From: an uncultured Desulfomonile sp.
GTDB taxonomy: Bacteria; Desulfobacterota; Desulfomonilia; Desulfomonilales; Desulfomonilaceae
Direction: 5' to 3'
Assembly (NCBI GenBank): GCA_903952205.1
Contig: CAJBEZ010000083.1
Span: 1-64,000 of the forward strand
DNA: 64,000 bases
In this document: piece by piece, positions 1-64,000 of the stretch
Layout of the letters: every line of letters starts with the position of its first letter
Position numbering within the stretch: position 1 is the first letter of the stretch
The notes under the pieces: model-generated
Told to the model about the DNA's origin: nothing
What the model saw: only the letters and a program-made list of their open reading frames with translations
The model's database searches: none
Program-made: the position numbers and the translations under genes

Positions 1-542
1 GTACCGCCGGAAGGTGTCGGAAGGGACTAAGGGGCCAATCGTCTATGAGTTCACCCGACGCCGGGTTATCCTGTCAACTGCCGGGCTTCCAAAGAAAACC
101 GTTTGGTTGCTGATCCGTCGAACGTTCGGCAACGAACCACAATACAGCTATTTCATCAGCAACGCCATGAGCAGTACAAGGCTAGAGACGTTTGTATGGC
201 TCAGCGGTCTGAGATGGGCAATAGAACAGTGCTTTCAAGAAACCAAGACCGATCTGGGCATGGACCACTACGAGGTGCGTAAGTTTCCAGGCTGGCACCA
301 CCACATCATAACCTCCATGCTGGCCCATTTCTTTCTCTGGCACCTGAAAATCAGGCTGGGGAAAAAAAGCACCGTCTATTACTCTGTCGCAGCTTAGAGT
401 GTTGCTCAAAGTTATCTTGCCAATGAAGCGGCACAAGGTAGAAACGCTGATCGAACAGGTAATGTGGATACAGAACCGAAACCATCGAGCCCACCTGTCA
501 CACAAAAAGAAGTGCGGGATTGAAGTCTTGAATGTCCACTAA
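1..542 (+). mobile_element. IS701-like transposase, C-terminal part, frameshifted
   Basis: The reading frame is open to the left edge of the window, so the N-terminal part lies outside. Residues read as a DDE transposase of the IS701/DDE_5 type: the catalytic Glu region (WAIEQCFQETK) is followed by a DHYEVRKFPGWHHH stretch, typical of that family. The frame stops at 395-397. The C-terminus continues in the next frame, reading KAPSITLSQLRVLLK, then about 45 residues to a stop at 540-542. The switch falls in the A7 run at 362-368; six A's would restore one frame. This is either a decayed element or, less likely, transcriptional slippage. It abuts the truncated helicase, whose last codons appear to come from the IS end. 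Confidence 0.8.
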
Positions 543-543
543 G

Positions 544-1639
544 TCACGTTGTAGGGTTAGAGTCGCCGTAAAGCTTCCCTTTTTGGAGAAGTTTCTCCTC
601 CTCAATGCGTCGTTCAAGGTTAATTCGTCTTCTGTTGAGTGATCTATAAATAGCGGCCGGGGATGAAGCAAGTCGTCGCTGTAGTATGGTAAGGGCAGAG
701 CCTATTGTTCCACGGCGTTTTCCATCCTCAAGTTTATCAGCCCGATTCATCTCCTCTCGAACATAACTCGTCACTTGTTCGCAAAGGGCGGCTTCTGGTA
801 AAGATAGCCGGTAATTAACAGTGTAGGCCAGCCGCTCCGGGAATAATTTGGTACCGTCGAATTTAAGAATATCTTCCTTAACCATTCGTCGCATGAGGTC
901 GGATGTGTCAACTTTGTGGACCCCATCCCTAAACTTGCCATAGAATCGATCAGAGTCGAGAAGCGCAAGGAATAACTGAAAATCCTCTTCTTTCCCGTTG
1001 TGAGGAGTAGCTGTCATAAGAAGAAAATGGCGAGTGGTGTGACCGACAAGCTCACCGAGTAGATAGCGTTTTGTTTTTTCGAGTTTGCCGCCGAAGAAAT
1101 GGGCCGCCATTTTGTGGGCCTCGTCCACGATTACAAGGTCCCATTCGGAGTTTCTAAGTTTTTCCTTGATGTCTTCGTTTCGACTCAGTTGATCGAGCCT
1201 GCAGATAAGCATCGGGTTGTCGTCAAACGGATTACCTGATTGGGATGATTCGAGAAGTTCCCAGGAGAATATTTTGAATATGACTCCAAACTTGTCGTCT
1301 AGTTCATCCTGCCATTGTTCTACCAGGGAGCCGGGCGCTATAATGAGGCGTCGCCTGAGATCACCACGGACCATAAGTTCGCGGATGAACAACCCGGCCA
1401 TGATTGTCTTACCGGCGCCTGGATCGTCAGCCAGCAGGAACCGGAGCGGTTGCTTCGGCAGCATGGCCTCGTAAACAGCGGTTATCTGATGAGGTAACGG
1501 GTCAATATTAGATGTGTGGACCGCCATTAAAGGATCAAACAGGTGGAGCCAGTCGAATACAGTGCGCTTCAGCGCCAAGTCGAAATTCCGCGCCATCAGC
1601 GTCAAAGCCCCATGGCCTACCTTTTTGCGCAACGGCCAA
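544..1639 (-). pseudogene. SNF2/DEAD-like helicase remnant, truncated at both ends and frameshifted
   Basis: The main open stretch (stop at 544, 362 codons) carries a Walker A motif (DDPGAGKT), a DEAH box (DEAHKM) and motif III (MTATPH). It matches the class of large SNF2 helicases that includes DISARM DrmD-like proteins, normally about 1,000 residues long. The C-terminal helicase domain is missing, and coding stops where the IS begins (last residues DSNPTT look IS-derived). Upstream, the homologous N-terminal part is in another frame, reading [17 protein letters not shown] then IRLA; one extra base near 1543-1548 separates it from [12 protein letters not shown]. An in-frame stop lies just beyond, so about 60 N-terminal residues are also missing. 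Almost certainly non-functional; attribution to a defence system is inference. Confidence 0.75.
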
Positions 1640-2193
1640 GTGTGTAAGCGTGAGTCAGATCACACCGTTTGAATGTGACAAATTTTACCGAATATTAAAA
1701 GAAGTTTTTGTGATTATATTATCCGCTGAGTCCTGTGAAGGTTTCGCTATCTCTACTGTCATGTTCTGTTTTGCATCTGATGCCCAAATATATTCGGCCA
1801 ATCAGCATAAGGTATTGAATTTGGGTTCAAACAGATACTTCGTTACTTTCTCTGGCCCGCAAGATTGCTTGAATATCATTTGGTCCTAGTTTAAACATCT
1901 TAAATTAAACGCCCTAGTTTGAGTAACGTTTCTGTTTAATATCCATCATACGACGCTGTTTCATATATTCCAAGGAAAGCCAACAAACCGTCCTTTTGTC
2001 CATTTTTGCTCATTTCATATCCTCCTATTTCGCCTGACTTATTCGAGTGTAAATGCAAGTTTCTAGGACCAAAGCCGCCAATTGCTGATATAAAGAAAAT
2101 ACAGCATTTTAACGAATCTCTTAATGTTGCGCCGATTTGTAACTTTGTTTCCTAATTCCCTACTATCAAATTCAGTTCACCAAGGATAAAAGA
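1640..2193. other. Gene-poor AT-rich stretch between helicase remnant and addB-like gene
   Basis: About 550 bases with no convincing long gene. The only good translation signal is the minus-strand micro-ORF at 1936-2013, listed separately. The right end must hold the promoter of the AddB/AddA-like pair, with an AAGGA ribosome-binding site just before 2194. No clear sigma-70 boxes were identified. Confidence 0.5.
1936..2013 (-). CDS. Candidate 25-residue peptide with strong Shine-Dalgarno
   Basis: ATG at 2011-2013 is preceded by a textbook AGGAGG with 6-7 bases spacing (complement of CCTCCT at 2021-2026). The frame runs 25 codons to TAA at 1936, beginning MSKNGQKDGLLAF and ending SYDGY. It resembles no family I recognise. 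It lies in the decayed margin beside the helicase remnant and faces away from the addB-like gene. It could be a genuine micro-protein, a leader peptide or the surviving 5' end of a lost gene. The call rests on the Shine-Dalgarno alone. Confidence 0.3.
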   Translation of the reverse strand: MSKNGQKDGLLAFLGIYETASYDGY

Positions 2194-5100
2194 ATGCCCG
2201 CACGCAACATGAACCTTTTCAATACTGAATTGGCGAACATTTGCAAGAATTACCGGATAAACGAGAAATGGTTGTTGGCTCCATCACTTCGGATCGGCTT
2301 TCAGTGGCTCGACAATATTACTCGCACTGGGCAAACGGTATTGAACGTCAGGGTAAAGACCCTCCATCGTGCGGCGCTCGACCTGGCGACGCATGAACTC
2401 AATCAATCATGCAGGATTTATCTAAGTCAACTTCGAGCAGAATTGCTCGTTTCATCAATTTTCTCGAAGCTCAAGGAAGTCGGCCAAGGATACTTCACTG
2501 CCCTGGAGCCCAGCCCGGGACTTATTCAGGCGTTTGTGTCAAACATTATCGACATGCGCCTCTCCGGAATCAAGGCGGTAGATTTGTCACACGATGTCTT
2601 CGAGGTTAAGGAAAAAGCTCTGGAGACTCAGAAAATTCTCGGTCAATACGAGGAAGCGTTAGAAAAGCAAAGGCGTGTGGATTTTGCTGACATCCTGGAG
2701 ATGGCATCCAGGTCGCTGGAGGACAATCCAGGCGCAATACCCCAGGATACCATGGTTTTAACGCCCCGAAATGTCTGGGATTCAGCTTCAAAGCTTGAGA
2801 AAAGATTTTTGAACTCCCTTCCTGAACACCAAGTCAGAATTCTCCACGAAGATATCATAGGAACAATCCCGGAAGACGATCCGACGGACAGAGAACTACT
2901 GAGAGCAATTTTGACGCCGGGGGCTTGCCCTCCACCGAAGGCCGATGATACTGCGTTCATTTACAGGGCCATCGGCGAAGTAAATGAGGTTCGGGAGGTT
3001 TTACGTAGATGCTGCTCCGAGAAATCCATCCCCTTCGATGAGGTTGAAATCCTGCATACTGACGGGGCTATTTACGTCCCTTTGATCTATGAACTGGCCT
3101 GGACACTCAAGTCTGATGAAGCCGAATCAATTCCGGCGACATTCGCCGAAGGCATCCCGGCGAGTTACAGCAGACCGGGTCGAGCGCTTACCGCATGGCA
3201 ATCATGGATCCGGAACGATTACACACAGTGGACACTTGTCAGGATGATTCAGGATGGCTTACTCAAGATGGACAAGGCGGAAGAATACGGCTTCAGCTTT
3301 TCACTGTTTGCCGCGGCGCTCAAAAGCCTCCCCATCGGAGTAGGCGCCCATAGATACCTGAATGCTATTGACGCCAAGATTCAAGCCTTTGAACAACCAC
3401 TACCGGAAGATGAATCCGATGAAGACGATGTTCCTCAAGGCTCCGATAGGCATAGCAAGAGAATAGAATGTCTTCGTGAGGTTCGAGGCCTCGTCCAAAA
3501 GCTCCTGAACAGGGGTGTAACGAGAGACGCCGGCCAGAGGAAAATTCTCGAAACGGCTTCCTGGTTTCTCGAAAACTGTTGCAGATGTGAAAATGAGCTG
3601 GATGAGTATAGCAAGGGACGCTTGCTGACCGAAATCGATGAGTTGATGTCCATTATCGACCAGGATCGCGATTATCCAGGATTTGATGTATGGAAATGGC
3701 TTTCTGAACTCCCGAGAGTCCTGAGCGTAGCTGGTAGGGGGCCCAGACCCGGATGTGTTCACGTTGCAGCGATTCGGGATGGAGGTCATTCCGGGCGGAA
3801 AAATACATTCATATTAGGGCTGGACGATTCGAGGTTCCCCGGGGCCGGCCTGCAGGACCCGCTACTCCTGGACGGGGAACGTCAGAAGATTTCGTCAAAT
3901 CTCCCTACATCCTCCGGCCGCGCCACCAAAAAAATTGAGGATTTCGCAAGACTGCTTTCACGTCTTGGGGGATGTGTCACTCTATCCTACTGTTGCCGGA
4001 GTCTGGATGATGATAGGGAGATGTTTCCCTGTTCGGTATTGATGTCCGCTTTCAGGATCCTCTCTGGAAAGCACGACGGTGACCAGGAAGCTTTCCTCAA
4101 GTGGGTTCGCGATCCAATATCCTTTGCAGCTCAAAATTCTGAACAATGCTCGAATGTTTCTGAATGGTGGCTCTGGCGAGCCTGTGGAGATAAAGAAATC
4201 ATCGAACCACAAGAGCTTGTTGCAAATAGTTTTCCACACTTGGGACAGGGAATGGCCGCTCGGTCAAAAAGGCAGAGCGACCTTTTCACGGAATATGATG
4301 GCTGTGTGCCCCAGGCCGGGGTTGATCTGGACCCGACTACTCCCAATGGGTCGGTACTCTCATCGAGTCGGCTGGAAAAACTGGGCTCGTGTCCCCTGGA
4401 GTATTTTTTCCGTTACATACTCGAAGTGAAAATACCCGAAGAATACAAAGTCGATCCATCAGTATGGCTGGATCCTCTTCAGAAAGGGACTCTCCTCCAC
4501 TCGGTATTTCGGGAATTCATGGCGACGCTGAAAAAAGACAACCTTCTGCCTGATGTGGACCGTGACGCCAAGCTGATGTTCAGCATCCTTGACCGGCATG
4601 TGGCAACTTACAGGGACTTGATTCCTCCGCCCAACGAGGAGTTGTTCAACGCAACCGTCCAGGAGTTTTGCGCCACCACGTCAATCTTCCTTCACGAAGA
4701 GGCGGTTCTATGCCGGTCGAGCGCTCCTTTCTGCTTTGAAGCGGCGATTGGTTTGCCTCAAGATGCGGCTCCAACTCCTCTTGATACACCGGACCCAGTC
4801 ACGATCAACCTGCCGAACGGAAAGTCCATCAGGACTCGAGGCCGGATAGACCGTATTGATCAGTTATTGAACTCCAACAATGTTTTTTCAGTATGGGATT
4901 ACAAGACCGGTTCAGCATGGGGATACGATCGAAACAAACCTTTTCGCCAGGGTCGGAGGATTCAAAGCGCCATTTACCTGGCTTTATCGGAGAATCGTCT
5001 TAAAGAGAAATGCTCACCCAATTGCGCCGTGGCAACTTTCGGCTATTTTTTCCCAAGTTTACGCGGGCATGGAGAGCGCATTTACTGGGACGCCCGTCAG

Positions 5101-5307
5101 TTGAACGCCGGAAAGGAAGTAATTGCGGAACTTGTGGAAATGCTTAGGTCCGGGTGCTTTCCGTTTACAACCGATGCGTCTGATGTGACCTTCACAGATT
5201 ACGGGATGGTTTTTGGCGACATCGAGGAGGCTATGCAAGCTACGAAACTCAAAATGGAGAACCCCGTCAACAGCAGCATGGAGCCATTCAGAAAGCTGCG
5301 CTCATGA
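2194..5307 (+). CDS. addB: AddB-like PD-(D/E)XK nuclease subunit
   Basis: A 1,037-residue protein expected to act with the adjacent AddA-like helicase in end resection for recombinational repair. The C-terminal nuclease domain is clear: the CPLEYFFR segment at about residue 730, GRIDRID near 883 and DYKTG near 900 give the RecB-family catalytic core. The N-terminal region aligns by eye with AddB-type helicase-like domains (WLLAPSLRIGFQWL) but lacks a Walker A motif, so it is probably an inactive helicase fold. In AddB the C-terminus normally carries three cysteines of a 4Fe-4S cluster; here that segment reads VTFTDYGMVFG near residue 1000, with none of them. Start at 2194 has AAGGA upstream; Met6 at 2209 is an alternative. 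The gap to the next gene is 27 bases, so one operon. Confidence 0.85.
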   Translation: MPARNMNLFNTELANICKNYRINEKWLLAPSLRIGFQWLDNITRTGQTVLNVRVKTLHRAALDLATHELNQSCRIYLSQLRAELLVSSIFSKLKEVGQGYFTALEPSPGLIQAFVSNIIDMRLSGIKAVDLSHDVFEVKEKALETQKILGQYEEALEKQRRVDFADILEMASRSLEDNPGAIPQDTMVLTPRNVWDSASKLEKRFLNSLPEHQVRILHEDIIGTIPEDDPTDRELLRAILTPGACPPPKADDTAFIYRAIGEVNEVREVLRRCCSEKSIPFDEVEILHTDGAIYVPLIYELAWTLKSDEAESIPATFAEGIPASYSRPGRALTAWQSWIRNDYTQWTLVRMIQDGLLKMDKAEEYGFSFSLFAAALKSLPIGVGAHRYLNAIDAKIQAFEQPLPEDESDEDDVPQGSDRHSKRIECLREVRGLVQKLLNRGVTRDAGQRKILETASWFLENCCRCENELDEYSKGRLLTEIDELMSIIDQDRDYPGFDVWKWLSELPRVLSVAGRGPRPGCVHVAAIRDGGHSGRKNTFILGLDDSRFPGAGLQDPLLLDGERQKISSNLPTSSGRATKKIEDFARLLSRLGGCVTLSYCCRSLDDDREMFPCSVLMSAFRILSGKHDGDQEAFLKWVRDPISFAAQNSEQCSNVSEWWLWRACGDKEIIEPQELVANSFPHLGQGMAARSKRQSDLFTEYDGCVPQAGVDLDPTTPNGSVLSSSRLEKLGSCPLEYFFRYILEVKIPEEYKVDPSVWLDPLQKGTLLHSVFREFMATLKKDNLLPDVDRDAKLMFSILDRHVATYRDLIPPPNEELFNATVQEFCATTSIFLHEEAVLCRSSAPFCFEAAIGLPQDAAPTPLDTPDPVTINLPNGKSIRTRGRIDRIDQLLNSNNVFSVWDYKTGSAWGYDRNKPFRQGRRIQSAIYLALSENRLKEKCSPNCAVATFGYFFPSLRGHGERIYWDARQLNAGKEVIAELVEMLRSGCFPFTTDASDVTFTDYGMVFGDIEEAMQATKLKMENPVNSSMEPFRKLRS

Positions 5308-5334
5308 TCGCCATCCTTTAAGGAAAGGACCATA

Positions 5335-8300
5335 ATGACTGACAGCAACGCCGCAAATGTGACTATGCTGAAGGACCAGGCTACACGACAATCAATTTTA
5401 AAGGCGTTGGACCGCAACCTGCTCGTGGAGGCGGCTGCGGGTACCGGCAAGACATCCAGCATGGTCCAACGTATGGTTGAACTCCTGCGAACACGCAAAT
5501 GCAGAAATATCAGGGCCATGGCTGCGGTCACGTTTACTCGTAAGGCTGCGGCGGAGCTTAAATTACGATTTCGGATTAAACTTGAAGAATGTGTTCTTTC
5601 AGAGACCGGTTCAGCCAGAAACAACCTTGAGAGAGCTTTGCAAAACGTGGAACAGTGTTTCATCGGCACGATCCACTCGTTTTGCGGACGCCTTCTCCGT
5701 GAGCGTCCCGTTGAGGCGGGAATCGATCCTACATTCGAAGAGCTTGACGACGACGCGGACTCGATTCTTCGAAAAGAGGCATGGCTGGAATATACTTCCA
5801 GTCTTCTCGCCCAGGACGGCGGAGGAATCCTGTCCGGGTTGGATGAACTAGCTTTGCGGCTCAAGGACCTGGAAGAAACCTTTGTTCGTTTTGCCGATTA
5901 TCCCGATGTATCCGTCTGGCCTGTTCCGGAGGAAGAACCTGACTTTAGGTTATTTGATCCTGTTAGGGAACAGATCTTCCAATATGTTTCACACATGCAA
6001 TCACTCGCGTCTAGACTTCCTGACGAGTGGGGCAGCGACAATTTGATTCCCAAATACTTGCGTTTGCCGAGAATTGTGTCTCACTACGGGTCATTGCAGC
6101 GACCTGCGGATGTTGCGGTGGCGCTTGAAAATTTCGATATGGACTCCAAAATCACTCAAACCAGTTGGACCCAAAATGGCTTTTTCACCAAAGAAGAGGC
6201 TAAGACCGAACAATCAAGGTGGAAACAGTTTCGATCGGATGTCGTTGAGCCGGCCTTGAGACGATGGCGAGAGTGGCGATATAGGCCCATCCTGATGGTA
6301 ATGGCGCAGGCGCAACTCGTCTATGATGAGATGAGGGCCTCCCGCAGCCAATTAAATTACACGGACCTTCTCCTGCGGGCCGCCAAGCTTCTCAGAGACC
6401 ATCGTCACGTCCGATCATATTTTCGAAACCGTTTTACTCACCTTCTTGTGGATGAATTTCAGGACACCGATCCAATCCAGGCCGAAGTGATACTCTTGCT
6501 GACAACGGCGAACATAGAGGAAAACGATTGGAGGAGGACTGTCCCAAGGCCCGGATCGCTCTTTGTGGTCGGAGATCCCAAACAATCAATATATCGGTTC
6601 CGGAGAGCTGACATCGTTACCTACAATGACATGAAGGTGGCTATACAGAAAGGTAACTCGCAAAGGGGCAGCGTGATAGAGCTTTCATCCAACTTCCGGA
6701 CCGTGGATAGCGTCATCTCATGGGTAAATAGGGTTTTTGAGCCGAACGATGCAACCTCATCAGAACTCTCAGGCGCAGTAGTCCGGTTTGACAAAACAGA
6801 CTCGCCTGAGTCTCCCCGGTACGTTGGACTCGATCCGGCTCGAAGGGATGCGACGGACGGAACGCTCAAAGGGATTTATTCCCTTACCATTCCGAAGGAC
6901 TGTGATAACAAAGAAAAGGTATTGAATTACGAAGCGGACCGCATAGCCCGCATAATCCGACAGGCCCTCGATGATCCCAATATTACGATTCCACGGGTCA
7001 AGCAGGAGATTGAGCAGGGAAAGACCGCCAAACCGGATCCTTCAGACTTCCTCATCATAAACAGGAACAAAAGTTTGCTGAGTTTCTACGCCGGAAAGCT
7101 AGAAGAATACGGCATTCCGACCCGCGTCACCGGCGGTAGCGCTCTCAATGAGGTTAGAGAATTGAAGATGCTCTACTCATGCGTCAATGCGCTGACTCAT
7201 ACGGATAATCCTGTGGCGCTGTTGGCGGTTCTTCGTGGGGAACTTTTTGGTATGAGTGACGTAGCGTTGTACGAGTTCAAAAAGGCAGGGGGCCGTTTTT
7301 CATTTCATTCCGAAATTCCGGAGCGGCTGAATGCCCAGTATGCCGGCCAGTTTAGGGACGCGTTCTCCCGTATGCGTTCGTACAGTCTTTGGCTTTCCAA
7401 GATGCCTCCAATTGCCGCATTCGAGAGAATTTTGGGCGATCTGGGGTTACTTGCGCTTTCTGCCATTCGGCCAGGGGGAGACGTCCAGGCTGGAAGTTTC
7501 TCCAAGGCTATTGAAATACTGCGTGCTTTTCAGCATCACACCTGGACCACAGCGCAGATAGTGGAACAACTCGGACTGCTTGCCCAGGAAACTACCTCTC
7601 ATGATGGGATCTCGGCGAGTTCCCGGGAACGACCAGCGGTGCGAATCATGAATCTCCATAAAGTTAAGGGTCTGGAAGCCCCTGTGGTCTTTCTGGCATG
7701 TCCCTACGGCGAATCGGATCATGACGTGGAACTTCACATCGACCGATCAGGGAATTGTGTGAAGGGCTATTTTGGTGTGTACGGAAGGAAAATAAAACGT
7801 AAACGACAGTTTCTGGCGCACCCAGCCAATTGGGACGAACTCACAAATAGAGAGTCCAAATTTCTGAAGGCCGAGTCCTTGAGACTGCGTTACGTAGCCG
7901 CCACTCGCGCGGGAGCCGCTCTCATCATTACAAAAAGAGAATCTGGTAGAGGAGCGAGTCCATGGCGCCCGTTTCATAGACATCTTTCTTCCGATCGCGA
8001 AATCTATGACTTTTCTCAAACTCAAAACCCCCAAAAAGACTCGATTGGAATCACCCTGGAAGAGGTTAACCAGGCGCAGATGGATATTGAATCAAGAATC
8101 ACCAGGGCGGCTGAACCAACTTACGGCGCCAAGCGAGCGAAGGAATTCGCTCTCAGCCAAAACCATCTGACATCTGCCCCCGCTGCAAGTTTAAAAGAAG
8201 ACAATGATCTGGTATCTGACCCTGATGAGATGATTTACGATGGTGAGCACGGAGTCGAATGGGGCGCACTCATCCACAGCTTGCTGCAACTTGCCATGGA

Positions 8301-8772
8301 AAACCCGGAGGCTGATCTGAAACCGGCGATAGAGGCTGCGCAGAGTGACTACTATTTTAAGGCGAAATATGGAGAGTTGGCGGAAGCTACGGTCAGAATG
8401 GTCATGCGTTCGGACCTCTGGCTCAGGGCTCAAAGGAGTGAAAGCAGGCTGTTTGAGGTTCCCTTTCAGGTGTTGAAAGAAATTGTAACGGAGAGCGGGG
8501 ACCTCTTGCCTACGATTTTCAGGGGAAGCATTGATCTTATTTTCAAAGAAAATGACGGGTGGATTCTTGTCGATTACAAGACAGACATCGTCAAGGAAGA
8601 CACGTTTCAGAGAGTTGTGGAGAAGTATTATCCGCAGTTGCAAATTTATTCCGACGCATGGCGAGAGTGTACGGGCGAACCAGTTATTGAAGTGGGTCTT
8701 TTCTTTGTCCAGCTTAATAAATATGTTCCCGTGGAGCGGTCAATTCTCCCGGCCAACGTCACTTCTTCATAA
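5335..8772 (+). CDS. addA: AddA-like UvrD/Rep helicase-nuclease
   Basis: A 1,145-residue superfamily 1 helicase with a C-terminal RecB-type nuclease. Helicase motifs in order: Walker A (AAAGTGKT, residues 33-40), motif Ia (TFTRKAAAEL), Walker B (VDEFQDTDP, near 371), motif III (GDPKQSIYRFR, near 412), motif IV (SSNFR), motif V (NLHKVKGLEAPVV) and motif VI (VAATRA, near 856). The C-terminal nuclease has GSIDLIF and DYKTD (near 1065-1080). Length and architecture fit AddA/RecB-like enzymes that unwind and degrade double-strand ends. The ribosome-binding site is AAGGAAAGGA before ATG at 5335. Its position directly behind the nuclease subunit supports a functional AddAB-type complex. Confidence 0.9.
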   Translation: MTDSNAANVTMLKDQATRQSILKALDRNLLVEAAAGTGKTSSMVQRMVELLRTRKCRNIRAMAAVTFTRKAAAELKLRFRIKLEECVLSETGSARNNLERALQNVEQCFIGTIHSFCGRLLRERPVEAGIDPTFEELDDDADSILRKEAWLEYTSSLLAQDGGGILSGLDELALRLKDLEETFVRFADYPDVSVWPVPEEEPDFRLFDPVREQIFQYVSHMQSLASRLPDEWGSDNLIPKYLRLPRIVSHYGSLQRPADVAVALENFDMDSKITQTSWTQNGFFTKEEAKTEQSRWKQFRSDVVEPALRRWREWRYRPILMVMAQAQLVYDEMRASRSQLNYTDLLLRAAKLLRDHRHVRSYFRNRFTHLLVDEFQDTDPIQAEVILLLTTANIEENDWRRTVPRPGSLFVVGDPKQSIYRFRRADIVTYNDMKVAIQKGNSQRGSVIELSSNFRTVDSVISWVNRVFEPNDATSSELSGAVVRFDKTDSPESPRYVGLDPARRDATDGTLKGIYSLTIPKDCDNKEKVLNYEADRIARIIRQALDDPNITIPRVKQEIEQGKTAKPDPSDFLIINRNKSLLSFYAGKLEEYGIPTRVTGGSALNEVRELKMLYSCVNALTHTDNPVALLAVLRGELFGMSDVALYEFKKAGGRFSFHSEIPERLNAQYAGQFRDAFSRMRSYSLWLSKMPPIAAFERILGDLGLLALSAIRPGGDVQAGSFSKAIEILRAFQHHTWTTAQIVEQLGLLAQETTSHDGISASSRERPAVRIMNLHKVKGLEAPVVFLACPYGESDHDVELHIDRSGNCVKGYFGVYGRKIKRKRQFLAHPANWDELTNRESKFLKAESLRLRYVAATRAGAALIITKRESGRGASPWRPFHRHLSSDREIYDFSQTQNPQKDSIGITLEEVNQAQMDIESRITRAAEPTYGAKRAKEFALSQNHLTSAPAASLKEDNDLVSDPDEMIYDGEHGVEWGALIHSLLQLAMENPEADLKPAIEAAQSDYYFKAKYGELAEATVRMVMRSDLWLRAQRSESRLFEVPFQVLKEIVTESGDLLPTIFRGSIDLIFKENDGWILVDYKTDIVKEDTFQRVVEKYYPQLQIYSDAWRECTGEPVIEVGLFFVQLNKYVPVERSILPANVTSS

Positions 8773-8898
8773 TCACCTGGTTATAACTCTTATTCGGGCA
8801 TTGCCGGAACCATTAGCGACTATTGCTGACAAATATTCCAAACAAGAAACATGGAACGCTCATATTTAAAAACGAGTCTCAGTCGGGTGTCCGTAGCA

Positions 8899-10473
8899 TC
8901 AATTGTCTGAAGACTTTTTGGTGATTGCCGCCTGCGTTATTGTAAGAGAAATATTTAGGTTCTGAAGGTTTGCCCCTGTCAACTGATTGAACCTGACTTC
9001 TGCTATCGAACGGTCAGAAGCCTGTGAAAGGACAGTCCACAGGGCGTCTATATTGGCCAGGGTGAGATTGTAAACGTAATTGCGGCCCATTGCCACGGTC
9101 CAGTCAGGCATCGAAAGTGACCACACAATCCCTGAATCTTTCACGTAAAGCTGCATATTTGTTACGTCTGCCGGCCCCCTTGAAGTCACCGACGCAGACA
9201 CCTGTATAGTGGAAGGCTTTATATTGTTAAGCATCGCCGCGGTATATTTGGGATAAAGAGTGAACACCACTTCAGCGTCTCCTGAAGCGACGAAGGTTGT
9301 GGGGGCGGGAGTTCCTCCACCATCAATTGATTCTACAGAAACCGCGTGAGACGCAAATTGGCGGCGAACCGGTTGCTCCATCAACCTTTTCAGATAATCC
9401 TGGTCCGGTGGCGCCGGTGAAGGCATTACTATGCCAGGGGAAGGGAAGGGCTGATGATGATTTCCCGGAGGCAGGTTTTCTACAGCCCCTCCGGCCTTTA
9501 CAAACGGTGTATCCCACAAGATTAGTTTCTCTAGGTTTAAAGGAATATTAATGAATCCTCCCACAGTCTGATATGACCCGTAGAGCTGATCGCGCCCGAT
9601 TTCATATCTCATGATCACAGTCCCGTTCCATGGCATTATATCAACGCCGCCTCTAAGTCCGTAGGCGCTTTGACGGGTATCAAAATTGTATGCGTTGATC
9701 TTGAACCGAATGTCCGGGGTCCTGTCGAACAAGGAGGTAGTATAGCCACCTTCGAAATCCATATTTGGAGGTCCCTTGATAAGCTCTCCGTCAACATAGT
9801 TGGGACCTCTGAACAGGTTACCGTAATAGTTGTAGCTAAGATCCAGGATATCCCTGTTGGATAATACAGCCGCCATCTCAGCCCCGACCCCGGCCGCCGA
9901 CCACCAGTCTCCGAGGATACGGGTAGAATCATAGAATGCGTTGAAACCCACCATGATCTTTGGGCCGATCAATTTCCTGTAGCCACCGCCGAAGGACAGA
10001 TCAACCCTATGTTGGGGAGCGCCGTCCGGGATCTGCCAGAAGTCCTGAAATTCAACATGCGCCTGACCAAAGAACGTGTCTGACCATTTTAGACGCCACG
10101 GGGCAAATAGATCCCCCACGAATCGGCCAAGGGAATAATCTTTGCCAAAACTGTAGAGATAGCCGGCCTGAAGGTTGGGGACCGCCGGCAGGATCCCATC
10201 AAGCATTCCGTATGTAAACTGGGCTGTCTTGACCTCAGGGGAATCGTCCATGAAAGGTCCAGGTTCCAGGAAGGGTCTGGATGGTTTAAGCGATTCGGAA
10301 AGCGCCCGCCAGTTCTCCTGGATCCTATGCCACTGATTGTAAGAGGGTTTATCCGTTTGGGCGTACGCAATTTCAGGGAAGGTCCCGAGAAATATAGCAA
10401 GGTTCAGGATCACGACGATCAAACAAGTCGGCGGGATATCGGACCTACAGTGTTTCAGGGTATTGTCTCCCAA
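8899..10473 (-). CDS. Inverse-autotransporter-like outer-membrane barrel protein
   Basis: About 524 residues. After an N-terminal hydrophobic segment and an AYAQ-type signal cleavage site near residue 38 comes a long run of alternating aromatic/polar strands (GGGYRKLIGPKIMVGFNAFYD, GLRGGVDIMPWNG, MRYEIGRDQLYG). These resemble the beta domain of inverse autotransporters (intimin/invasin type). The last 190 residues form a Pro-rich linker and an unfamiliar, probably Ig-like or soluble domain. No long passenger repeats are present, so it is short for an adhesin. The start is uncertain: the only upstream initiator is TTG at 10473 and its GGGAG lies after it, so a start further in is possible. Convergent with the addA-like gene. 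Confidence 0.6.
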   Translation of the reverse strand: MGDNTLKHCRSDIPPTCLIVVILNLAIFLGTFPEIAYAQTDKPSYNQWHRIQENWRALSESLKPSRPFLEPGPFMDDSPEVKTAQFTYGMLDGILPAVPNLQAGYLYSFGKDYSLGRFVGDLFAPWRLKWSDTFFGQAHVEFQDFWQIPDGAPQHRVDLSFGGGYRKLIGPKIMVGFNAFYDSTRILGDWWSAAGVGAEMAAVLSNRDILDLSYNYYGNLFRGPNYVDGELIKGPPNMDFEGGYTTSLFDRTPDIRFKINAYNFDTRQSAYGLRGGVDIMPWNGTVIMRYEIGRDQLYGSYQTVGGFINIPLNLEKLILWDTPFVKAGGAVENLPPGNHHQPFPSPGIVMPSPAPPDQDYLKRLMEQPVRRQFASHAVSVESIDGGGTPAPTTFVASGDAEVVFTLYPKYTAAMLNNIKPSTIQVSASVTSRGPADVTNMQLYVKDSGIVWSLSMPDWTVAMGRNYVYNLTLANIDALWTVLSQASDRSIAEVRFNQLTGANLQNLNISLTITQAAITKKSSDN

Positions 10474-10836
10474 TGTGTTACGCCATGTGTTGATTCGTAT
10501 TCAAAGTGCTATCTCATCTAAATATCAATAAGTTACATGCTAAATCTCATATCATAAGATTAGTTGTGCGTCATATATAATAAAAGACATTAATTGTCAA
10601 ATATATATACCTAAAATAACAATATAATATAGTATTTACGGTGGCACGAAGATCAGGGGTGTGAGAGAGTTCGAGGCCGGGATATTTTTTGGATTTGGTG
10701 TGGGTCTCCGTTGTGGCGGTGTTTGTCAGGCTGTAAAAATCGAAAAAAAGAAAGCCCCCAAGACTTTACGCCACAGAGGCTTTTTACGTATTGATGAATG
10801 TCTTTCGAAATATCTTTAGGACGACTTATTCGGGAA
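10474..10836. other. Gene-free AT-rich region with promoter-like sequence and a terminator
   Basis: About 360 bases. The part at 10510-10640 is very AT-rich (repeated ATATA/TATA steps) and probably carries the promoter of the minus-strand barrel gene. The part at 10740-10785 holds a minus-strand terminator, listed separately. No open reading frame with a ribosome-binding site was seen. Confidence 0.5.
10742..10783 (-). terminator. Rho-independent terminator behind the HMGL-Cache gene
   Basis: Read on the minus strand, an 8-base stem (AAAGCCTC at 10776-10783 with GGGGCTTT at 10751-10758, one G-U pair) encloses a 17-base loop and is followed by CTTTTTTTC. It sits about 55 bases beyond the stop codon of the 10837-12729 gene. 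Confidence 0.75.
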
Positions 10837-12729
10837 TTAATCGCGGTATTTCTTGGTTAGTGTTTTTATATCCTTTTCTGTGAATTCAAGCCCGTGTTCT
10901 TCCATGAGTTCCCGTTCAACCTTTAGGAGTTCCTCAAGACGAATGTCCGCGCCGAAAACGCCGATCATCTTGCTGTTTTTATCTCTCAGAGGTCCTGAAA
11001 CAGTTATACAAAGGGCCCCCGTGATCTTCGACGTAAATGGCCCGAGCACATGTATCTTTCCGTCCTTGACAGGCATAATGAACCACGATCTGTCGGAGAA
11101 GTCTTCGTTATCCTTGAATTCCCCAAACTTCGACTTGTCTGTGATGTCGGTGACATTGGCGGTTATCTTGGCGCCTTCCATATTAACTGAGTAGCAGTAC
11201 TGAATGAATGGGTATTTTTTCAGGAAACCGTGCATGGCCTCTTCCATGGTTTTTGCGTTCAGCGCTTTCATCTGAGCGGAATCCAGGAACCTGTCGACGA
11301 TCTTATAGGCCATCTCACGAGCGATAAGTTTCATTCGATCCCAATCGGAAATGAATAGCTCCGGAAGATGTTTCTTGACCATGGCCATTATTTCTTTATC
11401 GGACATGGACGTTACCCGTCCATTTTCGTACTGCTGCATGACGACATCGTAGATTCTCGATATTGCCGGATGAATCTTGTCGACCCATTCTTCCCTGGGG
11501 ATGTTGAGTTTCGTGTTAATCCAGTGAGCAATACCCGCCAGTCCGGACTTGTCGGTTATATTAACCAGTGGGGGTCTCCCAAGTATCTTTGTGGTATCGA
11601 ATATGTTGTAAATTTCTTCATTCTTGAGCGCGCCGTCCGCATGGACGCCAGCGCTGGTGGCGTTGAACGATTTTCCGACGAGCGGATAATTATCAGGGAC
11701 TTTGTTGCCCAGTTCCAGTTCAAAATACTCGGCGATCTCGGTTATGACTCTGGGATCCATACCATCGGCATGTCCCCTCAAAGACATGTAATCAATTACA
11801 AGCGCTTCCAGAGGCGTATTACCTGTGCGTTCCCCTATGCCGAGAAGAGTCCCGTTCACCACGGAACAGCCGTAGAGCCACGCCGACACAGCGTTTACGA
11901 GCCCCTTATGAAAATCATTGTGTCCATGCCATTCCAGGAGATCTTCCGGAACATTGGCGTCATCAATCATGGCTCGTATCAGCTTTGGAACGCTTCGTGG
12001 CAGAGCTGCGCCCGGGAACGTAACTCCGTAACCCATCGTGTCGCATAGCCGAATCTTGATATCGATTCCTGACTCTTCCCTGATTTCCATAATCTTTTGA
12101 GCGAATGGCACACAAAACCCGTAGATGTCGGCTCGAGTCACGTCCTCGAAATGGCACCGAGGAGCTATTCCTTTTTCAATGGTCGTCCTGACCATGTCCA
12201 GGTATTTCTCAACCGCCTTGCGTCTATCCAGTCCCATTTTCAGAAATATATGATAGTCCGAAACCGAGGTCAGAATGCCGGTTTCAGTAAGCCCCACAGA
12301 GCGAACCTGAGCCAGGTCTTTTTTCTGGGCCCTGATCCATCCGGTTATCTGTGGATATTGATAACCCTTGCTCTTGCAAATCTCGACCGCCTCTCTATCT
12401 TTCTTGGTATAAAGAAAAAATTCCGACTGTCGAATTATGCCCCTTGGCCCTGACAATCTGTGCAGAAAGTCAAAAAGTCTGGATATCTGTTCAACCGAAA
12501 AAGGAGGTCTGGCCTGCTGACCGTCCCTGAATGTCGTATCGGTCATAAGGAAGTTTCTGGCGGGATTTATGGGAATCATCGCAGAATCAAAATCGACCTT
12601 GGGAACTTCCGTGTATGGGAAAATGTTTCTTAGAAGATTGGGTTGCTCGACCTCTCGAAGAAACCGCTCTTTATAGAATTTGTTATATTCGTGATATAAA
12701 ACACCTTTTTTGGGGTCCCATGTAGCCAT
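10837..12729 (-). CDS. HMGL-family (isopropylmalate/homocitrate/citrate synthase-like) enzyme fused to a Cache-like domain
   Basis: A 630-residue protein. Residues about 55-430 form an HMGL-like TIM barrel of the 2-isopropylmalate/homocitrate synthase superfamily, with the metal-site motif DTTFRDGQQ (64-72), CDTMGYG (229-235) and HGHND (268-272). These enzymes condense acetyl-CoA with a 2-oxoacid. Residues about 470-605 look like a PDC/Cache sensor domain (SWFIMPVKDGKIHVLGPF, then ITVSGPLRD and GVFGADI), a fold usually extracellular but here without a membrane segment. Re-citrate synthases of anaerobes belong to this superfamily, so that role is possible; isopropylmalate or homocitrate synthesis is not excluded. 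AAGGAG precedes the ATG at 12729. It lies 99 bases downstream of aspS on the same strand. Confidence 0.75.
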   Translation of the reverse strand: MATWDPKKGVLYHEYNKFYKERFLREVEQPNLLRNIFPYTEVPKVDFDSAMIPINPARNFLMTDTTFRDGQQARPPFSVEQISRLFDFLHRLSGPRGIIRQSEFFLYTKKDREAVEICKSKGYQYPQITGWIRAQKKDLAQVRSVGLTETGILTSVSDYHIFLKMGLDRRKAVEKYLDMVRTTIEKGIAPRCHFEDVTRADIYGFCVPFAQKIMEIREESGIDIKIRLCDTMGYGVTFPGAALPRSVPKLIRAMIDDANVPEDLLEWHGHNDFHKGLVNAVSAWLYGCSVVNGTLLGIGERTGNTPLEALVIDYMSLRGHADGMDPRVITEIAEYFELELGNKVPDNYPLVGKSFNATSAGVHADGALKNEEIYNIFDTTKILGRPPLVNITDKSGLAGIAHWINTKLNIPREEWVDKIHPAISRIYDVVMQQYENGRVTSMSDKEIMAMVKKHLPELFISDWDRMKLIAREMAYKIVDRFLDSAQMKALNAKTMEEAMHGFLKKYPFIQYCYSVNMEGAKITANVTDITDKSKFGEFKDNEDFSDRSWFIMPVKDGKIHVLGPFTSKITGALCITVSGPLRDKNSKMIGVFGADIRLEELLKVERELMEEHGLEFTEKDIKTLTKKYRD

Positions 12730-12828
12730 GGTTGAACTCCTTAAACACGCTGGAAATTTTGAAAGACCGTTTGTGTACGAATTTTGGAGTCTTAGTCACT
12801 CAAACCTGGATTCTACAAACGACCCCTT

Positions 12829-14637
12829 TTATAATTTAGCGCTAGGTTTGCCTTTTACAATGGCCAAGCCCAATTCTTTTAGTTGATCGAGGCTGACAGG
12901 GGTAGGCGCTCCTGTAAGCGGGCAAGTGGCCCTTTGAGTCTTGGGAAAAGCGATTACATCGCGAATGGATTCTGATCCCGTAAGAATGGCTGTAAGCCTA
13001 TCCATGCCGAAAGCTATCCCTCCATGCGGAGGGGCGCCGAATCTCAAAGCTTCAAGCAAGAAACCAAATTTCTGATTGGCCTGTTCGGCGTCTATACCCA
13101 GGGCCCTGAAAACACGCTCCTGAATGTCGCTTCGGTATATTCGCATGCTGCCGCCACCAATCTCAGAGCCGTTCAGAACCATGTCATAAGCCCTGGAACG
13201 AACCGATTCCGGGTCTTTCTCAAGGAGATCCAGATCCTCCTGCATAGGGGAGGTGAAAGGATGATGCATGGCCTTGAACCGTTTGTCCTCGGCATCGTAT
13301 TCAAACATTGGGAATTCGGTTATCCACACGAATTTAAATTCCCCCTCCGGAACCAGGCCAAGTTTCTCCGCAAGTTGATTGCGCAGATTGCCTAGAACAT
13401 CGTTAACTATTTTTGAAGAATCCGCTCCAAATAGAACTACGTTGCCCGGTTCAGCGCACACAAGGCTGTTGATTTCAGATCGTTCCTCATCGGAGAGAAA
13501 CTTGGCTATGGGGGATTGCCACTCACCGCCCTCCTTGATTCTTGTATAAGCGACGCCCTTGCCTCCGTAAATCGCAGCAAAGTCTCTCAAGTCGTCAAGC
13601 TCTTTTCTGGAGAGCTTTGCCCCATCATCGATCTTGAGGGCTTTGACTATTCCACCGCCATCTATCGCGTTTCTGAAAACTCCGAACTGAGTCGATCTAA
13701 CCGCCGCAGTGATATCAGTCAAATGTAGATCAAACCTGACATCGGGCTTATCAAGTCCGTATCTTGCCATGGCCTCCGCGTAGGGAATCCTGGTAAGGGG
13801 AATCGAAAGCTCGACGCCCATCAGATCTGCAAGAATCCCTTTGATCATTATTTCCATGACGGAAAACAGACTGTCCTCTTCCATGAAAGATGTTTCGATG
13901 TCCAACTGGGTAAACTCGGGCTGTCGATCGGCCCTGAGATCTTCGTCCCTGAAGCATCGTACGATCTGATAGTAACGCTCAAATCCTGCGACCATAAGAA
14001 GTTGTTTGAAGAGCTGGGGAGATTGAGGCAGGGCGTAAAAACTTCCGGGAGTAAGCCTGCTAGGAACCAGGTAGTCTCTGGCGCCTTCGGGCGTGCTGGT
14101 AGTCAAACACGGGGTTTCAATTTCTACAAAATCCTGACTGTTGAGGAAATTGCGAATTTGGGAAAAAAGGCGATGCCTAAAAACGAGATTGCGTCTTGGC
14201 CCGTCGGATTTTCGCAGGTCCAGGTACCGATATTTGTACCTGACGGAATCCGAAGGATTGGTTTCTTCATCAAGAGGGAAAGGAGGTGGCTCAGAAGAAT
14301 TCAGGATTTTCAGTTCATCGACGAAGATTTCAATTTTGCCTGTAACGAGTTCCAGGTTAATGGATTCATCGGGACGTAACCTCACTTCTCCTTTAATAGC
14401 GATGACCCATTCCGGTCTCAGGTGGTGGGCGAGCGCATGGGATTGATTGGAGAATTCGGGATTAAACACCAACTGAACCAACCCGCGTCTGTCTCTCAAA
14501 TCAATAAATATTACGCCACCATGATCTCTACGTCTGAGAATCCATCCGATGAGGAGGACTCTTTTCTGAACATTCGTTTCGTTTAATTCTTCGGAAAGAT
14601 GAGAGCGCTCCCATCCGTCCAACGCTTGTAGCTTCAA
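12829..14637 (-). CDS. aspS: Aspartate--tRNA ligase
   Basis: A 602-residue class II aminoacyl-tRNA synthetase of the bacterial type, charging tRNA-Asp with aspartate (and possibly tRNA-Asn if no AsnRS exists). The N-terminal OB-fold anticodon domain (GWILRRRDHGGVIFIDLRDR) is followed by the catalytic domain with motif 2 (FRDEDLRADRQPEFTQLD), the bacterial GAD insertion, and motif 3 (GIAFGMDRL). Length is normal. The start codon overlaps the hisS stop by 4 bases (ATGA), so hisS-aspS are translationally coupled, a pairing common in bacteria. Confidence 0.96.
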   Translation of the reverse strand: MKLQALDGWERSHLSEELNETNVQKRVLLIGWILRRRDHGGVIFIDLRDRRGLVQLVFNPEFSNQSHALAHHLRPEWVIAIKGEVRLRPDESINLELVTGKIEIFVDELKILNSSEPPPFPLDEETNPSDSVRYKYRYLDLRKSDGPRRNLVFRHRLFSQIRNFLNSQDFVEIETPCLTTSTPEGARDYLVPSRLTPGSFYALPQSPQLFKQLLMVAGFERYYQIVRCFRDEDLRADRQPEFTQLDIETSFMEEDSLFSVMEIMIKGILADLMGVELSIPLTRIPYAEAMARYGLDKPDVRFDLHLTDITAAVRSTQFGVFRNAIDGGGIVKALKIDDGAKLSRKELDDLRDFAAIYGGKGVAYTRIKEGGEWQSPIAKFLSDEERSEINSLVCAEPGNVVLFGADSSKIVNDVLGNLRNQLAEKLGLVPEGEFKFVWITEFPMFEYDAEDKRFKAMHHPFTSPMQEDLDLLEKDPESVRSRAYDMVLNGSEIGGGSMRIYRSDIQERVFRALGIDAEQANQKFGFLLEALRFGAPPHGGIAFGMDRLTAILTGSESIRDVIAFPKTQRATCPLTGAPTPVSLDQLKELGLAIVKGKPSAKL

Positions 14638-15887
14638 AATATTTCTCCCCGAACAACACGTTCTATGTCATCGAGTTCCACCAGAAACTGTCGCTTGGTT
14701 GTCATGTCTCTCATTGTGGCCTTGCCCAGGGCCAGTTCGTCATCCCCTATCATTACCACCCATCCCGCGCTCAAACGATCCGCGACTTTCATCTGGGCCT
14801 TAAGACTCATGCCGGAATACCTTGCTTCAACCGAGAGCCCGCTTCTTCTCAATCGACTAACTAGCTCGAATCCGGGATTTAGAGGACCGGCGCCTATAAT
14901 GGCGACGAAGATATCGGTATTCCTGAGGAAGTCAGCATGGTCGTCCGGAAGATTCATGGCAAGGCGCTCGATACCAAGTCCAAAACCGATACCGGAAACA
15001 TCGGGCCCTCCCAGTTCGCTGATCAGTGAATCATAGCGTCCTCCACCTCCAAGGGCCTTGGTACGTCCCAACTGGGAATGGACGAATTCGAAAGCGGTCC
15101 TGGTATAATAGTCCAGCCCTCTCACCAGGCGTGGTTCCAATCGGAACGGGACACCGATGGAAGTCAGGGCCAGTTTGACCTTTTCAAAATGATCCCTGCA
15201 GGAAGAATCGAGAAATTCTGTTATGAGAGGCGCATCCCTGCTTACGGCGATACATTGGGGCTCCTTGCAATCGAGAATCCTGAGAGGATTGGTCTCGATT
15301 CGCCTTTGACAGTCAGGACAAAGGCTATTCAGAGAAGGCTCCAAATATTTTACAAGAGCTGAGCGATAAAGATGACGGCAATTTTTGCAACCCACCGAGT
15401 TAATTTCCAGGGAAAAATTGCCGACGCCTATGTCATCAAGGAGAGTGTAAGAGGCGAGAATCGTCTCTGCGTCCGTCAGTGGAGAATCATCGCCCATGGT
15501 TTCCGCGTTGATCTGAAAAAACTGCCGGAATCTTCCCTTGGAGGGTCTTTCGCGCCTAAACATGGGACCAATAGTGAAGAGTTTCAGAACCGGCTCACGT
15601 TTAAGCATCGAATGTTCAACAACCGCCCTCAATATACCGGCGGTCGCTTCAGGTCGCAAACTAAGTGAATCAGAGCCGATGTCCTGAAACGTGTACATTT
15701 CTTTTTCGACTATGTCGGTTGTCCGACCGATCCCTCGCTGAAAAAGCTCTGTTTTTTCCATGATTGGAGTGACGATTTCACGAAATCCAAACCGTTCCAG
15801 GCAGTTCCTAGCTTTGTTGACTATAAAAGCCCACTTCAGGGATTGATCAGGCAGGATATCATGAAAGCCCTTGATCAAATTAATCAT
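14634..15887 (-). CDS. hisS: Histidine--tRNA ligase
   Basis: A 417-residue class II synthetase. It shows RPEATAGILRA (motif 2 region), the HisRS-specific GLDYYTRTAFEF and GGGRYDSLI motifs, motif 3 (GIGFGLGIERL) and a C-terminal anticodon-binding domain with FVAIIG and GDDELALG. It begins with MINLIKGFHDILPDQ, the usual HisRS N-terminus, so the start at 15887 is secure. First gene of the hisS-aspS operon; the 160 bases upstream to metW must hold the promoter. Confidence 0.96.
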   Translation of the reverse strand: MINLIKGFHDILPDQSLKWAFIVNKARNCLERFGFREIVTPIMEKTELFQRGIGRTTDIVEKEMYTFQDIGSDSLSLRPEATAGILRAVVEHSMLKREPVLKLFTIGPMFRRERPSKGRFRQFFQINAETMGDDSPLTDAETILASYTLLDDIGVGNFSLEINSVGCKNCRHLYRSALVKYLEPSLNSLCPDCQRRIETNPLRILDCKEPQCIAVSRDAPLITEFLDSSCRDHFEKVKLALTSIGVPFRLEPRLVRGLDYYTRTAFEFVHSQLGRTKALGGGGRYDSLISELGGPDVSGIGFGLGIERLAMNLPDDHADFLRNTDIFVAIIGAGPLNPGFELVSRLRRSGLSVEARYSGMSLKAQMKVADRLSAGWVVMIGDDELALGKATMRDMTTKRQFLVELDDIERVVRGEIF

Positions 15888-16051
15888 GACAAAATCCTAG
15901 CAGTCGGGCGGGTCTTCAGACCAGCTTTTCACATAAACTCCTTATTCTATTTCAGGAATACGTTTTAGGTCAAGGACAATCTTACATAGTGGTATTGCGG
16001 GGCCTGCGCCATGTCGGTATTTCAAAATTACCCGTTCAAATATGATCCGTA

Positions 16052-16693
16052 TCAGCCGTTGGAATGCTGAGCCGAAATCTGAACACAACCCCAATCAGCT
16101 CTAAGATTCGGCAAGAAGATTGAAGGGTTAGGCTCGTCCTTAATGATGAAAAATTCTCTTTCGATCTTCCCGCCGATATCACTGATGAAGTGCCTGAAAT
16201 CGTCGATTGTTATCCTGTGTATGTCTGGTGAACTGTACCAGGGAAGTGGAAAGGTCCGCACCAGCGGCGTTCTTCCTGTGAGCAGATACTCAAGCCTTAT
16301 TTTCCATTGGCCAAAGTTGGGGAACGCAATTATGGATTTGGATCCCACCCGCAACATTTCACGAACGAGATGTTCTGGTCTGGCCAACTGCTGGACGGTT
16401 CGACTCAAGACCACGTATTCATAGCTTAAATCAGGAAACCCCTCAAGACCATGATCCAAATCAAGGGTCATTACCCTGATACCTCTTTCAGTGCAGCGCA
16501 TCACCTTTTCCTGGTCGAGTTCGACTCCACAGCCTTCAACGTCTTTTTCATCACGTAACCGTGCTAATAAAGTTCCTGAACCGCATCCGAGGTCAAGGAC
16601 CCTTGTGCCGGGAGTTATTAGGTCAATGATGATATTGAAGCCGGCTTCGAACTCATGGAAAGGGGTTCGAATCTCTTGCGTCTGTTCAGACAC
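16052..16693 (-). CDS. metW: MetW methionine biosynthesis protein
   Basis: A 213-residue SAM-methyltransferase-fold protein: VLDLGCGSGTLL is motif I, followed by GVELDQEKV and the MetW-typical PNFGQWKIRLEYLLTGR segment. MetW accompanies MetX and is required for efficient homoserine acetylation in proteobacteria. Its start overlaps the end of metX by 8 bases, so the two are co-translated. Length and order match the standard metX-metW pair. Confidence 0.93.
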   Translation of the reverse strand: MSEQTQEIRTPFHEFEAGFNIIIDLITPGTRVLDLGCGSGTLLARLRDEKDVEGCGVELDQEKVMRCTERGIRVMTLDLDHGLEGFPDLSYEYVVLSRTVQQLARPEHLVREMLRVGSKSIIAFPNFGQWKIRLEYLLTGRTPLVRTFPLPWYSSPDIHRITIDDFRHFISDIGGKIEREFFIIKDEPNPSIFLPNLRADWGCVQISAQHSNG

Positions 16694-17825
16694 CTTTTAA
16701 GAAACCTCTCACAATTCTCGTCATGTTGGGCATTCCCTGAGGGACCAGAAAAGAGTCATGTCCATAAGGCAAATCCATTTCTACAAATGAAACATGTTTC
16801 TTCGAAGCCTGTAAGGCTCGAACTATATCAAGCGACATCGATGTAGGATAAAGCCAGTCTGAAGTAAATGAGACTATCAACATTTTTGCGGTTATGTCCT
16901 TGAAAGCGGTAGCTAAATCCCCATATTCCCTAACAAGATCAAAATAATCAATAGCCTTGGTAATGATTATGTATGAATCTTCGTCAAACCTTGCCATGAA
17001 GGAACTACCTTTGTGCTGAAGATAGGATTCGATTTCAAATTCTCCGCCAAGCCCCTGGTTTTCGCCGAGGCTGTAAGTTGTTCCATCCATGTCACGCAAT
17101 TTTCTCTTTCGTCCAAATTTGGCCTGCATCGTTTCTTCAGAGAGATATGTGATATGTCCAATCATTCGTGCCACAGCAAGGCCACGCCCCGGTTTGTAAA
17201 AACCACTATTCGATTCATCAGGTTTCACTGGGGTGGCCGGATCACAATATATGGCATTTCTACTAACCCAGTTGAACGCAATGCCCTGGGGGGATAGACG
17301 AGCTGTAGCCGCAATTACTAGCGCCGACTTCAGTCTATCTCCGTGGCCGCATGCCCACTCAAGAGCCTGCATACCACCCATTGATCCACCTATGACCGCA
17401 TGCAGCTTTGTGATTGCAAGTTTGTCAATTAGCATGACTTGGACATTGACCATGTCCCTTATGGTAATCTGAGGGAAGGATCGCCCATACGGTTTGCCCG
17501 TAGCAGGATTAACGCTTGTCGGTCCCGTAGTTCCCTTGCAGCCGCCAAGACAGTTGGAGCAGATCACAAAATATTTTCTGGTGTCAATCCCTTTCCCCGG
17601 TCCTATCATGCCGTCCCACCAGCCAACTCTCCCATCGGCGTCCAGTCCAGATGAGTGGGCGTCACCCGAAAGAGCGTGCAAGACGAGAACCGCATTGTCT
17701 CTTTGCTCGTTCAACTCACCATACGTTTCATAAGCTACTGTTAAAGGACTCAAATAGATCCCGGATTGCAGTCTTACTCCTTCAAGTTGTATGGACTGAG
17801 TGGAAACCGTCCCCATTTGATCCAA
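16686..17825 (-). CDS. metX: Homoserine O-acetyltransferase MetX
   Basis: A 379-residue alpha/beta hydrolase that transfers acetyl from acetyl-CoA to L-homoserine, the first committed step to methionine. The nucleophile is Ser148 in GGSMGGMQ; the Asp lies in TSDWLYP and the His in YGHDSFL near the C-terminus. GPTSVNPATGKPYG is a family signature. The TTG at 17825 is chosen because GGAGG sits six to seven bases upstream; the in-frame ATG three codons later would be too far from it. Followed by overlapping metW. No SAM riboswitch was recognised in the 100-base leader. Confidence 0.95.
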   Translation of the reverse strand: MDQMGTVSTQSIQLEGVRLQSGIYLSPLTVAYETYGELNEQRDNAVLVLHALSGDAHSSGLDADGRVGWWDGMIGPGKGIDTRKYFVICSNCLGGCKGTTGPTSVNPATGKPYGRSFPQITIRDMVNVQVMLIDKLAITKLHAVIGGSMGGMQALEWACGHGDRLKSALVIAATARLSPQGIAFNWVSRNAIYCDPATPVKPDESNSGFYKPGRGLAVARMIGHITYLSEETMQAKFGRKRKLRDMDGTTYSLGENQGLGGEFEIESYLQHKGSSFMARFDEDSYIIITKAIDYFDLVREYGDLATAFKDITAKMLIVSFTSDWLYPTSMSLDIVRALQASKKHVSFVEMDLPYGHDSFLVPQGMPNMTRIVRGFLKGV

Positions 17826-17927
17826 GGAGATCCTCCAATTATTAACTATGACATTACCAAGAAATGGATACAGTTTGTAACGGCAACATGGCGCAGGATT
17901 GCGTCAAGTAGCTTACCGCCGCGTTTC

Positions 17928-19406
17928 TCAAAACGAAGGCATTGTAAGTTCTAATCCACAGAATTTAAATAAGGCCTGTTTAAGTGAATTCCTGCGTCCG
18001 TCACGGGATATTTGTTCCAGAAAAGAACCCGCATCTGGAACTTGATACCAGTTTTCCCCGAAAGATTTTTCCAAGAAGTGTCTGAGAATTTCCGCCCCCG
18101 CCCATCCCCAAACATATTCCGCGGAATAAAACTCCGGTTCCATATCCAAAAGATATCCATCCGGTTCGTATTTAAATCCGGTGGCGCGGTTCACCCGCAC
18201 GCAGTAAAAACTGGAATCCTTAAAATTAAGGCTCTCAAAAAGATCCTTTTCAGCTAAAAACTTTCCTATGTGGAGACGGATCAAAAGCAGTCTTTTAATC
18301 CTGATCTCTTCAGTCAGTTTTTCCGCATCCGAAACATCTAATTTGGCTATGTCTGTCAGCCATCGGGAGTTTTCCAACAATTGCATAAAAAGAAAAGCGA
18401 ACGATTCATCCAGGGCCGGAGACCTCGTCAATCTTCTATATTCTACCGGATCTTCGAGTGAGAAGCCGCCGACAAAATAGGCGTGTCCCATTTCATGCAA
18501 TAAAGCTTCTAAATCTATAAGGCCGCCTATCGGTTTTACGAGAATACGAACCTCTCCAGGTATTTCTACTGGCACGCATATCGCATCGGCATTCCGCCGC
18601 GCGTCATCTTTAATGTCGATTATGATGTCTTTGCGCTTCTTTAGATCAAATCCCAGGCCCTTCATGGTTCGACCGACAATCTCTTTAAGCGAAGACCCGG
18701 GAAAATATTTGTCATGTGCGTCGATTCTCATCAAACGTAGGGCGTGGCTTCTGTTTAGGTCTTCCAAAGGATGTCCCAGCTTTTCCTCAACCCATATCGA
18801 AGTTTTCTCAAAATAAACTTTATCCGTGGATGACTGGTATTCTGCAAAAATGATTTGCCAGTCATTGAATGAACAATTCCTTTTGAATTGAGCGTATTCT
18901 GAATAGCCCGAAAACCCGAACTTTTCTGTGACAGTCTTCTGGATTACATCTAGAATACTCAAGAAAATCGGGTTTAGTATGGCGCGTGAAAAAATACCAA
19001 GTTCAGATGTCATCTCCTCGCGAAGTTCATAGTTGTTTTGATTCTGCAACCACGGTACAATTTCCAGGGCAGGAATCTTTTGTCCTTGGACGACCATTCT
19101 TCCTTTATCCATGTAGAACCTTTGCATGTCGGACAATGAAGAAGTGTCGAGTTCCAGGGTCAGGTCCATGCATGCCATTAAAGCGCGTTCAATACGCTCT
19201 CGTTTTTCAGGATCATCTTCACTAATAGCCATCTCTTTCAACTCATTCACGGTGTCGATGTCTACTAGTATGCTGTCCTCTGGCACTATATCTGAAAATC
19301 CCCTGCCCAATGAGTAGCCCATACTCTGGTCCAAGGCTAAGATCGCAAGTTTCTTGTATGTTCTTTCAATAGTATTTGTGATGTTGAGATACGCGACTTG
19401 GTCCAT
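17928..19406 (-). CDS. HExxH gluzincin-type metallopeptidase, M3-like
   Basis: A 492-residue protein with a zinc-binding motif LLHEMGHAYF (His304, Glu305, His308) and a likely third ligand Glu334 in ALDESFAF, 26 residues after the second His. That spacing is typical of gluzincins such as M3 oligopeptidases. The helical N-terminal half also resembles M3/M32-type peptidases. No signal peptide or membrane segment, so cytoplasmic. Substrate unknown. The ATG at 19406 has GGAG nine bases upstream. It precedes metX by 102 bases on the same strand, but no functional link is evident. I do not recognise the exact family; M3-like is an inference from the motif. Confidence 0.7.
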   Translation of the reverse strand: MDQVAYLNITNTIERTYKKLAILALDQSMGYSLGRGFSDIVPEDSILVDIDTVNELKEMAISEDDPEKRERIERALMACMDLTLELDTSSLSDMQRFYMDKGRMVVQGQKIPALEIVPWLQNQNNYELREEMTSELGIFSRAILNPIFLSILDVIQKTVTEKFGFSGYSEYAQFKRNCSFNDWQIIFAEYQSSTDKVYFEKTSIWVEEKLGHPLEDLNRSHALRLMRIDAHDKYFPGSSLKEIVGRTMKGLGFDLKKRKDIIIDIKDDARRNADAICVPVEIPGEVRILVKPIGGLIDLEALLHEMGHAYFVGGFSLEDPVEYRRLTRSPALDESFAFLFMQLLENSRWLTDIAKLDVSDAEKLTEEIRIKRLLLIRLHIGKFLAEKDLFESLNFKDSSFYCVRVNRATGFKYEPDGYLLDMEPEFYSAEYVWGWAGAEILRHFLEKSFGENWYQVPDAGSFLEQISRDGRRNSLKQALFKFCGLELTMPSF

Positions 19407-19780
19407 CTTAGAGGTCTCCAGAACAGAAGATACCGCTCACGCAGAGCGCGCTTAATACCCCAAATCGCCGGTAAGGCAATCTGTAAGTACTAAAAGATCT
19501 CACACCTCCCTATTCAAGGCAAGAACCAGTTGAGCGATTCAGGATTTTACGGTAGGGCCTAGCGCAATGACATAATAGGGAACTCGTTGCAGGAGATTCA
19601 TAATGCCTGTGATCATGTGCTATTGGCTAACAATAGACCGTGGACACAAGCTATTCATGAAATACTGACTGCAGACTGAAATCAATTTCTACCAACAATG
19701 AAGAAAGTGACGTATCGATTCGACGGTATTATTGAATCTTTTATGAACTCTCTGAAGAATGAGCTAGATATAAGAAACCA
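19407..19780. other. Intergenic region with an IS3-type relic
   Basis: About 370 bases with no intact gene. The left part should carry the promoter of the minus-strand metallopeptidase. The right end holds the transposase remnant at 19698-19784. Confidence 0.5.
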
Positions 19781-19784
19781 TTAG
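19698..19784 (+). pseudogene. Relic of IS3-family transposase OrfB
   Basis: A 28-codon frame begins MKKVTYRFDGIIESFMNSLKN and ends at TAG 19782-19784. It closely resembles the invariant region around the third catalytic residue of IS3-family OrfB, usually MSRKGNCYDNAxxESFxxxLKxEL; the Glu of ESF is the catalytic one. Nothing else of the element is recognisable on either side. Too short to be functional. Confidence 0.5.
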
Positions 19785-19969
19785 GCCCATTTGGGTCGGT
19801 TCGGGCCCGAGTTTCTATGCAAATTGGACTTTTTCTGATTCCGGTTTGAATTCCCTGGTCGTCCGCCTTTTTTGTTCATCAAACATTCCCAGGAACAATA
19901 ACCATATACTGAGTAGGTCATCGTCTGATTTGCAGAATACTCTCTTCCACAAGTCTTACATCTTTCCAA
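19781..19969 (-). CDS. Small zinc-binding protein, 62 residues
   Basis: The sequence opens with CKTCGREYS and continues with YCSWECL, giving two CxxC/CxxxC pairs that should bind one zinc, followed by a basic Asn/Arg/Lys-rich tail that might contact nucleic acid. The start is TTG at 19969, supported by AAGGAGG eight bases upstream. It resembles short zinc-ribbon proteins common in this lineage, but no function is known to me. Flanked by the IS3 relic and a long leader to rpmI, transcribed away from rpmI. Confidence 0.65.
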   Translation of the reverse strand: MERCKTCGREYSANQTMTYSVYGYCSWECLMNKKGGRPGNSNRNQKKSNLHRNSGPNRPKWA

Positions 19970-19983
19970 AACAGTTCCTCCTT

Positions 19984-20723
19984 ATGACACAAATTATATC
20001 CACGACTCTGAACAGGCCCAGCCCAAAGTTTAAGGCAGGCTTGAAAAGTCAGATAATGCAACGCTAAAATTTTCAAAACCTTTAGAATCTGAGTGAGAAC
20101 TTCGTCGGACCTTTGTGGCCTTCACAATGAGCAAGTCATTGAAGACGGCGTCTGCTTGAGATTACCGTGGACTCTGAACAATAAGACAATACGTTGCTAC
20201 AAAAGATTCAAATAGCTAATAAATTGTTTGGATATTGGATCCAAAGTCGTGACTAGAACAAAATTACCAATTACTAGCCCGCCTATCAGTAGTCAACGAC
20301 ACATCAATCGATAGAATGCTTAATGGGAGGTCTCTCAAGACTTGACGTCAACCAGATTCGGTTGGCATTGTTATCATCGGCAAGCCCTCATGTCAAATAA
20401 TGAATCAACAGGTGACAAAAAAAATTGTTTCCTTTGACTCAATAAGGTATAAAGAGAAGTTTGAAGGCGGTTCAAATTTATTAACGCCTTACACGGGCGC
20501 TGGAGGTTTCAGCCCCTGGTTGCGATAGTTTGAGAGCTATTTATTAGCGAGGTATACAAGGCAAATTCCCTGATCCCAGACATCTTTGACCACCCGGAAA
20601 GTAAAGTTAATAACGCGCTGCCGTGAGGTTCATGTTGTTAACAGCCATGGAGTTTGATGACGCGCAAAAGCGATGCGGGCTCATTTGATGTTTTGGGGAA
20701 GCCAATTCATAGGAGTCATAATT
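19984..20723. promoter_or_regulatory. Long gene-free leader upstream of rpmI with candidate promoter
   Basis: About 740 bases with no gene. A promoter candidate is TTGTTT (20425-20430), 17 bases, then TATAAA (20448-20453). Transcription from there would leave a leader of about 265 bases before rpmI, containing an inverted repeat around 20495-20520 (GGCGCTG with CAGCCCC). Such a leader fits the known autoregulation of L35/L20 operons by L20, but no L20-binding structure could be confirmed by eye. infC, the usual neighbour of rpmI, is absent. Confidence 0.35.
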
Positions 20724-20921
20724 ATGCCAAAAATGAAATCATGCCGTGGAGCGGCAAAAAGGTTCACGGTTCTTAAAAGTGGCGGAATAAAGAGAAAAAA
20801 AGCCTACCATAGCCATATCCTGACTTCTAAAACGACTAAGAGAAAAAGAGGGCTTAGGCAGTCTTGTTTTATTAGTCCGGAGGACGCTGCCCAGATCAGG
20901 CGATTGCTGCCTTACGGTTAA
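20724..20921 (+). CDS. rpmI: 50S ribosomal protein L35
   Basis: A 65-residue basic protein with the L35 signature ([14 protein letters not shown], then [11 protein letters not shown], and the C-terminal RRLLPYG). The start at 20724 is fixed by AGGAG at 20711 and the family N-terminus, although the frame is open further upstream. Part of the large subunit; followed by rplT 107 bases later as in most bacteria. Confidence 0.95.
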
Positions 20922-21028
20922 TCCCGGAGAGGCGCGTCTCGGTTACGGATAATAGATAGGCCAAGATTTGAGAAATTCACTGGACCTAAAAAAGCATTTT
21001 TTGAGTCCAACAGTTTAAGGAGTTAATT

Positions 21029-21382
21029 ATGCCCAGAGTTAGATGTTCGCCCGCAAGTCGAGCCAGAAGAAAAAAGATAATGAAAGCCGCCAAAGGATAC
21101 GTAGGTGGCAGGAGCAGGACGCTGAAGCAGGCCAAAGAGACTGTCGAAAGAGCTCTTTGTTATGCATATAGGGATCGAAAAGTTCGGAAGAGAGAATTCA
21201 GGAGCTTGTGGATTTCAAGAATAAACGCTGCTTGCAGACTCAATGGGCTAACTTATAACAGATTCATAGAGGGTCTAAGAAAATCAGGTCTTGATCTGGA
21301 CCGAAAGATCCTTGCGGAATTGGCTGTTTCCGACCCAGGGGTATTTACAGGAATAGTACGTAAGGCTGAACAGGCCCTATAG
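21029..21382 (+). CDS. rplT: 50S ribosomal protein L20
   Basis: A 117-residue protein of normal L20 length, starting MPRVRCSPASRARRKK and carrying the conserved AYRDRKVRKREFRSLWI segment. It binds 23S rRNA early in large-subunit assembly and is the usual autoregulator of the rpmI-rplT transcript. AAGGAG precedes the ATG. A strong terminator-like hairpin follows before pheS. Confidence 0.97.
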   Translation: MPRVRCSPASRARRKKIMKAAKGYVGGRSRTLKQAKETVERALCYAYRDRKVRKREFRSLWISRINAACRLNGLTYNRFIEGLRKSGLDLDRKILAELAVSDPGVFTGIVRKAEQAL

Positions 21383-21456
21383 ATCTGGATACTTTCGATA
21401 CTAGAACTTCAGGAGATCCTGCGCGCTAATTTCGATCCGGTAGGATTATCAATAAA

Positions 21457-21481
21457 AGGCGGTCTAAATGACCGTTTTTTT
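21457..21481 (+). terminator. Rho-independent terminator or attenuator between rplT and pheS
   Basis: CGGTC (21460-21464), loop TAAAT, GACCG (21470-21474), then seven T's (21475-21481). It either ends the rpmI-rplT transcript or attenuates read-through into pheST; the latter is known for enterobacterial pheST, but no Phe-rich leader peptide was found here. Confidence 0.75.
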
Positions 21482-21566
21482 ATCAGCTTCGATTTGTTGA
21501 TCTTACAGGTAATATTTAAACTGAGCTTCTTTAAATGATTGCTTCTTCGGGAAGGACTCCGAGGAC

Positions 21567-22583
21567 ATGAAACAACAGTTGAATTCACTTAGAGCTTCGA
21601 CAATCGGTCTATTGAGTCAGATAGCTGATATAAAGACTCTCAACGACGCGCGCTCCAGGATCCTTGGACGTAAAGGCGATTTGACGGGAATTCTGAGAGG
21701 ATTGAAGGATCTTCCAATTGAGGAGCGGTCCACCTTTGGCCAACTTGCCAACCAGATCAAAGCAGAACTTGAGGTTGAGTTTGATCTTAGAGAAACGCGT
21801 TTACGGGAAGACCTGGAACACTCTCAAGTCATGAGTGAATCTTTCGACGTTACTCTTCCAGGAAGGCGTCTTCCGTTGGGGCGTTCGCACATTTTAAACC
21901 GCGTTACTCATGAGTTGCTGGATGTTTTTTCAGGTCTCGGGTTTCAACTTGCGGAAGGCCCTGAAGTCGAAATAGATTACTACAACTTCGAAGCTTTGAA
22001 TATGCCCAAAAATCACCCCGCCCGGGATATGCAGGATACTTTCTATTTTTCTGATAACCTTCTTCTTAGGACCCATACTTCTCCAGTTCAAATAAGAACC
22101 ATGGAGACACACCGACCTCCTGTCAGGATAGTATGCCCTGGGAAGGTCTATCGTCGAGACGCCGATGTCACTCATTCTCCAATGTTTATGCAGATCGAGG
22201 GGTTGTGGGTTGATAAAGATGTTTCGTTTGCGGACCTTAAGGGGATACTTTACGCTTTCACGCGAGAATACTTCGGAGAGAAACTGGGTTTGCGTTTTCG
22301 ACCGAGTTTCTTCCCATTCACAGAGCCGTCGGCAGAAGTCGACATTCAATGTGTAATATGTGGTGGTTCCGGTTGCAGAACTTGCTCTTCTACAGGATGG
22401 CTTGAAATTCTGGGCGCTGGGATGATAGATCCGACTCTCTATGGATTTGTAAATTATGATCCTGAAATACAGTCAGGTTTTGCCTTCGGCATGGGCATAG
22501 AGAGGGTTGCCATGCTGAAGTACGGGATACCCGACATTCGTCTTTTTTACGAAAACGATATTAGGTTTTTAAACCAGTTTTGA
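21567..22583 (+). CDS. pheS: Phenylalanine--tRNA ligase alpha subunit
   Basis: A 338-residue alpha subunit of the alpha2-beta2 PheRS. It has an N-terminal helical tRNA-binding region, then the class II catalytic core: HPARDMQDTFY (motif 2 area), FRPSFFPFTEPSAEVD, and motif 3 GFAFGMGIERVAMLKYGI ending in the family-typical DIRLFYENDIRFL. A CxxC...CxxC cysteine set near residue 255 (CVICGGSGCRTC) is a zinc-like insertion present in some bacterial PheS. Followed by pheT after 114 bases. Confidence 0.96.
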   Translation: MKQQLNSLRASTIGLLSQIADIKTLNDARSRILGRKGDLTGILRGLKDLPIEERSTFGQLANQIKAELEVEFDLRETRLREDLEHSQVMSESFDVTLPGRRLPLGRSHILNRVTHELLDVFSGLGFQLAEGPEVEIDYYNFEALNMPKNHPARDMQDTFYFSDNLLLRTHTSPVQIRTMETHRPPVRIVCPGKVYRRDADVTHSPMFMQIEGLWVDKDVSFADLKGILYAFTREYFGEKLGLRFRPSFFPFTEPSAEVDIQCVICGGSGCRTCSSTGWLEILGAGMIDPTLYGFVNYDPEIQSGFAFGMGIERVAMLKYGIPDIRLFYENDIRFLNQF

Positions 22584-22697
22584 GCTTTGGTAACACGAGA
22601 AGGTCAATCGCGTCCATAATTCTTAAGACAGGACCCCCTCGATTTTCCTGACTATAAAACCGCAATGAACAATAATATCAATACGAGGTGAACCGCC

Positions 22698-25139
22698 ATG
22701 CTCGTCAGCTTAAACTGGCTGAAAGAGTTTGTAAACATTGATATTGGGCCGGAAGAAGTGGCTCATATTCTCACCATGGGAGGAATCGAGGTCGAAGCTC
22801 TAAAATATGAGGGAATCGATCTAAGAACTTGCCTTACAGCAAGAATTGACAGGTTGACCCAGCATCCCTCGTCGGAAAAGTTAAACATTGCAGAAATAGA
22901 TCTTGGCGATCGTGTTGAGAAAGTGGTCTGTGGGGCCCCTAATTCCCGTCAAGGCCAGATAGTCGCATATGCCCCGGATGGGACCAATCTTCTTGGTGGA
23001 ATCGCAGTCTGTCGGCGCAATATAAAAGGGATAGAATCTCCGGGGATGTTGTGTTCGGAGAAAGAACTGGGTCTAGGAGAAGATTCCGCTGGAATCCTGA
23101 TTTTTGATGAAAACACTCCTGTGGGTGTTCCCCTCTCTGATGCCTTTCCTGAGATTGAAGATGTGATCCTGGAAGTGTCTGTAACACCGAACAGAGGAGA
23201 TTGTCTTTCCATAATCGGACTAGCAAGGGAAGTAGCGGCTCTTACTTGCGTCGACCTAATAAATCGAGACTTTGAACTGGAGGAGTCTTCTGTAGATATA
23301 AGGGACAAGCTGATGGTGGAAGTCCCAGATTTTGATCTGTGTCCACGCTACGTTGCGAGAATGATAGAGGACGTTCATGTCGGAATCTCTCCGTTTTCAA
23401 TGAGGCTGAGGCTTACGAGGTGCGGAGTCAGGCCTATTTCCAACGTCGTTGACGCCACTAATTATGTGCTCTTGGAATGTGGGCAGCCATTACATGCTTT
23501 CGATTATCTGTCTCTTGAGAATCACAAGATAATAGTTAAGAGGAATGACCCTTCTGAGGTTTTTAAGACGCTGGACGGATCTGAGCGGAGACTTCCGGAA
23601 AATTCCCTGATGATTCAGGATGGTACAAGATCCGTTGCTCTAGCAGGAATCATGGGAGGACTCAATTCAGAAATTACAAGTTTAACGAATCAGGTTGTAA
23701 TTGAGAGCGCATGTTTTGAACGCTTCGGGATTCGGCGTACCGCAAAAGCCCTGGGAATGTCCACAGAAGCTTCCTTTAGATTTGAGCGAGGTGTCGATCC
23801 GGATGGATGTGTGTGGGCGGCCAACAGAGTTTCGGCCCTAATCCAAAGGCTTTCCAACGCAAGGGTCTTGAAGGGTATACTGGACATTTATCCGACTCCG
23901 GTAAGGCGCAACGTTACAAGAGTCAGAACCAAGAAGGTAAACTCCACTCTAGGTTTGGATCTGACTAGAAGCCAGATGAAGTCCAACTTGCAGAGGCTGG
24001 GAATTCAGGTTCGAGACATTGATGACTCGGAGAGAGACCTGGAGTGTGTGTCGCCTAGTTGGAGATGGGACCTGGATAGGGAAATAGATTACATTGAAGA
24101 AATTGCACGAGTCCATGGCTTCCAGAATATTCCATCCACTATGCCGGTTTATCGATCGGAACCGGACCACACGAAGCGCGAATATACTGGTGTTGATAAA
24201 GTCAGAGACATGATGAACGCCTCGGGCTTCACCGAGATTATAACGATGTCCTTTGTTTCAAGAGGCGCCTCGGAACAGTTTCGCTGCGATTGCGAGGGAG
24301 AAGACCTGGCGTTACTCAATCCTCTTTCAGAGGATTATGTGGTAATGAGGCGATCTCTCCTGCCAGGGTTAATGGGCGCGCTGAAAAGAAATCTTAATTT
24401 CAAGAATGAAAATCTAAAGTTGTACGAAATTGGAAAAACATTTGTTCCTGTTAGTGGTTCAGAAACTCCTGTAGAGAATTTAAGAATAGCGGGATTGGCA
24501 TTCGGTTCAAGGTATCCTGATGAATGGCATTTCAATAGGGGTCAGGTTGATATATCAGGGAAACTTGAAGTTAGACCAGAAGTTGATTTTTTCGATATAA
24601 AAGGCGCAGTAGAGAATGTCCTTGATGGCTTAGGCATCTCAAAATCTCAGTTTGTTCCATCCTCCTCTACCTTCTTACATCCAGGCAAGTCTTCGGATAT
24701 ACTAGTCAATGGAAATGTGATTGGTTTTATAGGCGAAATGTCTCCGGACAAGACCAGAGAAATGGGTTTAAGTAAGAAAATCCAAATATTTGACCTATTC
24801 CTAGAGGCTCTATTTGTTCATGCATGCAACGATAGAGTTTTTAGGCAGCTTCCTCGCTACCCTTATATCGAGAGGGATCTATCCATCATAGTTGAAACGA
24901 ATTGTTCAGGAGATCAGATTAAACTCTTGATTTCACGCCTAGGGCATGATATCATTACTTCAGTGATCCTATTTGATTTATATCGTGGAGAATCGATTCC
25001 GGAAGGCTGTCAGAGTATGGCGTTCCGGATCCGGTATCAGTCTGAGGATCGAACCCTTACCGACGCTGAAGTCCAGGAGGTTCATTCTCAGGTAACCACA
25101 ACTCTGATAAGAGAGTTGGGGATTACCGTTAGAGAATGA
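22698..25139 (+). CDS. pheT: Phenylalanine--tRNA ligase beta subunit
   Basis: An 813-residue beta subunit of normal length. Domains in order: EMAP-II-like tRNA-binding OB fold (about 40-150), B3/B4 editing domain (GVRPISNVVDATNYVLLECGQ region), B5 domain, catalytic-like core (FLHPGKSSDILVNG) and the C-terminal ferredoxin-fold anticodon-binding domain (RYPYIERDLSIIVE). It edits mischarged Tyr-tRNA-Phe and positions tRNA. The start MLVSLNWLKEFV is the family N-terminus, with GAGG upstream. Confidence 0.96.
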   Translation: MLVSLNWLKEFVNIDIGPEEVAHILTMGGIEVEALKYEGIDLRTCLTARIDRLTQHPSSEKLNIAEIDLGDRVEKVVCGAPNSRQGQIVAYAPDGTNLLGGIAVCRRNIKGIESPGMLCSEKELGLGEDSAGILIFDENTPVGVPLSDAFPEIEDVILEVSVTPNRGDCLSIIGLAREVAALTCVDLINRDFELEESSVDIRDKLMVEVPDFDLCPRYVARMIEDVHVGISPFSMRLRLTRCGVRPISNVVDATNYVLLECGQPLHAFDYLSLENHKIIVKRNDPSEVFKTLDGSERRLPENSLMIQDGTRSVALAGIMGGLNSEITSLTNQVVIESACFERFGIRRTAKALGMSTEASFRFERGVDPDGCVWAANRVSALIQRLSNARVLKGILDIYPTPVRRNVTRVRTKKVNSTLGLDLTRSQMKSNLQRLGIQVRDIDDSERDLECVSPSWRWDLDREIDYIEEIARVHGFQNIPSTMPVYRSEPDHTKREYTGVDKVRDMMNASGFTEIITMSFVSRGASEQFRCDCEGEDLALLNPLSEDYVVMRRSLLPGLMGALKRNLNFKNENLKLYEIGKTFVPVSGSETPVENLRIAGLAFGSRYPDEWHFNRGQVDISGKLEVRPEVDFFDIKGAVENVLDGLGISKSQFVPSSSTFLHPGKSSDILVNGNVIGFIGEMSPDKTREMGLSKKIQIFDLFLEALFVHACNDRVFRQLPRYPYIERDLSIIVETNCSGDQIKLLISRLGHDIITSVILFDLYRGESIPEGCQSMAFRIRYQSEDRTLTDAEVQEVHSQVTTTLIRELGITVRE

Positions 25140-25229
25140 TGACTTGAGTTTTTTGACTCGTTTCTAGGGTCAGATGGCGTCTCCAGGTTCGGTGTACGGT
25201 GGATTCTCATGTGGAGGGGTGGGTTTGTA

Positions 25230-25661
25230 ATGACCATCGCAATTCCGGAGAAGCAGTATTTTAAAATAGGCGAAGTGAGTGAGATTCTGAATGTTGAACC
25301 TTATGTTCTAAGGTACTGGGAGTCAGAATTCAAAATCTTGAAGCCTACCAGAACTCGGGCTAGACAGAGACTTTATCACAAGCGAGATCTAGAGTTACTT
25401 CTCGAAATAAAACATCTGCTTTATGACGAGAAGTTCACAATTGCTGGGGCTAAAAAAAGGCTTCAGGAAATGAAAAAACAGGCCGCCGCTGAAAAGAAGG
25501 CAGCCAAAGTTCCCAAGGCAAGCCGGGTTAAAGAAGAAATCAAGGCCCTTGAGAGTCGCATGGAAAACGCCACATCTTCAGACAATCAATCAGACTACAG
25601 GGACTTATTGATTGAAATCAAGAAGGAACTCAAAGAGCTCCGGATGATTCTGGAAGGGTAG
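25230..25661 (+). CDS. MerR-family transcriptional regulator
   Basis: About 143 residues. The N-terminal winged-helix domain is MerR type (YFKIGEVSEIL, then VLRYWESEF and RQRLYHKRDLELL), followed by a charged coiled-coil rich in Lys/Glu. It lacks the Cys metal ligands of metal-sensing MerR proteins, so the effector is unknown. A MerR gene directly behind pheT is recurrent in deltaproteobacteria. The ATG at 25230 is preferred, because GGAGGGG lies at 25213-25219 inside the alternative longer frame starting at 25209. Confidence 0.85.
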   Translation: MTIAIPEKQYFKIGEVSEILNVEPYVLRYWESEFKILKPTRTRARQRLYHKRDLELLLEIKHLLYDEKFTIAGAKKRLQEMKKQAAAEKKAAKVPKASRVKEEIKALESRMENATSSDNQSDYRDLLIEIKKELKELRMILEG

Positions 25662-25876
25662 TGGAGCATCCTTTGCAAAGACCGTTTGCACGGGTCGTGT
25701 AATCTTTCTAAGAATGTCCAACTTTGCAGCGGATATCCGCTGAGTTATAGCCGTCTAATATCCAGTTTTCCTGAATGGTGTAATTTTTCTGTTCAAGCTT
25801 CTTGTGGATTAGGTTTAGATATTACATAATATGGTTGAGCTAACGCTCAGGCTAATTCTAACTTGGGAGGTTTCGA

Positions 25877-26068
25877 ATGACTACTCCAGCGCACTGTCCA
25901 GGATTTGAAGCCAACAAAAGTCTGTCTTCATTCAAGTGCAAATGTCCAAGTTGTGGCGCAGAGAAGGAAATCTTCTCGGACGAATTTGATCGACCCCATA
26001 CCTGCAAGAACTGTAAACAGCCGATTGACTTTTCACAATGTAGTATTGAATCCGGCGCCGGCGTTTAG
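25877..26068 (+). CDS. Small zinc-ribbon protein, 63 residues
   Basis: Two cysteine pairs, CPSC (preceded by CKC) and CKNC, spaced about 22 residues apart, form a classic zinc ribbon; the rest is short and acidic. GGGAGG lies seven bases before the ATG, so translation is credible. Function unknown; it may be a redox or metal-handling accessory. Convergent with murD, with a shared terminator-like repeat between them. Confidence 0.7.
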   Translation: MTTPAHCPGFEANKSLSSFKCKCPSCGAEKEIFSDEFDRPHTCKNCKQPIDFSQCSIESGAGV

Positions 26069-26085
26069 AGAGAATTTTACGAATT

Positions 26086-26147
26086 TGCCCCCTAAGTTAA
26101 GGCTTTTTAAAAATGATTGGGTTCCAATCAAAATGCTTAAGGGGGCA
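26086..26147. terminator. Bidirectional terminator-like structure between zinc-ribbon gene and murD
   Basis: An outer inverted repeat, TGCCCCCTAAG (26086-26096) with CTTAAGGGGGCA (26136-26147, one bulged base), encloses a perfect inner hairpin GATTGG-GTT-CCAATC (26115-26129). It lies exactly between two convergent stop codons. There is no long T run, so Rho-independent activity is uncertain. Confidence 0.5.
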
Positions 26148-26148
26148 G

Positions 26149-27495
26149 TTATTTGGAAATGATTTCCTTAACTATGTCCTTGAAGCAGTCTCCCCTGTGA
26201 AATTCATTGTTAAACATGCCAAATGAAGCGCATCCAGGTGAAAGCAGAATAGTGTCTCCTGAACTTGCCTGACCAAAAACGGTTAGCACCGCTTTTCTAA
26301 GATCGTCAAAAACCCCAATAATTTTGCTGCCCGCTCCAAAAGATAGCAGGTCCGATTGTAGCCTGGATGTAGCGGTTCCGTCCAGCAGGGCTATCTTGTG
26401 GGCCTTTAGGGCGGCCGCCTGCGCGAAGGTTTTAAGGTCCAATTTTTTATCGGCTCCGCCCGCCAGCAAAAAGATTCGTCGGGCTTGGACTGCGTTCAAT
26501 GCCATGATTCCAGCAATAGGAGTCGTACTGGTCGAATCATTTATAAAAGTTACCCCGTTCTTGGCGCCTACTGTTTCTATACGGTGCTCGACCCCTTCAA
26601 AACTCTCGACTGCCCTTCGAACAATGTCATCAGGTATTCCAAGTCTTGTGGACAGCCTCCAAGCGGCTGCGACGTTTGAGACATTGTGCTCGCCAGGAAT
26701 TCTTAACGCCAAGTCAGATGGGGAGTCAACAAAGGAAAACAAGTCCTTTCCGGCGGGGGCTTCATTAGCAAGAATTTTTGTGGCAACCTGATCTCCGTTG
26801 AACAGGCAGAAGTCACCATCTTTTTGATACCTATAAATTGCTTTCTTGTCCCATATGTATTCCTCCATGTCAGCGTATCGATTCAAATGGTCAGGATATA
26901 TGTTTGTAAATACCGATGCCCTGGGAGAGATTTTAGCATCGTGAAAGCCCTGGAGTTGCCAACTGGAGAGTTCCAGCACAACGATGTCATCGTCGCCCGC
27001 TTGTTCGAGTAATGGAAGAGTCGCCAAGCCCATTATATTGCCGGCCAGGAAGACATTTCGTTTCGCATGACTCAAAATCCTGTAGATCAGTTCGGTAGTG
27101 GTAGTTTTTCCTCGTGTGCCTGTAATTCCAATAACCAGCCCTCTAAAATTCTTGCAAAAAAGGCTTTCATCCATTTCTACGGGAATTCCCTTTTCCTTGG
27201 CCAGATTGAGGAAAGGCGAAGATTTCGGGACATCGGCGTTTCTAAGAATCATGTCACAATTTATGAAATCGGCTGGATCGTGTCCTCCGACCCTGATCTC
27301 AACAGGCAAGTCCTCGAGCTTTTCAAGAGACGCCGCCAACTGCTCTCTGCTTTTCAAATCGGTTACGGTGACTCTGGCCCCGCATTTTAATAGAAAGAGA
27401 GTGTCATTGAGTCCTCTACCGAGCAAACCGAGCCCCATTACGGTAATTTTTTTCCCTGAAAAGATGGATCGAAAATCTTTCATACTTTGCTCCAA
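26149..27495 (-). CDS. murD: UDP-N-acetylmuramoylalanine--D-glutamate ligase
   Basis: A 448-residue Mur ligase adding D-Glu to UDP-MurNAc-L-Ala in the cytoplasm. The N-terminal Rossmann domain (ITVMGLGLLGRGL) precedes the ATP-binding domain with GITGTRGKTTTTE, then LELSSWQLQGF, NIYPDHLNRY, and a C-terminal domain ending in SPGCASFGMFNNEFHRGDCF, the MurD signature. The NDSTSTTP segment differs slightly from the more common DDSKATN. It lies away from other division and cell wall genes. Start at 27495; Met5 is a possible alternative. Confidence 0.9.
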   Translation of the reverse strand: MEQSMKDFRSIFSGKKITVMGLGLLGRGLNDTLFLLKCGARVTVTDLKSREQLAASLEKLEDLPVEIRVGGHDPADFINCDMILRNADVPKSSPFLNLAKEKGIPVEMDESLFCKNFRGLVIGITGTRGKTTTTELIYRILSHAKRNVFLAGNIMGLATLPLLEQAGDDDIVVLELSSWQLQGFHDAKISPRASVFTNIYPDHLNRYADMEEYIWDKKAIYRYQKDGDFCLFNGDQVATKILANEAPAGKDLFSFVDSPSDLALRIPGEHNVSNVAAAWRLSTRLGIPDDIVRRAVESFEGVEHRIETVGAKNGVTFINDSTSTTPIAGIMALNAVQARRIFLLAGGADKKLDLKTFAQAAALKAHKIALLDGTATSRLQSDLLSFGAGSKIIGVFDDLRKAVLTVFGQASSGDTILLSPGCASFGMFNNEFHRGDCFKDIVKEIISK

Positions 27496-27591
27496 TTAGG
27501 AATTCCCCTGAGACTCAATCCTGAACTGCGCCGAAAAAAATTGCAGCTTTGCCTGCGCCATCTCTCAATTCTTACGCAACAAGGCGAGCGC

Positions 27592-28365
27592 TCAGATTCT
27601 TGAAAGGATGTCCGGGCCATTAGCAGTTATGGCAATTGAGTGCTCGAAGTGAGCGGACAGTTTTCCATCGGCTGTCACTGCTGTCCATTCATCCGCCAAC
27701 ATTTTCACTCGCCAGGAACCCTCATTTACCATGGGTTCGATGGCCAAAGTCATGCCGACCTGCAAACGGGGATTCCATCCCACTCCGGTATAGTTCGGGA
27801 TTTGAGGCGGTTCATGCATGTTCCTGCCAACTCCGTGACCGACAAAATCTCGAACTACCGAGTAGCCATGGGATTCAACATGGGTCTGGACTGCCGCAGA
27901 AATCTGCTGCAACCTGGCGCCGGGCACAGCCTGCTCAATAGCCTGATACAAAGATTCTTCGGTAATCTTGAGAAGTTGGCGAGCCTCATCGGAAATGGCG
28001 CCCACTGCGTAAGTTCTGGCCGCATCGCCGACGAATCCCTTATATACTACTCCAACGTCGACACCAACGATATCGCCCTCTTTGAGGACCCTTGATCCGG
28101 GAATTCCATGAACAACCTCCTCATTTACTGAAGAGCAAATACAGGCAGGGTATGGTTTTCTATTGCTCATACGGTAACCTTTGAAGGCAGGTTTTCCTCC
28201 GGAAGCTTTAATTAGGGACGATGCTATCTTATCGAGTTCCCCCGTGGTAATTCCAGGTTCAACGGTTTGAGCAAGTTTGTCCAGAATTCCGGCGATAATT
28301 TGGTTGGCTTCACGCAGAATATCAATTTCCCTGGGGGTTTTAAGGATAATAGGGTTTTCTTTCAA
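27592..28365 (-). CDS. map: Methionine aminopeptidase, type I
   Basis: About 257 residues. It removes initiator Met from nascent proteins using two metal ions. Metal ligands are visible in order: the Asp pair (GVDVGVVYKGFVGDAART), His in VGHGVGRNMHEPP, Glu in LAIEPMVNEG and the final Glu in AHFEHSIAIT. Start choice: TTG at 28365 has GAGGTG eight bases upstream; an in-frame TTG at 28386 would add seven residues but has poor spacing. About 95 bases upstream of murD, same strand. Confidence 0.94.
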   Translation of the reverse strand: MKENPIILKTPREIDILREANQIIAGILDKLAQTVEPGITTGELDKIASSLIKASGGKPAFKGYRMSNRKPYPACICSSVNEEVVHGIPGSRVLKEGDIVGVDVGVVYKGFVGDAARTYAVGAISDEARQLLKITEESLYQAIEQAVPGARLQQISAAVQTHVESHGYSVVRDFVGHGVGRNMHEPPQIPNYTGVGWNPRLQVGMTLAIEPMVNEGSWRVKMLADEWTAVTADGKLSAHFEHSIAITANGPDILSRI

Positions 28366-28562
28366 CTTAGACGCACCTCGCAACAACCTTTTTTAATCAG
28401 TAATTCTTAGCAAAACCAGAGGGAAATTACCAGATAGTCAGTGACAAGAGAGCAAGGAGGGGAACGGAAGCATGAAAATAAGCCTTGAACCAGTCTATGT
28501 GGCAGGTCTCGCAGACAGTTCTTACATGCCCCTGAATAAAAAATCTCCACTAAACTAATTTA

Positions 28563-28591
28563 TTGACACATGTACTGGCATAAGTTAAATT
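28563..28591 (+). promoter_or_regulatory. Sigma-70-type promoter
   Basis: TTGACA at 28563-28568, 17 bases, then TAAATT at 28586-28591: a perfect -35 and optimal spacing with an acceptable -10. Transcription would start near 28598, reading into the hairpin at 28613-28674. Confidence 0.6.
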
Positions 28592-28597
28592 AAATTA

Positions 28598-28682
28598 GCT
28601 AGTCATGTAATCGCCCGACGGAAGACCGTATCCTCCTTCTTTGGAGCCATACCCTTTTTTAATATCCGTCGGGCTTCTTTTT
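28598..28682 (+). ncRNA. Candidate small RNA or 5' attenuator, about 85 nt
   Basis: Directly behind a good promoter lies a 10-base perfect stem, GCCCGACGGA (28613-28622) with TCCGTCGGGC (28665-28674), followed by TTCTTTTT, a strong Rho-independent end. The 42-base interior holds a smaller hairpin CTCC-TTCTTT-GGAG (28633-28646) exposing TCCTCCTT, which is complementary to a Shine-Dalgarno sequence. The transcript would end 70 bases before the 28756 gene. Two readings fit: a free trans-acting sRNA, or an attenuator controlling the downstream gene. I know no Rfam family that it matches. Confidence 0.45.
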
Positions 28683-28755
28683 GCGTTCCTATAAATTTCA
28701 AGCTTAAGCTTTCACTTCCGGCCAGTGAAAAGCGCCATATCGACGATGTGTAACC

Positions 28756-29151
28756 ATGAGAACCCTCCAAACCATAATTTTTGTAGCTCTTGTCGTTACG
28801 CTATCAAGCTTTGGCGGTGACATTCTTTCATGGCTGAGAGGAGTCTCCTACTTGTCAGGCGATGAGACCGAAATCAGTTCAAAACACGCCATGTTTTTGG
28901 GTCATTGGCTAGGAAGTTCGGGAACTATAATCGACATTAGTGGAGAGGGAAGGGCTGATTTTTATGATGGCAAATCTCAACTTCGATCGGCCCATCTGAA
29001 AATAAAGGGAGCCCAACTGATAATAACTCTTCCGGGGTTCCAGAAAGCGCTGACTATAAATGACCCTCCCAGATTGGGTCGAGATGGATTGTGGCGCATG
29101 CGTTTGGATGAAGAATTATTTGTTAGAGATTCTCATGATATAATGGTTTAA
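28756..29151 (+). CDS. Small membrane-anchored or exported protein, unknown
   Basis: 131 residues. A hydrophobic N-terminus (TIIFVALVVTLSSFGG) acts as signal or anchor. The rest is a compact beta-rich region (FLGHWLGSSGTIIDISGEGRA, then HLKIKGAQLIITL) that would lie in the periplasm and looks like a small lipocalin- or DUF-type barrel. No family is recognised. It begins 74 bases after the terminator-like hairpin of the candidate RNA, so its expression may depend on that element. Ends near a perfect hairpin at 29161-29185. Confidence 0.65.
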   Translation: MRTLQTIIFVALVVTLSSFGGDILSWLRGVSYLSGDETEISSKHAMFLGHWLGSSGTIIDISGEGRADFYDGKSQLRSAHLKIKGAQLIITLPGFQKALTINDPPRLGRDGLWRMRLDEELFVRDSHDIMV

Positions 29152-29160
29152 ATTGAGCGA

Positions 29161-29185
29161 ATCAGGCCTCTGGTGAAGGCCTGAT
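29161..29185. terminator. Hairpin between convergent genes
   Basis: ATCAGGCCT (29161-29169), seven-base loop, AGGCCTGAT (29177-29185): a perfect 9-base stem between the stops of the 28756 gene and the radical SAM gene. It lacks a T run, so its terminating role is inferred from position. Confidence 0.5.
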
Positions 29186-29222
29186 CACAAGTAAAATTTG
29201 TGTAGGTGTGAAAACTTTGTAG

Positions 29223-30692
29223 CTATTTGCTCAACAATTTCCGAAAGTGGTAACCAAAAAGAGCGCTCGAAACGGCTTCGCCAAAGGATCGTCGGTGGAA
29301 AAGAAAAGCTCTGACAAGAAGTTTCCAGTAATAGATTTTTCCTTTGTCCAGAATGCCGAGATAAAGAATCGATGAGAAGAATGCCCTAATTTCGAGTCTG
29401 TTAATTTGCTTGGTGCGGGCGGGTTTGTATTCCTTTAGAAACTCCAGCACTCTCTTATAATATTCCGCAGGCGAGTATATATGATTCAATACAGCCTGGT
29501 AACCGGCTCTAATGGTTTCAGGATCCATCTTCTTCGGAATAAAATTCAGGGATCCGTCACAATTGTCACCGGTGCAATCAGCCAATAATCTGCCTTCGTC
29601 CTTCAATCTCTGATATAGTTTTGTGCCCGGAATAGCATTGAGTAACCCTATCATGGCTTTTACCACTCCACTACTTTGTATGAAGCCGATCTGTCTCTCG
29701 AAGATATTTGGAGGATCGTTGTCAAAGCCGATAATAAAGCCGCCCATGACTTCCATTCCGTGTCTTTGGATTGTTTTAACAGCCTCCACCAGATCCTTTG
29801 ATTGATTTTGCCGCTTGCCACACTCAACCAAACACTCTTCGGCCGGGGTTTCCAAACCGAGAAAGACCGAGTCGAATCCGGCGGATGTCATCATTTTCAT
29901 CAGTTCTTCATCGTCGGCCAGATTAACCGACGCTTCTGTGAAAAGAGAAAAAGGGTATCGCCTCTTTTCTTGCCAAGCCTTGAGTTCCAAAAGAAAGGAT
30001 TTTGCTTTGACTTTATTGCCGATAAAATTATCATCAACTATAAAACAGCGACCTCTCCATCCTTTTTGATAGAGAATATCAAATTCACGAATCATCTGGT
30101 CGTTAGATTTGACGCGAGGTTTTCGTCCATTTAGTTTGACAATATCACAAAATTCACAATCGAACGGACAACCTCTCGAATACTGGATAGACATAGACGC
30201 ATAGTAGTTCATGTGGATGAGATCCCACTTTGGCAATGGGGTTTGAGTTATGTCCGGTTTCTCTTCCGAGGTGTAAATCTTCTTAACCGAACCATTAGAA
30301 AGATCATTGAGAAATGGTGGTAATGTGATTTCCGCTTCATTAAGAATTTGAGTGTCTATTTCGGGAAACTCCTCAGGGGTACTTGAAAATAATGGCCCTC
30401 CCGCTATGAGGCGTTTATTCATGCTTTTAGTCCGTTTGACCACTTCTCTAACGGAATCCTTCTGAACTACCATCGCTCCTATGAAAACCATGTCCGCCCA
30501 ATGGAGATCGCTATCCATAAGCAGCTCTACGTTCATATCGATTAGCCTCAAATCCCAATCCTTTGGAAGCATTGAGGCCACGGTAAGAAGCCCTAGAGGA
30601 ACGTGCGCCGCACGTTTTCTGATGAATTTCAGGATATGCTTAAAACTCCAGAAAGTATCCGGTATCTCTGGATAGACCAATAAAACCTTCAT
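29223..30692 (-). CDS. B12-binding-domain radical SAM protein (DUF4070 type)
   Basis: A 489-residue protein. Residues 1-150 form a cobalamin-binding-like Rossmann domain (KVLLVYPEIPDTFW, VFIGAM, LIAGGPLFS). The radical SAM core follows with the cluster ligands CPFDCEFC (CxxxCxxC), and the remainder matches the C-terminal region seen in the DUF4070 group, which also includes the hopanoid C-3 methylase HpnR. Such enzymes methylate or rearrange unreactive carbon. The substrate cannot be inferred: no hopanoid or peptide-maturation genes lie nearby. It stands alone, convergent with the small exported protein. Confidence 0.85.
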   Translation of the reverse strand: MKVLLVYPEIPDTFWSFKHILKFIRKRAAHVPLGLLTVASMLPKDWDLRLIDMNVELLMDSDLHWADMVFIGAMVVQKDSVREVVKRTKSMNKRLIAGGPLFSSTPEEFPEIDTQILNEAEITLPPFLNDLSNGSVKKIYTSEEKPDITQTPLPKWDLIHMNYYASMSIQYSRGCPFDCEFCDIVKLNGRKPRVKSNDQMIREFDILYQKGWRGRCFIVDDNFIGNKVKAKSFLLELKAWQEKRRYPFSLFTEASVNLADDEELMKMMTSAGFDSVFLGLETPAEECLVECGKRQNQSKDLVEAVKTIQRHGMEVMGGFIIGFDNDPPNIFERQIGFIQSSGVVKAMIGLLNAIPGTKLYQRLKDEGRLLADCTGDNCDGSLNFIPKKMDPETIRAGYQAVLNHIYSPAEYYKRVLEFLKEYKPARTKQINRLEIRAFFSSILYLGILDKGKIYYWKLLVRAFLFHRRSFGEAVSSALFGYHFRKLLSK

Positions 30693-30909
30693 TTTTGATA
30701 GATCCTTTAAGTCTTCGAGTTCTAGAAAAATAACCCGATGGTGAGTTCGAATGAAGATCTGCGCTCGGTTTGGCCGAACTAATTACACACGCAGGTCAAT
30801 TTGATGTATGAACGATTAGACCGTATGGAACCGAATGTCAATGGAATGAAAGAACCAGTTGTCAACCATTTCTCACAATTCCAATTACACTTTTTAGCTT
30901 TTTCGAGGG

Positions 30910-31761
30910 TTAATTCCCATAAGGCGATTCGAGAAAGCGTAAAAGTGAAGAATCTGGTTTCAAAAGGAACGTGGTATTTTCTTTGAAAATGGTTTTGTAT
31001 GATTCCAGCGTTCTGACAAATCGAAAGAAATCGATATCCTTGTTGTACGCTTCAGCATAAATCTTGGCTGACTCAGCCTCTCCTTCACCCTTTAAAGCTT
31101 GAGCCTTGCCATACGCTTCCGCCAGAAGTATTTCCTTGTCTTTATCAGCGCTGGCCCGAATTTCCCTAGCCTGTTCGTCTCCTTCAGCGCGGTATCTCTT
31201 TGCTATCCTTTCACGTTCCGCTTTCATCCTTGCGAATACGCTGTTTTGAACTTCTTCCGGCAGGTCAACCCTTCTAATTCGTACGTCTATAACCTCGATC
31301 CCAAAACGCCGAGCCTGCTCCTCTACGCCACTTGTAACCTGATTCATGATTCTTTCGCGCTCTTCCCTTATAAATTCCTTGAAATTGTGATTACCAATTT
31401 CCTGTCGCAATCGTGCGAAAGTTATGTCATTCAATCGTGCAATAGCTCCTGCATAGTTTCTTACCGTTTGGTAAAATAGAAGCGGTTGAGAAATCCTCCA
31501 TCTGGAAACAGTGTCAACCGTCAATCTTTTCTTGTCCAGGGTGATATATTCGGCTGGTCTGGCTTCTGCAGCGAGAATACGTTTTTCAAACAATGTTAGA
31601 TCCTGGATGAAGGGGGTCTTGAAATAAAGTCCCGGCTCCTGAATTATACGGATGGGTTTTCCAAACTCCAGAATTAACCCCTGTTCCCATTGCTGAACCA
31701 AAAATGCGGACTGGCCCACCACAATTGCAGCTAGAAAAACAATTATCAATAACTTAACCAT
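30910..31761 (-). CDS. hflC: HflC, SPFH/band 7 membrane protease modulator
   Basis: A 283-residue protein with one N-terminal transmembrane segment (KLLIIVFLAAIVVGQSAFLV) and a periplasmic SPFH/PHB domain (GLILEFGKPIRIIQEPGLYFK), followed by a coiled-coil rich in Arg/Glu/Ala. With HflK it forms a cage around FtsH and moderates its proteolysis. It starts 5 bases after the hflK stop, so the two are co-translated. Confidence 0.93.
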   Translation of the reverse strand: MVKLLIIVFLAAIVVGQSAFLVQQWEQGLILEFGKPIRIIQEPGLYFKTPFIQDLTLFEKRILAAEARPAEYITLDKKRLTVDTVSRWRISQPLLFYQTVRNYAGAIARLNDITFARLRQEIGNHNFKEFIREERERIMNQVTSGVEEQARRFGIEVIDVRIRRVDLPEEVQNSVFARMKAERERIAKRYRAEGDEQAREIRASADKDKEILLAEAYGKAQALKGEGEAESAKIYAEAYNKDIDFFRFVRTLESYKTIFKENTTFLLKPDSSLLRFLESPYGN

Positions 31762-31766
31762 AATTG

Positions 31767-32825
31767 TTACCGACCTTTCCTCGTTTGCGTAGTGTTTGAT
31801 TCTTGGTCCGTGTTGATCAGCGGCTGCTGGGCTTTTCCGGGTTCAGTAATATTCAGCAGAGGAAGGACGTTCGAATTATTGCCTTGAGTAACCAACTTCG
31901 TTGTCGGTGGAAAAAACTTTTCTATAGCTTCGAGGTACAACCTTTCCCTGGTAACTTCAGGAGCTTTTAAATATGCGGAAAGCACAAAAGAAAACCTTTG
32001 GGCGTCTCCCCTGGCCCGTATAACTCTCTCAGCTTGAAATGCCTCAGCTTGTCTAATTTCCTGTTGAGCCAGGCCTCTAGCCTTAGGAATAATATCTTCG
32101 GAGTATCCGTCGGCTTCCTTAATAAGCCGTTCTCTATCTTCCCACGCTCTCACAACGTCATGAAAGGCCTCCTGAACTTGGGACGGAGGGTCCACGACTA
32201 GGAGCCGAGCCTGCGTCACGAGTAAACCCGTATTGTAATCATCAAGTAACTTTTGAAGGTAGATTTCAACCCTTTTTTGTATTTCCATTCTTCCCTTTGT
32301 CATCGTGTAGTCTATGGTGTTTTCTCCAACTACGCCCCTCAAAGCTACCTCTGCTGAAGCTCGAAGAGTATTCTCCGGAGCCTCGGCTCCAAAGAGAAAT
32401 TTGACAGGGTCTTGAACCATGTACTGGACAAAGAGCTGGACATCAACAATGTTTTCGTCGCCCGTAAGCATCAGCGACTCGGCGGGAACGGACCGGGTCC
32501 TTGTTCCGTCACTACGAAAGCCTATTTCGGCTCGTCTTACTTTACTAACATCAACGACGATCTGGTTCATAAATGGCTTTGGAAGCCTATAGCGTAAACC
32601 GGAATCTGTTATCGAATGTTCCTTGCCGAAAAGCAGCACCACTCCTTTTTCGCCTGGGCCTACCACATAAAACCCCGAAGCAAGATAAACGCATATCACA
32701 ACAAGAATAGTGACCCACAGTCCCCAGCCTTTCATAAATCGGCTTATCCTGTCTCTAATTTCCTCTATGCTGCGTTGTAATTCTTTGATCGGGACAGGGT
32801 TCTGTCCCGGCCGAAAACCTTCCAT
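31767..32825 (-). CDS. hflK: HflK, SPFH/band 7 membrane protease modulator
   Basis: 352 residues: a short cytoplasmic N-terminus, a transmembrane helix (WGLWVTILVVICVYLASGFYVV), then the SPFH domain (GPGEKGVVLLFGK, ENIVDVQLFVQYMVQDP) and a coiled coil. The C-terminal tail is polar. Partner of HflC. Promoter expected in the 210 bases upstream, where a CTACG-A-CGTAG palindrome lies near 32872. Confidence 0.92.
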   Translation of the reverse strand: MEGFRPGQNPVPIKELQRSIEEIRDRISRFMKGWGLWVTILVVICVYLASGFYVVGPGEKGVVLLFGKEHSITDSGLRYRLPKPFMNQIVVDVSKVRRAEIGFRSDGTRTRSVPAESLMLTGDENIVDVQLFVQYMVQDPVKFLFGAEAPENTLRASAEVALRGVVGENTIDYTMTKGRMEIQKRVEIYLQKLLDDYNTGLLVTQARLLVVDPPSQVQEAFHDVVRAWEDRERLIKEADGYSEDIIPKARGLAQQEIRQAEAFQAERVIRARGDAQRFSFVLSAYLKAPEVTRERLYLEAIEKFFPPTTKLVTQGNNSNVLPLLNITEPGKAQQPLINTDQESNTTQTRKGR

Positions 32826-33035
32826 GAAACCTCCAGGAAAACTGTTGAACTATCAAATCAAGTTTGTTAGCGCTACGACGTAGTCACAAACAAATTCGAC
32901 CTTATGGTAGCTGACAAGGTTTACTAACATAAGGTTTCGAGGCTGGTAACTCCACGTAGGGGCCCTCAATGTTCTTTAACCAAATAATTTCACGAGCCGG
33001 AAGCCGAGGAAGAAACATAAATTCAACAACCAACA

Positions 33036-34391
33036 CTAGCCATCGTGCCTTTTGTTGGAGAGTTTGACAAGTTTCCTAAACAAAGGAGTTCTTTTGAGCC
33101 GTTGCAAAGCGACATCTCCCAGAGCCTTGTCTATTACCTCTGCGCCTCCAGCCTGAACAGCCAAATCCAAAACCTCAAGAGCCTGATTATATCTACCTGT
33201 CCGGGCATAGATCAAAGCAGCGTTGTAATGTAGCCATTCAGGCTCAAATGGCTCTTTATCGACCAAAGCGCGTTCATAATACTTCAAAGCAGTGTCATAA
33301 TATCCCATCTGCAGATTCAGGTAAACCAGGCGGCTAACCGTGTAAGGCGCCAAACCGTTGGATTTCTCAATTATCTTATATATCTGCATGGTCTTTTTTC
33401 TATTTCCCAAAATCAAGTGAGCTACAGCAAAATCAGCCAGAGCAAATTCATCGGAAGGGTCCTTTTCTAGCCCTTGCTTGTAATGTTTCACGGCGCGACG
33501 AGGCTGCCGCTTCTTGTACAAAAAATAATGACCGAGATGAAAATCAACCTGAGCGTCGTCCGGATCATTCTGGAACGCCTGCTCAAATAGTGTTAGAGCT
33601 TCTTTTTCTCTATCCATCTCAAGGTACAGATGGCCCAATTCGGCAAGAAACTGGCTGTCATCCGGATCAATTTCTACGGCCTTACCGAGATAGTGCAGGG
33701 CTTTAGCATAGTCGGACTCATCCAGATATATGAGGCCAAGGTTGAAATATGGGTCCCCGTTGTCTCGATCCAAATCAATAGATGCCAGAAAGTCTATTTT
33801 TGCTTGATCAGTAAGATCCATTTTCCAACAGATCAGTCCGCGATTGTTGAACAGGTAGGCTCTACCGACTTTACTAAGCCGAATTGCCTGATCAATAAGC
33901 TCGTGAGCTTCCTGCAGCGAGTCTTCGTCATATTTCATCAGCGCTGAATCATTCAAACTCCGAACCAGTTTTTCCCTTTCCCATTCTCTTTTTGCGCTAA
34001 AAAGCAAATTCCCGGTTCGAAGTGTTTCAAGCCTGTGTGGCTCAGTTAATAAGACGAAGCCATTCACTTCCAGACCATCTTCCGCCCAGTTGACCTCGAC
34101 ACAAAAAGCCGGGACCCCGCTGGGTTCCCCAAAGAAACAAAAATAAAGCATCACCTGAAGATCCGGATCACTCAAAGAGTCACGAATGTCCCAGATCTCA
34201 TCGGGGTTTTCGAGTGTAAACGCTATCCACGGTCCAAACCCGGCTCTTCCAAATTTATCCAGAGTTACCGCAAATTCTGGGAGTACCGTAGATATCATTT
34301 TGTAGTTTGGAAAAGGGGGAAGCAAGGTGCGGCGCAGTCTCGGCAAAATATCAATGACATCATTAGCTTTGGCAGTATACTTCGTCGCCAT
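33036..34391 (-). CDS. TPR-repeat protein
   Basis: A 451-residue cytoplasmic protein with no signal peptide. The first 145 residues form an unfamiliar globular domain (FPNYKMISTVLPEFAVTLDKF...). From about residue 180 onward there are at least six tetratricopeptide repeats (for example PYFNLGLIYLDESDYAKALHY, FLAELGHLYLEMDREKEALTL). Such proteins scaffold protein complexes. No neighbour suggests a partner; hflK lies 210 bases downstream on the same strand. Function unknown. Confidence 0.8.
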   Translation of the reverse strand: MATKYTAKANDVIDILPRLRRTLLPPFPNYKMISTVLPEFAVTLDKFGRAGFGPWIAFTLENPDEIWDIRDSLSDPDLQVMLYFCFFGEPSGVPAFCVEVNWAEDGLEVNGFVLLTEPHRLETLRTGNLLFSAKREWEREKLVRSLNDSALMKYDEDSLQEAHELIDQAIRLSKVGRAYLFNNRGLICWKMDLTDQAKIDFLASIDLDRDNGDPYFNLGLIYLDESDYAKALHYLGKAVEIDPDDSQFLAELGHLYLEMDREKEALTLFEQAFQNDPDDAQVDFHLGHYFLYKKRQPRRAVKHYKQGLEKDPSDEFALADFAVAHLILGNRKKTMQIYKIIEKSNGLAPYTVSRLVYLNLQMGYYDTALKYYERALVDKEPFEPEWLHYNAALIYARTGRYNQALEVLDLAVQAGGAEVIDKALGDVALQRLKRTPLFRKLVKLSNKRHDG

Positions 34392-34591
34392 CCATTACCT
34401 CTGTATGAGAATCAAAAGTTTTGCGGTTCCCTTGCCCAAGCATTTCTCAAGAGATTACAAATTGAAAAGCTTGGTATTTCAAAAGAATAACACGCACATC
34501 GTCTGTGGTCAACGAGGTTGCGGACAAATTGGATATAAAATAGAGTTTCAACACTTTTAACTAACCATATCGAGCGCAGACCGAGCAAATA

Positions 34592-35335
34592 TCAGTGTAC
34601 AAATCGACATAATCCCCAGTTCATAGTTATCCCAACGGCTACTAGTGCGGCAGTTTCAGCCCTAAGCGTGGTGAAGCCTAACGAAGCTGGAACAGAACGC
34701 CACTGGGCCAAGATCGTCTGTTCCTCTTCGGTGATTCCACCTTCAGGACCTATCACAAATGTTACTGAATCTGTCGACAGGGAATCCAAGACATTTAACA
34801 GAGGAGGGACTTTATCTTCCATAGCAAGATGAATGAATTTGGAAGTCGAAGAATAAGTCTTAAGAAAGGTTGACAATCCTAATGGATCGTGGATTCGTGG
34901 TTTCTTCAATCTCCCCGACTGAGCGCAAGCTGACTCAGCGATTTTGCCCCACCTTGAACTTGTAACTTCAGGTTTCCTGTTTGAAAGTTCCAAAATAAGG
35001 GGAAAGAACTGTTCGACTCCCAATTCTGTGCCATGTCTTAAAATTTCTTCCGTAGGACCGGGTCTTACGCAACCAAAAGCCAAACAGACAGTCATCGGAA
35101 AAATTTGAACCGATTCCCGCAAACTTAGAATTTTCCCGACCAATTCGCCGGCCGTCCCCAATTCTAGGACAACTTCATATCCGTAGCTTCCATCTAGGAC
35201 CGTCAAAATCTCTCCGAGTCTCATGTGGAGAACATTTCTGAGATAATGAATATTATCCGGAGAAAAAAAGACCACCTGGTTGAATACCCGAGTATTGTCG
35301 ACGTAGATTCTGCGTTCCTTGTATTTACGATTCAT
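34592..35335 (-). CDS. rsmE: 16S rRNA m3U1498 methyltransferase RsmE
   Basis: 247 residues with an N-terminal PUA-like domain (NIHYLRNVLHMRLGEILTVLDG) and a C-terminal SPOUT knot (FVIGPEGGITEEE and TLRAETAALVAV), the RsmE hallmarks. It methylates U1498 of 16S rRNA using SAM. Follows the aminotransferase gene by 61 bases on the same strand. Confidence 0.93.
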   Translation of the reverse strand: MNRKYKERRIYVDNTRVFNQVVFFSPDNIHYLRNVLHMRLGEILTVLDGSYGYEVVLELGTAGELVGKILSLRESVQIFPMTVCLAFGCVRPGPTEEILRHGTELGVEQFFPLILELSNRKPEVTSSRWGKIAESACAQSGRLKKPRIHDPLGLSTFLKTYSSTSKFIHLAMEDKVPPLLNVLDSLSTDSVTFVIGPEGGITEEEQTILAQWRSVPASLGFTTLRAETAALVAVGITMNWGLCRFVH

Positions 35336-35396
35336 CTCTCGCTCGCCTGTTAGCCGGAAGTATGTTGCCGTTTGGGAATAATTACTCTGAGAAACA

Positions 35397-36566
35397 TCAG
35401 GTCTCTCGCCTTTTTGTCAAGAAACTTTCCAAACGATCAAGAGCTTCGCTTATGTTTTTCATGGAGTTGGTGTAAGAAAACCTTATGAAACCTTCACAGT
35501 TTTTTCCGAAGTCGATCCCAGGCGCAACTCCCACGCGAGCCTCACGAAGTATTTCAAAAGCAAAATCGTAGGAATTGGAGCAAAATTTCCGAGCGTCACA
35601 CAAAATATAAAAAGCGCCAACAGGATCATGGGTAATTTCAAATCCCATTTCCCTCAAGCGTCTTAGCATCTCCAATCTTCGCTCATTGAATAACTGTTTC
35701 ATTTGGTTGGTTTGATCAGATGAATTCCTCAAAGCCTCAACCCCTGCGTATTGAATGAAGTCAGCGGCGCTTATGAAGAAATTCTGACTCATCTTCTGGA
35801 TGGGTCTCACAAATTGAGGTCTGCTAATCACATATCCAAGGCGCCATCCAGTCATAGCGAATAATTTTGAAAAACCATTCAGCACGAACGCATCATCGGT
35901 AAACTCCAAAATACAGTGTTCCTTGCCCTCGTAGACAAGTCCGTGATAGATTTCGTCGGATATGATCGGCAAACCCATCCCAGCCAATTCTTTCATGGTT
36001 TCCGGTTCTAAAATGGTACCAGTAGGATTGGACGGGGAATTGATCATGATGGCCTTGGTCCTGTTGGTGATAGAACGTTTTACAGAATTGGGATCCAATT
36101 CAAATTTGTCCTCAGGATATACTGGAACGAAAACAGGGACTGCCCCGAGAAAATTAACAAAATTTGGATAGCATGCATAATGAGGGTCTGAAAGAATGAC
36201 CTCGTCACCGGGATTAAGGATCGACGCCAGCGCAAGGAATATGGCGGGTGAAGATCCGGATGTTATGATCACGTTGGCTGGATTGACCTCGACGTTGTAC
36301 ATGACCTTATGATAATCGGATATGGCGCAGCGCAACTCAGGAATTCCGATGCTTGCCGTGTAATGGGTTTTACCCTGCCTGAGCGCCCTGATCCCTGCTT
36401 CTACAACATTCGCTGGAGTATCAAAATCTGGTTCACCAACTTCAAGGTGAATGACGTCGCTCCCTGCTTTGGACATTTCAAGGGCCTTTTCAAGTACATC
36501 CATGACCAAAAACGGCGAAATATCCCTAGATCGGTGGGAAACATTCTCCAATAAAGAGTTCATCAA
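35397..36566 (-). CDS. Class I/II pyridoxal-phosphate aminotransferase
   Basis: 389 residues of the aspartate aminotransferase fold type I. The PLP lysine is in NGFSKLFAMTGWRLGYV; other motifs are SPSNPTGTILEP (cofactor binding), SDEIYHGLVYEG and RFSYTNSM with the carboxylate-binding Arg near the C-terminus. Substrate not decidable from sequence; members transfer amino groups from aromatic or branched amino acids, or Asp, to 2-oxoglutarate. Probably in one transcript with rsmE. Confidence 0.9.
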   Translation of the reverse strand: MMNSLLENVSHRSRDISPFLVMDVLEKALEMSKAGSDVIHLEVGEPDFDTPANVVEAGIRALRQGKTHYTASIGIPELRCAISDYHKVMYNVEVNPANVIITSGSSPAIFLALASILNPGDEVILSDPHYACYPNFVNFLGAVPVFVPVYPEDKFELDPNSVKRSITNRTKAIMINSPSNPTGTILEPETMKELAGMGLPIISDEIYHGLVYEGKEHCILEFTDDAFVLNGFSKLFAMTGWRLGYVISRPQFVRPIQKMSQNFFISAADFIQYAGVEALRNSSDQTNQMKQLFNERRLEMLRRLREMGFEITHDPVGAFYILCDARKFCSNSYDFAFEILREARVGVAPGIDFGKNCEGFIRFSYTNSMKNISEALDRLESFLTKRRET

Positions 36567-37684
36567 AATGAAACCTTTCTAACTATTTCTGTGCGTAAGA
36601 TTAGACCAACCTGGGGACCATTATAGAAGAATCAATGATTCAGCTCCAACCTTATTCATGCGGAAGAACTTGTTACTAACTAAGGTGTCATATATTTTAA
36701 CGCAAAGTTTGCTAACTCCCTCATTCGTTTCTGACGGTGAGGCGCTGGCTCCTCTCCCCAGGGGAGCCCTGCTTATTTGTGGAGCCTAATAATTGTTACG
36801 AACCTCTCCTGTCATTTCCAATAAGACTCAATCTACCGCAGCCTCTTTGACACAACTTGTGATTCTCGAAACCGCTCGCAAACAAACTCGTGTGGTTCGG
36901 TTTCAGTTTCCAGAAATGTCAGTTTAAGACCGGCCGGATTGTTCGGACTGAAGAAGAAACATTGGGGGTTTGTGCATGGATTCTCAATATTTTTCATAGG
37001 GCCCTCGCTTGCAGTAAAATTGTAATCATCAGGGGAGTGTTCAGTCGGACAATGTCAATCGACGAAGGGCGAGTGCGAACGGACTGGCCCCTATAAGCCA
37101 TCAGCGTTGAAAAGTAATCCACACACAGACGAAAACAGAGGACCTGTCGCTGTTTGAAAGTGAAGATGCTTAACCATTGGGCCTGTTTAACAATACTGAT
37201 AATTATTTAAGAAGGATTCGGGATGAATGTGAAATCCTGCGTCAACAGGACTTCGCATTCAAAATGTGCGTCGGTTCATTTTATTGAACGACAGATAGAT
37301 GCGTTATAGTCAATCATACGCTTCTTGTTAGAAGCGTCAGAAATCAACGGCTCTAGGTGTTACGGCACCTTGAGCCAACTAAGAGAAATGTTTTTTTAAT
37401 CATGAAATAATAATACTATGCCCGAAGGGGACTGTAAAGAAATATCTAAATATTGTCATGTAAATGAACGTGACGGATCAGCTTCCCAAATTTCTCTATA
37501 ATCGAAATTGATTTGTTCTCCGAACGATTAAGATTCTCCTGTTCCTAACCGATAGCGACCGTTTCTATCTAGATGAATAATTCTGGGGGTTGAGATAAAA
37601 AGACAAAATATCTGAAGGGGTTCAATGAAGGATAATAATTGATGTTTGGTGAAGCAGCATCACGACATTGAATAAACTCAATAC
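36567..37684. other. Gene-free region of 1.1 kb with structured repeats
   Basis: No convincing gene. A 68-codon frame at 36890-37096 lacks a ribosome-binding site and family resemblance. Several inverted repeats are visible: CTCCCC-A-GGGGAG near 36752, ACGCTTCT-TGTT-AGAAGCGT at 37318-37337 and GGCTCTAGGTG...CACCTTGAGCC at 37349-37376. The last two lie 12 bases apart and precede a T7 run at about 37391, so an RNA or terminator is possible. Confidence 0.4.
37318..37376. repeat. Two adjacent hairpins in gene-free DNA
   Basis: First hairpin: 8-base perfect stem with a TGTT loop (37318-37337). Second: 11-base stem with one T-T mismatch and a 6-base loop (37349-37376). A T7 run follows after about 14 bases. 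No gene lies within 300 bases on either side. Confidence 0.5.
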
Positions 37685-37891
37685 CTATTCTAAAACGAAG
37701 ATCACCTCGACACGAATACGGTATTCCTGTATCTCTCCGGCCTCACACATGACACTCATATCAACAATTTTCATGCCGGTTATGTTTCTTAAAGTCTTGT
37801 TTGCGCGTTCAAAAGCCAGCTTTATAGCCTCATCAAAGCTGTTTGGAGAACCCGCAATCACCTCGGTAACTCGAGCGACTCGTCCTGACAT
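37685..37891 (-). CDS. Dodecin-family protein
   Basis: 68 residues. SGRVARVTEVIAGSPNSFDEAI, then NKTLRNITGMKIVD, is a clear dodecin fold. Dodecins assemble into hollow dodecamers that store flavins or CoA. The start at 37891 is set by GGAGG five bases upstream (complement at 37897-37902), although the frame is open to 37960. The flavin-stacking Trp of archaeal dodecin (usually in LRNIRWFEV) is replaced by Gly, as in many bacterial members, so ligand binding may differ. Confidence 0.85.
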   Translation of the reverse strand: MSGRVARVTEVIAGSPNSFDEAIKLAFERANKTLRNITGMKIVDMSVMCEAGEIQEYRIRVEVIFVLE

Positions 37892-38271
37892 AGTATCCTC
37901 CTGACTAGCGTGCCTCACCATGTTAGAGAGTACGGAATCAGGCACCAACTTGTCAACCAAAGAAGTTGATCTAACGTATTTAATTAGAGCTGTAGATTAA
38001 TTCTATTCCGCGTGACGTGTCAGACACTCACATGGTCACTCTGGTTGATGCGTAATGAATGTTCGTCGCTCCAAGGGTTGCAATTGCGCCTTGGTCGTCA
38101 ATAGGCGGAATTTTTTCTGTCAGAGACTCACGTTTCCATGTGTCCCCAAAGAATCCTATGTCCGAGGTAGCAATGCCCCTGGTCTGGTTTACTCGAATTG
38201 CCCGAGGTCAACGTACTGTCTATCGTCTAATAAATGGATGGCTGAGTCGATCGGCTCTTAGGAAGTTCTTA

Positions 38272-38406
38272 TCACTTGAATTCTATGTCTTCCGGTTTCT
38301 CGGCCTCGTAATTGGAACATCGCAATATCAAAACGGCGATCAACACGGCCCCAAACGCATAAGCTGCTATTTCCCAGATTTCCATGCAAAACCATTGACC
38401 TATCAT
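38272..38406 (-). CDS. Candidate small single-pass membrane protein
   Basis: From Met at 38406 (MIGQWFCMEIWE...) or Met at 38385 the frame encodes one hydrophobic helix (IAAYAFGAVLIAVLIL) and a charged tail ending AEKPEDIEFK. The layout fits small bacterial membrane proteins. No strong ribosome-binding site is visible and no family is known to me, so it is offered as a candidate only. Confidence 0.3.
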   Translation of the reverse strand: MIGQWFCMEIWEIAAYAFGAVLIAVLILRCSNYEAEKPEDIEFK

Positions 38407-38423
38407 CGATCGTCCACAGCGCC

Positions 38424-38432
38424 TGTGGATAA
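38424..38432 (-). promoter_or_regulatory. Perfect DnaA-box sequence (isolated)
   Basis: TGTGGATAA is the complement of the consensus TTATCCACA. A one-mismatch copy (TGTTGATAA) lies about 190 bases away, within CCTGTTGATAAAACG. Two boxes without dnaA, dnaN or an AT-rich unwinding element do not make an origin; chance or a DnaA titration/regulatory site is likelier. Confidence 0.25.
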
Positions 38433-39019
38433 CTCGTGATTTAGGCTGTTGATACAATTGGTAACCTCCCAGTTTTTAAGAGAGCCAAGCAGATTGAGCA
38501 CTTTTGGGGCACCAGAAAAACCTAATGATATCAATCGACAGGCTATCTCACCGTAATCACGGTGATACCACAAAAGCCCTTTATTGTTGGTGGCCTAGTT
38601 ATAAACACCTGTTGATAAAACGCATTTCAGAGTAGGGTAGGAAATGTCATAAATATCAACGTCTCAGGACTGTCCCTGAGAAGAATTCTCTTGTTTCCAG
38701 CCATTCTACCGATTCCTCGTTTCCTCAAAACCCCAACGCCAACTGGTCCGGATATTCGCAATTCTCTGGCGGCGCTATGACCTTCCCGACTACTGGAGGC
38801 CTAAAATATTTGTTCTTTTTGGGAATTTTCATCACATAGCCCAAAAGTTTCGTCAGCGGTCAGCAGAGGCCAACCAGAGCCTTCTCCATGATTACGGATC
38901 TAGCCTTGCCTGTGGGGTCCCTGACGTTGCAGTCTGCCTTAAAAAGGCCCATGCGCCCAAAACATATGGATAACACCTTTCAGTTGATTAATTTCCAAAC
39001 ATCAAGAGGTGTTTTCTTA

Positions 39020-40285
39020 TTATTTTTTCTTGCGAAAAAGGACTATCCTATTGGTATTAGTACCGGATTTCATGTTTTGAATACCCCAGATATTGGCGGT
39101 CTTAGTGAACTCCTGAGAATTGACCAATATGCCATTACACTCGAAACCTGCGCTATTCCCCAAAGGCACGACATGTTCATCTAAACTGACTGTTCGATTT
39201 TTTACTTCACCAACTTCAAAGGCGACCCATCCATCTGGTTTGGTTACCCGATATAATTCATGAAAAACTGAGCCCATGGCCGTAGACCATTCTTCAACTG
39301 TTTTTGCCATGGTGATACGTTTAGATATCTCATCATCATCCAAAGAATTAAACCAGCGTCTTAACCAGTTGTCCTTAGAGTACTGCACAATATTAAGGAA
39401 AGGCGGAGATGTAACCGTCAACTGAACTGAATCTGCAGCAATCTCAGGAGTATATGCGGCGCTCTGATTGATAAATAACCCGGACATCCCGGCGGCGTTA
39501 ATATTAGCTTTCTGTGGAGAAGTCAGGTTACGCAGTAGGCTATTTGTTTTTCGTAGAATTATTTCCTTGGTGTCGCGGTATTCCGGGATTTGGCGCCGAA
39601 CTTCATTTATCTTTTTCTGGCTTTTCGGGGAAGCCGCCTGATTAGGAGGAAGCGTGTAGACGGAAAAGAATCCTGTTGAATGTCCTGTAAGCCTATTTGT
39701 CGCTACCATCGCGATCCAGCGGTCGATCCCGTCTTCATTGCCGCTTTCTTTTCGTTCACAAAGGTATTTCCTTATGGATAGTATCTCTGACAATGTCCTC
39801 TCGTGAAAAAACATAGACAGATCTATTTCAGACTCGAGGGTATTGTCGAAATCTAATCTGGACAATCTTTTGGCGACATCCTCAATGGTGGGTGGGGTAA
39901 AACGGGGCCTTGTCAATATCTCGCTCAACGGGTTGACATCGTTGGAAACGACTTTACGCCCCAGTAACCCCGCCTCAATCACTGTGGTACCGCGCCCGCT
40001 GAATGGATCATAAATAATGTCCCCGACATCGGACAGCAATTCGATAAAAAATCTCGGCAATTGCGGTTTGAAACACGCACGATAAGATATCTCATGGATT
40101 GAGGAAGCCTGTCTTTGCCTGGATGTCCAGAATTCATTGACGTATTTTGTTATATTTCTACCATCTATCAGGATAGTTTCTATTTTAGTGGTGTTGTCGG
40201 CGGCGCTAAAAAACGAACCATTTATGTCATCTTCTATATAAGTGAAATCCTGAAGATATGCAGCGACCTCATTACGCAAATCCAT
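39020..40285 (-). CDS. DNA methyltransferase (N4-cytosine or N6-adenine type), orphan
   Basis: 421 residues. The SAM-binding motif I is DPFSGRGTT (93-101), followed by NDVNP (115-119). The catalytic motif IV is TSPPF (292-296), the form typical of N4-cytosine and some N6-adenine methylases. About 190 residues separate them, which would be the target-recognition region. RACFKPQLPRFFIELLSDVGD before motif I is a family hallmark. No restriction endonuclease is visible on either side, so it may be a solitary methylase or the survivor of a lost system. The start at 40285 is the first in-frame Met. Confidence 0.85.
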   Translation of the reverse strand: MDLRNEVAAYLQDFTYIEDDINGSFFSAADNTTKIETILIDGRNITKYVNEFWTSRQRQASSIHEISYRACFKPQLPRFFIELLSDVGDIIYDPFSGRGTTVIEAGLLGRKVVSNDVNPLSEILTRPRFTPPTIEDVAKRLSRLDFDNTLESEIDLSMFFHERTLSEILSIRKYLCERKESGNEDGIDRWIAMVATNRLTGHSTGFFSVYTLPPNQAASPKSQKKINEVRRQIPEYRDTKEIILRKTNSLLRNLTSPQKANINAAGMSGLFINQSAAYTPEIAADSVQLTVTSPPFLNIVQYSKDNWLRRWFNSLDDDEISKRITMAKTVEEWSTAMGSVFHELYRVTKPDGWVAFEVGEVKNRTVSLDEHVVPLGNSAGFECNGILVNSQEFTKTANIWGIQNMKSGTNTNRIVLFRKKK

Positions 40286-40845
40286 ATAAGTCCCTCAGTT
40301 GTGTTCCCGCTCTCACAGCTTTTTAAAGGCCAAACTAATTAGCCTATGGATATATCTACATGGAACTCTATTAGCAAGTGCGGATCTTTAACGAAAACAA
40401 ATTTTGATCCCGGCCTGTATAAAGGATGGGTGATCAAAAATGAAAAGATCAGGTCAGTGGGCATAGAAGAATATTGCAAGACTGCGAGAGGCCGATCCAG
40501 ATATCCATAGAATTAATGCTCATGTGAAGCATTTGGTTCATATAGACTTGGCGCACTATTTTTATTCGGGGACTGAACAGCGCCGGCGATCTCGGTGACA
40601 ATTAGCGCCTCGTTAACCAGAGAGTCGCTGGGGTAAGGCCCCACCGGAAAGGTTACGATTGACCAGGGGCGGTATGGTGAAGTATGTTCAGAAAAACTGT
40701 AAAAAAATCTTCTTTATCAAAGTGACGATGGTTTTGCTGCTGTTGGGTCCTGATAAATATCAAAGAAGGCAGGCAAGAAGCTGTAGAACCAGACCACCGA
40801 GTGTAGACAGTCATTCAAATCGCCTGTAGACTTGAGGCACATCAC
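40286..40845. other. Gene-poor region between methyltransferase and phosphoesterase
   Basis: About 560 bases. A 54-codon plus-strand frame runs 40346-40510 (beginning MDISTWNSISKCGSL), with no usable ribosome-binding site; it could be a remnant of a restriction gene, but nothing supports this. Divergent promoters for the two flanking genes must lie here. Confidence 0.4.
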
Positions 40846-42138
40846 ATGGCAAAAAGTTATTACTTTATCAGCGACTTGCACATTGGGGGCGATGAAGCGC
40901 TGGGCGTCTGCGATTATGAGACGGAGCTGGTGGCGTTTCTGCAACAGCTGACGGGTCTGGAAGAAGAAGCCGAACTCATTATCGTGGGCGATATTTTCGG
41001 AATGTGGGAATTTACCAATATCAAAAGTTCGGAGAAACTGCAGGCATTGATGCGTCAGTTTCCGAACATTTTCGAAGCATTCCGGGAAGCCGGGGAGAAG
41101 ATCAAGATAACCCTTCTGCCCGGTAATCACGACTATGAAATCGCGTGTTATCCAGAATTCGTGAAGATCTTCAAGGATTTCAACATCGATCTTGAACAGC
41201 GACCAGCAATAACCCGGGAGTTGTGCGGCAAGAAGTTCTGGATAGAACACGGCAACCAGTATGATGACTTCAACCACATGCCCGATTTCGGCAACCCATA
41301 CGCTCTGCCTGTGGGATATTTTATCACCAGCGGGATGGTGAGCGGGGCCGGCAAACGTTCCGAATACGGCCGGCACAATTGGCTCAAGGATATCCAGTCG
41401 GTTTATCCCACGGAAGAGATCCCTTACTGGGTGATCTCGAATTACTTTTACAGGGAAATGAGCGACTGGCTCCGCTGGCTGATCTTACCATTTTTGCTGC
41501 TGTCCGGGTTGACGACCTTCGTCCTGGCAGGGGCGGCCCTGGAGTGGCTGGGTATAACCCAGACCAATATTTTCCTTTTCAACGGCCTGTTTACCTCTCT
41601 GGGCTACCTTGGAAATCTGGTGCAGGTCGTGCTGATCATTAACGCCATCGTATTGTCGGTGCTGGGCGTGCTTTTCGTGCCCCTGAGCTTTATCCTGCGA
41701 GACATTAAGAAAACTCTGAAACGATTTCGCCTTATGACGCAACCGCAGGATCTCATCGCAGGGAAGGAACAGAGCTATCTGGACGCAGCCCAGGATGTCT
41801 TTGAGCGCCATCCCGACACGGTCATCTTCATCTATGGCCACACCCACGTCCCATCACTGCGGCGGCTTGGGAACCGGGTAGTGCTCAACACCGGCACATG
41901 GCTGAAAAGGCTGGTGAGAGTGCCGCTCCGCTTCGGCTATCTGCCTGATATCTATGTCCCTTTTTATTTTCTGGATTATTTTAAACTTAGCGACGCCGAC
42001 GGATCTATCGCCATCGACTTTCAACGGGTTGATAAGGCTCAGCCCCAGGAATTGGATCTCTTGCAGCGTCTCCTGATATCCAGGAAACGCCGAGAGACGG
42101 AAGAACCAATACCGGAGCGAACCATCCTGGATGTCTGA
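40846..42138 (+). CDS. Metallophosphoesterase with inserted transmembrane segments
   Basis: A 430-residue calcineurin-like phosphoesterase. Metal motifs: ISDLHIGG (8-15), GDIFGMWE (about 48), GNHDYE (about 91) and GHTHVP (about 330). The GDxF-W pattern resembles LpxH-type UDP-diacylglucosamine hydrolases. Unusually, between GNHD and GHTH lies a block of hydrophobic helices (about 205-233 and 245-285, for example WLRWLILPFLLLSGLTTFVL), so the enzyme would be anchored in the membrane by an internal hairpin. GAGG precedes the ATG by eight bases. Substrate is not known; a lipid phosphate or pyrophosphate is an inference. Confidence 0.85.
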   Translation: MAKSYYFISDLHIGGDEALGVCDYETELVAFLQQLTGLEEEAELIIVGDIFGMWEFTNIKSSEKLQALMRQFPNIFEAFREAGEKIKITLLPGNHDYEIACYPEFVKIFKDFNIDLEQRPAITRELCGKKFWIEHGNQYDDFNHMPDFGNPYALPVGYFITSGMVSGAGKRSEYGRHNWLKDIQSVYPTEEIPYWVISNYFYREMSDWLRWLILPFLLLSGLTTFVLAGAALEWLGITQTNIFLFNGLFTSLGYLGNLVQVVLIINAIVLSVLGVLFVPLSFILRDIKKTLKRFRLMTQPQDLIAGKEQSYLDAAQDVFERHPDTVIFIYGHTHVPSLRRLGNRVVLNTGTWLKRLVRVPLRFGYLPDIYVPFYFLDYFKLSDADGSIAIDFQRVDKAQPQELDLLQRLLISRKRRETEEPIPERTILDV

Positions 42139-42192
42139 CCCTGTTATGGATAAAGGGTGTTGATTAGCGCAAGAGGCAATCGAGGATCGTCG

Positions 42193-42212
42193 CTCTTCGA
42201 CTAGTCGAAGAG
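42193..42212. repeat. 20-base perfect palindrome
   Basis: CTCTTCGACTAGTCGAAGAG: 8-base arms around CTAG, between the phosphoesterase stop and the end of the sugar island. There is no T run, so it is either a weak bidirectional terminator or an operator-like dyad. Confidence 0.55.
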
Positions 42213-42319
42213 GGAACCTATGTTTTTGCTCAGATTTCTCCCCTTTGACTTGATGACGAAGACTTTGCCCGCAATAGTTTCATCAACGATTGAATTTAAT
42301 GCAAGGCTGCGCCCTTCGC

Positions 42320-43990
42320 TTAAGATTTTCGGCTCATCAAAGCTTTGTATTGCATCTGATCTTCATACATACGGAGGAATATCTCGTGCTTGGCGTCGTG
42401 ATACCTCGTTGCGGCTCCTTGGCAGGGATAGATAACCGTGTCGGCGGCGCTCATTTTAATCATGGCTTCGGTCACCGTGGCGCAGTCTCTGGCGGCGACG
42501 GCCCCAAGCATGGCCGAGCCAAGGAGCACGGCCTCGGGTTCTTTGGGGAGAACGATTTTGCGTCCGGTTATGTCTGCGTGCTCGCGCAGGAAGATCGGAT
42601 TTTTGGCGCCGCCACCGGTGGTGAGTACAGTCTCAATCTCGAAGCCACTCTCGGTCATGGCGTCCAGGATGTGGCGGGTACCGTGCGCCACCGCTTGGAC
42701 TGCAGCCAGGTAAAGGAGGGCGAGGTCTTCGAGGCTATCGCTAAGCCTTAGCCCAGAGATCATCCCGCGGGCGTGCGGATTGGCTCTGGGGGAGCGGTTG
42801 CCATGGAAATCCGGTTGTACGTGTAGATCCTTGGTGAGTTTGGCGGGAAACTCCGTTCCAGCGGCGAGCTTGTCGAGAACCTCCGCAAGGATTTCATAAA
42901 CGGTCATCCCGCGCCTTTTCGCATCTTGCTCGAGTTCAAGACTACGAACGTGACTGAAAATGATGTGATCGATGAGCGCGCCTGTAGCGGACTGGCCGCC
43001 CTCGGTGAGCCATAACCCGGGGATCATCGCCGAATAGAACGGCCCCCAGACTCCATCGACGAATCGGGGGTCTTTAGAAACCGCCATGTGACAACTTGAT
43101 GTGCCACCAATTAGCGCCAGCCGCTTTTCGAGTTCAACCTCGCCGCCTCCGGTTAACCGCGCTCCCAGCATTCCAACGCCACCGGCGTGGGCGTCGATGA
43201 TCGACACTGCGACAGGGGTCCCCGGCTTGAGCCCAAAATCGGCCGCCGAGCTTTTGGTGAGGCCGTGTGCGATAGGCTCGCCCATGGGCCGGATGCAAGT
43301 TCCGATGCGCCGGTAGCCTTCCGAGACCAGTTCACCCAGCCCTATAGACTGCCAGTAGGTGTCGTCCCATCTCCCTACGCTGCCCGGTGTCGTGGGTTGC
43401 AAATGGCCCTGGTAGGTCCATTTGCACACGGTCGTGCACAGCGAGCGGGTTTCCTCGCCAGTAGAGCGATAGGTCAGGAAATCAGCCAGGTCGAAAAAGC
43501 GACGGGTCCGTTTCCAGCAATCGGGAAGATTCTCTCTAAGCCAACTGAGTTTGGGCGACTCCATCTCAGGGGAGATGATCCCGCCCAGGTACCGCAGCAC
43601 GGCGTGTCCCCCGTTGTTGATGCGGGCCGCCTGCTCGAGTGCCCTGTGGTCCATCCAAACAATGACGTTCTGTTCGTCGTTACCGGTAGGGCTCACCGAA
43701 ACGGGCCGATCGCTCTCGTCCAGGGCCACCAGGGAGCATGTTGCGTCGAAGCCTATCCCTCTTACGTTTGCTGCGTCAATGTCAGCCTCTGTGACGGCCT
43801 GACGTACCGCCGCAGCGCTACCGTACCAAATGTCGTCCGACGATTGCTCCACAAAATCGGCCTCCGGCTTCCACATTTTGATGGGATGCGAACTCTGCCC
43901 GAGCATCTTGCCGGTTACGTCGAAAACTCCCGCCCGTGCGCTCCCTGTTCCCACATCGATGCCGATGTAGAGGCGGCGGTCCTGCGTCAT
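42320..43990 (-). CDS. FGGY-family pentulose kinase (ribulokinase-like)
   Basis: 556 residues. Phosphate motifs [15 protein letters not shown] and TTGGGAKNP identify an FGGY carbohydrate kinase; the length and [10 protein letters not shown] segment fit the ribulokinase/YpCarbK-like branch rather than xylulokinase. It should phosphorylate a ketopentose (or related ketose) made by the isomerase-like protein encoded 1 base upstream. Last gene of the sugar operon. GC content is visibly higher than in the flanking housekeeping genes. Confidence 0.88.
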
Positions 43991-43991
43991 G

Positions 43992-45515
43992 TCATACGCT
44001 CCTTCCCAAAAAGCGAACTTTGAATCCTAGCATCTGCGAGAGTGCGGCCATCTCATCGAGAATGTCACCGTAGGCCACAGCGATGTGGTTGCTCAAATAG
44101 TGCGCCATAAGTGTATCTCGCGAGATGCCCAGATCGGCGGCCATAAACGGCCACTGACGCGTGGTTCCGCACCACCACCGTTCGCGTATTTCCTCCGGTA
44201 ATGTGATAACTTCTCCTCGCCCGATGTCCATCCATAACTCGTCGTCTTTAAGATAGGCCCTAGCCCAGGTGATGTCGCCCGGCCTCGCTTCACCGGCGAA
44301 TGTACCGCCGGGGATTGGAAAGTACTCGGCGGGTTGCCGGTACGAGTGAACGCCCCGGAGCGTGTCGGGGGCGCCGCTCATGGCGTACCCTCCGCACGAG
44401 CCCGAGTTGAGGAGCACCCACAAAAAACGTCCCTTATATTCAGCGCCCCAGCGCACATCGTGGAACATCACTCCTTGGTGCAGGCCCTTGACCTTGAGCA
44501 GCCGCTTCATCAGCTCCATAGGGACGAGGTTGCCTTGATCTCCCTCCGTGGCGGTGATGATCACGTCTCCGTCGCTCTCCGGGCGGCAAACGGAATTGAG
44601 CAGCCCTTCGGCGAAATCCGATGGCGGCCGTAGTGGCGTCAAACCGAGCTGATACTGCCAACCCACGCAGTCAGCTTTAAATTCACTGACCAAGTCCAGC
44701 ACCGTCAGGTAGTCGCGTAGCTGTTCCCGCGTAGCGTTTTCATCGAAGTCGTCCGCCCCGTCTTCCCCCCAGTGGAACTTCACACCGCTTTGCTTTACGA
44801 AGGCCATGGCCTCGTTCAATCGGCCATCGGAGATGGAACGGCCCCGGTCGATGATCCAGGCCTGGTCAACTTTGTGTTCCGAGAATCCAATGGGAGCCAG
44901 GCGGCGCGGGCCAAAGTAGCCGTTGATCATACCCATGGACGTATCCCCGAGCATCAGGGCCAGAATCCTTCTTTTCCTGACCTCTTCAGCGACTCGCATC
45001 GAACGAGCGTGCGCTTCTTTGGATATGGGAACCGAATAGCAAATCTGGTCGGTGGAGTATCCGATGCGACCAGTGCTGAGCCACTCGCCCAAACGATCCA
45101 TGAACGCCTCGTCTGCGGTCCAATCTCCAGCGTCGCTCCACACACGGGAGAATTTACGGCCCAGGCTTTCCAGACAGGCTCCAGTGTTGAGTAGACCAAC
45201 AAGCCCCGGCCACTGCCCTGAGAAATTACTCGCCAGCAGTAAAGGGCTGTCTTTACCGACGACGCCATCTGCGGTATGCGGCCCATAGCACCAGTGCACA
45301 AAGACCCCAACGAGAGGGTCATCCACCGGGCCTAGCTTTTCGATGGCTTCGTGGGGGCGAGTGAGAAAACCTTCGATACGATAGCTAGCTCGGCCGAGTC
45401 TTTTGAGCGCCCTCTCCAGTTGGACCGTGGCCTCCTCGGCGTTTGGCCGGGCCAGATCGTTGGGTCTGGATCGGTAATCGCCGGGCCAGAAGACGCCTAT
45501 TTTGGTTCTGGACAT
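43992..45515 (-). CDS. L-fucose/L-arabinose isomerase family protein
   Basis: 507 residues. The fold-level match to the FucI/AraA superfamily is seen in the N-terminal Rossmann region ([33 protein letters not shown]) and the C-terminal half ([33 protein letters not shown]). Such enzymes convert aldoses to ketoses with Mn2+. The precise sugar is not known; together with the kinase it would give a ketose phosphate. A 33-base gap separates it from the permease gene. Confidence 0.75.
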
Positions 45516-45548
45516 TTCTTCTCCTTTATGCGACGCGTGTGTTACTCC

Positions 45549-46511
45549 TTAGGCAGCGTCGCCCGCTTTGCGGCGGGTGAACTGGTCCAACGCAACAGCA
45601 AAGACGATCACCACGCCGATCACAATTAACTGAGCGTTCGTCGAGACGCCCACGAGGGTGCATCCGTTACGCAGGAAGCTGATGAGCAATGTGCCGACTA
45701 TGGTTCCCGTTACGGTTCCGCTGCCTCCGGAGAGACTGGCGCCGCCGATGACCACGGCGGCGATGACATCGAGTTCAGCGCCCACGCCAGCGGTGGGTTG
45801 CGCCGACACAGTCCGGCTCATGGCGATCATCGCTCCCAGCCCAGTCAGCAGGCCTCCGAGGGTGTAAACGCCTATCAAACTTCGGTCGACTCTCACGCCG
45901 GCGTGGTGCGCAGCTTCCACGTTCGAACCGATGGCGTAGGTATGACGACCGAACCGGGTGAACCGCAGGATGGCTCCCGCCAAGGCGGTGACGGCCAAGA
46001 ACAGAACCACCGAAATCGGTATCCCGAGGAGGGCGCCCTCGCCCAGATATCGGTAAGATGACACGTTGATCGGCTGTCCGTCGTACATGACCAGCGCTAT
46101 TCCGCGGTATAGACTCATCGTGCCTAAGGTGGCAATGAACGGTTGTAGCTTCAGCTTGGTGATCAACAATCCCGAGACCACACCACCCACTGCGCCGGTC
46201 AGCACCCCGGCCACAGTTCCCAGGGCCATCGTCCCCACAGAAGGTTCCGCTCCACCAAGCCAAATCATAGTTCCGGCGGCGCACATGCCGCATAAGGCGA
46301 GGAGGGAGCCCACAGAAAGATCAATGCCGCCGGAAATGATGACGAACGTCATTCCAACGGCGATGATGCCGTAGACCGATGAGCGGCGAAGCACGTTAAG
46401 GAAATTATCGAGGGTCAAAAAGCTGTCGGGCTGCCAGAGCGACAAGATGGCGATGACCAGGATAAGGCTCCCGAACGGTAGCAGTTCTCGAAGGAGTTTG
46501 TTCATGGGCAA
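45549..46511 (-). CDS. Ribose-type sugar ABC transporter permease
   Basis: 320 residues with 8-10 hydrophobic helices and the BPD_transp_2 signature of RbsC-like permeases (GIDLSVGSLLALCGM near residue 65, ALLGIPISVVLFLAV, and GGASLSGGSGTVTGTIVGTLL near the C-terminus). It forms the membrane channel. Its start overlaps the ATPase gene by 10 bases. Confidence 0.92.
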   Translation of the reverse strand: MPMNKLLRELLPFGSLILVIAILSLWQPDSFLTLDNFLNVLRRSSVYGIIAVGMTFVIISGGIDLSVGSLLALCGMCAAGTMIWLGGAEPSVGTMALGTVAGVLTGAVGGVVSGLLITKLKLQPFIATLGTMSLYRGIALVMYDGQPINVSSYRYLGEGALLGIPISVVLFLAVTALAGAILRFTRFGRHTYAIGSNVEAAHHAGVRVDRSLIGVYTLGGLLTGLGAMIAMSRTVSAQPTAGVGAELDVIAAVVIGGASLSGGSGTVTGTIVGTLLISFLRNGCTLVGVSTNAQLIVIGVVIVFAVALDQFTRRKAGDAA

Positions 46512-48025
46512 ACCTTGTCTAAGGCGGCGAGTTGCATCACGGCCTCCTGTGTGGTTTCTGAGGTGACGAGGTCGGCGACGAGGCGGTTCCGGCGCATCAC
46601 CAGAATTCGGTCGGTGATTCCGAAGAGTTCTCGCAGATCCGAAGAGATGATGAGAATAGCCTTACCCTCCGACGCCATCCGTCCGATAAGCTCGTAGATG
46701 TCAACCTTGGCGGCGATATCGATACCACGAGTGGGCTCATCCAACACCCATAGTCGTGAGTCGGCAATTAGAGCGCGACCGAGCAGAAGCTTTTGTTGAT
46801 TGCCGCCCGACAGCGCTCTCACCGGCGCTCCCGGCCCGGACCACTTAAGCGAGAGTTTTTGGGCTGTTTCTTCAGCAATTTCGTTTTCGCGGGCGGGGCG
46901 CAGAATATGTTTCATGCCTAGTACGGCGAGACACGGTAGCGTCATATTCCAACCCGCTGGGAGTTCCAGGCATAACCCTGTTCGTTTTCGATCTTCTGTG
47001 ACGTACATGATTCCGCAGGAGAGCGCATCGGCCGGGGTTCCGATTTTGACGATATTCCCGTCGAGCTTGACGCTGCCGTGGATTGAGGGGTCCAAACCGC
47101 ACAGGACACGGGCAAGCGCAGTGCGACCTGCGCCCACCAGCCCAGCGACGCCGACTATCTCTCCCCAGCGCAAATCGAAACTGATGTTTTCCACAGAAGG
47201 AGATGAGAGTTCCGACACGCTCAGAGCCGTGGACCCAAGTTCGACCTTTATTTTGGGAAAGTATTCGCTCAGGTCACGCCCGACCATCTGTCTAACAATA
47301 TCAGGGATATCCAGGCCCTTTATGGGGCCGGAGCGCACGGTTCGTCCGTCGCGGAGAACGGTGATGTATTCCGCAATCTCAGCAACCTCTTCGAGCCGAT
47401 GAGAGATGTAGATGATTGTTGTTCCCGCCCGGCTAAGTTTCTTGACCATTTCGAGAAGCGCGGCAACTTCGTGCTCTCCACACGAGGAAGTCGGTTCGTC
47501 CATCACAAGAATCTCGGCGTTACGCGCAGAGGCCTTCAGCACTTCAACAATCTGGCAAGCGCTTGCTGAAAGGCTCTTCACTTTTTGATCGGGGTCCGTA
47601 TAGAAACCATATCTTTCGGCCAGGGCACGGGTGTCAGCGAGCATTCGTTTTTTACAATAGGAGCCGGGGAGCGCGCCGCGAGGCTCGATACCGAGCCACA
47701 CGTTCTCTGCGATAGTGAGATCCGGGGCAAGGCTGAGTTCTTGGTAAATCATCGCGACCCCCGCAGCTAGGGCGTCGGAAGGACGCTTCCACGCGCAGGT
47801 TTTACCCTTGCGCACGATGGCGCCTGCATCGGGTTGATAAACTCCCGCGAGGATCTTCATCAAAGTGGATTTGCCCGCGCCGTTCTCGCCCACCAGAGCG
47901 TGAACCGTCCCCTGCCGGAGGCATAGCGTGACATCTTCCAGGGCCTTAATGGGGCCAAAGCTCTTACTGATCCCCTGCATCTCCAGGGCGAACGGGGAAG
48001 ACGCGACTTGCGACTTCACCGCCAT
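46502..48025 (-). CDS. Ribose-type sugar ABC transporter ATPase (RbsA-like)
   Basis: 507 residues with two ABC domains fused. Domain 1: Walker A GENGAGKST, signature LSASACQIVEV, Walker B VMDEPTSS. Domain 2: degenerate Walker A GLVGAGRTAL, signature LSGGNQQKLLL, Walker B VLDEPTRGID. This is the RbsA/MglA architecture. Its ATG overlaps the stop of the binding-protein gene by one base (TAATG), so translation is coupled. Confidence 0.93.
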   Translation of the reverse strand: MAVKSQVASSPFALEMQGISKSFGPIKALEDVTLCLRQGTVHALVGENGAGKSTLMKILAGVYQPDAGAIVRKGKTCAWKRPSDALAAGVAMIYQELSLAPDLTIAENVWLGIEPRGALPGSYCKKRMLADTRALAERYGFYTDPDQKVKSLSASACQIVEVLKASARNAEILVMDEPTSSCGEHEVAALLEMVKKLSRAGTTIIYISHRLEEVAEIAEYITVLRDGRTVRSGPIKGLDIPDIVRQMVGRDLSEYFPKIKVELGSTALSVSELSSPSVENISFDLRWGEIVGVAGLVGAGRTALARVLCGLDPSIHGSVKLDGNIVKIGTPADALSCGIMYVTEDRKRTGLCLELPAGWNMTLPCLAVLGMKHILRPARENEIAEETAQKLSLKWSGPGAPVRALSGGNQQKLLLGRALIADSRLWVLDEPTRGIDIAAKVDIYELIGRMASEGKAILIISSDLRELFGITDRILVMRRNRLVADLVTSETTQEAVMQLAALDKVCP

Positions 48026-49044
48026 TAATTTTCGCTCCCGATGAGCGCTCGAATCTCCGGCGAGTTCAAACTATCCTTGGTGACGAGTTCCACTCCGGTG
48101 TCGATTCTAGTCTTGACGCTTTTGCCCTGGATTGCGGCTATGGCGCCGCTAACACCGTGGTACCCCATGGCTTGAGGATTCTGGACTACTAGAGCGTCGA
48201 TGCGCCCGGCCTCGAGACCTTTGATAAGGGCGTCAGCGGCGTCAAAACCGATCATCTTAACGCCGTCGGCTCGTCCCTGGCTCTCAAGCGCTCTCAGTGA
48301 GCCTCGGGAAGTGGACTCGTTGCTGGCGAAGACACCATTGAGTTCTTTGTGGCGGGTGAGCACATCCTCAGCGGCGGAGAGCGCCGTTTCTACCGTGTCC
48401 ATGCCGTAGCGGTCTTCAACCAGCTCGATCTCGGGAAACCCCTTCTTCATCGTTTCGATGAAACCGTTTTCACGAGCGTTGGTGGACGCTGATCCAGCCA
48501 TGTACTTGATAACGGCCACTTTGCCCCTACCGCCGAGGAGCTTCGCCATGTGTTTCGCAGCCAGGGCGCCACCGGCATGGTTATCGGTGGCCACGAAGGA
48601 GACCCGCTTGTTGGTTTCGATGTCCGAGTCGATGATGACAACCGGTATTCCGGCTGCCACCGCACGTTCGACCACAGGGACGAGAGCGCCGGCGTCCGTG
48701 GGCGCCAGCACGATGCCGGCCACCTTCTTTACGATAAAGTCTTCGACGATTTGGATCTGTTTTTCACGATCACCCTCACGATCCGGACCCGCCCAGAGGA
48801 TCTCCACATCATGTTCTTTGGCGGCCTTTTCGGCGCCGGCGAGAACCGAGTTCCAGAACGAATGGGTTGTCCCCTTGGGGATGACTGCGACAGGTCCCAT
48901 TCCCCTGGTTTCTTTGGTGGAGGTCCCGGCTTCGGAGGGGCCCGATTGGGGCGAGGTATTGCCCCCCTTCTTAAGAAACAGTCCAGCGCCTAGGGCTGCG
49001 GCTGCGACCATCAGAAACACCAGAATCAGGACGTTCTTGTTCAA
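48025..49044 (-). CDS. Sugar ABC transporter substrate-binding protein
   Basis: 339 residues from TTG at 49044, which has AAGGAG five to six bases upstream; the frame is open further up but those residues look untranslated. The hydrophobic N-terminus (NVLILVFLMVAAAALGAGLFL) is a signal or anchor with no lipobox Cys. The remainder is a periplasmic-binding-protein type 1 fold of the ribose group (GPVAVIPKGTTHSFWNSVLAGA, GIVLAPTDAGALVPVVERA, VIIDSDIETNK, VKMIGFDAADALI). It would capture the island's sugar and deliver it to the permease. First gene of the operon. Confidence 0.9.
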   Translation of the reverse strand: MNKNVLILVFLMVAAAALGAGLFLKKGGNTSPQSGPSEAGTSTKETRGMGPVAVIPKGTTHSFWNSVLAGAEKAAKEHDVEILWAGPDREGDREKQIQIVEDFIVKKVAGIVLAPTDAGALVPVVERAVAAGIPVVIIDSDIETNKRVSFVATDNHAGGALAAKHMAKLLGGRGKVAVIKYMAGSASTNARENGFIETMKKGFPEIELVEDRYGMDTVETALSAAEDVLTRHKELNGVFASNESTSRGSLRALESQGRADGVKMIGFDAADALIKGLEAGRIDALVVQNPQAMGYHGVSGAIAAIQGKSVKTRIDTGVELVTKDSLNSPEIRALIGSEN

Positions 49045-49669
49045 AACTACTCCTTCTGAGCGCTCAATAGTGGCCAGATGGAACCCTCTGTCAGGCGCTT
49101 TTTCCCTTCGATGATATTCAGATCTTCTTTCTGTGTTCCAACAGGAACCACCACCGTAAATTCTCAGACAAACGACTTCATGGAAGTCCAACACTTAAGA
49201 TCAAATTGCTTTAACTCTTTTCTTAATGCATGTAAATTATTATCATATTCCCTGTTGTCTAAATCACATTTGTTTGAACTTATTTTTTTGTCTTTTCTCT
49301 TCATTATAAACTGCCGTCCTTCCGGCTAAGAGCTAAATTAATAGTAGCTTCCGGGCTTTACAGAGACAAGATGGCCCAGTCTGGGTCCCCCTTGTTAAAC
49401 ACTTTGATATGGGCTCCAACTAATTTAATCTCCAGAAAAGCCAAGAATCGATTTATGCCATTTTACATGTGTCATAACGGTCAAATGCAACAAACAAGTC
49501 AAACAGATCGTGGATAACTCCTAAATAAGGCTGTTGTAAATTACTTTTCCAATTGGTGCGCTATTACGCGAAGATCCCAAATAATTGACCTTGTCGTTTA
49601 CTATCCAGGATTATAAAAATAATATGGTTAAAGTTGGTAAGATTCCTCGAAATAGGAGATAATTCCCTT
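49045..49669. promoter_or_regulatory. Divergent intergenic region
   Basis: About 625 bases between the sugar operon (minus) and the isochorismatase-like gene (plus). AT-rich, notably at 49200-49310. No regulator gene is present, so control of the island must come from elsewhere. TTGACC at 49585-49590 and TATAAA at 49612-49617 are spaced 21 bases apart, too far for a confident promoter call. Confidence 0.35.
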
Positions 49670-50314
49670 ATGGATGCCTATACCAAGCCTGATTGGTTGC
49701 GGTCGGTTTTGCTGACCATTGATGTTCAACGAGACTTCACAGTTCCTGGCGCTCCATTTCTTATCCCCGGAACATCAGAGATTGTACCGACCCTTCAGCG
49801 TTTACTCACTGCTTACCGATGCGCCGGCTTACCAATTATTCACGTAATAAGGCTCTATCTTGCAGACGGATCTAATGTCGATCTCTGCCGACGCGAGAGC
49901 GTAGAAGGCGGAGCAAGGATGGCTATACCCAATACTGAAGGCTCACAAATTGTCAAAGAACTGCTTCCGTCGCCTTCCATCCATCTGGATACGGAAACTT
50001 TACTTCGAGGTAAGCTCCAAACGGTCGGAGATAAAGAGTGGATAATGTATAAGGCGAGATGGGGAGCATTTTACAAGACCCGACTTGAGGAACACATCCG
50101 AGAACTGGGGGTCAATACGGTGGTATTTTCGGGTTGCAATTTTCCGAACTGCCCTCGAACCAGCATCTATGAGGCAAGCGAAAGGGACTTCCGAGTTGTT
50201 CTGGTCAGAGACGCCATTTCAGGACTCTATGAACGTGGTATTGGAGAACTCCAAAACATTGGTGTGACCATCCTGACGAGGGATGAATGCGTTAAGACAT
50301 TGAGGGCATTGTAA
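49670..50314 (+). CDS. Isochorismatase-like cysteine hydrolase
   Basis: About 214 residues of the isochorismatase/nicotinamidase superfamily. The triad is visible as Asp in TIDVQRDF, Lys in MYKARWGAFYKT and Cys in SGCNFPNCPRTS, followed by the ERDFRVVLVRDAISG segment. Members hydrolyse amides or enol ethers such as nicotinamide or carbamoyl groups; the substrate here is not evident. ATG at 49670 is chosen for the nearby GGAG; a longer TTG start at 49634 is possible. Stands alone. Confidence 0.88.
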   Translation: MDAYTKPDWLRSVLLTIDVQRDFTVPGAPFLIPGTSEIVPTLQRLLTAYRCAGLPIIHVIRLYLADGSNVDLCRRESVEGGARMAIPNTEGSQIVKELLPSPSIHLDTETLLRGKLQTVGDKEWIMYKARWGAFYKTRLEEHIRELGVNTVVFSGCNFPNCPRTSIYEASERDFRVVLVRDAISGLYERGIGELQNIGVTILTRDECVKTLRAL

Positions 50315-50465
50315 CACGTGGTATGTCATTTACGATGTCTCTGTCGATATAATTGACAAACAACAGAAATTGTCTTTTTACCCCAAAACTGTATTACGGG
50401 ACTGCTGATGAAGCTCTTTTATTACAGATGATTAAACACCAAAAAATAACTTTGCGAGTGGCTCT

Positions 50466-51113
50466 ATGCTCAATAAATTCCGTGACCCGATCAGTGGACT
50501 GACACATCTCGTTGCGGCCCTGGGCGCAGTCATCGGTCTGGTGATCCTCTTGATCATTGGGCACGACGATTCCGCCAAGGCTATTTCACTGGCGATCTAT
50601 GGCCTTAGTCTGGTCGTGATGTTAGCCGCCAGCGCCACCTATCACCTGGTCAAAGCTCCTCCCGAAGTAATTAAAGTCCTTCGAAAGGTTGATCACTCAG
50701 CCATCTATCTCTTGATTGCAGGCAGCTACACACCTATTTGTATCCACTTCTTTCGCGGTTTCTGGCAATGGGGTTTCGTAGGGATTATCTGGGGCATGGC
50801 GATTATCGGCATTGCAATCAAAATCTTCATTATAAATGCGCCCCGCTGGGTCACAGCCGGCATTTACCTACTGATGGGCTGGATGTCCATAGTCGCCATT
50901 CCGGAGATGATGGCGACTATGCCTGCGTCTGCGCTGATTTGGCTTGTTCTTGGTGGGCTTTCTTTTACGCTGGGAGCGGTAGTCTATATAAGCAAGAAGC
51001 CTGATTTCTATCCCAAGGTTCTAGGCTTCCATGAAGTGTGGCACATTTTTGTGATTATAGGATGCGCCTGTCACTTCATTGTCATCGCCTACTTCATAGC
51101 GCCGAGTTCCTGA
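50466..51113 (+). CDS. Hemolysin III / PAQR-family membrane protein
   Basis: 215 residues with seven hydrophobic helices. Conserved family motifs: FRDPISGLTHLVAALGAV at the N-terminus, YHLVK, HSAIYLLIAGSYTPIC, and GFHEVWHIFVIIGCACHFI, whose His residues bind zinc in the family. Bacterial members (YqfA/TrhA) affect membrane energetics or lipid composition; a true hemolytic role is doubtful. GAGTGG is a weak ribosome-binding site. Confidence 0.92.
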   Translation: MLNKFRDPISGLTHLVAALGAVIGLVILLIIGHDDSAKAISLAIYGLSLVVMLAASATYHLVKAPPEVIKVLRKVDHSAIYLLIAGSYTPICIHFFRGFWQWGFVGIIWGMAIIGIAIKIFIINAPRWVTAGIYLLMGWMSIVAIPEMMATMPASALIWLVLGGLSFTLGAVVYISKKPDFYPKVLGFHEVWHIFVIIGCACHFIVIAYFIAPSS

Positions 51114-51174
51114 GCGGCCCTATAATGAGAACTTAACCGACCCATAACTTCCCATCTCTTATAACCTATTAAGG

Positions 51175-51897
51175 ATGATGGACTTATTGTCTACTCTAAA
51201 ACCAAACATGGATGCCGACAAAATCAGACTCTTCAGCCTAATTGGAGCCTCCATTGTAACTATCGCTCTGTGGCAAGTACCCGGCGGGAATTACATTCTC
51301 TATCCTTTTACTATTATTGCTACATGGTTTCACGAAATGGCCCATGGGTTGATAGCCTTCGCAATGGGCGGCAAATTCCAAAGGCTCGTCATTTTTTCGA
51401 ACGGCTCTGGAATGGCGTATTATTCAGGGCCATTGTTTCTCGAACCTATTAGTACAGTTCTGGTGGCCGCTGCTGGGCCGATGGGACCACCACTGGCTGG
51501 AGCGGGGTTGATAATGGCTTCCCGGAATCCAAAAGCTTCTTCAATCATTCTGAAATTCCTGGGTTTTTTCCTCTTCTTTTCAGCGCTGGTATGGGTTAGA
51601 TCACTTTTCGGATTTGTCGCTGTCGTCATAATGGGAGCCATAGTGCTTGGAATCTCTTTTATGAAATCGCAGGCAATACGGAATTTCGCAGTCCAATTTA
51701 TTGGTGTCCAGGCATGTGTCGCCACTTACTTTCAAATCGATTATCTCTTCAGCTACTCGGCTGGACCGCTGGGAATCTCTGATACCGGCAGGATTCAGCA
51801 GATCCTTTTCCTGCCCTACTGGTTCTGGGGCACATTGATGGCCGTGGGGTCACTTTTGATTCTAATCGCGAGCCTACGATTCGCTTATCGATCTTAG
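51175..51897 (+). CDS. M50-like (site-2-protease-like) membrane protein
   Basis: 240 residues with six or so membrane helices. HEMAHGLIAFAMGG supplies the HExxH zinc motif within a membrane helix and AAAGPMGPPLAGAG resembles the second conserved M50 region, as in the M50B-like (peptidase_M50B-like) group. Whether it is an active protease is unknown: the canonical NPDG motif is not seen. Two adjacent ATG codons at 51175 and 51178; the AAGG is very close, so the true start may be a little downstream. Follows the PAQR gene by about 60 bases on the same strand. Confidence 0.8.
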   Translation: MMDLLSTLKPNMDADKIRLFSLIGASIVTIALWQVPGGNYILYPFTIIATWFHEMAHGLIAFAMGGKFQRLVIFSNGSGMAYYSGPLFLEPISTVLVAAAGPMGPPLAGAGLIMASRNPKASSIILKFLGFFLFFSALVWVRSLFGFVAVVIMGAIVLGISFMKSQAIRNFAVQFIGVQACVATYFQIDYLFSYSAGPLGISDTGRIQQILFLPYWFWGTLMAVGSLLILIASLRFAYRS

Positions 51898-51949
51898 GCT
51901 ATTGCTATTGATCCTCTTGACGCTTCAGAGTAGAGATTGCCTCAAATCA

Positions 51950-53113
51950 TCACCTGTGATTTGAGTCGGGACCCTCTTTGATCGGGTCAACCTTATCGCC
52001 ATCGGAAACCCTGTTCCTGACATTTATGGTTACCAGTTCACCTTCCTTTACACCGGAACTTAGCCTTAAGACTTTTCCGTTACTATCATAAATCGTGATG
52101 GGGCGAAAACTTATCGTGTTATCAGGAGTGACCGTACCGACAAAATTCTTGCCTCCTCGAATCAATAGCGCTTCCACGGGGACTTCGACATATTGCCGTG
52201 TTTGAGCCCATAGAGTGACCCGGACGGAACTCCCGGCTAGGATTTGGTTTTCATGATTGTCAACGTCGATTTCTACCAGAAGGGTACGGGTCTTTGGGTC
52301 AAGTTCTCCACTGGTCCTTGTAACCGACCCTTTTATCTTGACATCGGGTCTAGCCGAGTCTGAGATTTCGGCGACATCTCCATCACGTATTAGACCGGCA
52401 ACGCTCTGGTCCGCATAAACATAAACCCGCAACCTGTCAATCTGCGCCAGCGACACTATGGGTAAAGCCGAGGTCTGCGCAGTGGCGGCGTTTTGGACCA
52501 GGGCCCCGGGATCTGCGTATCTGGCGGTCACTATACCTGTGAATGGGGATAAAATAACTAGATATGCCTTTTGGGCCTTCAACGAGGCGGCGTTATTTTC
52601 CGAGACCTTGGCAATGGTCTCTGAGCGTTCGACGTCCTGCAAAGACATAGCGCCGTTCACAAAAAGGCCTCTCGCCCTGATGGCGTCGGCCTGTTTATTT
52701 TTTGCGTCGGCGAGGGCGGCGTCAAATTGTCTGTCAAGTTCAGGGGACTCAATCACGGCCAGAACTTGTCCCTCTGTCACCTTATCGCCTTTATCGACAT
52801 TTATTTTTTGCAAAAAACCGCTGACTTTGGAATAAAGGGTTACCGACGTATATGGACGAGCCTCTCCCATCAACGAAATAGGTCTGGTGTTTGGACCGAG
52901 TTTCGCGGGAACAAGTCGAACTCGATATCCGCCTTTCAAGTTATCAAGTCTTGCGCTTCGTTCATCGGCCATATACCTGCTATCGGCCTTCCAGAGACCG
53001 ATAACAAGCGTCAGGGCGGCGCCAACTATGAGGACGCCCCCAATAAAAAATAGCTTGCCGGTTTTTCCCTTGAATCCAGTGTTGCCGTCGACCATTAGAT
53101 TTCGCCTGACCAT
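51950..53113 (-). CDS. RND efflux periplasmic adaptor (HlyD/AcrA family)
   Basis: 387 residues: an N-terminal signal/anchor helix (GKLFFIGGVLIVGAALTLVIGLW), then a biotinyl-lipoyl half-motif (VSGFLQKINVDKGDKVTEGQVLAVIESPEL is the usual region), a helical hairpin, and a beta-barrel domain (AVYADQ-like VYVYADQSVAGLI) closing with membrane-proximal segments. It links the RND pump to an outer-membrane channel; no TolC gene is in the window. Two starts are possible: ATG 53113 with GAGGAG four bases upstream, or ATG at 53095 in the TAATG overlap with the pump stop. Confidence 0.9.
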   Translation of the reverse strand: MVRRNLMVDGNTGFKGKTGKLFFIGGVLIVGAALTLVIGLWKADSRYMADERSARLDNLKGGYRVRLVPAKLGPNTRPISLMGEARPYTSVTLYSKVSGFLQKINVDKGDKVTEGQVLAVIESPELDRQFDAALADAKNKQADAIRARGLFVNGAMSLQDVERSETIAKVSENNAASLKAQKAYLVILSPFTGIVTARYADPGALVQNAATAQTSALPIVSLAQIDRLRVYVYADQSVAGLIRDGDVAEISDSARPDVKIKGSVTRTSGELDPKTRTLLVEIDVDNHENQILAGSSVRVTLWAQTRQYVEVPVEALLIRGGKNFVGTVTPDNTISFRPITIYDSNGKVLRLSSGVKEGELVTINVRNRVSDGDKVDPIKEGPDSNHR

Positions 53114-56100
53114 ACTTCTCCTCGTTCTTCAACGAGGAACTTTTTCTCAAGCACGTCTTTCGTCGGAAGGCCCTTACGCAGCAGTGAGTAGATCACTGGC
53201 ACTACAAAGAGGGTCGCTACTGTGGCCAGGATCAGCCCTCCAATCACCGCTTTCCCCAGCGGGGCGTTTTGCTCGCCGGCTTCGCCAAAACTCAGAGCCA
53301 TGGGGAGCATGCCCAGGATCATTGCCAGGGCAGTCATCAGGACCGGTCTTAAGCGAGTTTTTCCAGCCTCCAACGCAGCTTGCATGGGAGACGCATTACT
53401 CTCAGTACGGAAATCATTGGCAAAACTCACGAGCAGTATTGAATTCGCAGTCGCCACTCCTACCGCCATTATCGAACCCATGAGGGACTCAACATTAATA
53501 GTGGTCCCTGTTAGGGCCAACATCCATAGAATACCTACCAGGGCGCCGGGTACTGCCATAATTATAATAAAAAGGGTCCAGCCAGGATTGGAACAGAACT
53601 ACCATTAAAAGATATACGAACAATATGGCGAGAAGCAAACCCATGCCGAGACTCGTAAACGATTTTTCCATGACCTCGTACTGGCCGCGAAGCGCAATGC
53701 GTGTGCCTGGAGGGAGAGGGCCCAGTTCGGAGATTTTTGTTTTTATTTCTCTCGCTACAGACCCCAAGTCCCTGCCTTCGACATTCGCGTCGACGTTGAG
53801 TACCCTTTGGACCGTATAATGACTGAGGTTTTCAAAGCTCGCCCTGTGGGTTATTGACGCCACATTCGCCAGCGTCTGCGCGGGGATCGTGGGGATGGCC
53901 GTTGGAGGCCCAACTCCGGATTGTGTAACAAGGTTTCCTGATGAAAGAGGCGGTGTCAACGGTATTGAGCCCAGGCTTTCTATCGAATCAACCAGAGATG
54001 TCGGGATACGGACCGCAACGAAGTAATTTACATTGTTTGCGGGATTTAGATAAAAAGAAGGGGAAACGAGAACACTTGAAGATAGTGAAGTCAGCAGGCT
54101 ACTCGAAACATCCCGCTCGGTCATCCCCAGTTTCGCCGCCAGCGTCCTGTCAACCTCCACCTGTAAGGCGGGGTAATCAAGGACCTGTTTGATATGAACA
54201 TCAGCGACCCCTGTTATTTGTGACATGGCCATGCGTATTTTCTTCGCATATTCGTACGATTTAGCCAGATCCAGGCCCTCTATCTGGACATCAATCGGAG
54301 AAGGAACTCCAAAATTCAATACTTGCGTCACAATGTCCGCCGGCTGAAAATAGAAAGACGAGTCGGGGAACTCGTGGGACAGAATTTTTCTCAACTTTTT
54401 AATGTAATTGACTGTCGGCTGATGGCCCTCCTTGAGCGCTATCAGAATGTCTGCGTCCATGCCGCCCACATTGTCAGTCTGGACAAAACCGAGGTTGAAC
54501 GAAATCGGCACCCCGATCATAGCGTTTATTGTGCTTAAGTCTTTTGGAGGGATCACGTCGCGAATACGATTCTCTATTTGAGTGACGATACGTTCTGTTT
54601 GTTCTATGCGAGTCCCGGATGGGGCACGAAAATGAAGCTTCATGAGTCCGGCGTCAACTGAGGGGAAAAAATCAGTCCCTACGATCGGGACCAATCCAAA
54701 GCTAATAACAACAACTAACCCTGCAATTACAAGGACATAAAATCTGTGGCGCATCACCTTTTCAAGGGCGCCGGCATAACCTGATTGAAGTTTGTCAAAC
54801 CAACGGTCCCTCCACCGGTTCAATTTCCTGATGACGAGAGCGAAACCGTTTGGAACCTTAGCGTCCACCCTCTTTTCAAATGTTTCTTCGGGCTCTCCGG
54901 ACATCAGCATTCTGGCAAGAGTCGGAACCAGAGTCCTGGACAGCACATAGGACGCTATCATGGCAATCACGACAGCCAGCGCAAGTGGCGTAAATAGATA
55001 TTTTGCAGGGCCGTAAAGTAACACTACCGGGAAGAACACCACACATACAGCCAGGGTAGCAACTATGGCAGGTACGGCCACCTGTCGCGCTCCATCAAGG
55101 ATTGCCACTGTCAGCGGCTTTCCCAGTTTACGGTTTCGGTGAATGTTTTCCACCTCCACAGTAGCGTCGTCAACCAGCATTCCAACAGCCAATGCAAGTC
55201 CGCCAAGGGTCATTATGTTAATGCTGTGTCCTGTTAGAAAGAGGCCTACTATAGACGTCAGGATGGCAAGTGGGATGGATATCACCACAATTATCATGCT
55301 GCGAAAGCTCCCCAGAAAAACAAGGATCATCAGTGACACCAAAATTGAAGCGAGAATTATCTCATGAACCACACCCCTGATTGCGGTCCGCACAAAGATC
55401 GATTGATCGAAGTCTATTTTTATCTCCAACCCATCAGGCGCGACCGCTTTTATTAGTGGCAGCACGTCATTTGTAGCGTTCACGACGGCAAGTGTCGACG
55501 CCTCGACGTGCTTTAGGATCGCCAGATATGTGGCCCTTCTCCCGTCCACCCGAACAATGTTTGTCTGTTCCGCAAAGCTGTCTGAGACTTTCGCCACATC
55601 GCCCAAGTACACGACAGCGTTTCCGACAATTTTGATCGGGAACCGGTTGAATTCCTCCAGCAATGTGGGACTTGAATTTATCAGGACATTGTATTCCAGA
55701 TTACCGATTTTGGCCGTGCCTGCGGGCAGAATAACATTCGAGGCCTGGAGGGCGTTTACAACATCGGCTGGGGATAAACCCCTTGAAGCCAGAGCTGTAG
55801 GATCTATATCAATTATGATTTGTCGCGATTTTCCACCGAATGGGGCGGGAGTCGACAGGCCGGGTATTGTGAACAACCTCAATCTTATGAAGTTCAGCCC
55901 GAAGTCAAATACCTTTTCTTCCGAAAGTGTGTCGCTGGAAACGGTTAATTGAGCGACAGGAACATTGGACGCGTTGAATTGAATGATGTTGGGTGGTTGG
56001 AGGCCGGGCGGGGCAATCCTCAAAAGACTTCCGGATACCGCGGAAATCTGAGCTATTGCGGCTCCAATCTCGGTCCCCGGGTAAAAATAGAGCTTGAGAA

Positions 56101-56371
56101 CACCAATGCCAGGGATGGACTGCGACTCGATCCGCTCAATCCCATTTACAGTAGTCGAATAAGCACGCTCGCTGATAAGCACTATCCGTCTTTCAACATC
56201 TTCAGGCGAAAGGCCGGGATAATTCCAGACCACTGCTACGACGGGGATGTCAATCGCCGGAAAAATGTCAACCATCATTCGACTTAAAGATAACATCCCC
56301 ATGACGAATATCAGCATCGACATTACCGCTACAGTGTAGGGCCGTCGCAGCGCCAGGCGAACTATCCACAT
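53095..56371 (-). pseudogene. RND efflux transporter permease (HAE1/AcrB type), frameshifted near the C-terminus
   Basis: An RND pump of about 1,090 codons in total. It begins MWIVRLALRRPYTVAVMSM with the first membrane helix, contains the GMLVDDATVEVENIHR segment of TM4 (proton-relay region), large periplasmic loops and the second helix cluster. The frame that starts at 56371 reads through FQSWLDPFYY and ends early; the true continuation, FIIIMAVPGALVGILWML through TM helices to GEVWSGEI, is in the next frame and ends at 53095. Removing one base from the A5 run at 53569-53573 joins them exactly. Loss of the last helices would inactivate the pump, unless the run is a sequencing error. Confidence 0.85.
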
Positions 56372-56673
56372 GTTCGGGTCTCCGAATCAATCCATTCGAC
56401 GGGCCATTCCTGGTAGCCTGTCATCTACTCCGGGACGAACAGGAAAGAGTATTTTGTAGTTTATTAAATTAATCAAAAAAACGTAAGTCCCCTGTTCTGC
56501 CGGAATAGCGTGGTGGGCACTGGTAGATTTCCTTCAGGGGATTTTCATGATCGACCAGAAGGAGAGGAGCAAGATTGTTTGAGATTTTGCTGGAAGTCTC
56601 TCGTGACATTATTTTAATATCATAATATACAGGCTCTTGAGTATCCGGTTAAGATGCAGAAAGGAAACGCATT
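56372..56673. promoter_or_regulatory. Divergent promoter region between RND pump and amide hydrolase
   Basis: About 300 bases with no gene. AT-rich at 56460-56485 and 56605-56635 (TTTTAATATCATAATATAC), where the promoter of the plus-strand hydrolase probably lies. No operator was identified with confidence. Confidence 0.35.
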
Positions 56674-57738
56674 ATGAAGCAAGGGACATTACACAAAGCC
56701 ATGTTTTGGACACTGGTCGCACTGACGCTGGTTTTTACCCCACTGGAACTGGTTGACGCATGCACTCGCGTTGTTTATCTGGGACCAGAAGCCACGATCA
56801 TCACCGGTCGGTCAATGGACTGGGTTGAAAACACAGGAACCGACCTCTGGGTGTTTCCAAAAGGAATGAAACGCGACGGAGCGAGCGGCCCAACCTCGAT
56901 CACGTGGACATCGAAGTATGGTAGCGTTATATCCTCTTTCTACGGAGTCAGCACTGTCGATGGCATGAATGACAAGGGGCTGGTGACAAACGTTCTTTAT
57001 CTGGCCGAATCTGAATATGGCAAGCCGGATGGCAAGCGTCCGACAATTTCGATTGCCGCATGGGCGCAGTATGTCCTCGATAATTACGCGACTGTCGCTG
57101 AAACTGTAAACGCCCTGAAGGATGACCCGTTCGTGGTTATTGCCCCGACACTGCCCAATGGCAGGGCAGGGAACGGGCATCTGGCGATTTCCGATCCAAC
57201 CGGCGATTCGGCTATCTTCGAATACATCGCCGGCAAGCTGGTCATTCATCACGGGAAGAAATATCAGGTGATGACAAACTCTCCTGTTTATGATCAGCAA
57301 CTGGCGCTTAACAAATACTGGGAGGAAATCGGCGGCACAACCTTTCTGCCGGGAACGAGCCGGGCTTCGGATCGCTTCGCCCGAGCGTTCTTTTTTGTAA
57401 ACGCTGTTCCAAAGACCGCTAACATGGACCAGGCTGTTGCAAGCGTTTTTGGGGTAATTCGCGGCGTGTCTGTGCCACTCGGGATCACCACACCGGGTCA
57501 ACCGAACATTGCTTCGACGTACTGGCGCACATTTGCTGATCACAAAAACAACGTCTATTTTTTCGATTCAGCTACCAGTCCAACAGTCTTCTGGGTACCT
57601 TTGGGCGAGTTGGATCTGAAGGAAGGCGCTCCTGTGAAGAAGCTCACGTTGGTTGGAGGCAAGACTTATGCCGGTAGCGCAGCGAGTAAATTCGAACCGG
57701 CTGAGCCGTTCTCATTCTTACCGGCTCCAGTTAAATAA
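56674..57738 (+). CDS. Exported Ntn-type linear amide C-N hydrolase (choloylglycine hydrolase family)
   Basis: 354 residues. A signal peptide ends VDA|C, making Cys30 the N-terminal nucleophile after cleavage, as the Ntn fold requires. It is followed by TRVVYLGPEATIITGRSMDW, the family hallmark with the Arg and Asp. The family includes penicillin V acylase and bile-salt hydrolases; here, in a non-intestinal type of bacterium, signal-amide or acyl-homoserine-type substrates are conceivable, but this is inference. AAGGAAA lies six bases before the ATG. Confidence 0.9.
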   Translation: MKQGTLHKAMFWTLVALTLVFTPLELVDACTRVVYLGPEATIITGRSMDWVENTGTDLWVFPKGMKRDGASGPTSITWTSKYGSVISSFYGVSTVDGMNDKGLVTNVLYLAESEYGKPDGKRPTISIAAWAQYVLDNYATVAETVNALKDDPFVVIAPTLPNGRAGNGHLAISDPTGDSAIFEYIAGKLVIHHGKKYQVMTNSPVYDQQLALNKYWEEIGGTTFLPGTSRASDRFARAFFFVNAVPKTANMDQAVASVFGVIRGVSVPLGITTPGQPNIASTYWRTFADHKNNVYFFDSATSPTVFWVPLGELDLKEGAPVKKLTLVGGKTYAGSAASKFEPAEPFSFLPAPVK

Positions 57739-57778
57739 CCTGAGGCCTAGTTCAGCATTTTTTTGCAGGAGAATGTTA

Positions 57779-58066
57779 ATGACTACAAAAACGAAGTTGA
57801 CTCTTGCAGGTATCGTGATTGCGGCGATCTTCCTTTTCGGCCTTTATGTATACTTTAATCTCCCATCAGTGCAGCAAAAAATCAGCCACGCTACATCCGA
57901 GGCTATTGGCCTTAATCGTACCATAACCCTGTACACCAACGACGGGAAACCTATTAAATCGTGGAAAGGTCGAGTTCAGGTGGAACTGGAAGGCGGGGCC
58001 GCCCGATTCATTGCCGACCACAAGACGATCATAATATCAGGGACCTACATCATAGAGGAAAATTGA
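57779..58066 (+). CDS. Small membrane-anchored protein, unknown
   Basis: 95 residues: an N-terminal helix (KLTLAGIVIAAIFLFGLYVYF) followed by a short periplasmic region with SEAIGLNRTITLYTNDGK and RVQVELEGGAARFI. AGGAG lies seven bases before the ATG at 57779. It follows the amide hydrolase by 40 bases and precedes the ferredoxin gene by 74, so may be co-transcribed with either. No family is recognised. Confidence 0.65.
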   Translation: MTTKTKLTLAGIVIAAIFLFGLYVYFNLPSVQQKISHATSEAIGLNRTITLYTNDGKPIKSWKGRVQVELEGGAARFIADHKTIIISGTYIIEEN

Positions 58067-58140
58067 CAACCTTTCAGCCGGAGTGGCGAACGCTTCTTCA
58101 CGGGACAAAACATGATATTCTGCAAAGGACTCGGAAATCC

Positions 58141-58821
58141 ATGGAGGTAAACCAAAATTTTTCGCGGCGTGAGTTTCTTCTGGTCAGCGGAATCATGGCA
58201 GTTGCGGTATCCGGGCTGGATGCTTGGGGTTCCAAAGAAGCGCCTCTCATCATCATGGATCAGGCGAAAGGTCTGATAATCGCTGATCCAACAAAATGCG
58301 TCGGCTGCAGGCGATGCGAGTTGGCCTGCAGTGAATTCAATGACGGAAAGGCTTCTCCAACTATTGCGAGGATCAAGATTAGTCGAAACCTCAATTTTGG
58401 GCCAATGGGCCTTTATGCTGGGAAACGAGGGCTGGGTACATGGGGAAATGGCTTAGTGATACAGGATCTCTGCAACCAATGCCCCCATCCTGTTTCTTGC
58501 GCAAACGCCTGTCCAAATGACGCAATCGTTTTGGCCCCATCGACAAACGCCCGCGTTGTGGATCCCCATAAGTGCGTTGGTTGCAAAATGTGTCTGAAGG
58601 CATGTCCTTGGGAAATGATGTCCTTTGATTCAGATACGAACAAGGCCACCAAGTGTTTCCTTTGCGATGGAAATCCCAAATGTGTCGAGGCTTGCCCGGC
58701 AGAAGCTCTGAGCTACGTTACATGGCGTGACCTGACGGATAAGGCGCCGCAGAGGGTGGCGCCAATAGCCATAGTAGCCCCCGACAAAGCTCAGTCTTGC
58801 AACGATTGCCATAAGAAATGA
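58141..58821 (+). CDS. ydhY: Tat-exported 4Fe-4S ferredoxin-type protein (YdhY-like)
   Basis: 226 residues. A twin-arginine signal (SRREFLLVSGIMAVAVSG) is followed by four cysteine clusters: CVGCRRCELAC, CNQCPHPVSCANACP, CVGCKMCLKACP and CFLCDGNPKCVEACP, enough for four 4Fe-4S clusters. The first cluster with SEFNDGKASPTIARIKISRN is very like E. coli YdhY, whose gene also stands beside ydhV. A further CNDC lies at the C-terminus. It probably passes electrons to or from the oxidoreductase encoded 19 bases downstream. The Tat signal implies periplasmic location, while the partner has none; co-export or an anchoring role is possible. Confidence 0.85.
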   Translation: MEVNQNFSRREFLLVSGIMAVAVSGLDAWGSKEAPLIIMDQAKGLIIADPTKCVGCRRCELACSEFNDGKASPTIARIKISRNLNFGPMGLYAGKRGLGTWGNGLVIQDLCNQCPHPVSCANACPNDAIVLAPSTNARVVDPHKCVGCKMCLKACPWEMMSFDSDTNKATKCFLCDGNPKCVEACPAEALSYVTWRDLTDKAPQRVAPIAIVAPDKAQSCNDCHKK

Positions 58822-58840
58822 TTCACAGGAGCTCAGACAA

Positions 58841-60943
58841 ATGGCCAAGTACGGAGGATGGGCAGGCAAGGTTCTACGGGTTGATTTGTCAACCGGGAGA
58901 ATCACGACTGAAGATACCATTGAGAAATACAAAGATTATATAGGGGGAACTGGAATAGGATACAAAGTGTTGTGGGATGAAGTTCCAACAGGAACAAAAC
59001 CCTTCGACACCGCTAACAGAATAGTTTTCGGCGTGGGCCCGTTGGCCGGTACAGGCGCGCCCTGCAATGGAAGAACCGCCGTGACAACTCTGTGGCCTAC
59101 CTGTTGGCCAAAGCCGCTCGTCGCAAGTGGCCACATGGGTGGACACTTCGCCGCCGAACTCAAGTATGCCGGGTTTGACGCCATTATCATCGAAGGCAAG
59201 GCCGATCGTCCCGTTTGGCTCCAGGTTGTTGATGGAACGGCGAAAATTAATGACGCCGGTCATATTTGGGGCCAGGGAATTCGCAGAGCCACCATTGAAA
59301 TCTGTGGGCAGATGGGACCGGACGCTTCGGTGGCTGCTATTGGCCAGGCGGGTGAGAATTTGGTTCCGATGTCGGTGGTGATAAATTCCTATTCCCACTC
59401 CGCCGGTGGCATAGGCGGGGTAATGGGTTCCAAGAATCTGAAGGCCATTGGTGTTCGCGGGACTGGTTGCGTCAGGATTGCCGGAGACAAAGGGGAATGG
59501 GAGAATTTAGTCAAATTGCATCTCTCTCTCCTTGGCGCCGTCAATCAGCACGTGGTCCCAAACAGTCCCCAGCCGTGGGCAGAGTACTACAGCGCCTCGC
59601 GTTGGGTTGGCTCCAGGGGTCGAAAATGGGGCTCTGCGGATCCCAATATCGACACAGGGGTTTGCGATCCCCATAACTTGAACAGGATCGCTTACAGGTC
59701 TAACAACGCCGTTTTTTTTCTTGGAGATAAGGCCTGGCAGTACACCGTAAGGGGGAATGGCTGCTCCGGTTGCCCCATTCGTTGCCATACGATACTTAAA
59801 GTGCCTTCGGTCTCTTCGAAATACGGCATTCCAGAAGTGGGACAGAATACGTGTGTCGGTTTACTCTTTGGCAGGAGCTTCTTCAAAACCTTTCCCGACG
59901 GCCCCCAAGGCCAGACCTCGATTGAAGCGTGTATGGTGGGAATGGGTCTGGCCGATGATCTTGGGATTTGGGAGAACTACGGCCAGATGCAACGTGACTT
60001 CCAGCAACTGTACTATAGTGGAGTCATGAAGGATAAACTTGGCGACAGCGAATACAAAGGCTATTCGTGGGATAAATATGAGAGAGGGGACCCGGGTTTC
60101 CTCTTTGAACTCCTGCCGAAAATAGCCTATAAAGAGGGAGAGTTGGCCACGGCGCTCGGACTCGGGACAGGTCATCTCCTGGAGCGGTGGGGTATCCCGG
60201 AGCAAGATTGGCAACAGGACCCAAACATAGCCTACTGGAAGATGGGGCACCCCAAACACCATTCAGCCGAAGACGCCGGCCAATGTGGCGTCATCATTAA
60301 CACCCAATATAACCGTGACGCCCAGTGCCATTCCCACAGTAATTTTACTCGCAATGGATTGCCCATAAAGGTTCAAAAGCGTCTGGCTTCAGAGATTTGG
60401 GGCTCCCCGGATGCGATAGACGCAGTTGCGGATTACTCGCCGATGAACCCCTATAAGGCGAAGATGGCCAAATGGTCGATCCTACGAAAAGAATTGCATG
60501 ACTCCCTTTCACTCTGCAACTGGATGGGGCCATGGATCGCTTCGCCACTCAAGGAACGCAATTATAGCGGCGATGACTCAATTGAATCGTTGCTCTACAG
60601 CCTGGCGACCGGCGACAAGAAATCCAGAGAAGAACTCGATGAAGTTGCTGAGCGGATTTTCACGCTTCACAGAGCTTTGACCATTCGCGATATGGAGACC
60701 AAAGATATGCGGACCCAGCACGACACTATACCCGATTGGGTGTTCACTGATCCTACCGGTAAGAAGTGTTTCACGCCGGGAACCAATCGTATGGACGAAG
60801 AAGATATGAAATTGGCAATGGAGATGTACTACGAATTGATGGGTTGGGACAAAAAGAGCGGGTCTCCGACCAATGCGGCCTACCACAAACTCGGCCTTGG
60901 AGATGTGGCGGACGCATTGAAGATCAGGGGACTTATACCGTAG
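58841..60943 (+). CDS. ydhV: YdhV-like aldehyde:ferredoxin-oxidoreductase-family enzyme
   Basis: 700 residues, exactly the length of E. coli YdhV. AOR-family features: N-terminal domain with VDLSTGRITTE and YIGGTGIGYKVLWDEVP, the tungsto/molybdopterin region, 4Fe-4S ligands CSGCPIRC (near residue 305) and the fourth Cys in LSLCNW near 565. The AERIFTLHRALTIRDMETKDMR stretch and GWDKKSGSPTNAA end are shared with YdhV. The substrate is unknown even for E. coli; AORs normally oxidise aldehydes to acids. Sits in a tight operon: ydhY-like gene, this gene, and an unknown third gene. Confidence 0.9.
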   Translation: MAKYGGWAGKVLRVDLSTGRITTEDTIEKYKDYIGGTGIGYKVLWDEVPTGTKPFDTANRIVFGVGPLAGTGAPCNGRTAVTTLWPTCWPKPLVASGHMGGHFAAELKYAGFDAIIIEGKADRPVWLQVVDGTAKINDAGHIWGQGIRRATIEICGQMGPDASVAAIGQAGENLVPMSVVINSYSHSAGGIGGVMGSKNLKAIGVRGTGCVRIAGDKGEWENLVKLHLSLLGAVNQHVVPNSPQPWAEYYSASRWVGSRGRKWGSADPNIDTGVCDPHNLNRIAYRSNNAVFFLGDKAWQYTVRGNGCSGCPIRCHTILKVPSVSSKYGIPEVGQNTCVGLLFGRSFFKTFPDGPQGQTSIEACMVGMGLADDLGIWENYGQMQRDFQQLYYSGVMKDKLGDSEYKGYSWDKYERGDPGFLFELLPKIAYKEGELATALGLGTGHLLERWGIPEQDWQQDPNIAYWKMGHPKHHSAEDAGQCGVIINTQYNRDAQCHSHSNFTRNGLPIKVQKRLASEIWGSPDAIDAVADYSPMNPYKAKMAKWSILRKELHDSLSLCNWMGPWIASPLKERNYSGDDSIESLLYSLATGDKKSREELDEVAERIFTLHRALTIRDMETKDMRTQHDTIPDWVFTDPTGKKCFTPGTNRMDEEDMKLAMEMYYELMGWDKKSGSPTNAAYHKLGLGDVADALKIRGLIP

Positions 60944-60951
60944 GGGGAAAC

Positions 60952-61512
60952 ATGAACCAGGAGGAAGAGATTCGCCTGACGATAACAAAGATTATTCGTG
61001 AAACGAGTGAGAAGGAACTACTCATAAACTTCGATGAGTTGTTAGCTGATTTGGAGGGGCAAGGCTTCCTGAATCAGGAGGACGCCGATTCGATATCTCA
61101 TTTTCAAAGCATCCTTGGGCGGGTGGTTGATGAAAATGAAGATATCAATGAACTTTCCCCCAGGAATCGTCCGCCTCACTATTATTCGTCACGGAGCTTG
61201 AGCGAAACATACGCAGGAATCCTGGTTCGAAAAGCAGAAAATTCCCTCGTGGCCGAAGTAGTTCGAGAAAATTCCGCAACCTATCCAAGGCCGGTTCCAC
61301 TGTCCATTTTCAGAGAACCGCCCTTTGACCTAACACAGGAAGCGATTCTAGATTGCCTGGCTGGAATGGGAAAACCGGGAAACTATCAGGACATTGCCCA
61401 GACAACCACTTCCATCGGCACCGTATTTCTGTATTCCAATCTGCATTTGGATCCAACTTACGCATCCACACTTGCTGAGTGGATAGACGTAGGTCAGGCG
61501 AACAATCCTTGA
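60952..61512 (+). CDS. Unknown protein in the ydhY-ydhV operon
   Basis: 186 residues starting at ATG 60952, eight bases after the ydhV stop, with GGGGGAA as ribosome-binding site. Cytoplasmic, largely helical: an N-terminal acidic half (ITKIIRETSEKELLINFDEL) and a C-terminal half with IFREPPFDLTQEAILDCLAGM and a conserved-looking Thr/Ser patch (DIAQTTTSIGTVFLYS). No domain is recognised. Position suggests a maturation or assembly factor for the oxidoreductase, or a regulator; this is inference from context. Confidence 0.7.
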   Translation: MNQEEEIRLTITKIIRETSEKELLINFDELLADLEGQGFLNQEDADSISHFQSILGRVVDENEDINELSPRNRPPHYYSSRSLSETYAGILVRKAENSLVAEVVRENSATYPRPVPLSIFREPPFDLTQEAILDCLAGMGKPGNYQDIAQTTTSIGTVFLYSNLHLDPTYASTLAEWIDVGQANNP

Positions 61513-61519
61513 TGATAAG

Positions 61520-61562
61520 GTCTGGGCGCATGATATCTCATCAGGGGTCAAAACGCCCAGAC
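61520..61562. terminator. Hairpin between convergent genes
   Basis: GTCTGGGCG (61520-61528) and CGCCCAGAC (61554-61562) form a perfect 9-base stem around a 25-base loop, just between the stops of the ydhV-operon third gene and the surface-protein gene. No T run; probable shared terminator. Confidence 0.55.
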
Positions 61563-61575
61563 ACTGCTCAAAAAC

Positions 61576-62886
61576 TCATGAATTCGGTTCTTTGCTATCC
61601 GCTTTCTTTTTATCCTCCGGCTCGTTGAGCCTCACCATAAGCCACTGCTGAGTCTTGTCTTTCCCAAAGTGGACTAATGCCTCGGTCTGATCCTGAGTCA
61701 AGTTGTATATGCCTGTTTCCATAATGATGTCGGTATTCTTACCGTCGGCGAACGTCCATGCCGCTCGCTGGCTTTTTTTGTCCACCATTCCCTTGACCGG
61801 GCGAGCCGTGTCTGTGGTCGTATTGTAAAAAGTTCCCGCTATCTCGCCGTCCTTGTTGAGGGCCAGTTGCAGGACCATATTGGAATGAGCGGCATTGCCC
61901 TGGCTGAGCGCAAATACACCCAGAGGCAACCAGTCCTCGGTTTGCGTATCAGTTGCAGCGGGAGCGGCGGAGGCCAAATTACCCGCCTGCTGGTAATATT
62001 CTTCGGCGGTAGCGGTTTTTTGTCCGCTAACGTAGACATCGTCTCCTTCGTAATAAACTGTGTCTCCATAATCATAGTAGATGGGTTCGCCATATCCAGC
62101 GAAAGCCGCTCCGGCTACAAGGCCGGTTACGGCGGCCCAGGTTGCCGGGCGCCACCAGTGATGCCATCCATAGTTGTTGTTCCAGTATGCGTGAGCGGCG
62201 TTTGGATGATCTCTCCACCACTGTGGAGTAAACGCATGATCGTAGCGGTTTTGGAGATTATTTCTAATCTGGTCGCTCACAGGCCTGGATGGATGCTGGG
62301 TAGGCCTATCCAGACCACCGGGCCGCTCCGCCAAACCCGGCCTGTCGCCAACTCCGGGCCGATCCGCTATTCCTGGTCTGTCCTTAATACCGGGGTCTCG
62401 TCCTTCAAGCAGTCTTCTGGCGCCTTCAACTCCGAGAGCCCCTGCAGCCGCTCCTGCCCCTATTTTCGCTATGTCTGACCCGATGCCTGGTTTCTGCCCC
62501 GGCGGTAGATTCAGAAATTGCTGAACTTGTCCTTGCGTTGGCCTATTCATTCTATCGCCGGGAGTGCCTCCAGGCCTAACGCCTTGACCTGGGCCAGTTC
62601 CGGGTCGCTCGGCGACCTGACGCTTAGGCGGGCCACTAGGTCGGTTTGCCGGCGAAGACGGCTTGGAAACCGCCTGACGGTTCGCAGGCCTGCTGGGTTG
62701 GTGAACCGCTTGCCTTGACGATGACGAATGACTCATGGACGGGCTTCTCTGGGCGGCTCCACCGCCGTGAAAAGAGGCGCCACCTCCACGTCCTCCTCCA
62801 CCACCGAAACCTCTTGCCATTATTTCCTGAGTCGACAACCCACAAATGAAGAGAATGGCTATCCCTATAATTGATGTTTTTCTCAT
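61576..62886 (-). CDS. Exported Gly/Pro-rich surface-type protein with DRPG repeats
   Basis: 436 residues from ATG 62886, which has GAGGTG five bases upstream; the frame continues upstream but without a signal. Signal peptide MRKTSIIGIAILFICGLSTQ, then a Gly-rich (RGFGGGGGRGGG) and a Ser/Arg/Pro-rich low-complexity region, five imperfect DRPG repeats (for example KDRPGIADRPGVGDRPG, near 200), a WWRDHPNAAHAYWNN segment and a C-terminal globular domain resembling a beta-rich lipid- or sugar-binding fold. Proteins with this middle segment are often annotated as mu-protocadherin-like; that name has no functional basis. Co-directional with the next upstream gene, 4 bases apart. Confidence 0.7.
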   Translation of the reverse strand: MRKTSIIGIAILFICGLSTQEIMARGFGGGGGRGGGASFHGGGAAQRSPSMSHSSSSRQAVHQPSRPANRQAVSKPSSPANRPSGPPKRQVAERPGTGPGQGVRPGGTPGDRMNRPTQGQVQQFLNLPPGQKPGIGSDIAKIGAGAAAGALGVEGARRLLEGRDPGIKDRPGIADRPGVGDRPGLAERPGGLDRPTQHPSRPVSDQIRNNLQNRYDHAFTPQWWRDHPNAAHAYWNNNYGWHHWWRPATWAAVTGLVAGAAFAGYGEPIYYDYGDTVYYEGDDVYVSGQKTATAEEYYQQAGNLASAAPAATDTQTEDWLPLGVFALSQGNAAHSNMVLQLALNKDGEIAGTFYNTTTDTARPVKGMVDKKSQRAAWTFADGKNTDIIMETGIYNLTQDQTEALVHFGKDKTQQWLMVRLNEPEDKKKADSKEPNS

Positions 62887-62890
62887 TGGT

Positions 62891-63835
62891 TCACCTCGTT
62901 TCCTTGCTGGTCCGCGTGGAAGATGCGACAGGCTGCTTGCGTACAACGAACACTTCCTCGATGTTTGGAATCAGGTCTGCTCCTATCTGGCGTCCGATCG
63001 ATTGAAAGGTGAAAGTATTATTGTCGATATGGGTGTAAATATTTGTCGCGGAAGCTTTTTCGCCATTACTCAAAACGCTTGATGACTCGACGATCCATTG
63101 ATTGCCCTTCCTGGACCAGGTAGCCTGACCGAATCCCCCCTGTGAATCAAACATCCACGATCTAATGGTTTTTCCGACTGGGTCCCAACCGATTATTTGA
63201 GATCCCTGTAGATCTACCCTACCCTCAACATAAACGGTGAACGACCCGGTGATGAAACTTTTATTCTTGCTCCACTGATAAGTAGTGTCCAGAGTGGCGT
63301 TCTCGTCCTTGTCAATCCATTCTCCAATTAGCCACTCCAAATCCTTAAGGTGTTCATAACCAACGGAGCATTCTTCCTCTTTAACGCTGGTCAGCTTCCA
63401 CATTTCACGTCTTTTTATATACTCAGCGACGTACAGGCTCTCTTCCGGGGTTTGACCTGGGCGGGTGACAGTTGCCTTACCGGACTCTACTGCCCTGTTA
63501 GCGGACGGGAATCGTATGGAAGATGAAGATGCTTCGATTTTCAGATCTTTGTTCTCTGCAAAGAACTTCTTCAAAAAGGCTTCTATCTTCTTGCGTCCTT
63601 TTAAACGATCTCCAGAAGGGCTCACATATTCCGCGTCATCGCTCCAGAACGAGGCCACGGCGGCAGCGTCTCCCCTGTTGAACGACTCGACGTACGATTG
63701 AACAGCAAGCCGGATAGCGGCCTCGTCAGTCGATGGCTTTTGCCGCTCTTGCCCGGGCGATTCTGTGATGGAGACTACAAGAATTGCTCCAATCAATAAA
63801 AGTGTCGTAATTACACGACTCTTGACTAATACCAT
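62891..63835 (-). CDS. Exported SnoaL-like (SgcJ/EcaC type) domain protein
   Basis: 314 residues. A signal peptide (VITTLLLIGAILVVSIT) leads to a SnoaL-like cone fold of about 125 residues (AIRLAVQSYVESFNRGDAAAVASFWSDD is the typical start of such domains). The second half (YEHLKDLEWLIGEWIDKDENA, then GWDPVGKTIRSWMFDSQGGFG) is a separate beta-rich domain similar to DUF1579-type proteins. Periplasmic; no catalytic role can be assigned. It precedes the surface-protein gene in the same operon. Upstream, 63836-64000 holds the promoter and the window edge. Confidence 0.75.
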   Translation of the reverse strand: MVLVKSRVITTLLLIGAILVVSITESPGQERQKPSTDEAAIRLAVQSYVESFNRGDAAAVASFWSDDAEYVSPSGDRLKGRKKIEAFLKKFFAENKDLKIEASSSSIRFPSANRAVESGKATVTRPGQTPEESLYVAEYIKRREMWKLTSVKEEECSVGYEHLKDLEWLIGEWIDKDENATLDTTYQWSKNKSFITGSFTVYVEGRVDLQGSQIIGWDPVGKTIRSWMFDSQGGFGQATWSRKGNQWIVESSSVLSNGEKASATNIYTHIDNNTFTFQSIGRQIGADLIPNIEEVFVVRKQPVASSTRTSKETR

Positions 63836-64000
63836 TTGGATCCTCCATTACTCGGTTGGTTTATCCTTCCAGAAATAAAATTACCTCATCCTTTCATATG
63901 TTGAATGCCGGTATTCGATTATTGTAATCGTTGCTATTATCTATAGTTTTGCCATTTTCGGAAAACCTGTTTCGCCAGTATAGCGAACGGGAATGGCTTT

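Follow-up and report, generated by a model that had tools for sequence, protein, structure and literature searches.

The intergenic interval at positions 28563-28682 of a 64,000-nucleotide stretch of DNA from an uncultured Desulfomonile sp. (hereafter, the window) carries an apparent promoter followed by a hairpin and a terminator, raising the question of whether it encodes a small RNA (sRNA) with targets of its own or a leader that controls the gene downstream. An earlier annotation made from the letters alone (the sequence-only reading) had proposed a candidate sRNA with an exposed anti-Shine-Dalgarno (anti-SD) motif or, alternatively, an attenuator of a small exported protein. We favor, with a probability of about 0.6, a family-specific, Hfq-type trans-acting sRNA in which two pyrimidine segments, S1 and S2, would block the start regions of target mRNAs, the mRNAs of a family of outer-membrane-type proteins (OMPs) being the best candidates.

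Boundaries and distribution of the RNA gene

The near-consensus promoter described in the sequence-only reading was present, with a -35 box TTGACA (28563-28568) and a -10 box TAAATT (28586-28591) separated by 17 bases and matching the sigma-70-type consensus at 10 of 12 positions. TTGAC was identical across all 18 genomes of the window's family, the Desulfomonilaceae, a group related to sulfate reducers, and the relatives retained TA and the last T of the -10 box. A simple promoter scan was unconvincing by itself (6 sites vs 3.4 expected), and the candidate at 28563 tied with one other site for the best in the region. The predicted +1, G28598, lies 7 bases past the -10 box, giving a gene of about 85 nt (28598-28682, on the forward strand, as are all features of the RNA described here) that ends in the U-tract UUCUUUUU (28675-28682, reading TTCTTTTT). 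This terminator end, a possible Hfq site, was kept in nearly all 18 sequences.

In the alignment of the 18 genomes, the promoter spacer and the stretch between the -10 box and +1 were variable, and conservation restarted exactly at +1 (GCTAG) and ended abruptly past the T-tract. Conserved -35 and -10 boxes, a variable spacer and conservation confined to the span from +1 to the T-tract are the signature of an RNA gene. Single-base indels between the relatives' copies of the unit rule out a conserved reading frame, in agreement with the earlier statement that no protein is encoded. The unit thus combines what is expected of a stand-alone intergenic sRNA, namely its own promoter and an intrinsic terminator conserved together without a conserved frame, and 28598-28682 is almost certainly a real transcribed RNA gene.

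The unit was found as one copy per genome in 18/18 Desulfomonilaceae/Desulfomonile genomes. A blastn search of 60 related genomes detected it in every member of the window's family (E 1e-19 to 1e-63), with no convincing match outside the family. The Infernal search of relatives that had been suggested as a check was carried out with a covariance model, which matched 18/18 family genomes (E 1e-24 or better) and none of the 24 genomes of the sister family in the same class. Among 395 genomes of the phylum, the model recovered all five family members sampled, together with four matches of 22-26 bits; three of these four, lying outside the family (L051, L052, and L053), proved on reading to lack the unit, being either GC-rich and terminator-like or unrelated in some other way. 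When 84,980 named genomes were scanned for the pattern, 16 records were returned, which belonged to Desulfomonile, Desulfomonilaceae, or generically named Deltaproteobacteria, Syntrophaceae, and Thermodesulfobacteriota MAGs, plus one Oscillospiraceae. The Oscillospiraceae match (L080) and a viral one (L088) lacked the rest of the unit and were regarded as chance. No Rfam 15 family matched the unit at gathering or relaxed thresholds, nothing in the whole window matched Rfam at gathering thresholds, and a literature search found no paper on a small RNA in Desulfomonile. Judged from its sequence, the RNA is a new, previously undescribed sRNA family, of a known type and confined to the Desulfomonilaceae. 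Few sRNAs seem to have been described for the Desulfomonile group, to which it would add a deeply conserved family.

Predicted fold and independence from neighboring genes

The 85-nt unit had a predicted folding energy of -26.9 kcal/mol, compared with -14.5 +/- 2.7 kcal/mol for shuffled sequences (z = -4.6). As the sequence-only reading had stated, these bases close in a perfect 10-pair terminator stem, formed by GCCCGACGGA (28613-28622) and TCCGTCGGGC (28665-28674). Both the stem and the promoter, whose loss in close relatives had been named as evidence against an sRNA, were retained in all 18 family genomes. The stem encloses a 42-nt loop (28613-28674 including both arms) and was missed by a simple terminator scan (loop of at most 8 nt) because this loop contains a second hairpin. 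The inner hairpin, GUAU-C-CUCC-UUCUUU-GGAG-CC-AUAC (28628-28652), appeared in nearly all folds of the 18 sequences in the general form GUAU-C-CUCC-UUNUUU-GGAG-CC-AUAC. The conserved 5' tail GCUAGUCAUGUAAUC (28598-28612), a possible seed, was unpaired in nearly all 18 folds.

The anti-SD motif TCCTCCTT was indeed located in the interior (28631-28638), but it was not exposed there as had been supposed: its CUCC (28633-28636) was predicted to pair with GGAG (28643-28646) with an unpaired probability near 0, so that the motif is partly closed and the open positions are confined to the UUCUUU loop and the flanks. RNAalifold identified 17 pairs among the 18 sequences. None of the 17 showed a double change, and since the sequence is nearly invariant, the proposed examination of the stems for compensatory changes was uninformative either way. 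One terminator-stem pair was A-U, G-U or A.C depending on the relative, being broken (A.C) in three. The modeled structure is supported by thermodynamics and invariance, not by covariation.

In the window, the RNA is flanked upstream by a divergent gene for a methionine-aminopeptidase-like protein (Peptidase_M24) and downstream by c1 (28756-29151), which encodes a 131-aa exported-looking protein without a match in Pfam or NCBIfam and which is deleted in the close relative G001. Beyond c1 lie genes for a B12-binding radical SAM protein and then two Band_7 proteins. The presence of c1 downstream of the RNA, on the same strand, in 15/18 family genomes would fit the suggestion that the unit attenuates transcription of c1 or serves as its leader. 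However, three carriers of the RNA, G001, G007, and G008 (the last judged over 1.8 kb), lacked c1 downstream, with G007 keeping the RNA amid entirely different neighbors, and the distance to c1 ranged between roughly 70 and roughly 700 nt. Moreover, the 15-nt tail contained no complement to the 5' arm of the terminator able to form an antiterminator, and the folds of the 18 sequences offered no antiterminator alternative. Thus, neither the fixed gene linkage nor the mutually exclusive structures of an attenuator or riboswitch leader were found, and we consider this explanation highly improbable. The retention of the RNA where c1 is absent indicates that it is independent of c1, as an sRNA rather than an attenuator would be. 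With its own promoter, conservation from start to terminator, independence of neighbors and presence in 18/18 genomes, the sRNA reading was strongly supported, and 28598-28682 very probably encodes a trans-acting sRNA.

A protein-binding or structural RNA, such as a sponge or a ribosome-acting RNA, would be an alternative to an antisense regulator. Paired positions in the family alignment were as invariant as unpaired ones, which is unusual for a purely structural stem and can be counted in favor of such an RNA, yet this invariance would also be explained if S1 and S2 both pair. A CsrB/RsmZ-type sponge was ruled out, as none of the 18 family genomes searched encodes CsrA and both GGA motifs of the RNA were predicted to lie inside stems. 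Given also the lack of an Rfam match, this alternative appears improbable. An Hfq gene, which the host of an Hfq-dependent sRNA should encode, was found in 15/18 family genomes, including 8/8 of the good-quality ones.

Pairing segments and candidate targets

Following up a weak model match (L048-L050) revealed another conserved element, which proved to be a terminator in the 3'UTR of a gene for an outer-membrane-type protein. The encoded protein has a signal-peptide-like start and a C-terminal F, and matched the OMP model TIGR04219 below threshold, with no Pfam match. Five to six paralogues per genome were detected in the seven better genomes searched, and the family occurred in 18/18 family genomes vs 0/24 sister-family genomes, the same distribution as that of the RNA. 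The OMP leaders were strikingly conserved (..TTCGAGCTGGGAGGAAGGGTATG in OMP1, ..CTGGGAGGGAGGGTATG in OMP3, and variants), and S1 and S2, both nearly invariant among the 18 family sequences, were each complementary to their SD-AUG stretch, GGGAGG(A/G)AGGGUAUG. In the window's genome, the anti-SD segment S1 (CGUAUCCUCCUUCUU, 28627-28641) formed 15 contiguous pairs with the OMP3 start region GGGAGGGAGGGUAUG, and S2 (CAUACCCUUUUUU, 28648-28660) formed 13 with that of OMP1, GAGGAAGGGUAUG (G-U allowed in both).

Against a background of 1370 start regions, drawn with crude gene calls from 1.6 Mb (25%) of a single genome, G010, the pairing of S1 with OMP3 fell within the best 0-1.6% and that of S2 with OMP1 within the best 0.7-1.6% in each of seven genomes. 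Comparison with dinucleotide-shuffled sRNA cores gave p values of 0.004-0.061 for OMP3 over the seven genomes, values that are not independent between genomes; OMP1, 2, 4, and 5, taken singly, were mostly not better than the shuffles. The OMP pairing was not unique, as some other start regions scored equal or better, and no covariation was seen in the complementarity of OMP3 and OMP1 to the RNA. That OMP mRNAs are among the targets is a reasonable and suggestive prediction that we hold tentatively.

In the proposed mode of action, Hfq would bind the RNA via the U-tract at its U-rich 3' end, and S1 (CGUAUCCUCCUU) or S2 (CAUACCCUUUU) would pair with the stretch between the SD sequence and the start codon of target mRNAs, blocking ribosome binding and thereby repressing translation initiation. 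An open CCCUUUU or the U-rich loop could serve as a toehold, with the weak inner hairpin opening upon pairing; until then, this hairpin would keep the anti-SD motif closed, limiting nonspecific pairing to every SD. The best candidate targets would be the family-specific OMP mRNAs, whose leaders end in the stretch given above. Anti-SD pairing by the RNA is plausible, and we lean toward action on start regions via S1 and S2.

Alternatively, the RNA could act in trans with GCUAGYCWUGYAAUC, its open 5' tail, as the seed; the inner hairpin and the U-tract would then serve only as scaffold. The tail is conserved and predicted to be unpaired, and an outer-membrane-type gene of G010 ranked second for it among 1372 start regions, forming 10 perfect pairs in the interval from SD to AUG. 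However, this second-ranked gene was found in just 4/18 genomes and its site does not follow changes in the tail, exact tail complements elsewhere were mostly in the RNA gene itself or in unrelated places, and such a seed would not explain why S1 and S2 are invariant. A tail seed is therefore unlikely in our view, and pairing through S1 and S2 remains the preferred reading.

OMP 3'UTR elements and comparison with known systems

MicA/RybB-type envelope sRNAs of enterobacteria are short, Hfq-type, sigma-E-driven RNAs with a rho-independent terminator and a seed at the 5' end or in a loop. The Desulfomonilaceae RNA resembles them in being short and probably of the Hfq type, in its rho-independent terminator and in having OMP mRNAs as proposed targets, but differs in having a sigma-70-like promoter, an unrelated OMP family and targeting that is only predicted. 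If correct, the precise prediction of two segments directed at OMP start codons would extend post-transcriptional envelope control beyond the proteobacterial models. In its working, the RNA would be closest to the alpha-r14 sRNAs (NfeR1) of rhizobia, and also to MicA/RybB if the OMP targets are right. The alpha-r14 sRNAs have three hairpins with identical anti-SD motifs (CCUCCUCCC) in unpaired regions, and use these redundant motifs to silence mRNAs by targeting the translation initiation region (PMC10746234). Both are stand-alone trans sRNAs with an anti-SD motif; in contrast to alpha-r14/NfeR1, the Desulfomonilaceae RNA would form one composite hairpin with two non-identical segments and a partly paired motif, and the Rfam searches revealed no sequence similarity between the two.

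The OMP genes showed complementarities of their own. The loop of the OMP1 3'UTR terminator, CTCCCAGCTCGA, was perfectly complementary over 12 bases to the gene's own conserved leader at TCGAGCTGGGAG, immediately before the SD (G000:C37:204795-206090, L137 and L153; G010:C1:4483660-4484926, L143 and L157; L133-L147). Across the seven genomes compared, this loop-leader complement was 10-12 bases long, with shuffle maxima of 9-12, which suggests that OMP1 may be autoregulated by a 3'UTR sRNA or by 5'-3'UTR pairing. The paralogous OMP genes had differing 3'UTR hairpins, whose pyrimidine stretches again fitted their own leaders: in OMP3 (L164, L166-L168, L172, and L173), CCCTCCCAG fitted the leader CTGGGAGGG over 9-12 bases, and the corresponding stretches were ATACCCTCC in OMP5 (L177, L179, and L181) and CCCTCCTCC in OMP2 (L160-L163). 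Taken singly, the OMP2, OMP3, and OMP5 fits were weaker and did not in each case exceed the shuffles. Leader-complementary terminator loops may nonetheless be an autoregulation device across the whole paralogue family.

The nearest known counterparts of these 3'UTR elements are OppZ and CarZ of Vibrio cholerae, autoregulatory 3'UTR sRNAs whose 3' end is likewise complementary to their own mRNA (PMC7398697); unlike them, the Desulfomonilaceae RNA is preceded by a promoter of its own rather than forming the 3'UTR of a conserved gene. Similarly, the OMP mRNAs are predicted to pair their 3'UTR with their own leader as does the icaR mRNA of Staphylococcus aureus, in which a 3'UTR anti-RBS pyrimidine motif pairs with the leader (described in PMC7821165), whereas icaR represents a cis interaction in another phylum and the Desulfomonilaceae RNA is a stand-alone gene. 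The RNA and the OMP 3'UTR elements share a terminator-loop architecture, two segments of the RNA match the OMP leaders over their SD-AUG stretch, and purine-rich leaders are common to the paralogues. One may speculate, with considerable doubt, that the RNA is a 3'UTR element turned independent gene and, standing alone, forms the hub of an envelope circuit spanning the whole family, controlling in trans OMP mRNAs that also regulate themselves. The likeness between the terminator stems of the RNA and the OMP 3'UTRs (GCCCGACC..GGTCGGGC) was not taken as homology, because GCCCG..CGGGC terminators look, by eye, common in these genomes.

No conserved gene recurred among the sequences exactly complementary to the anti-SD block or the 5' tail. 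The non-self matches to the long complements AAGGAGGATACG and TTRCAWGRCTAGC lay in unrelated or coding places, and these candidates were rejected. The outer-membrane-type gene at G010:C1:5327082 (L263), whose SD-to-AUG interval includes 10 bases that perfectly complement the G010 tail, was attractive in that one genome and was set aside as a target, as it occurred in just 4/18 genomes and did not co-vary; the match of the same gene to the tail decays in G014 (L264), G007 (L265), and G008 (L266). In addition, TTGCATGGCTAGC at an apparent start codon in G001 (GGGGACTTGC-ATG-GCT-AGC; C20:1156-1168, L119) pairs with the 5' tail over 13 bases, two of them G-U.
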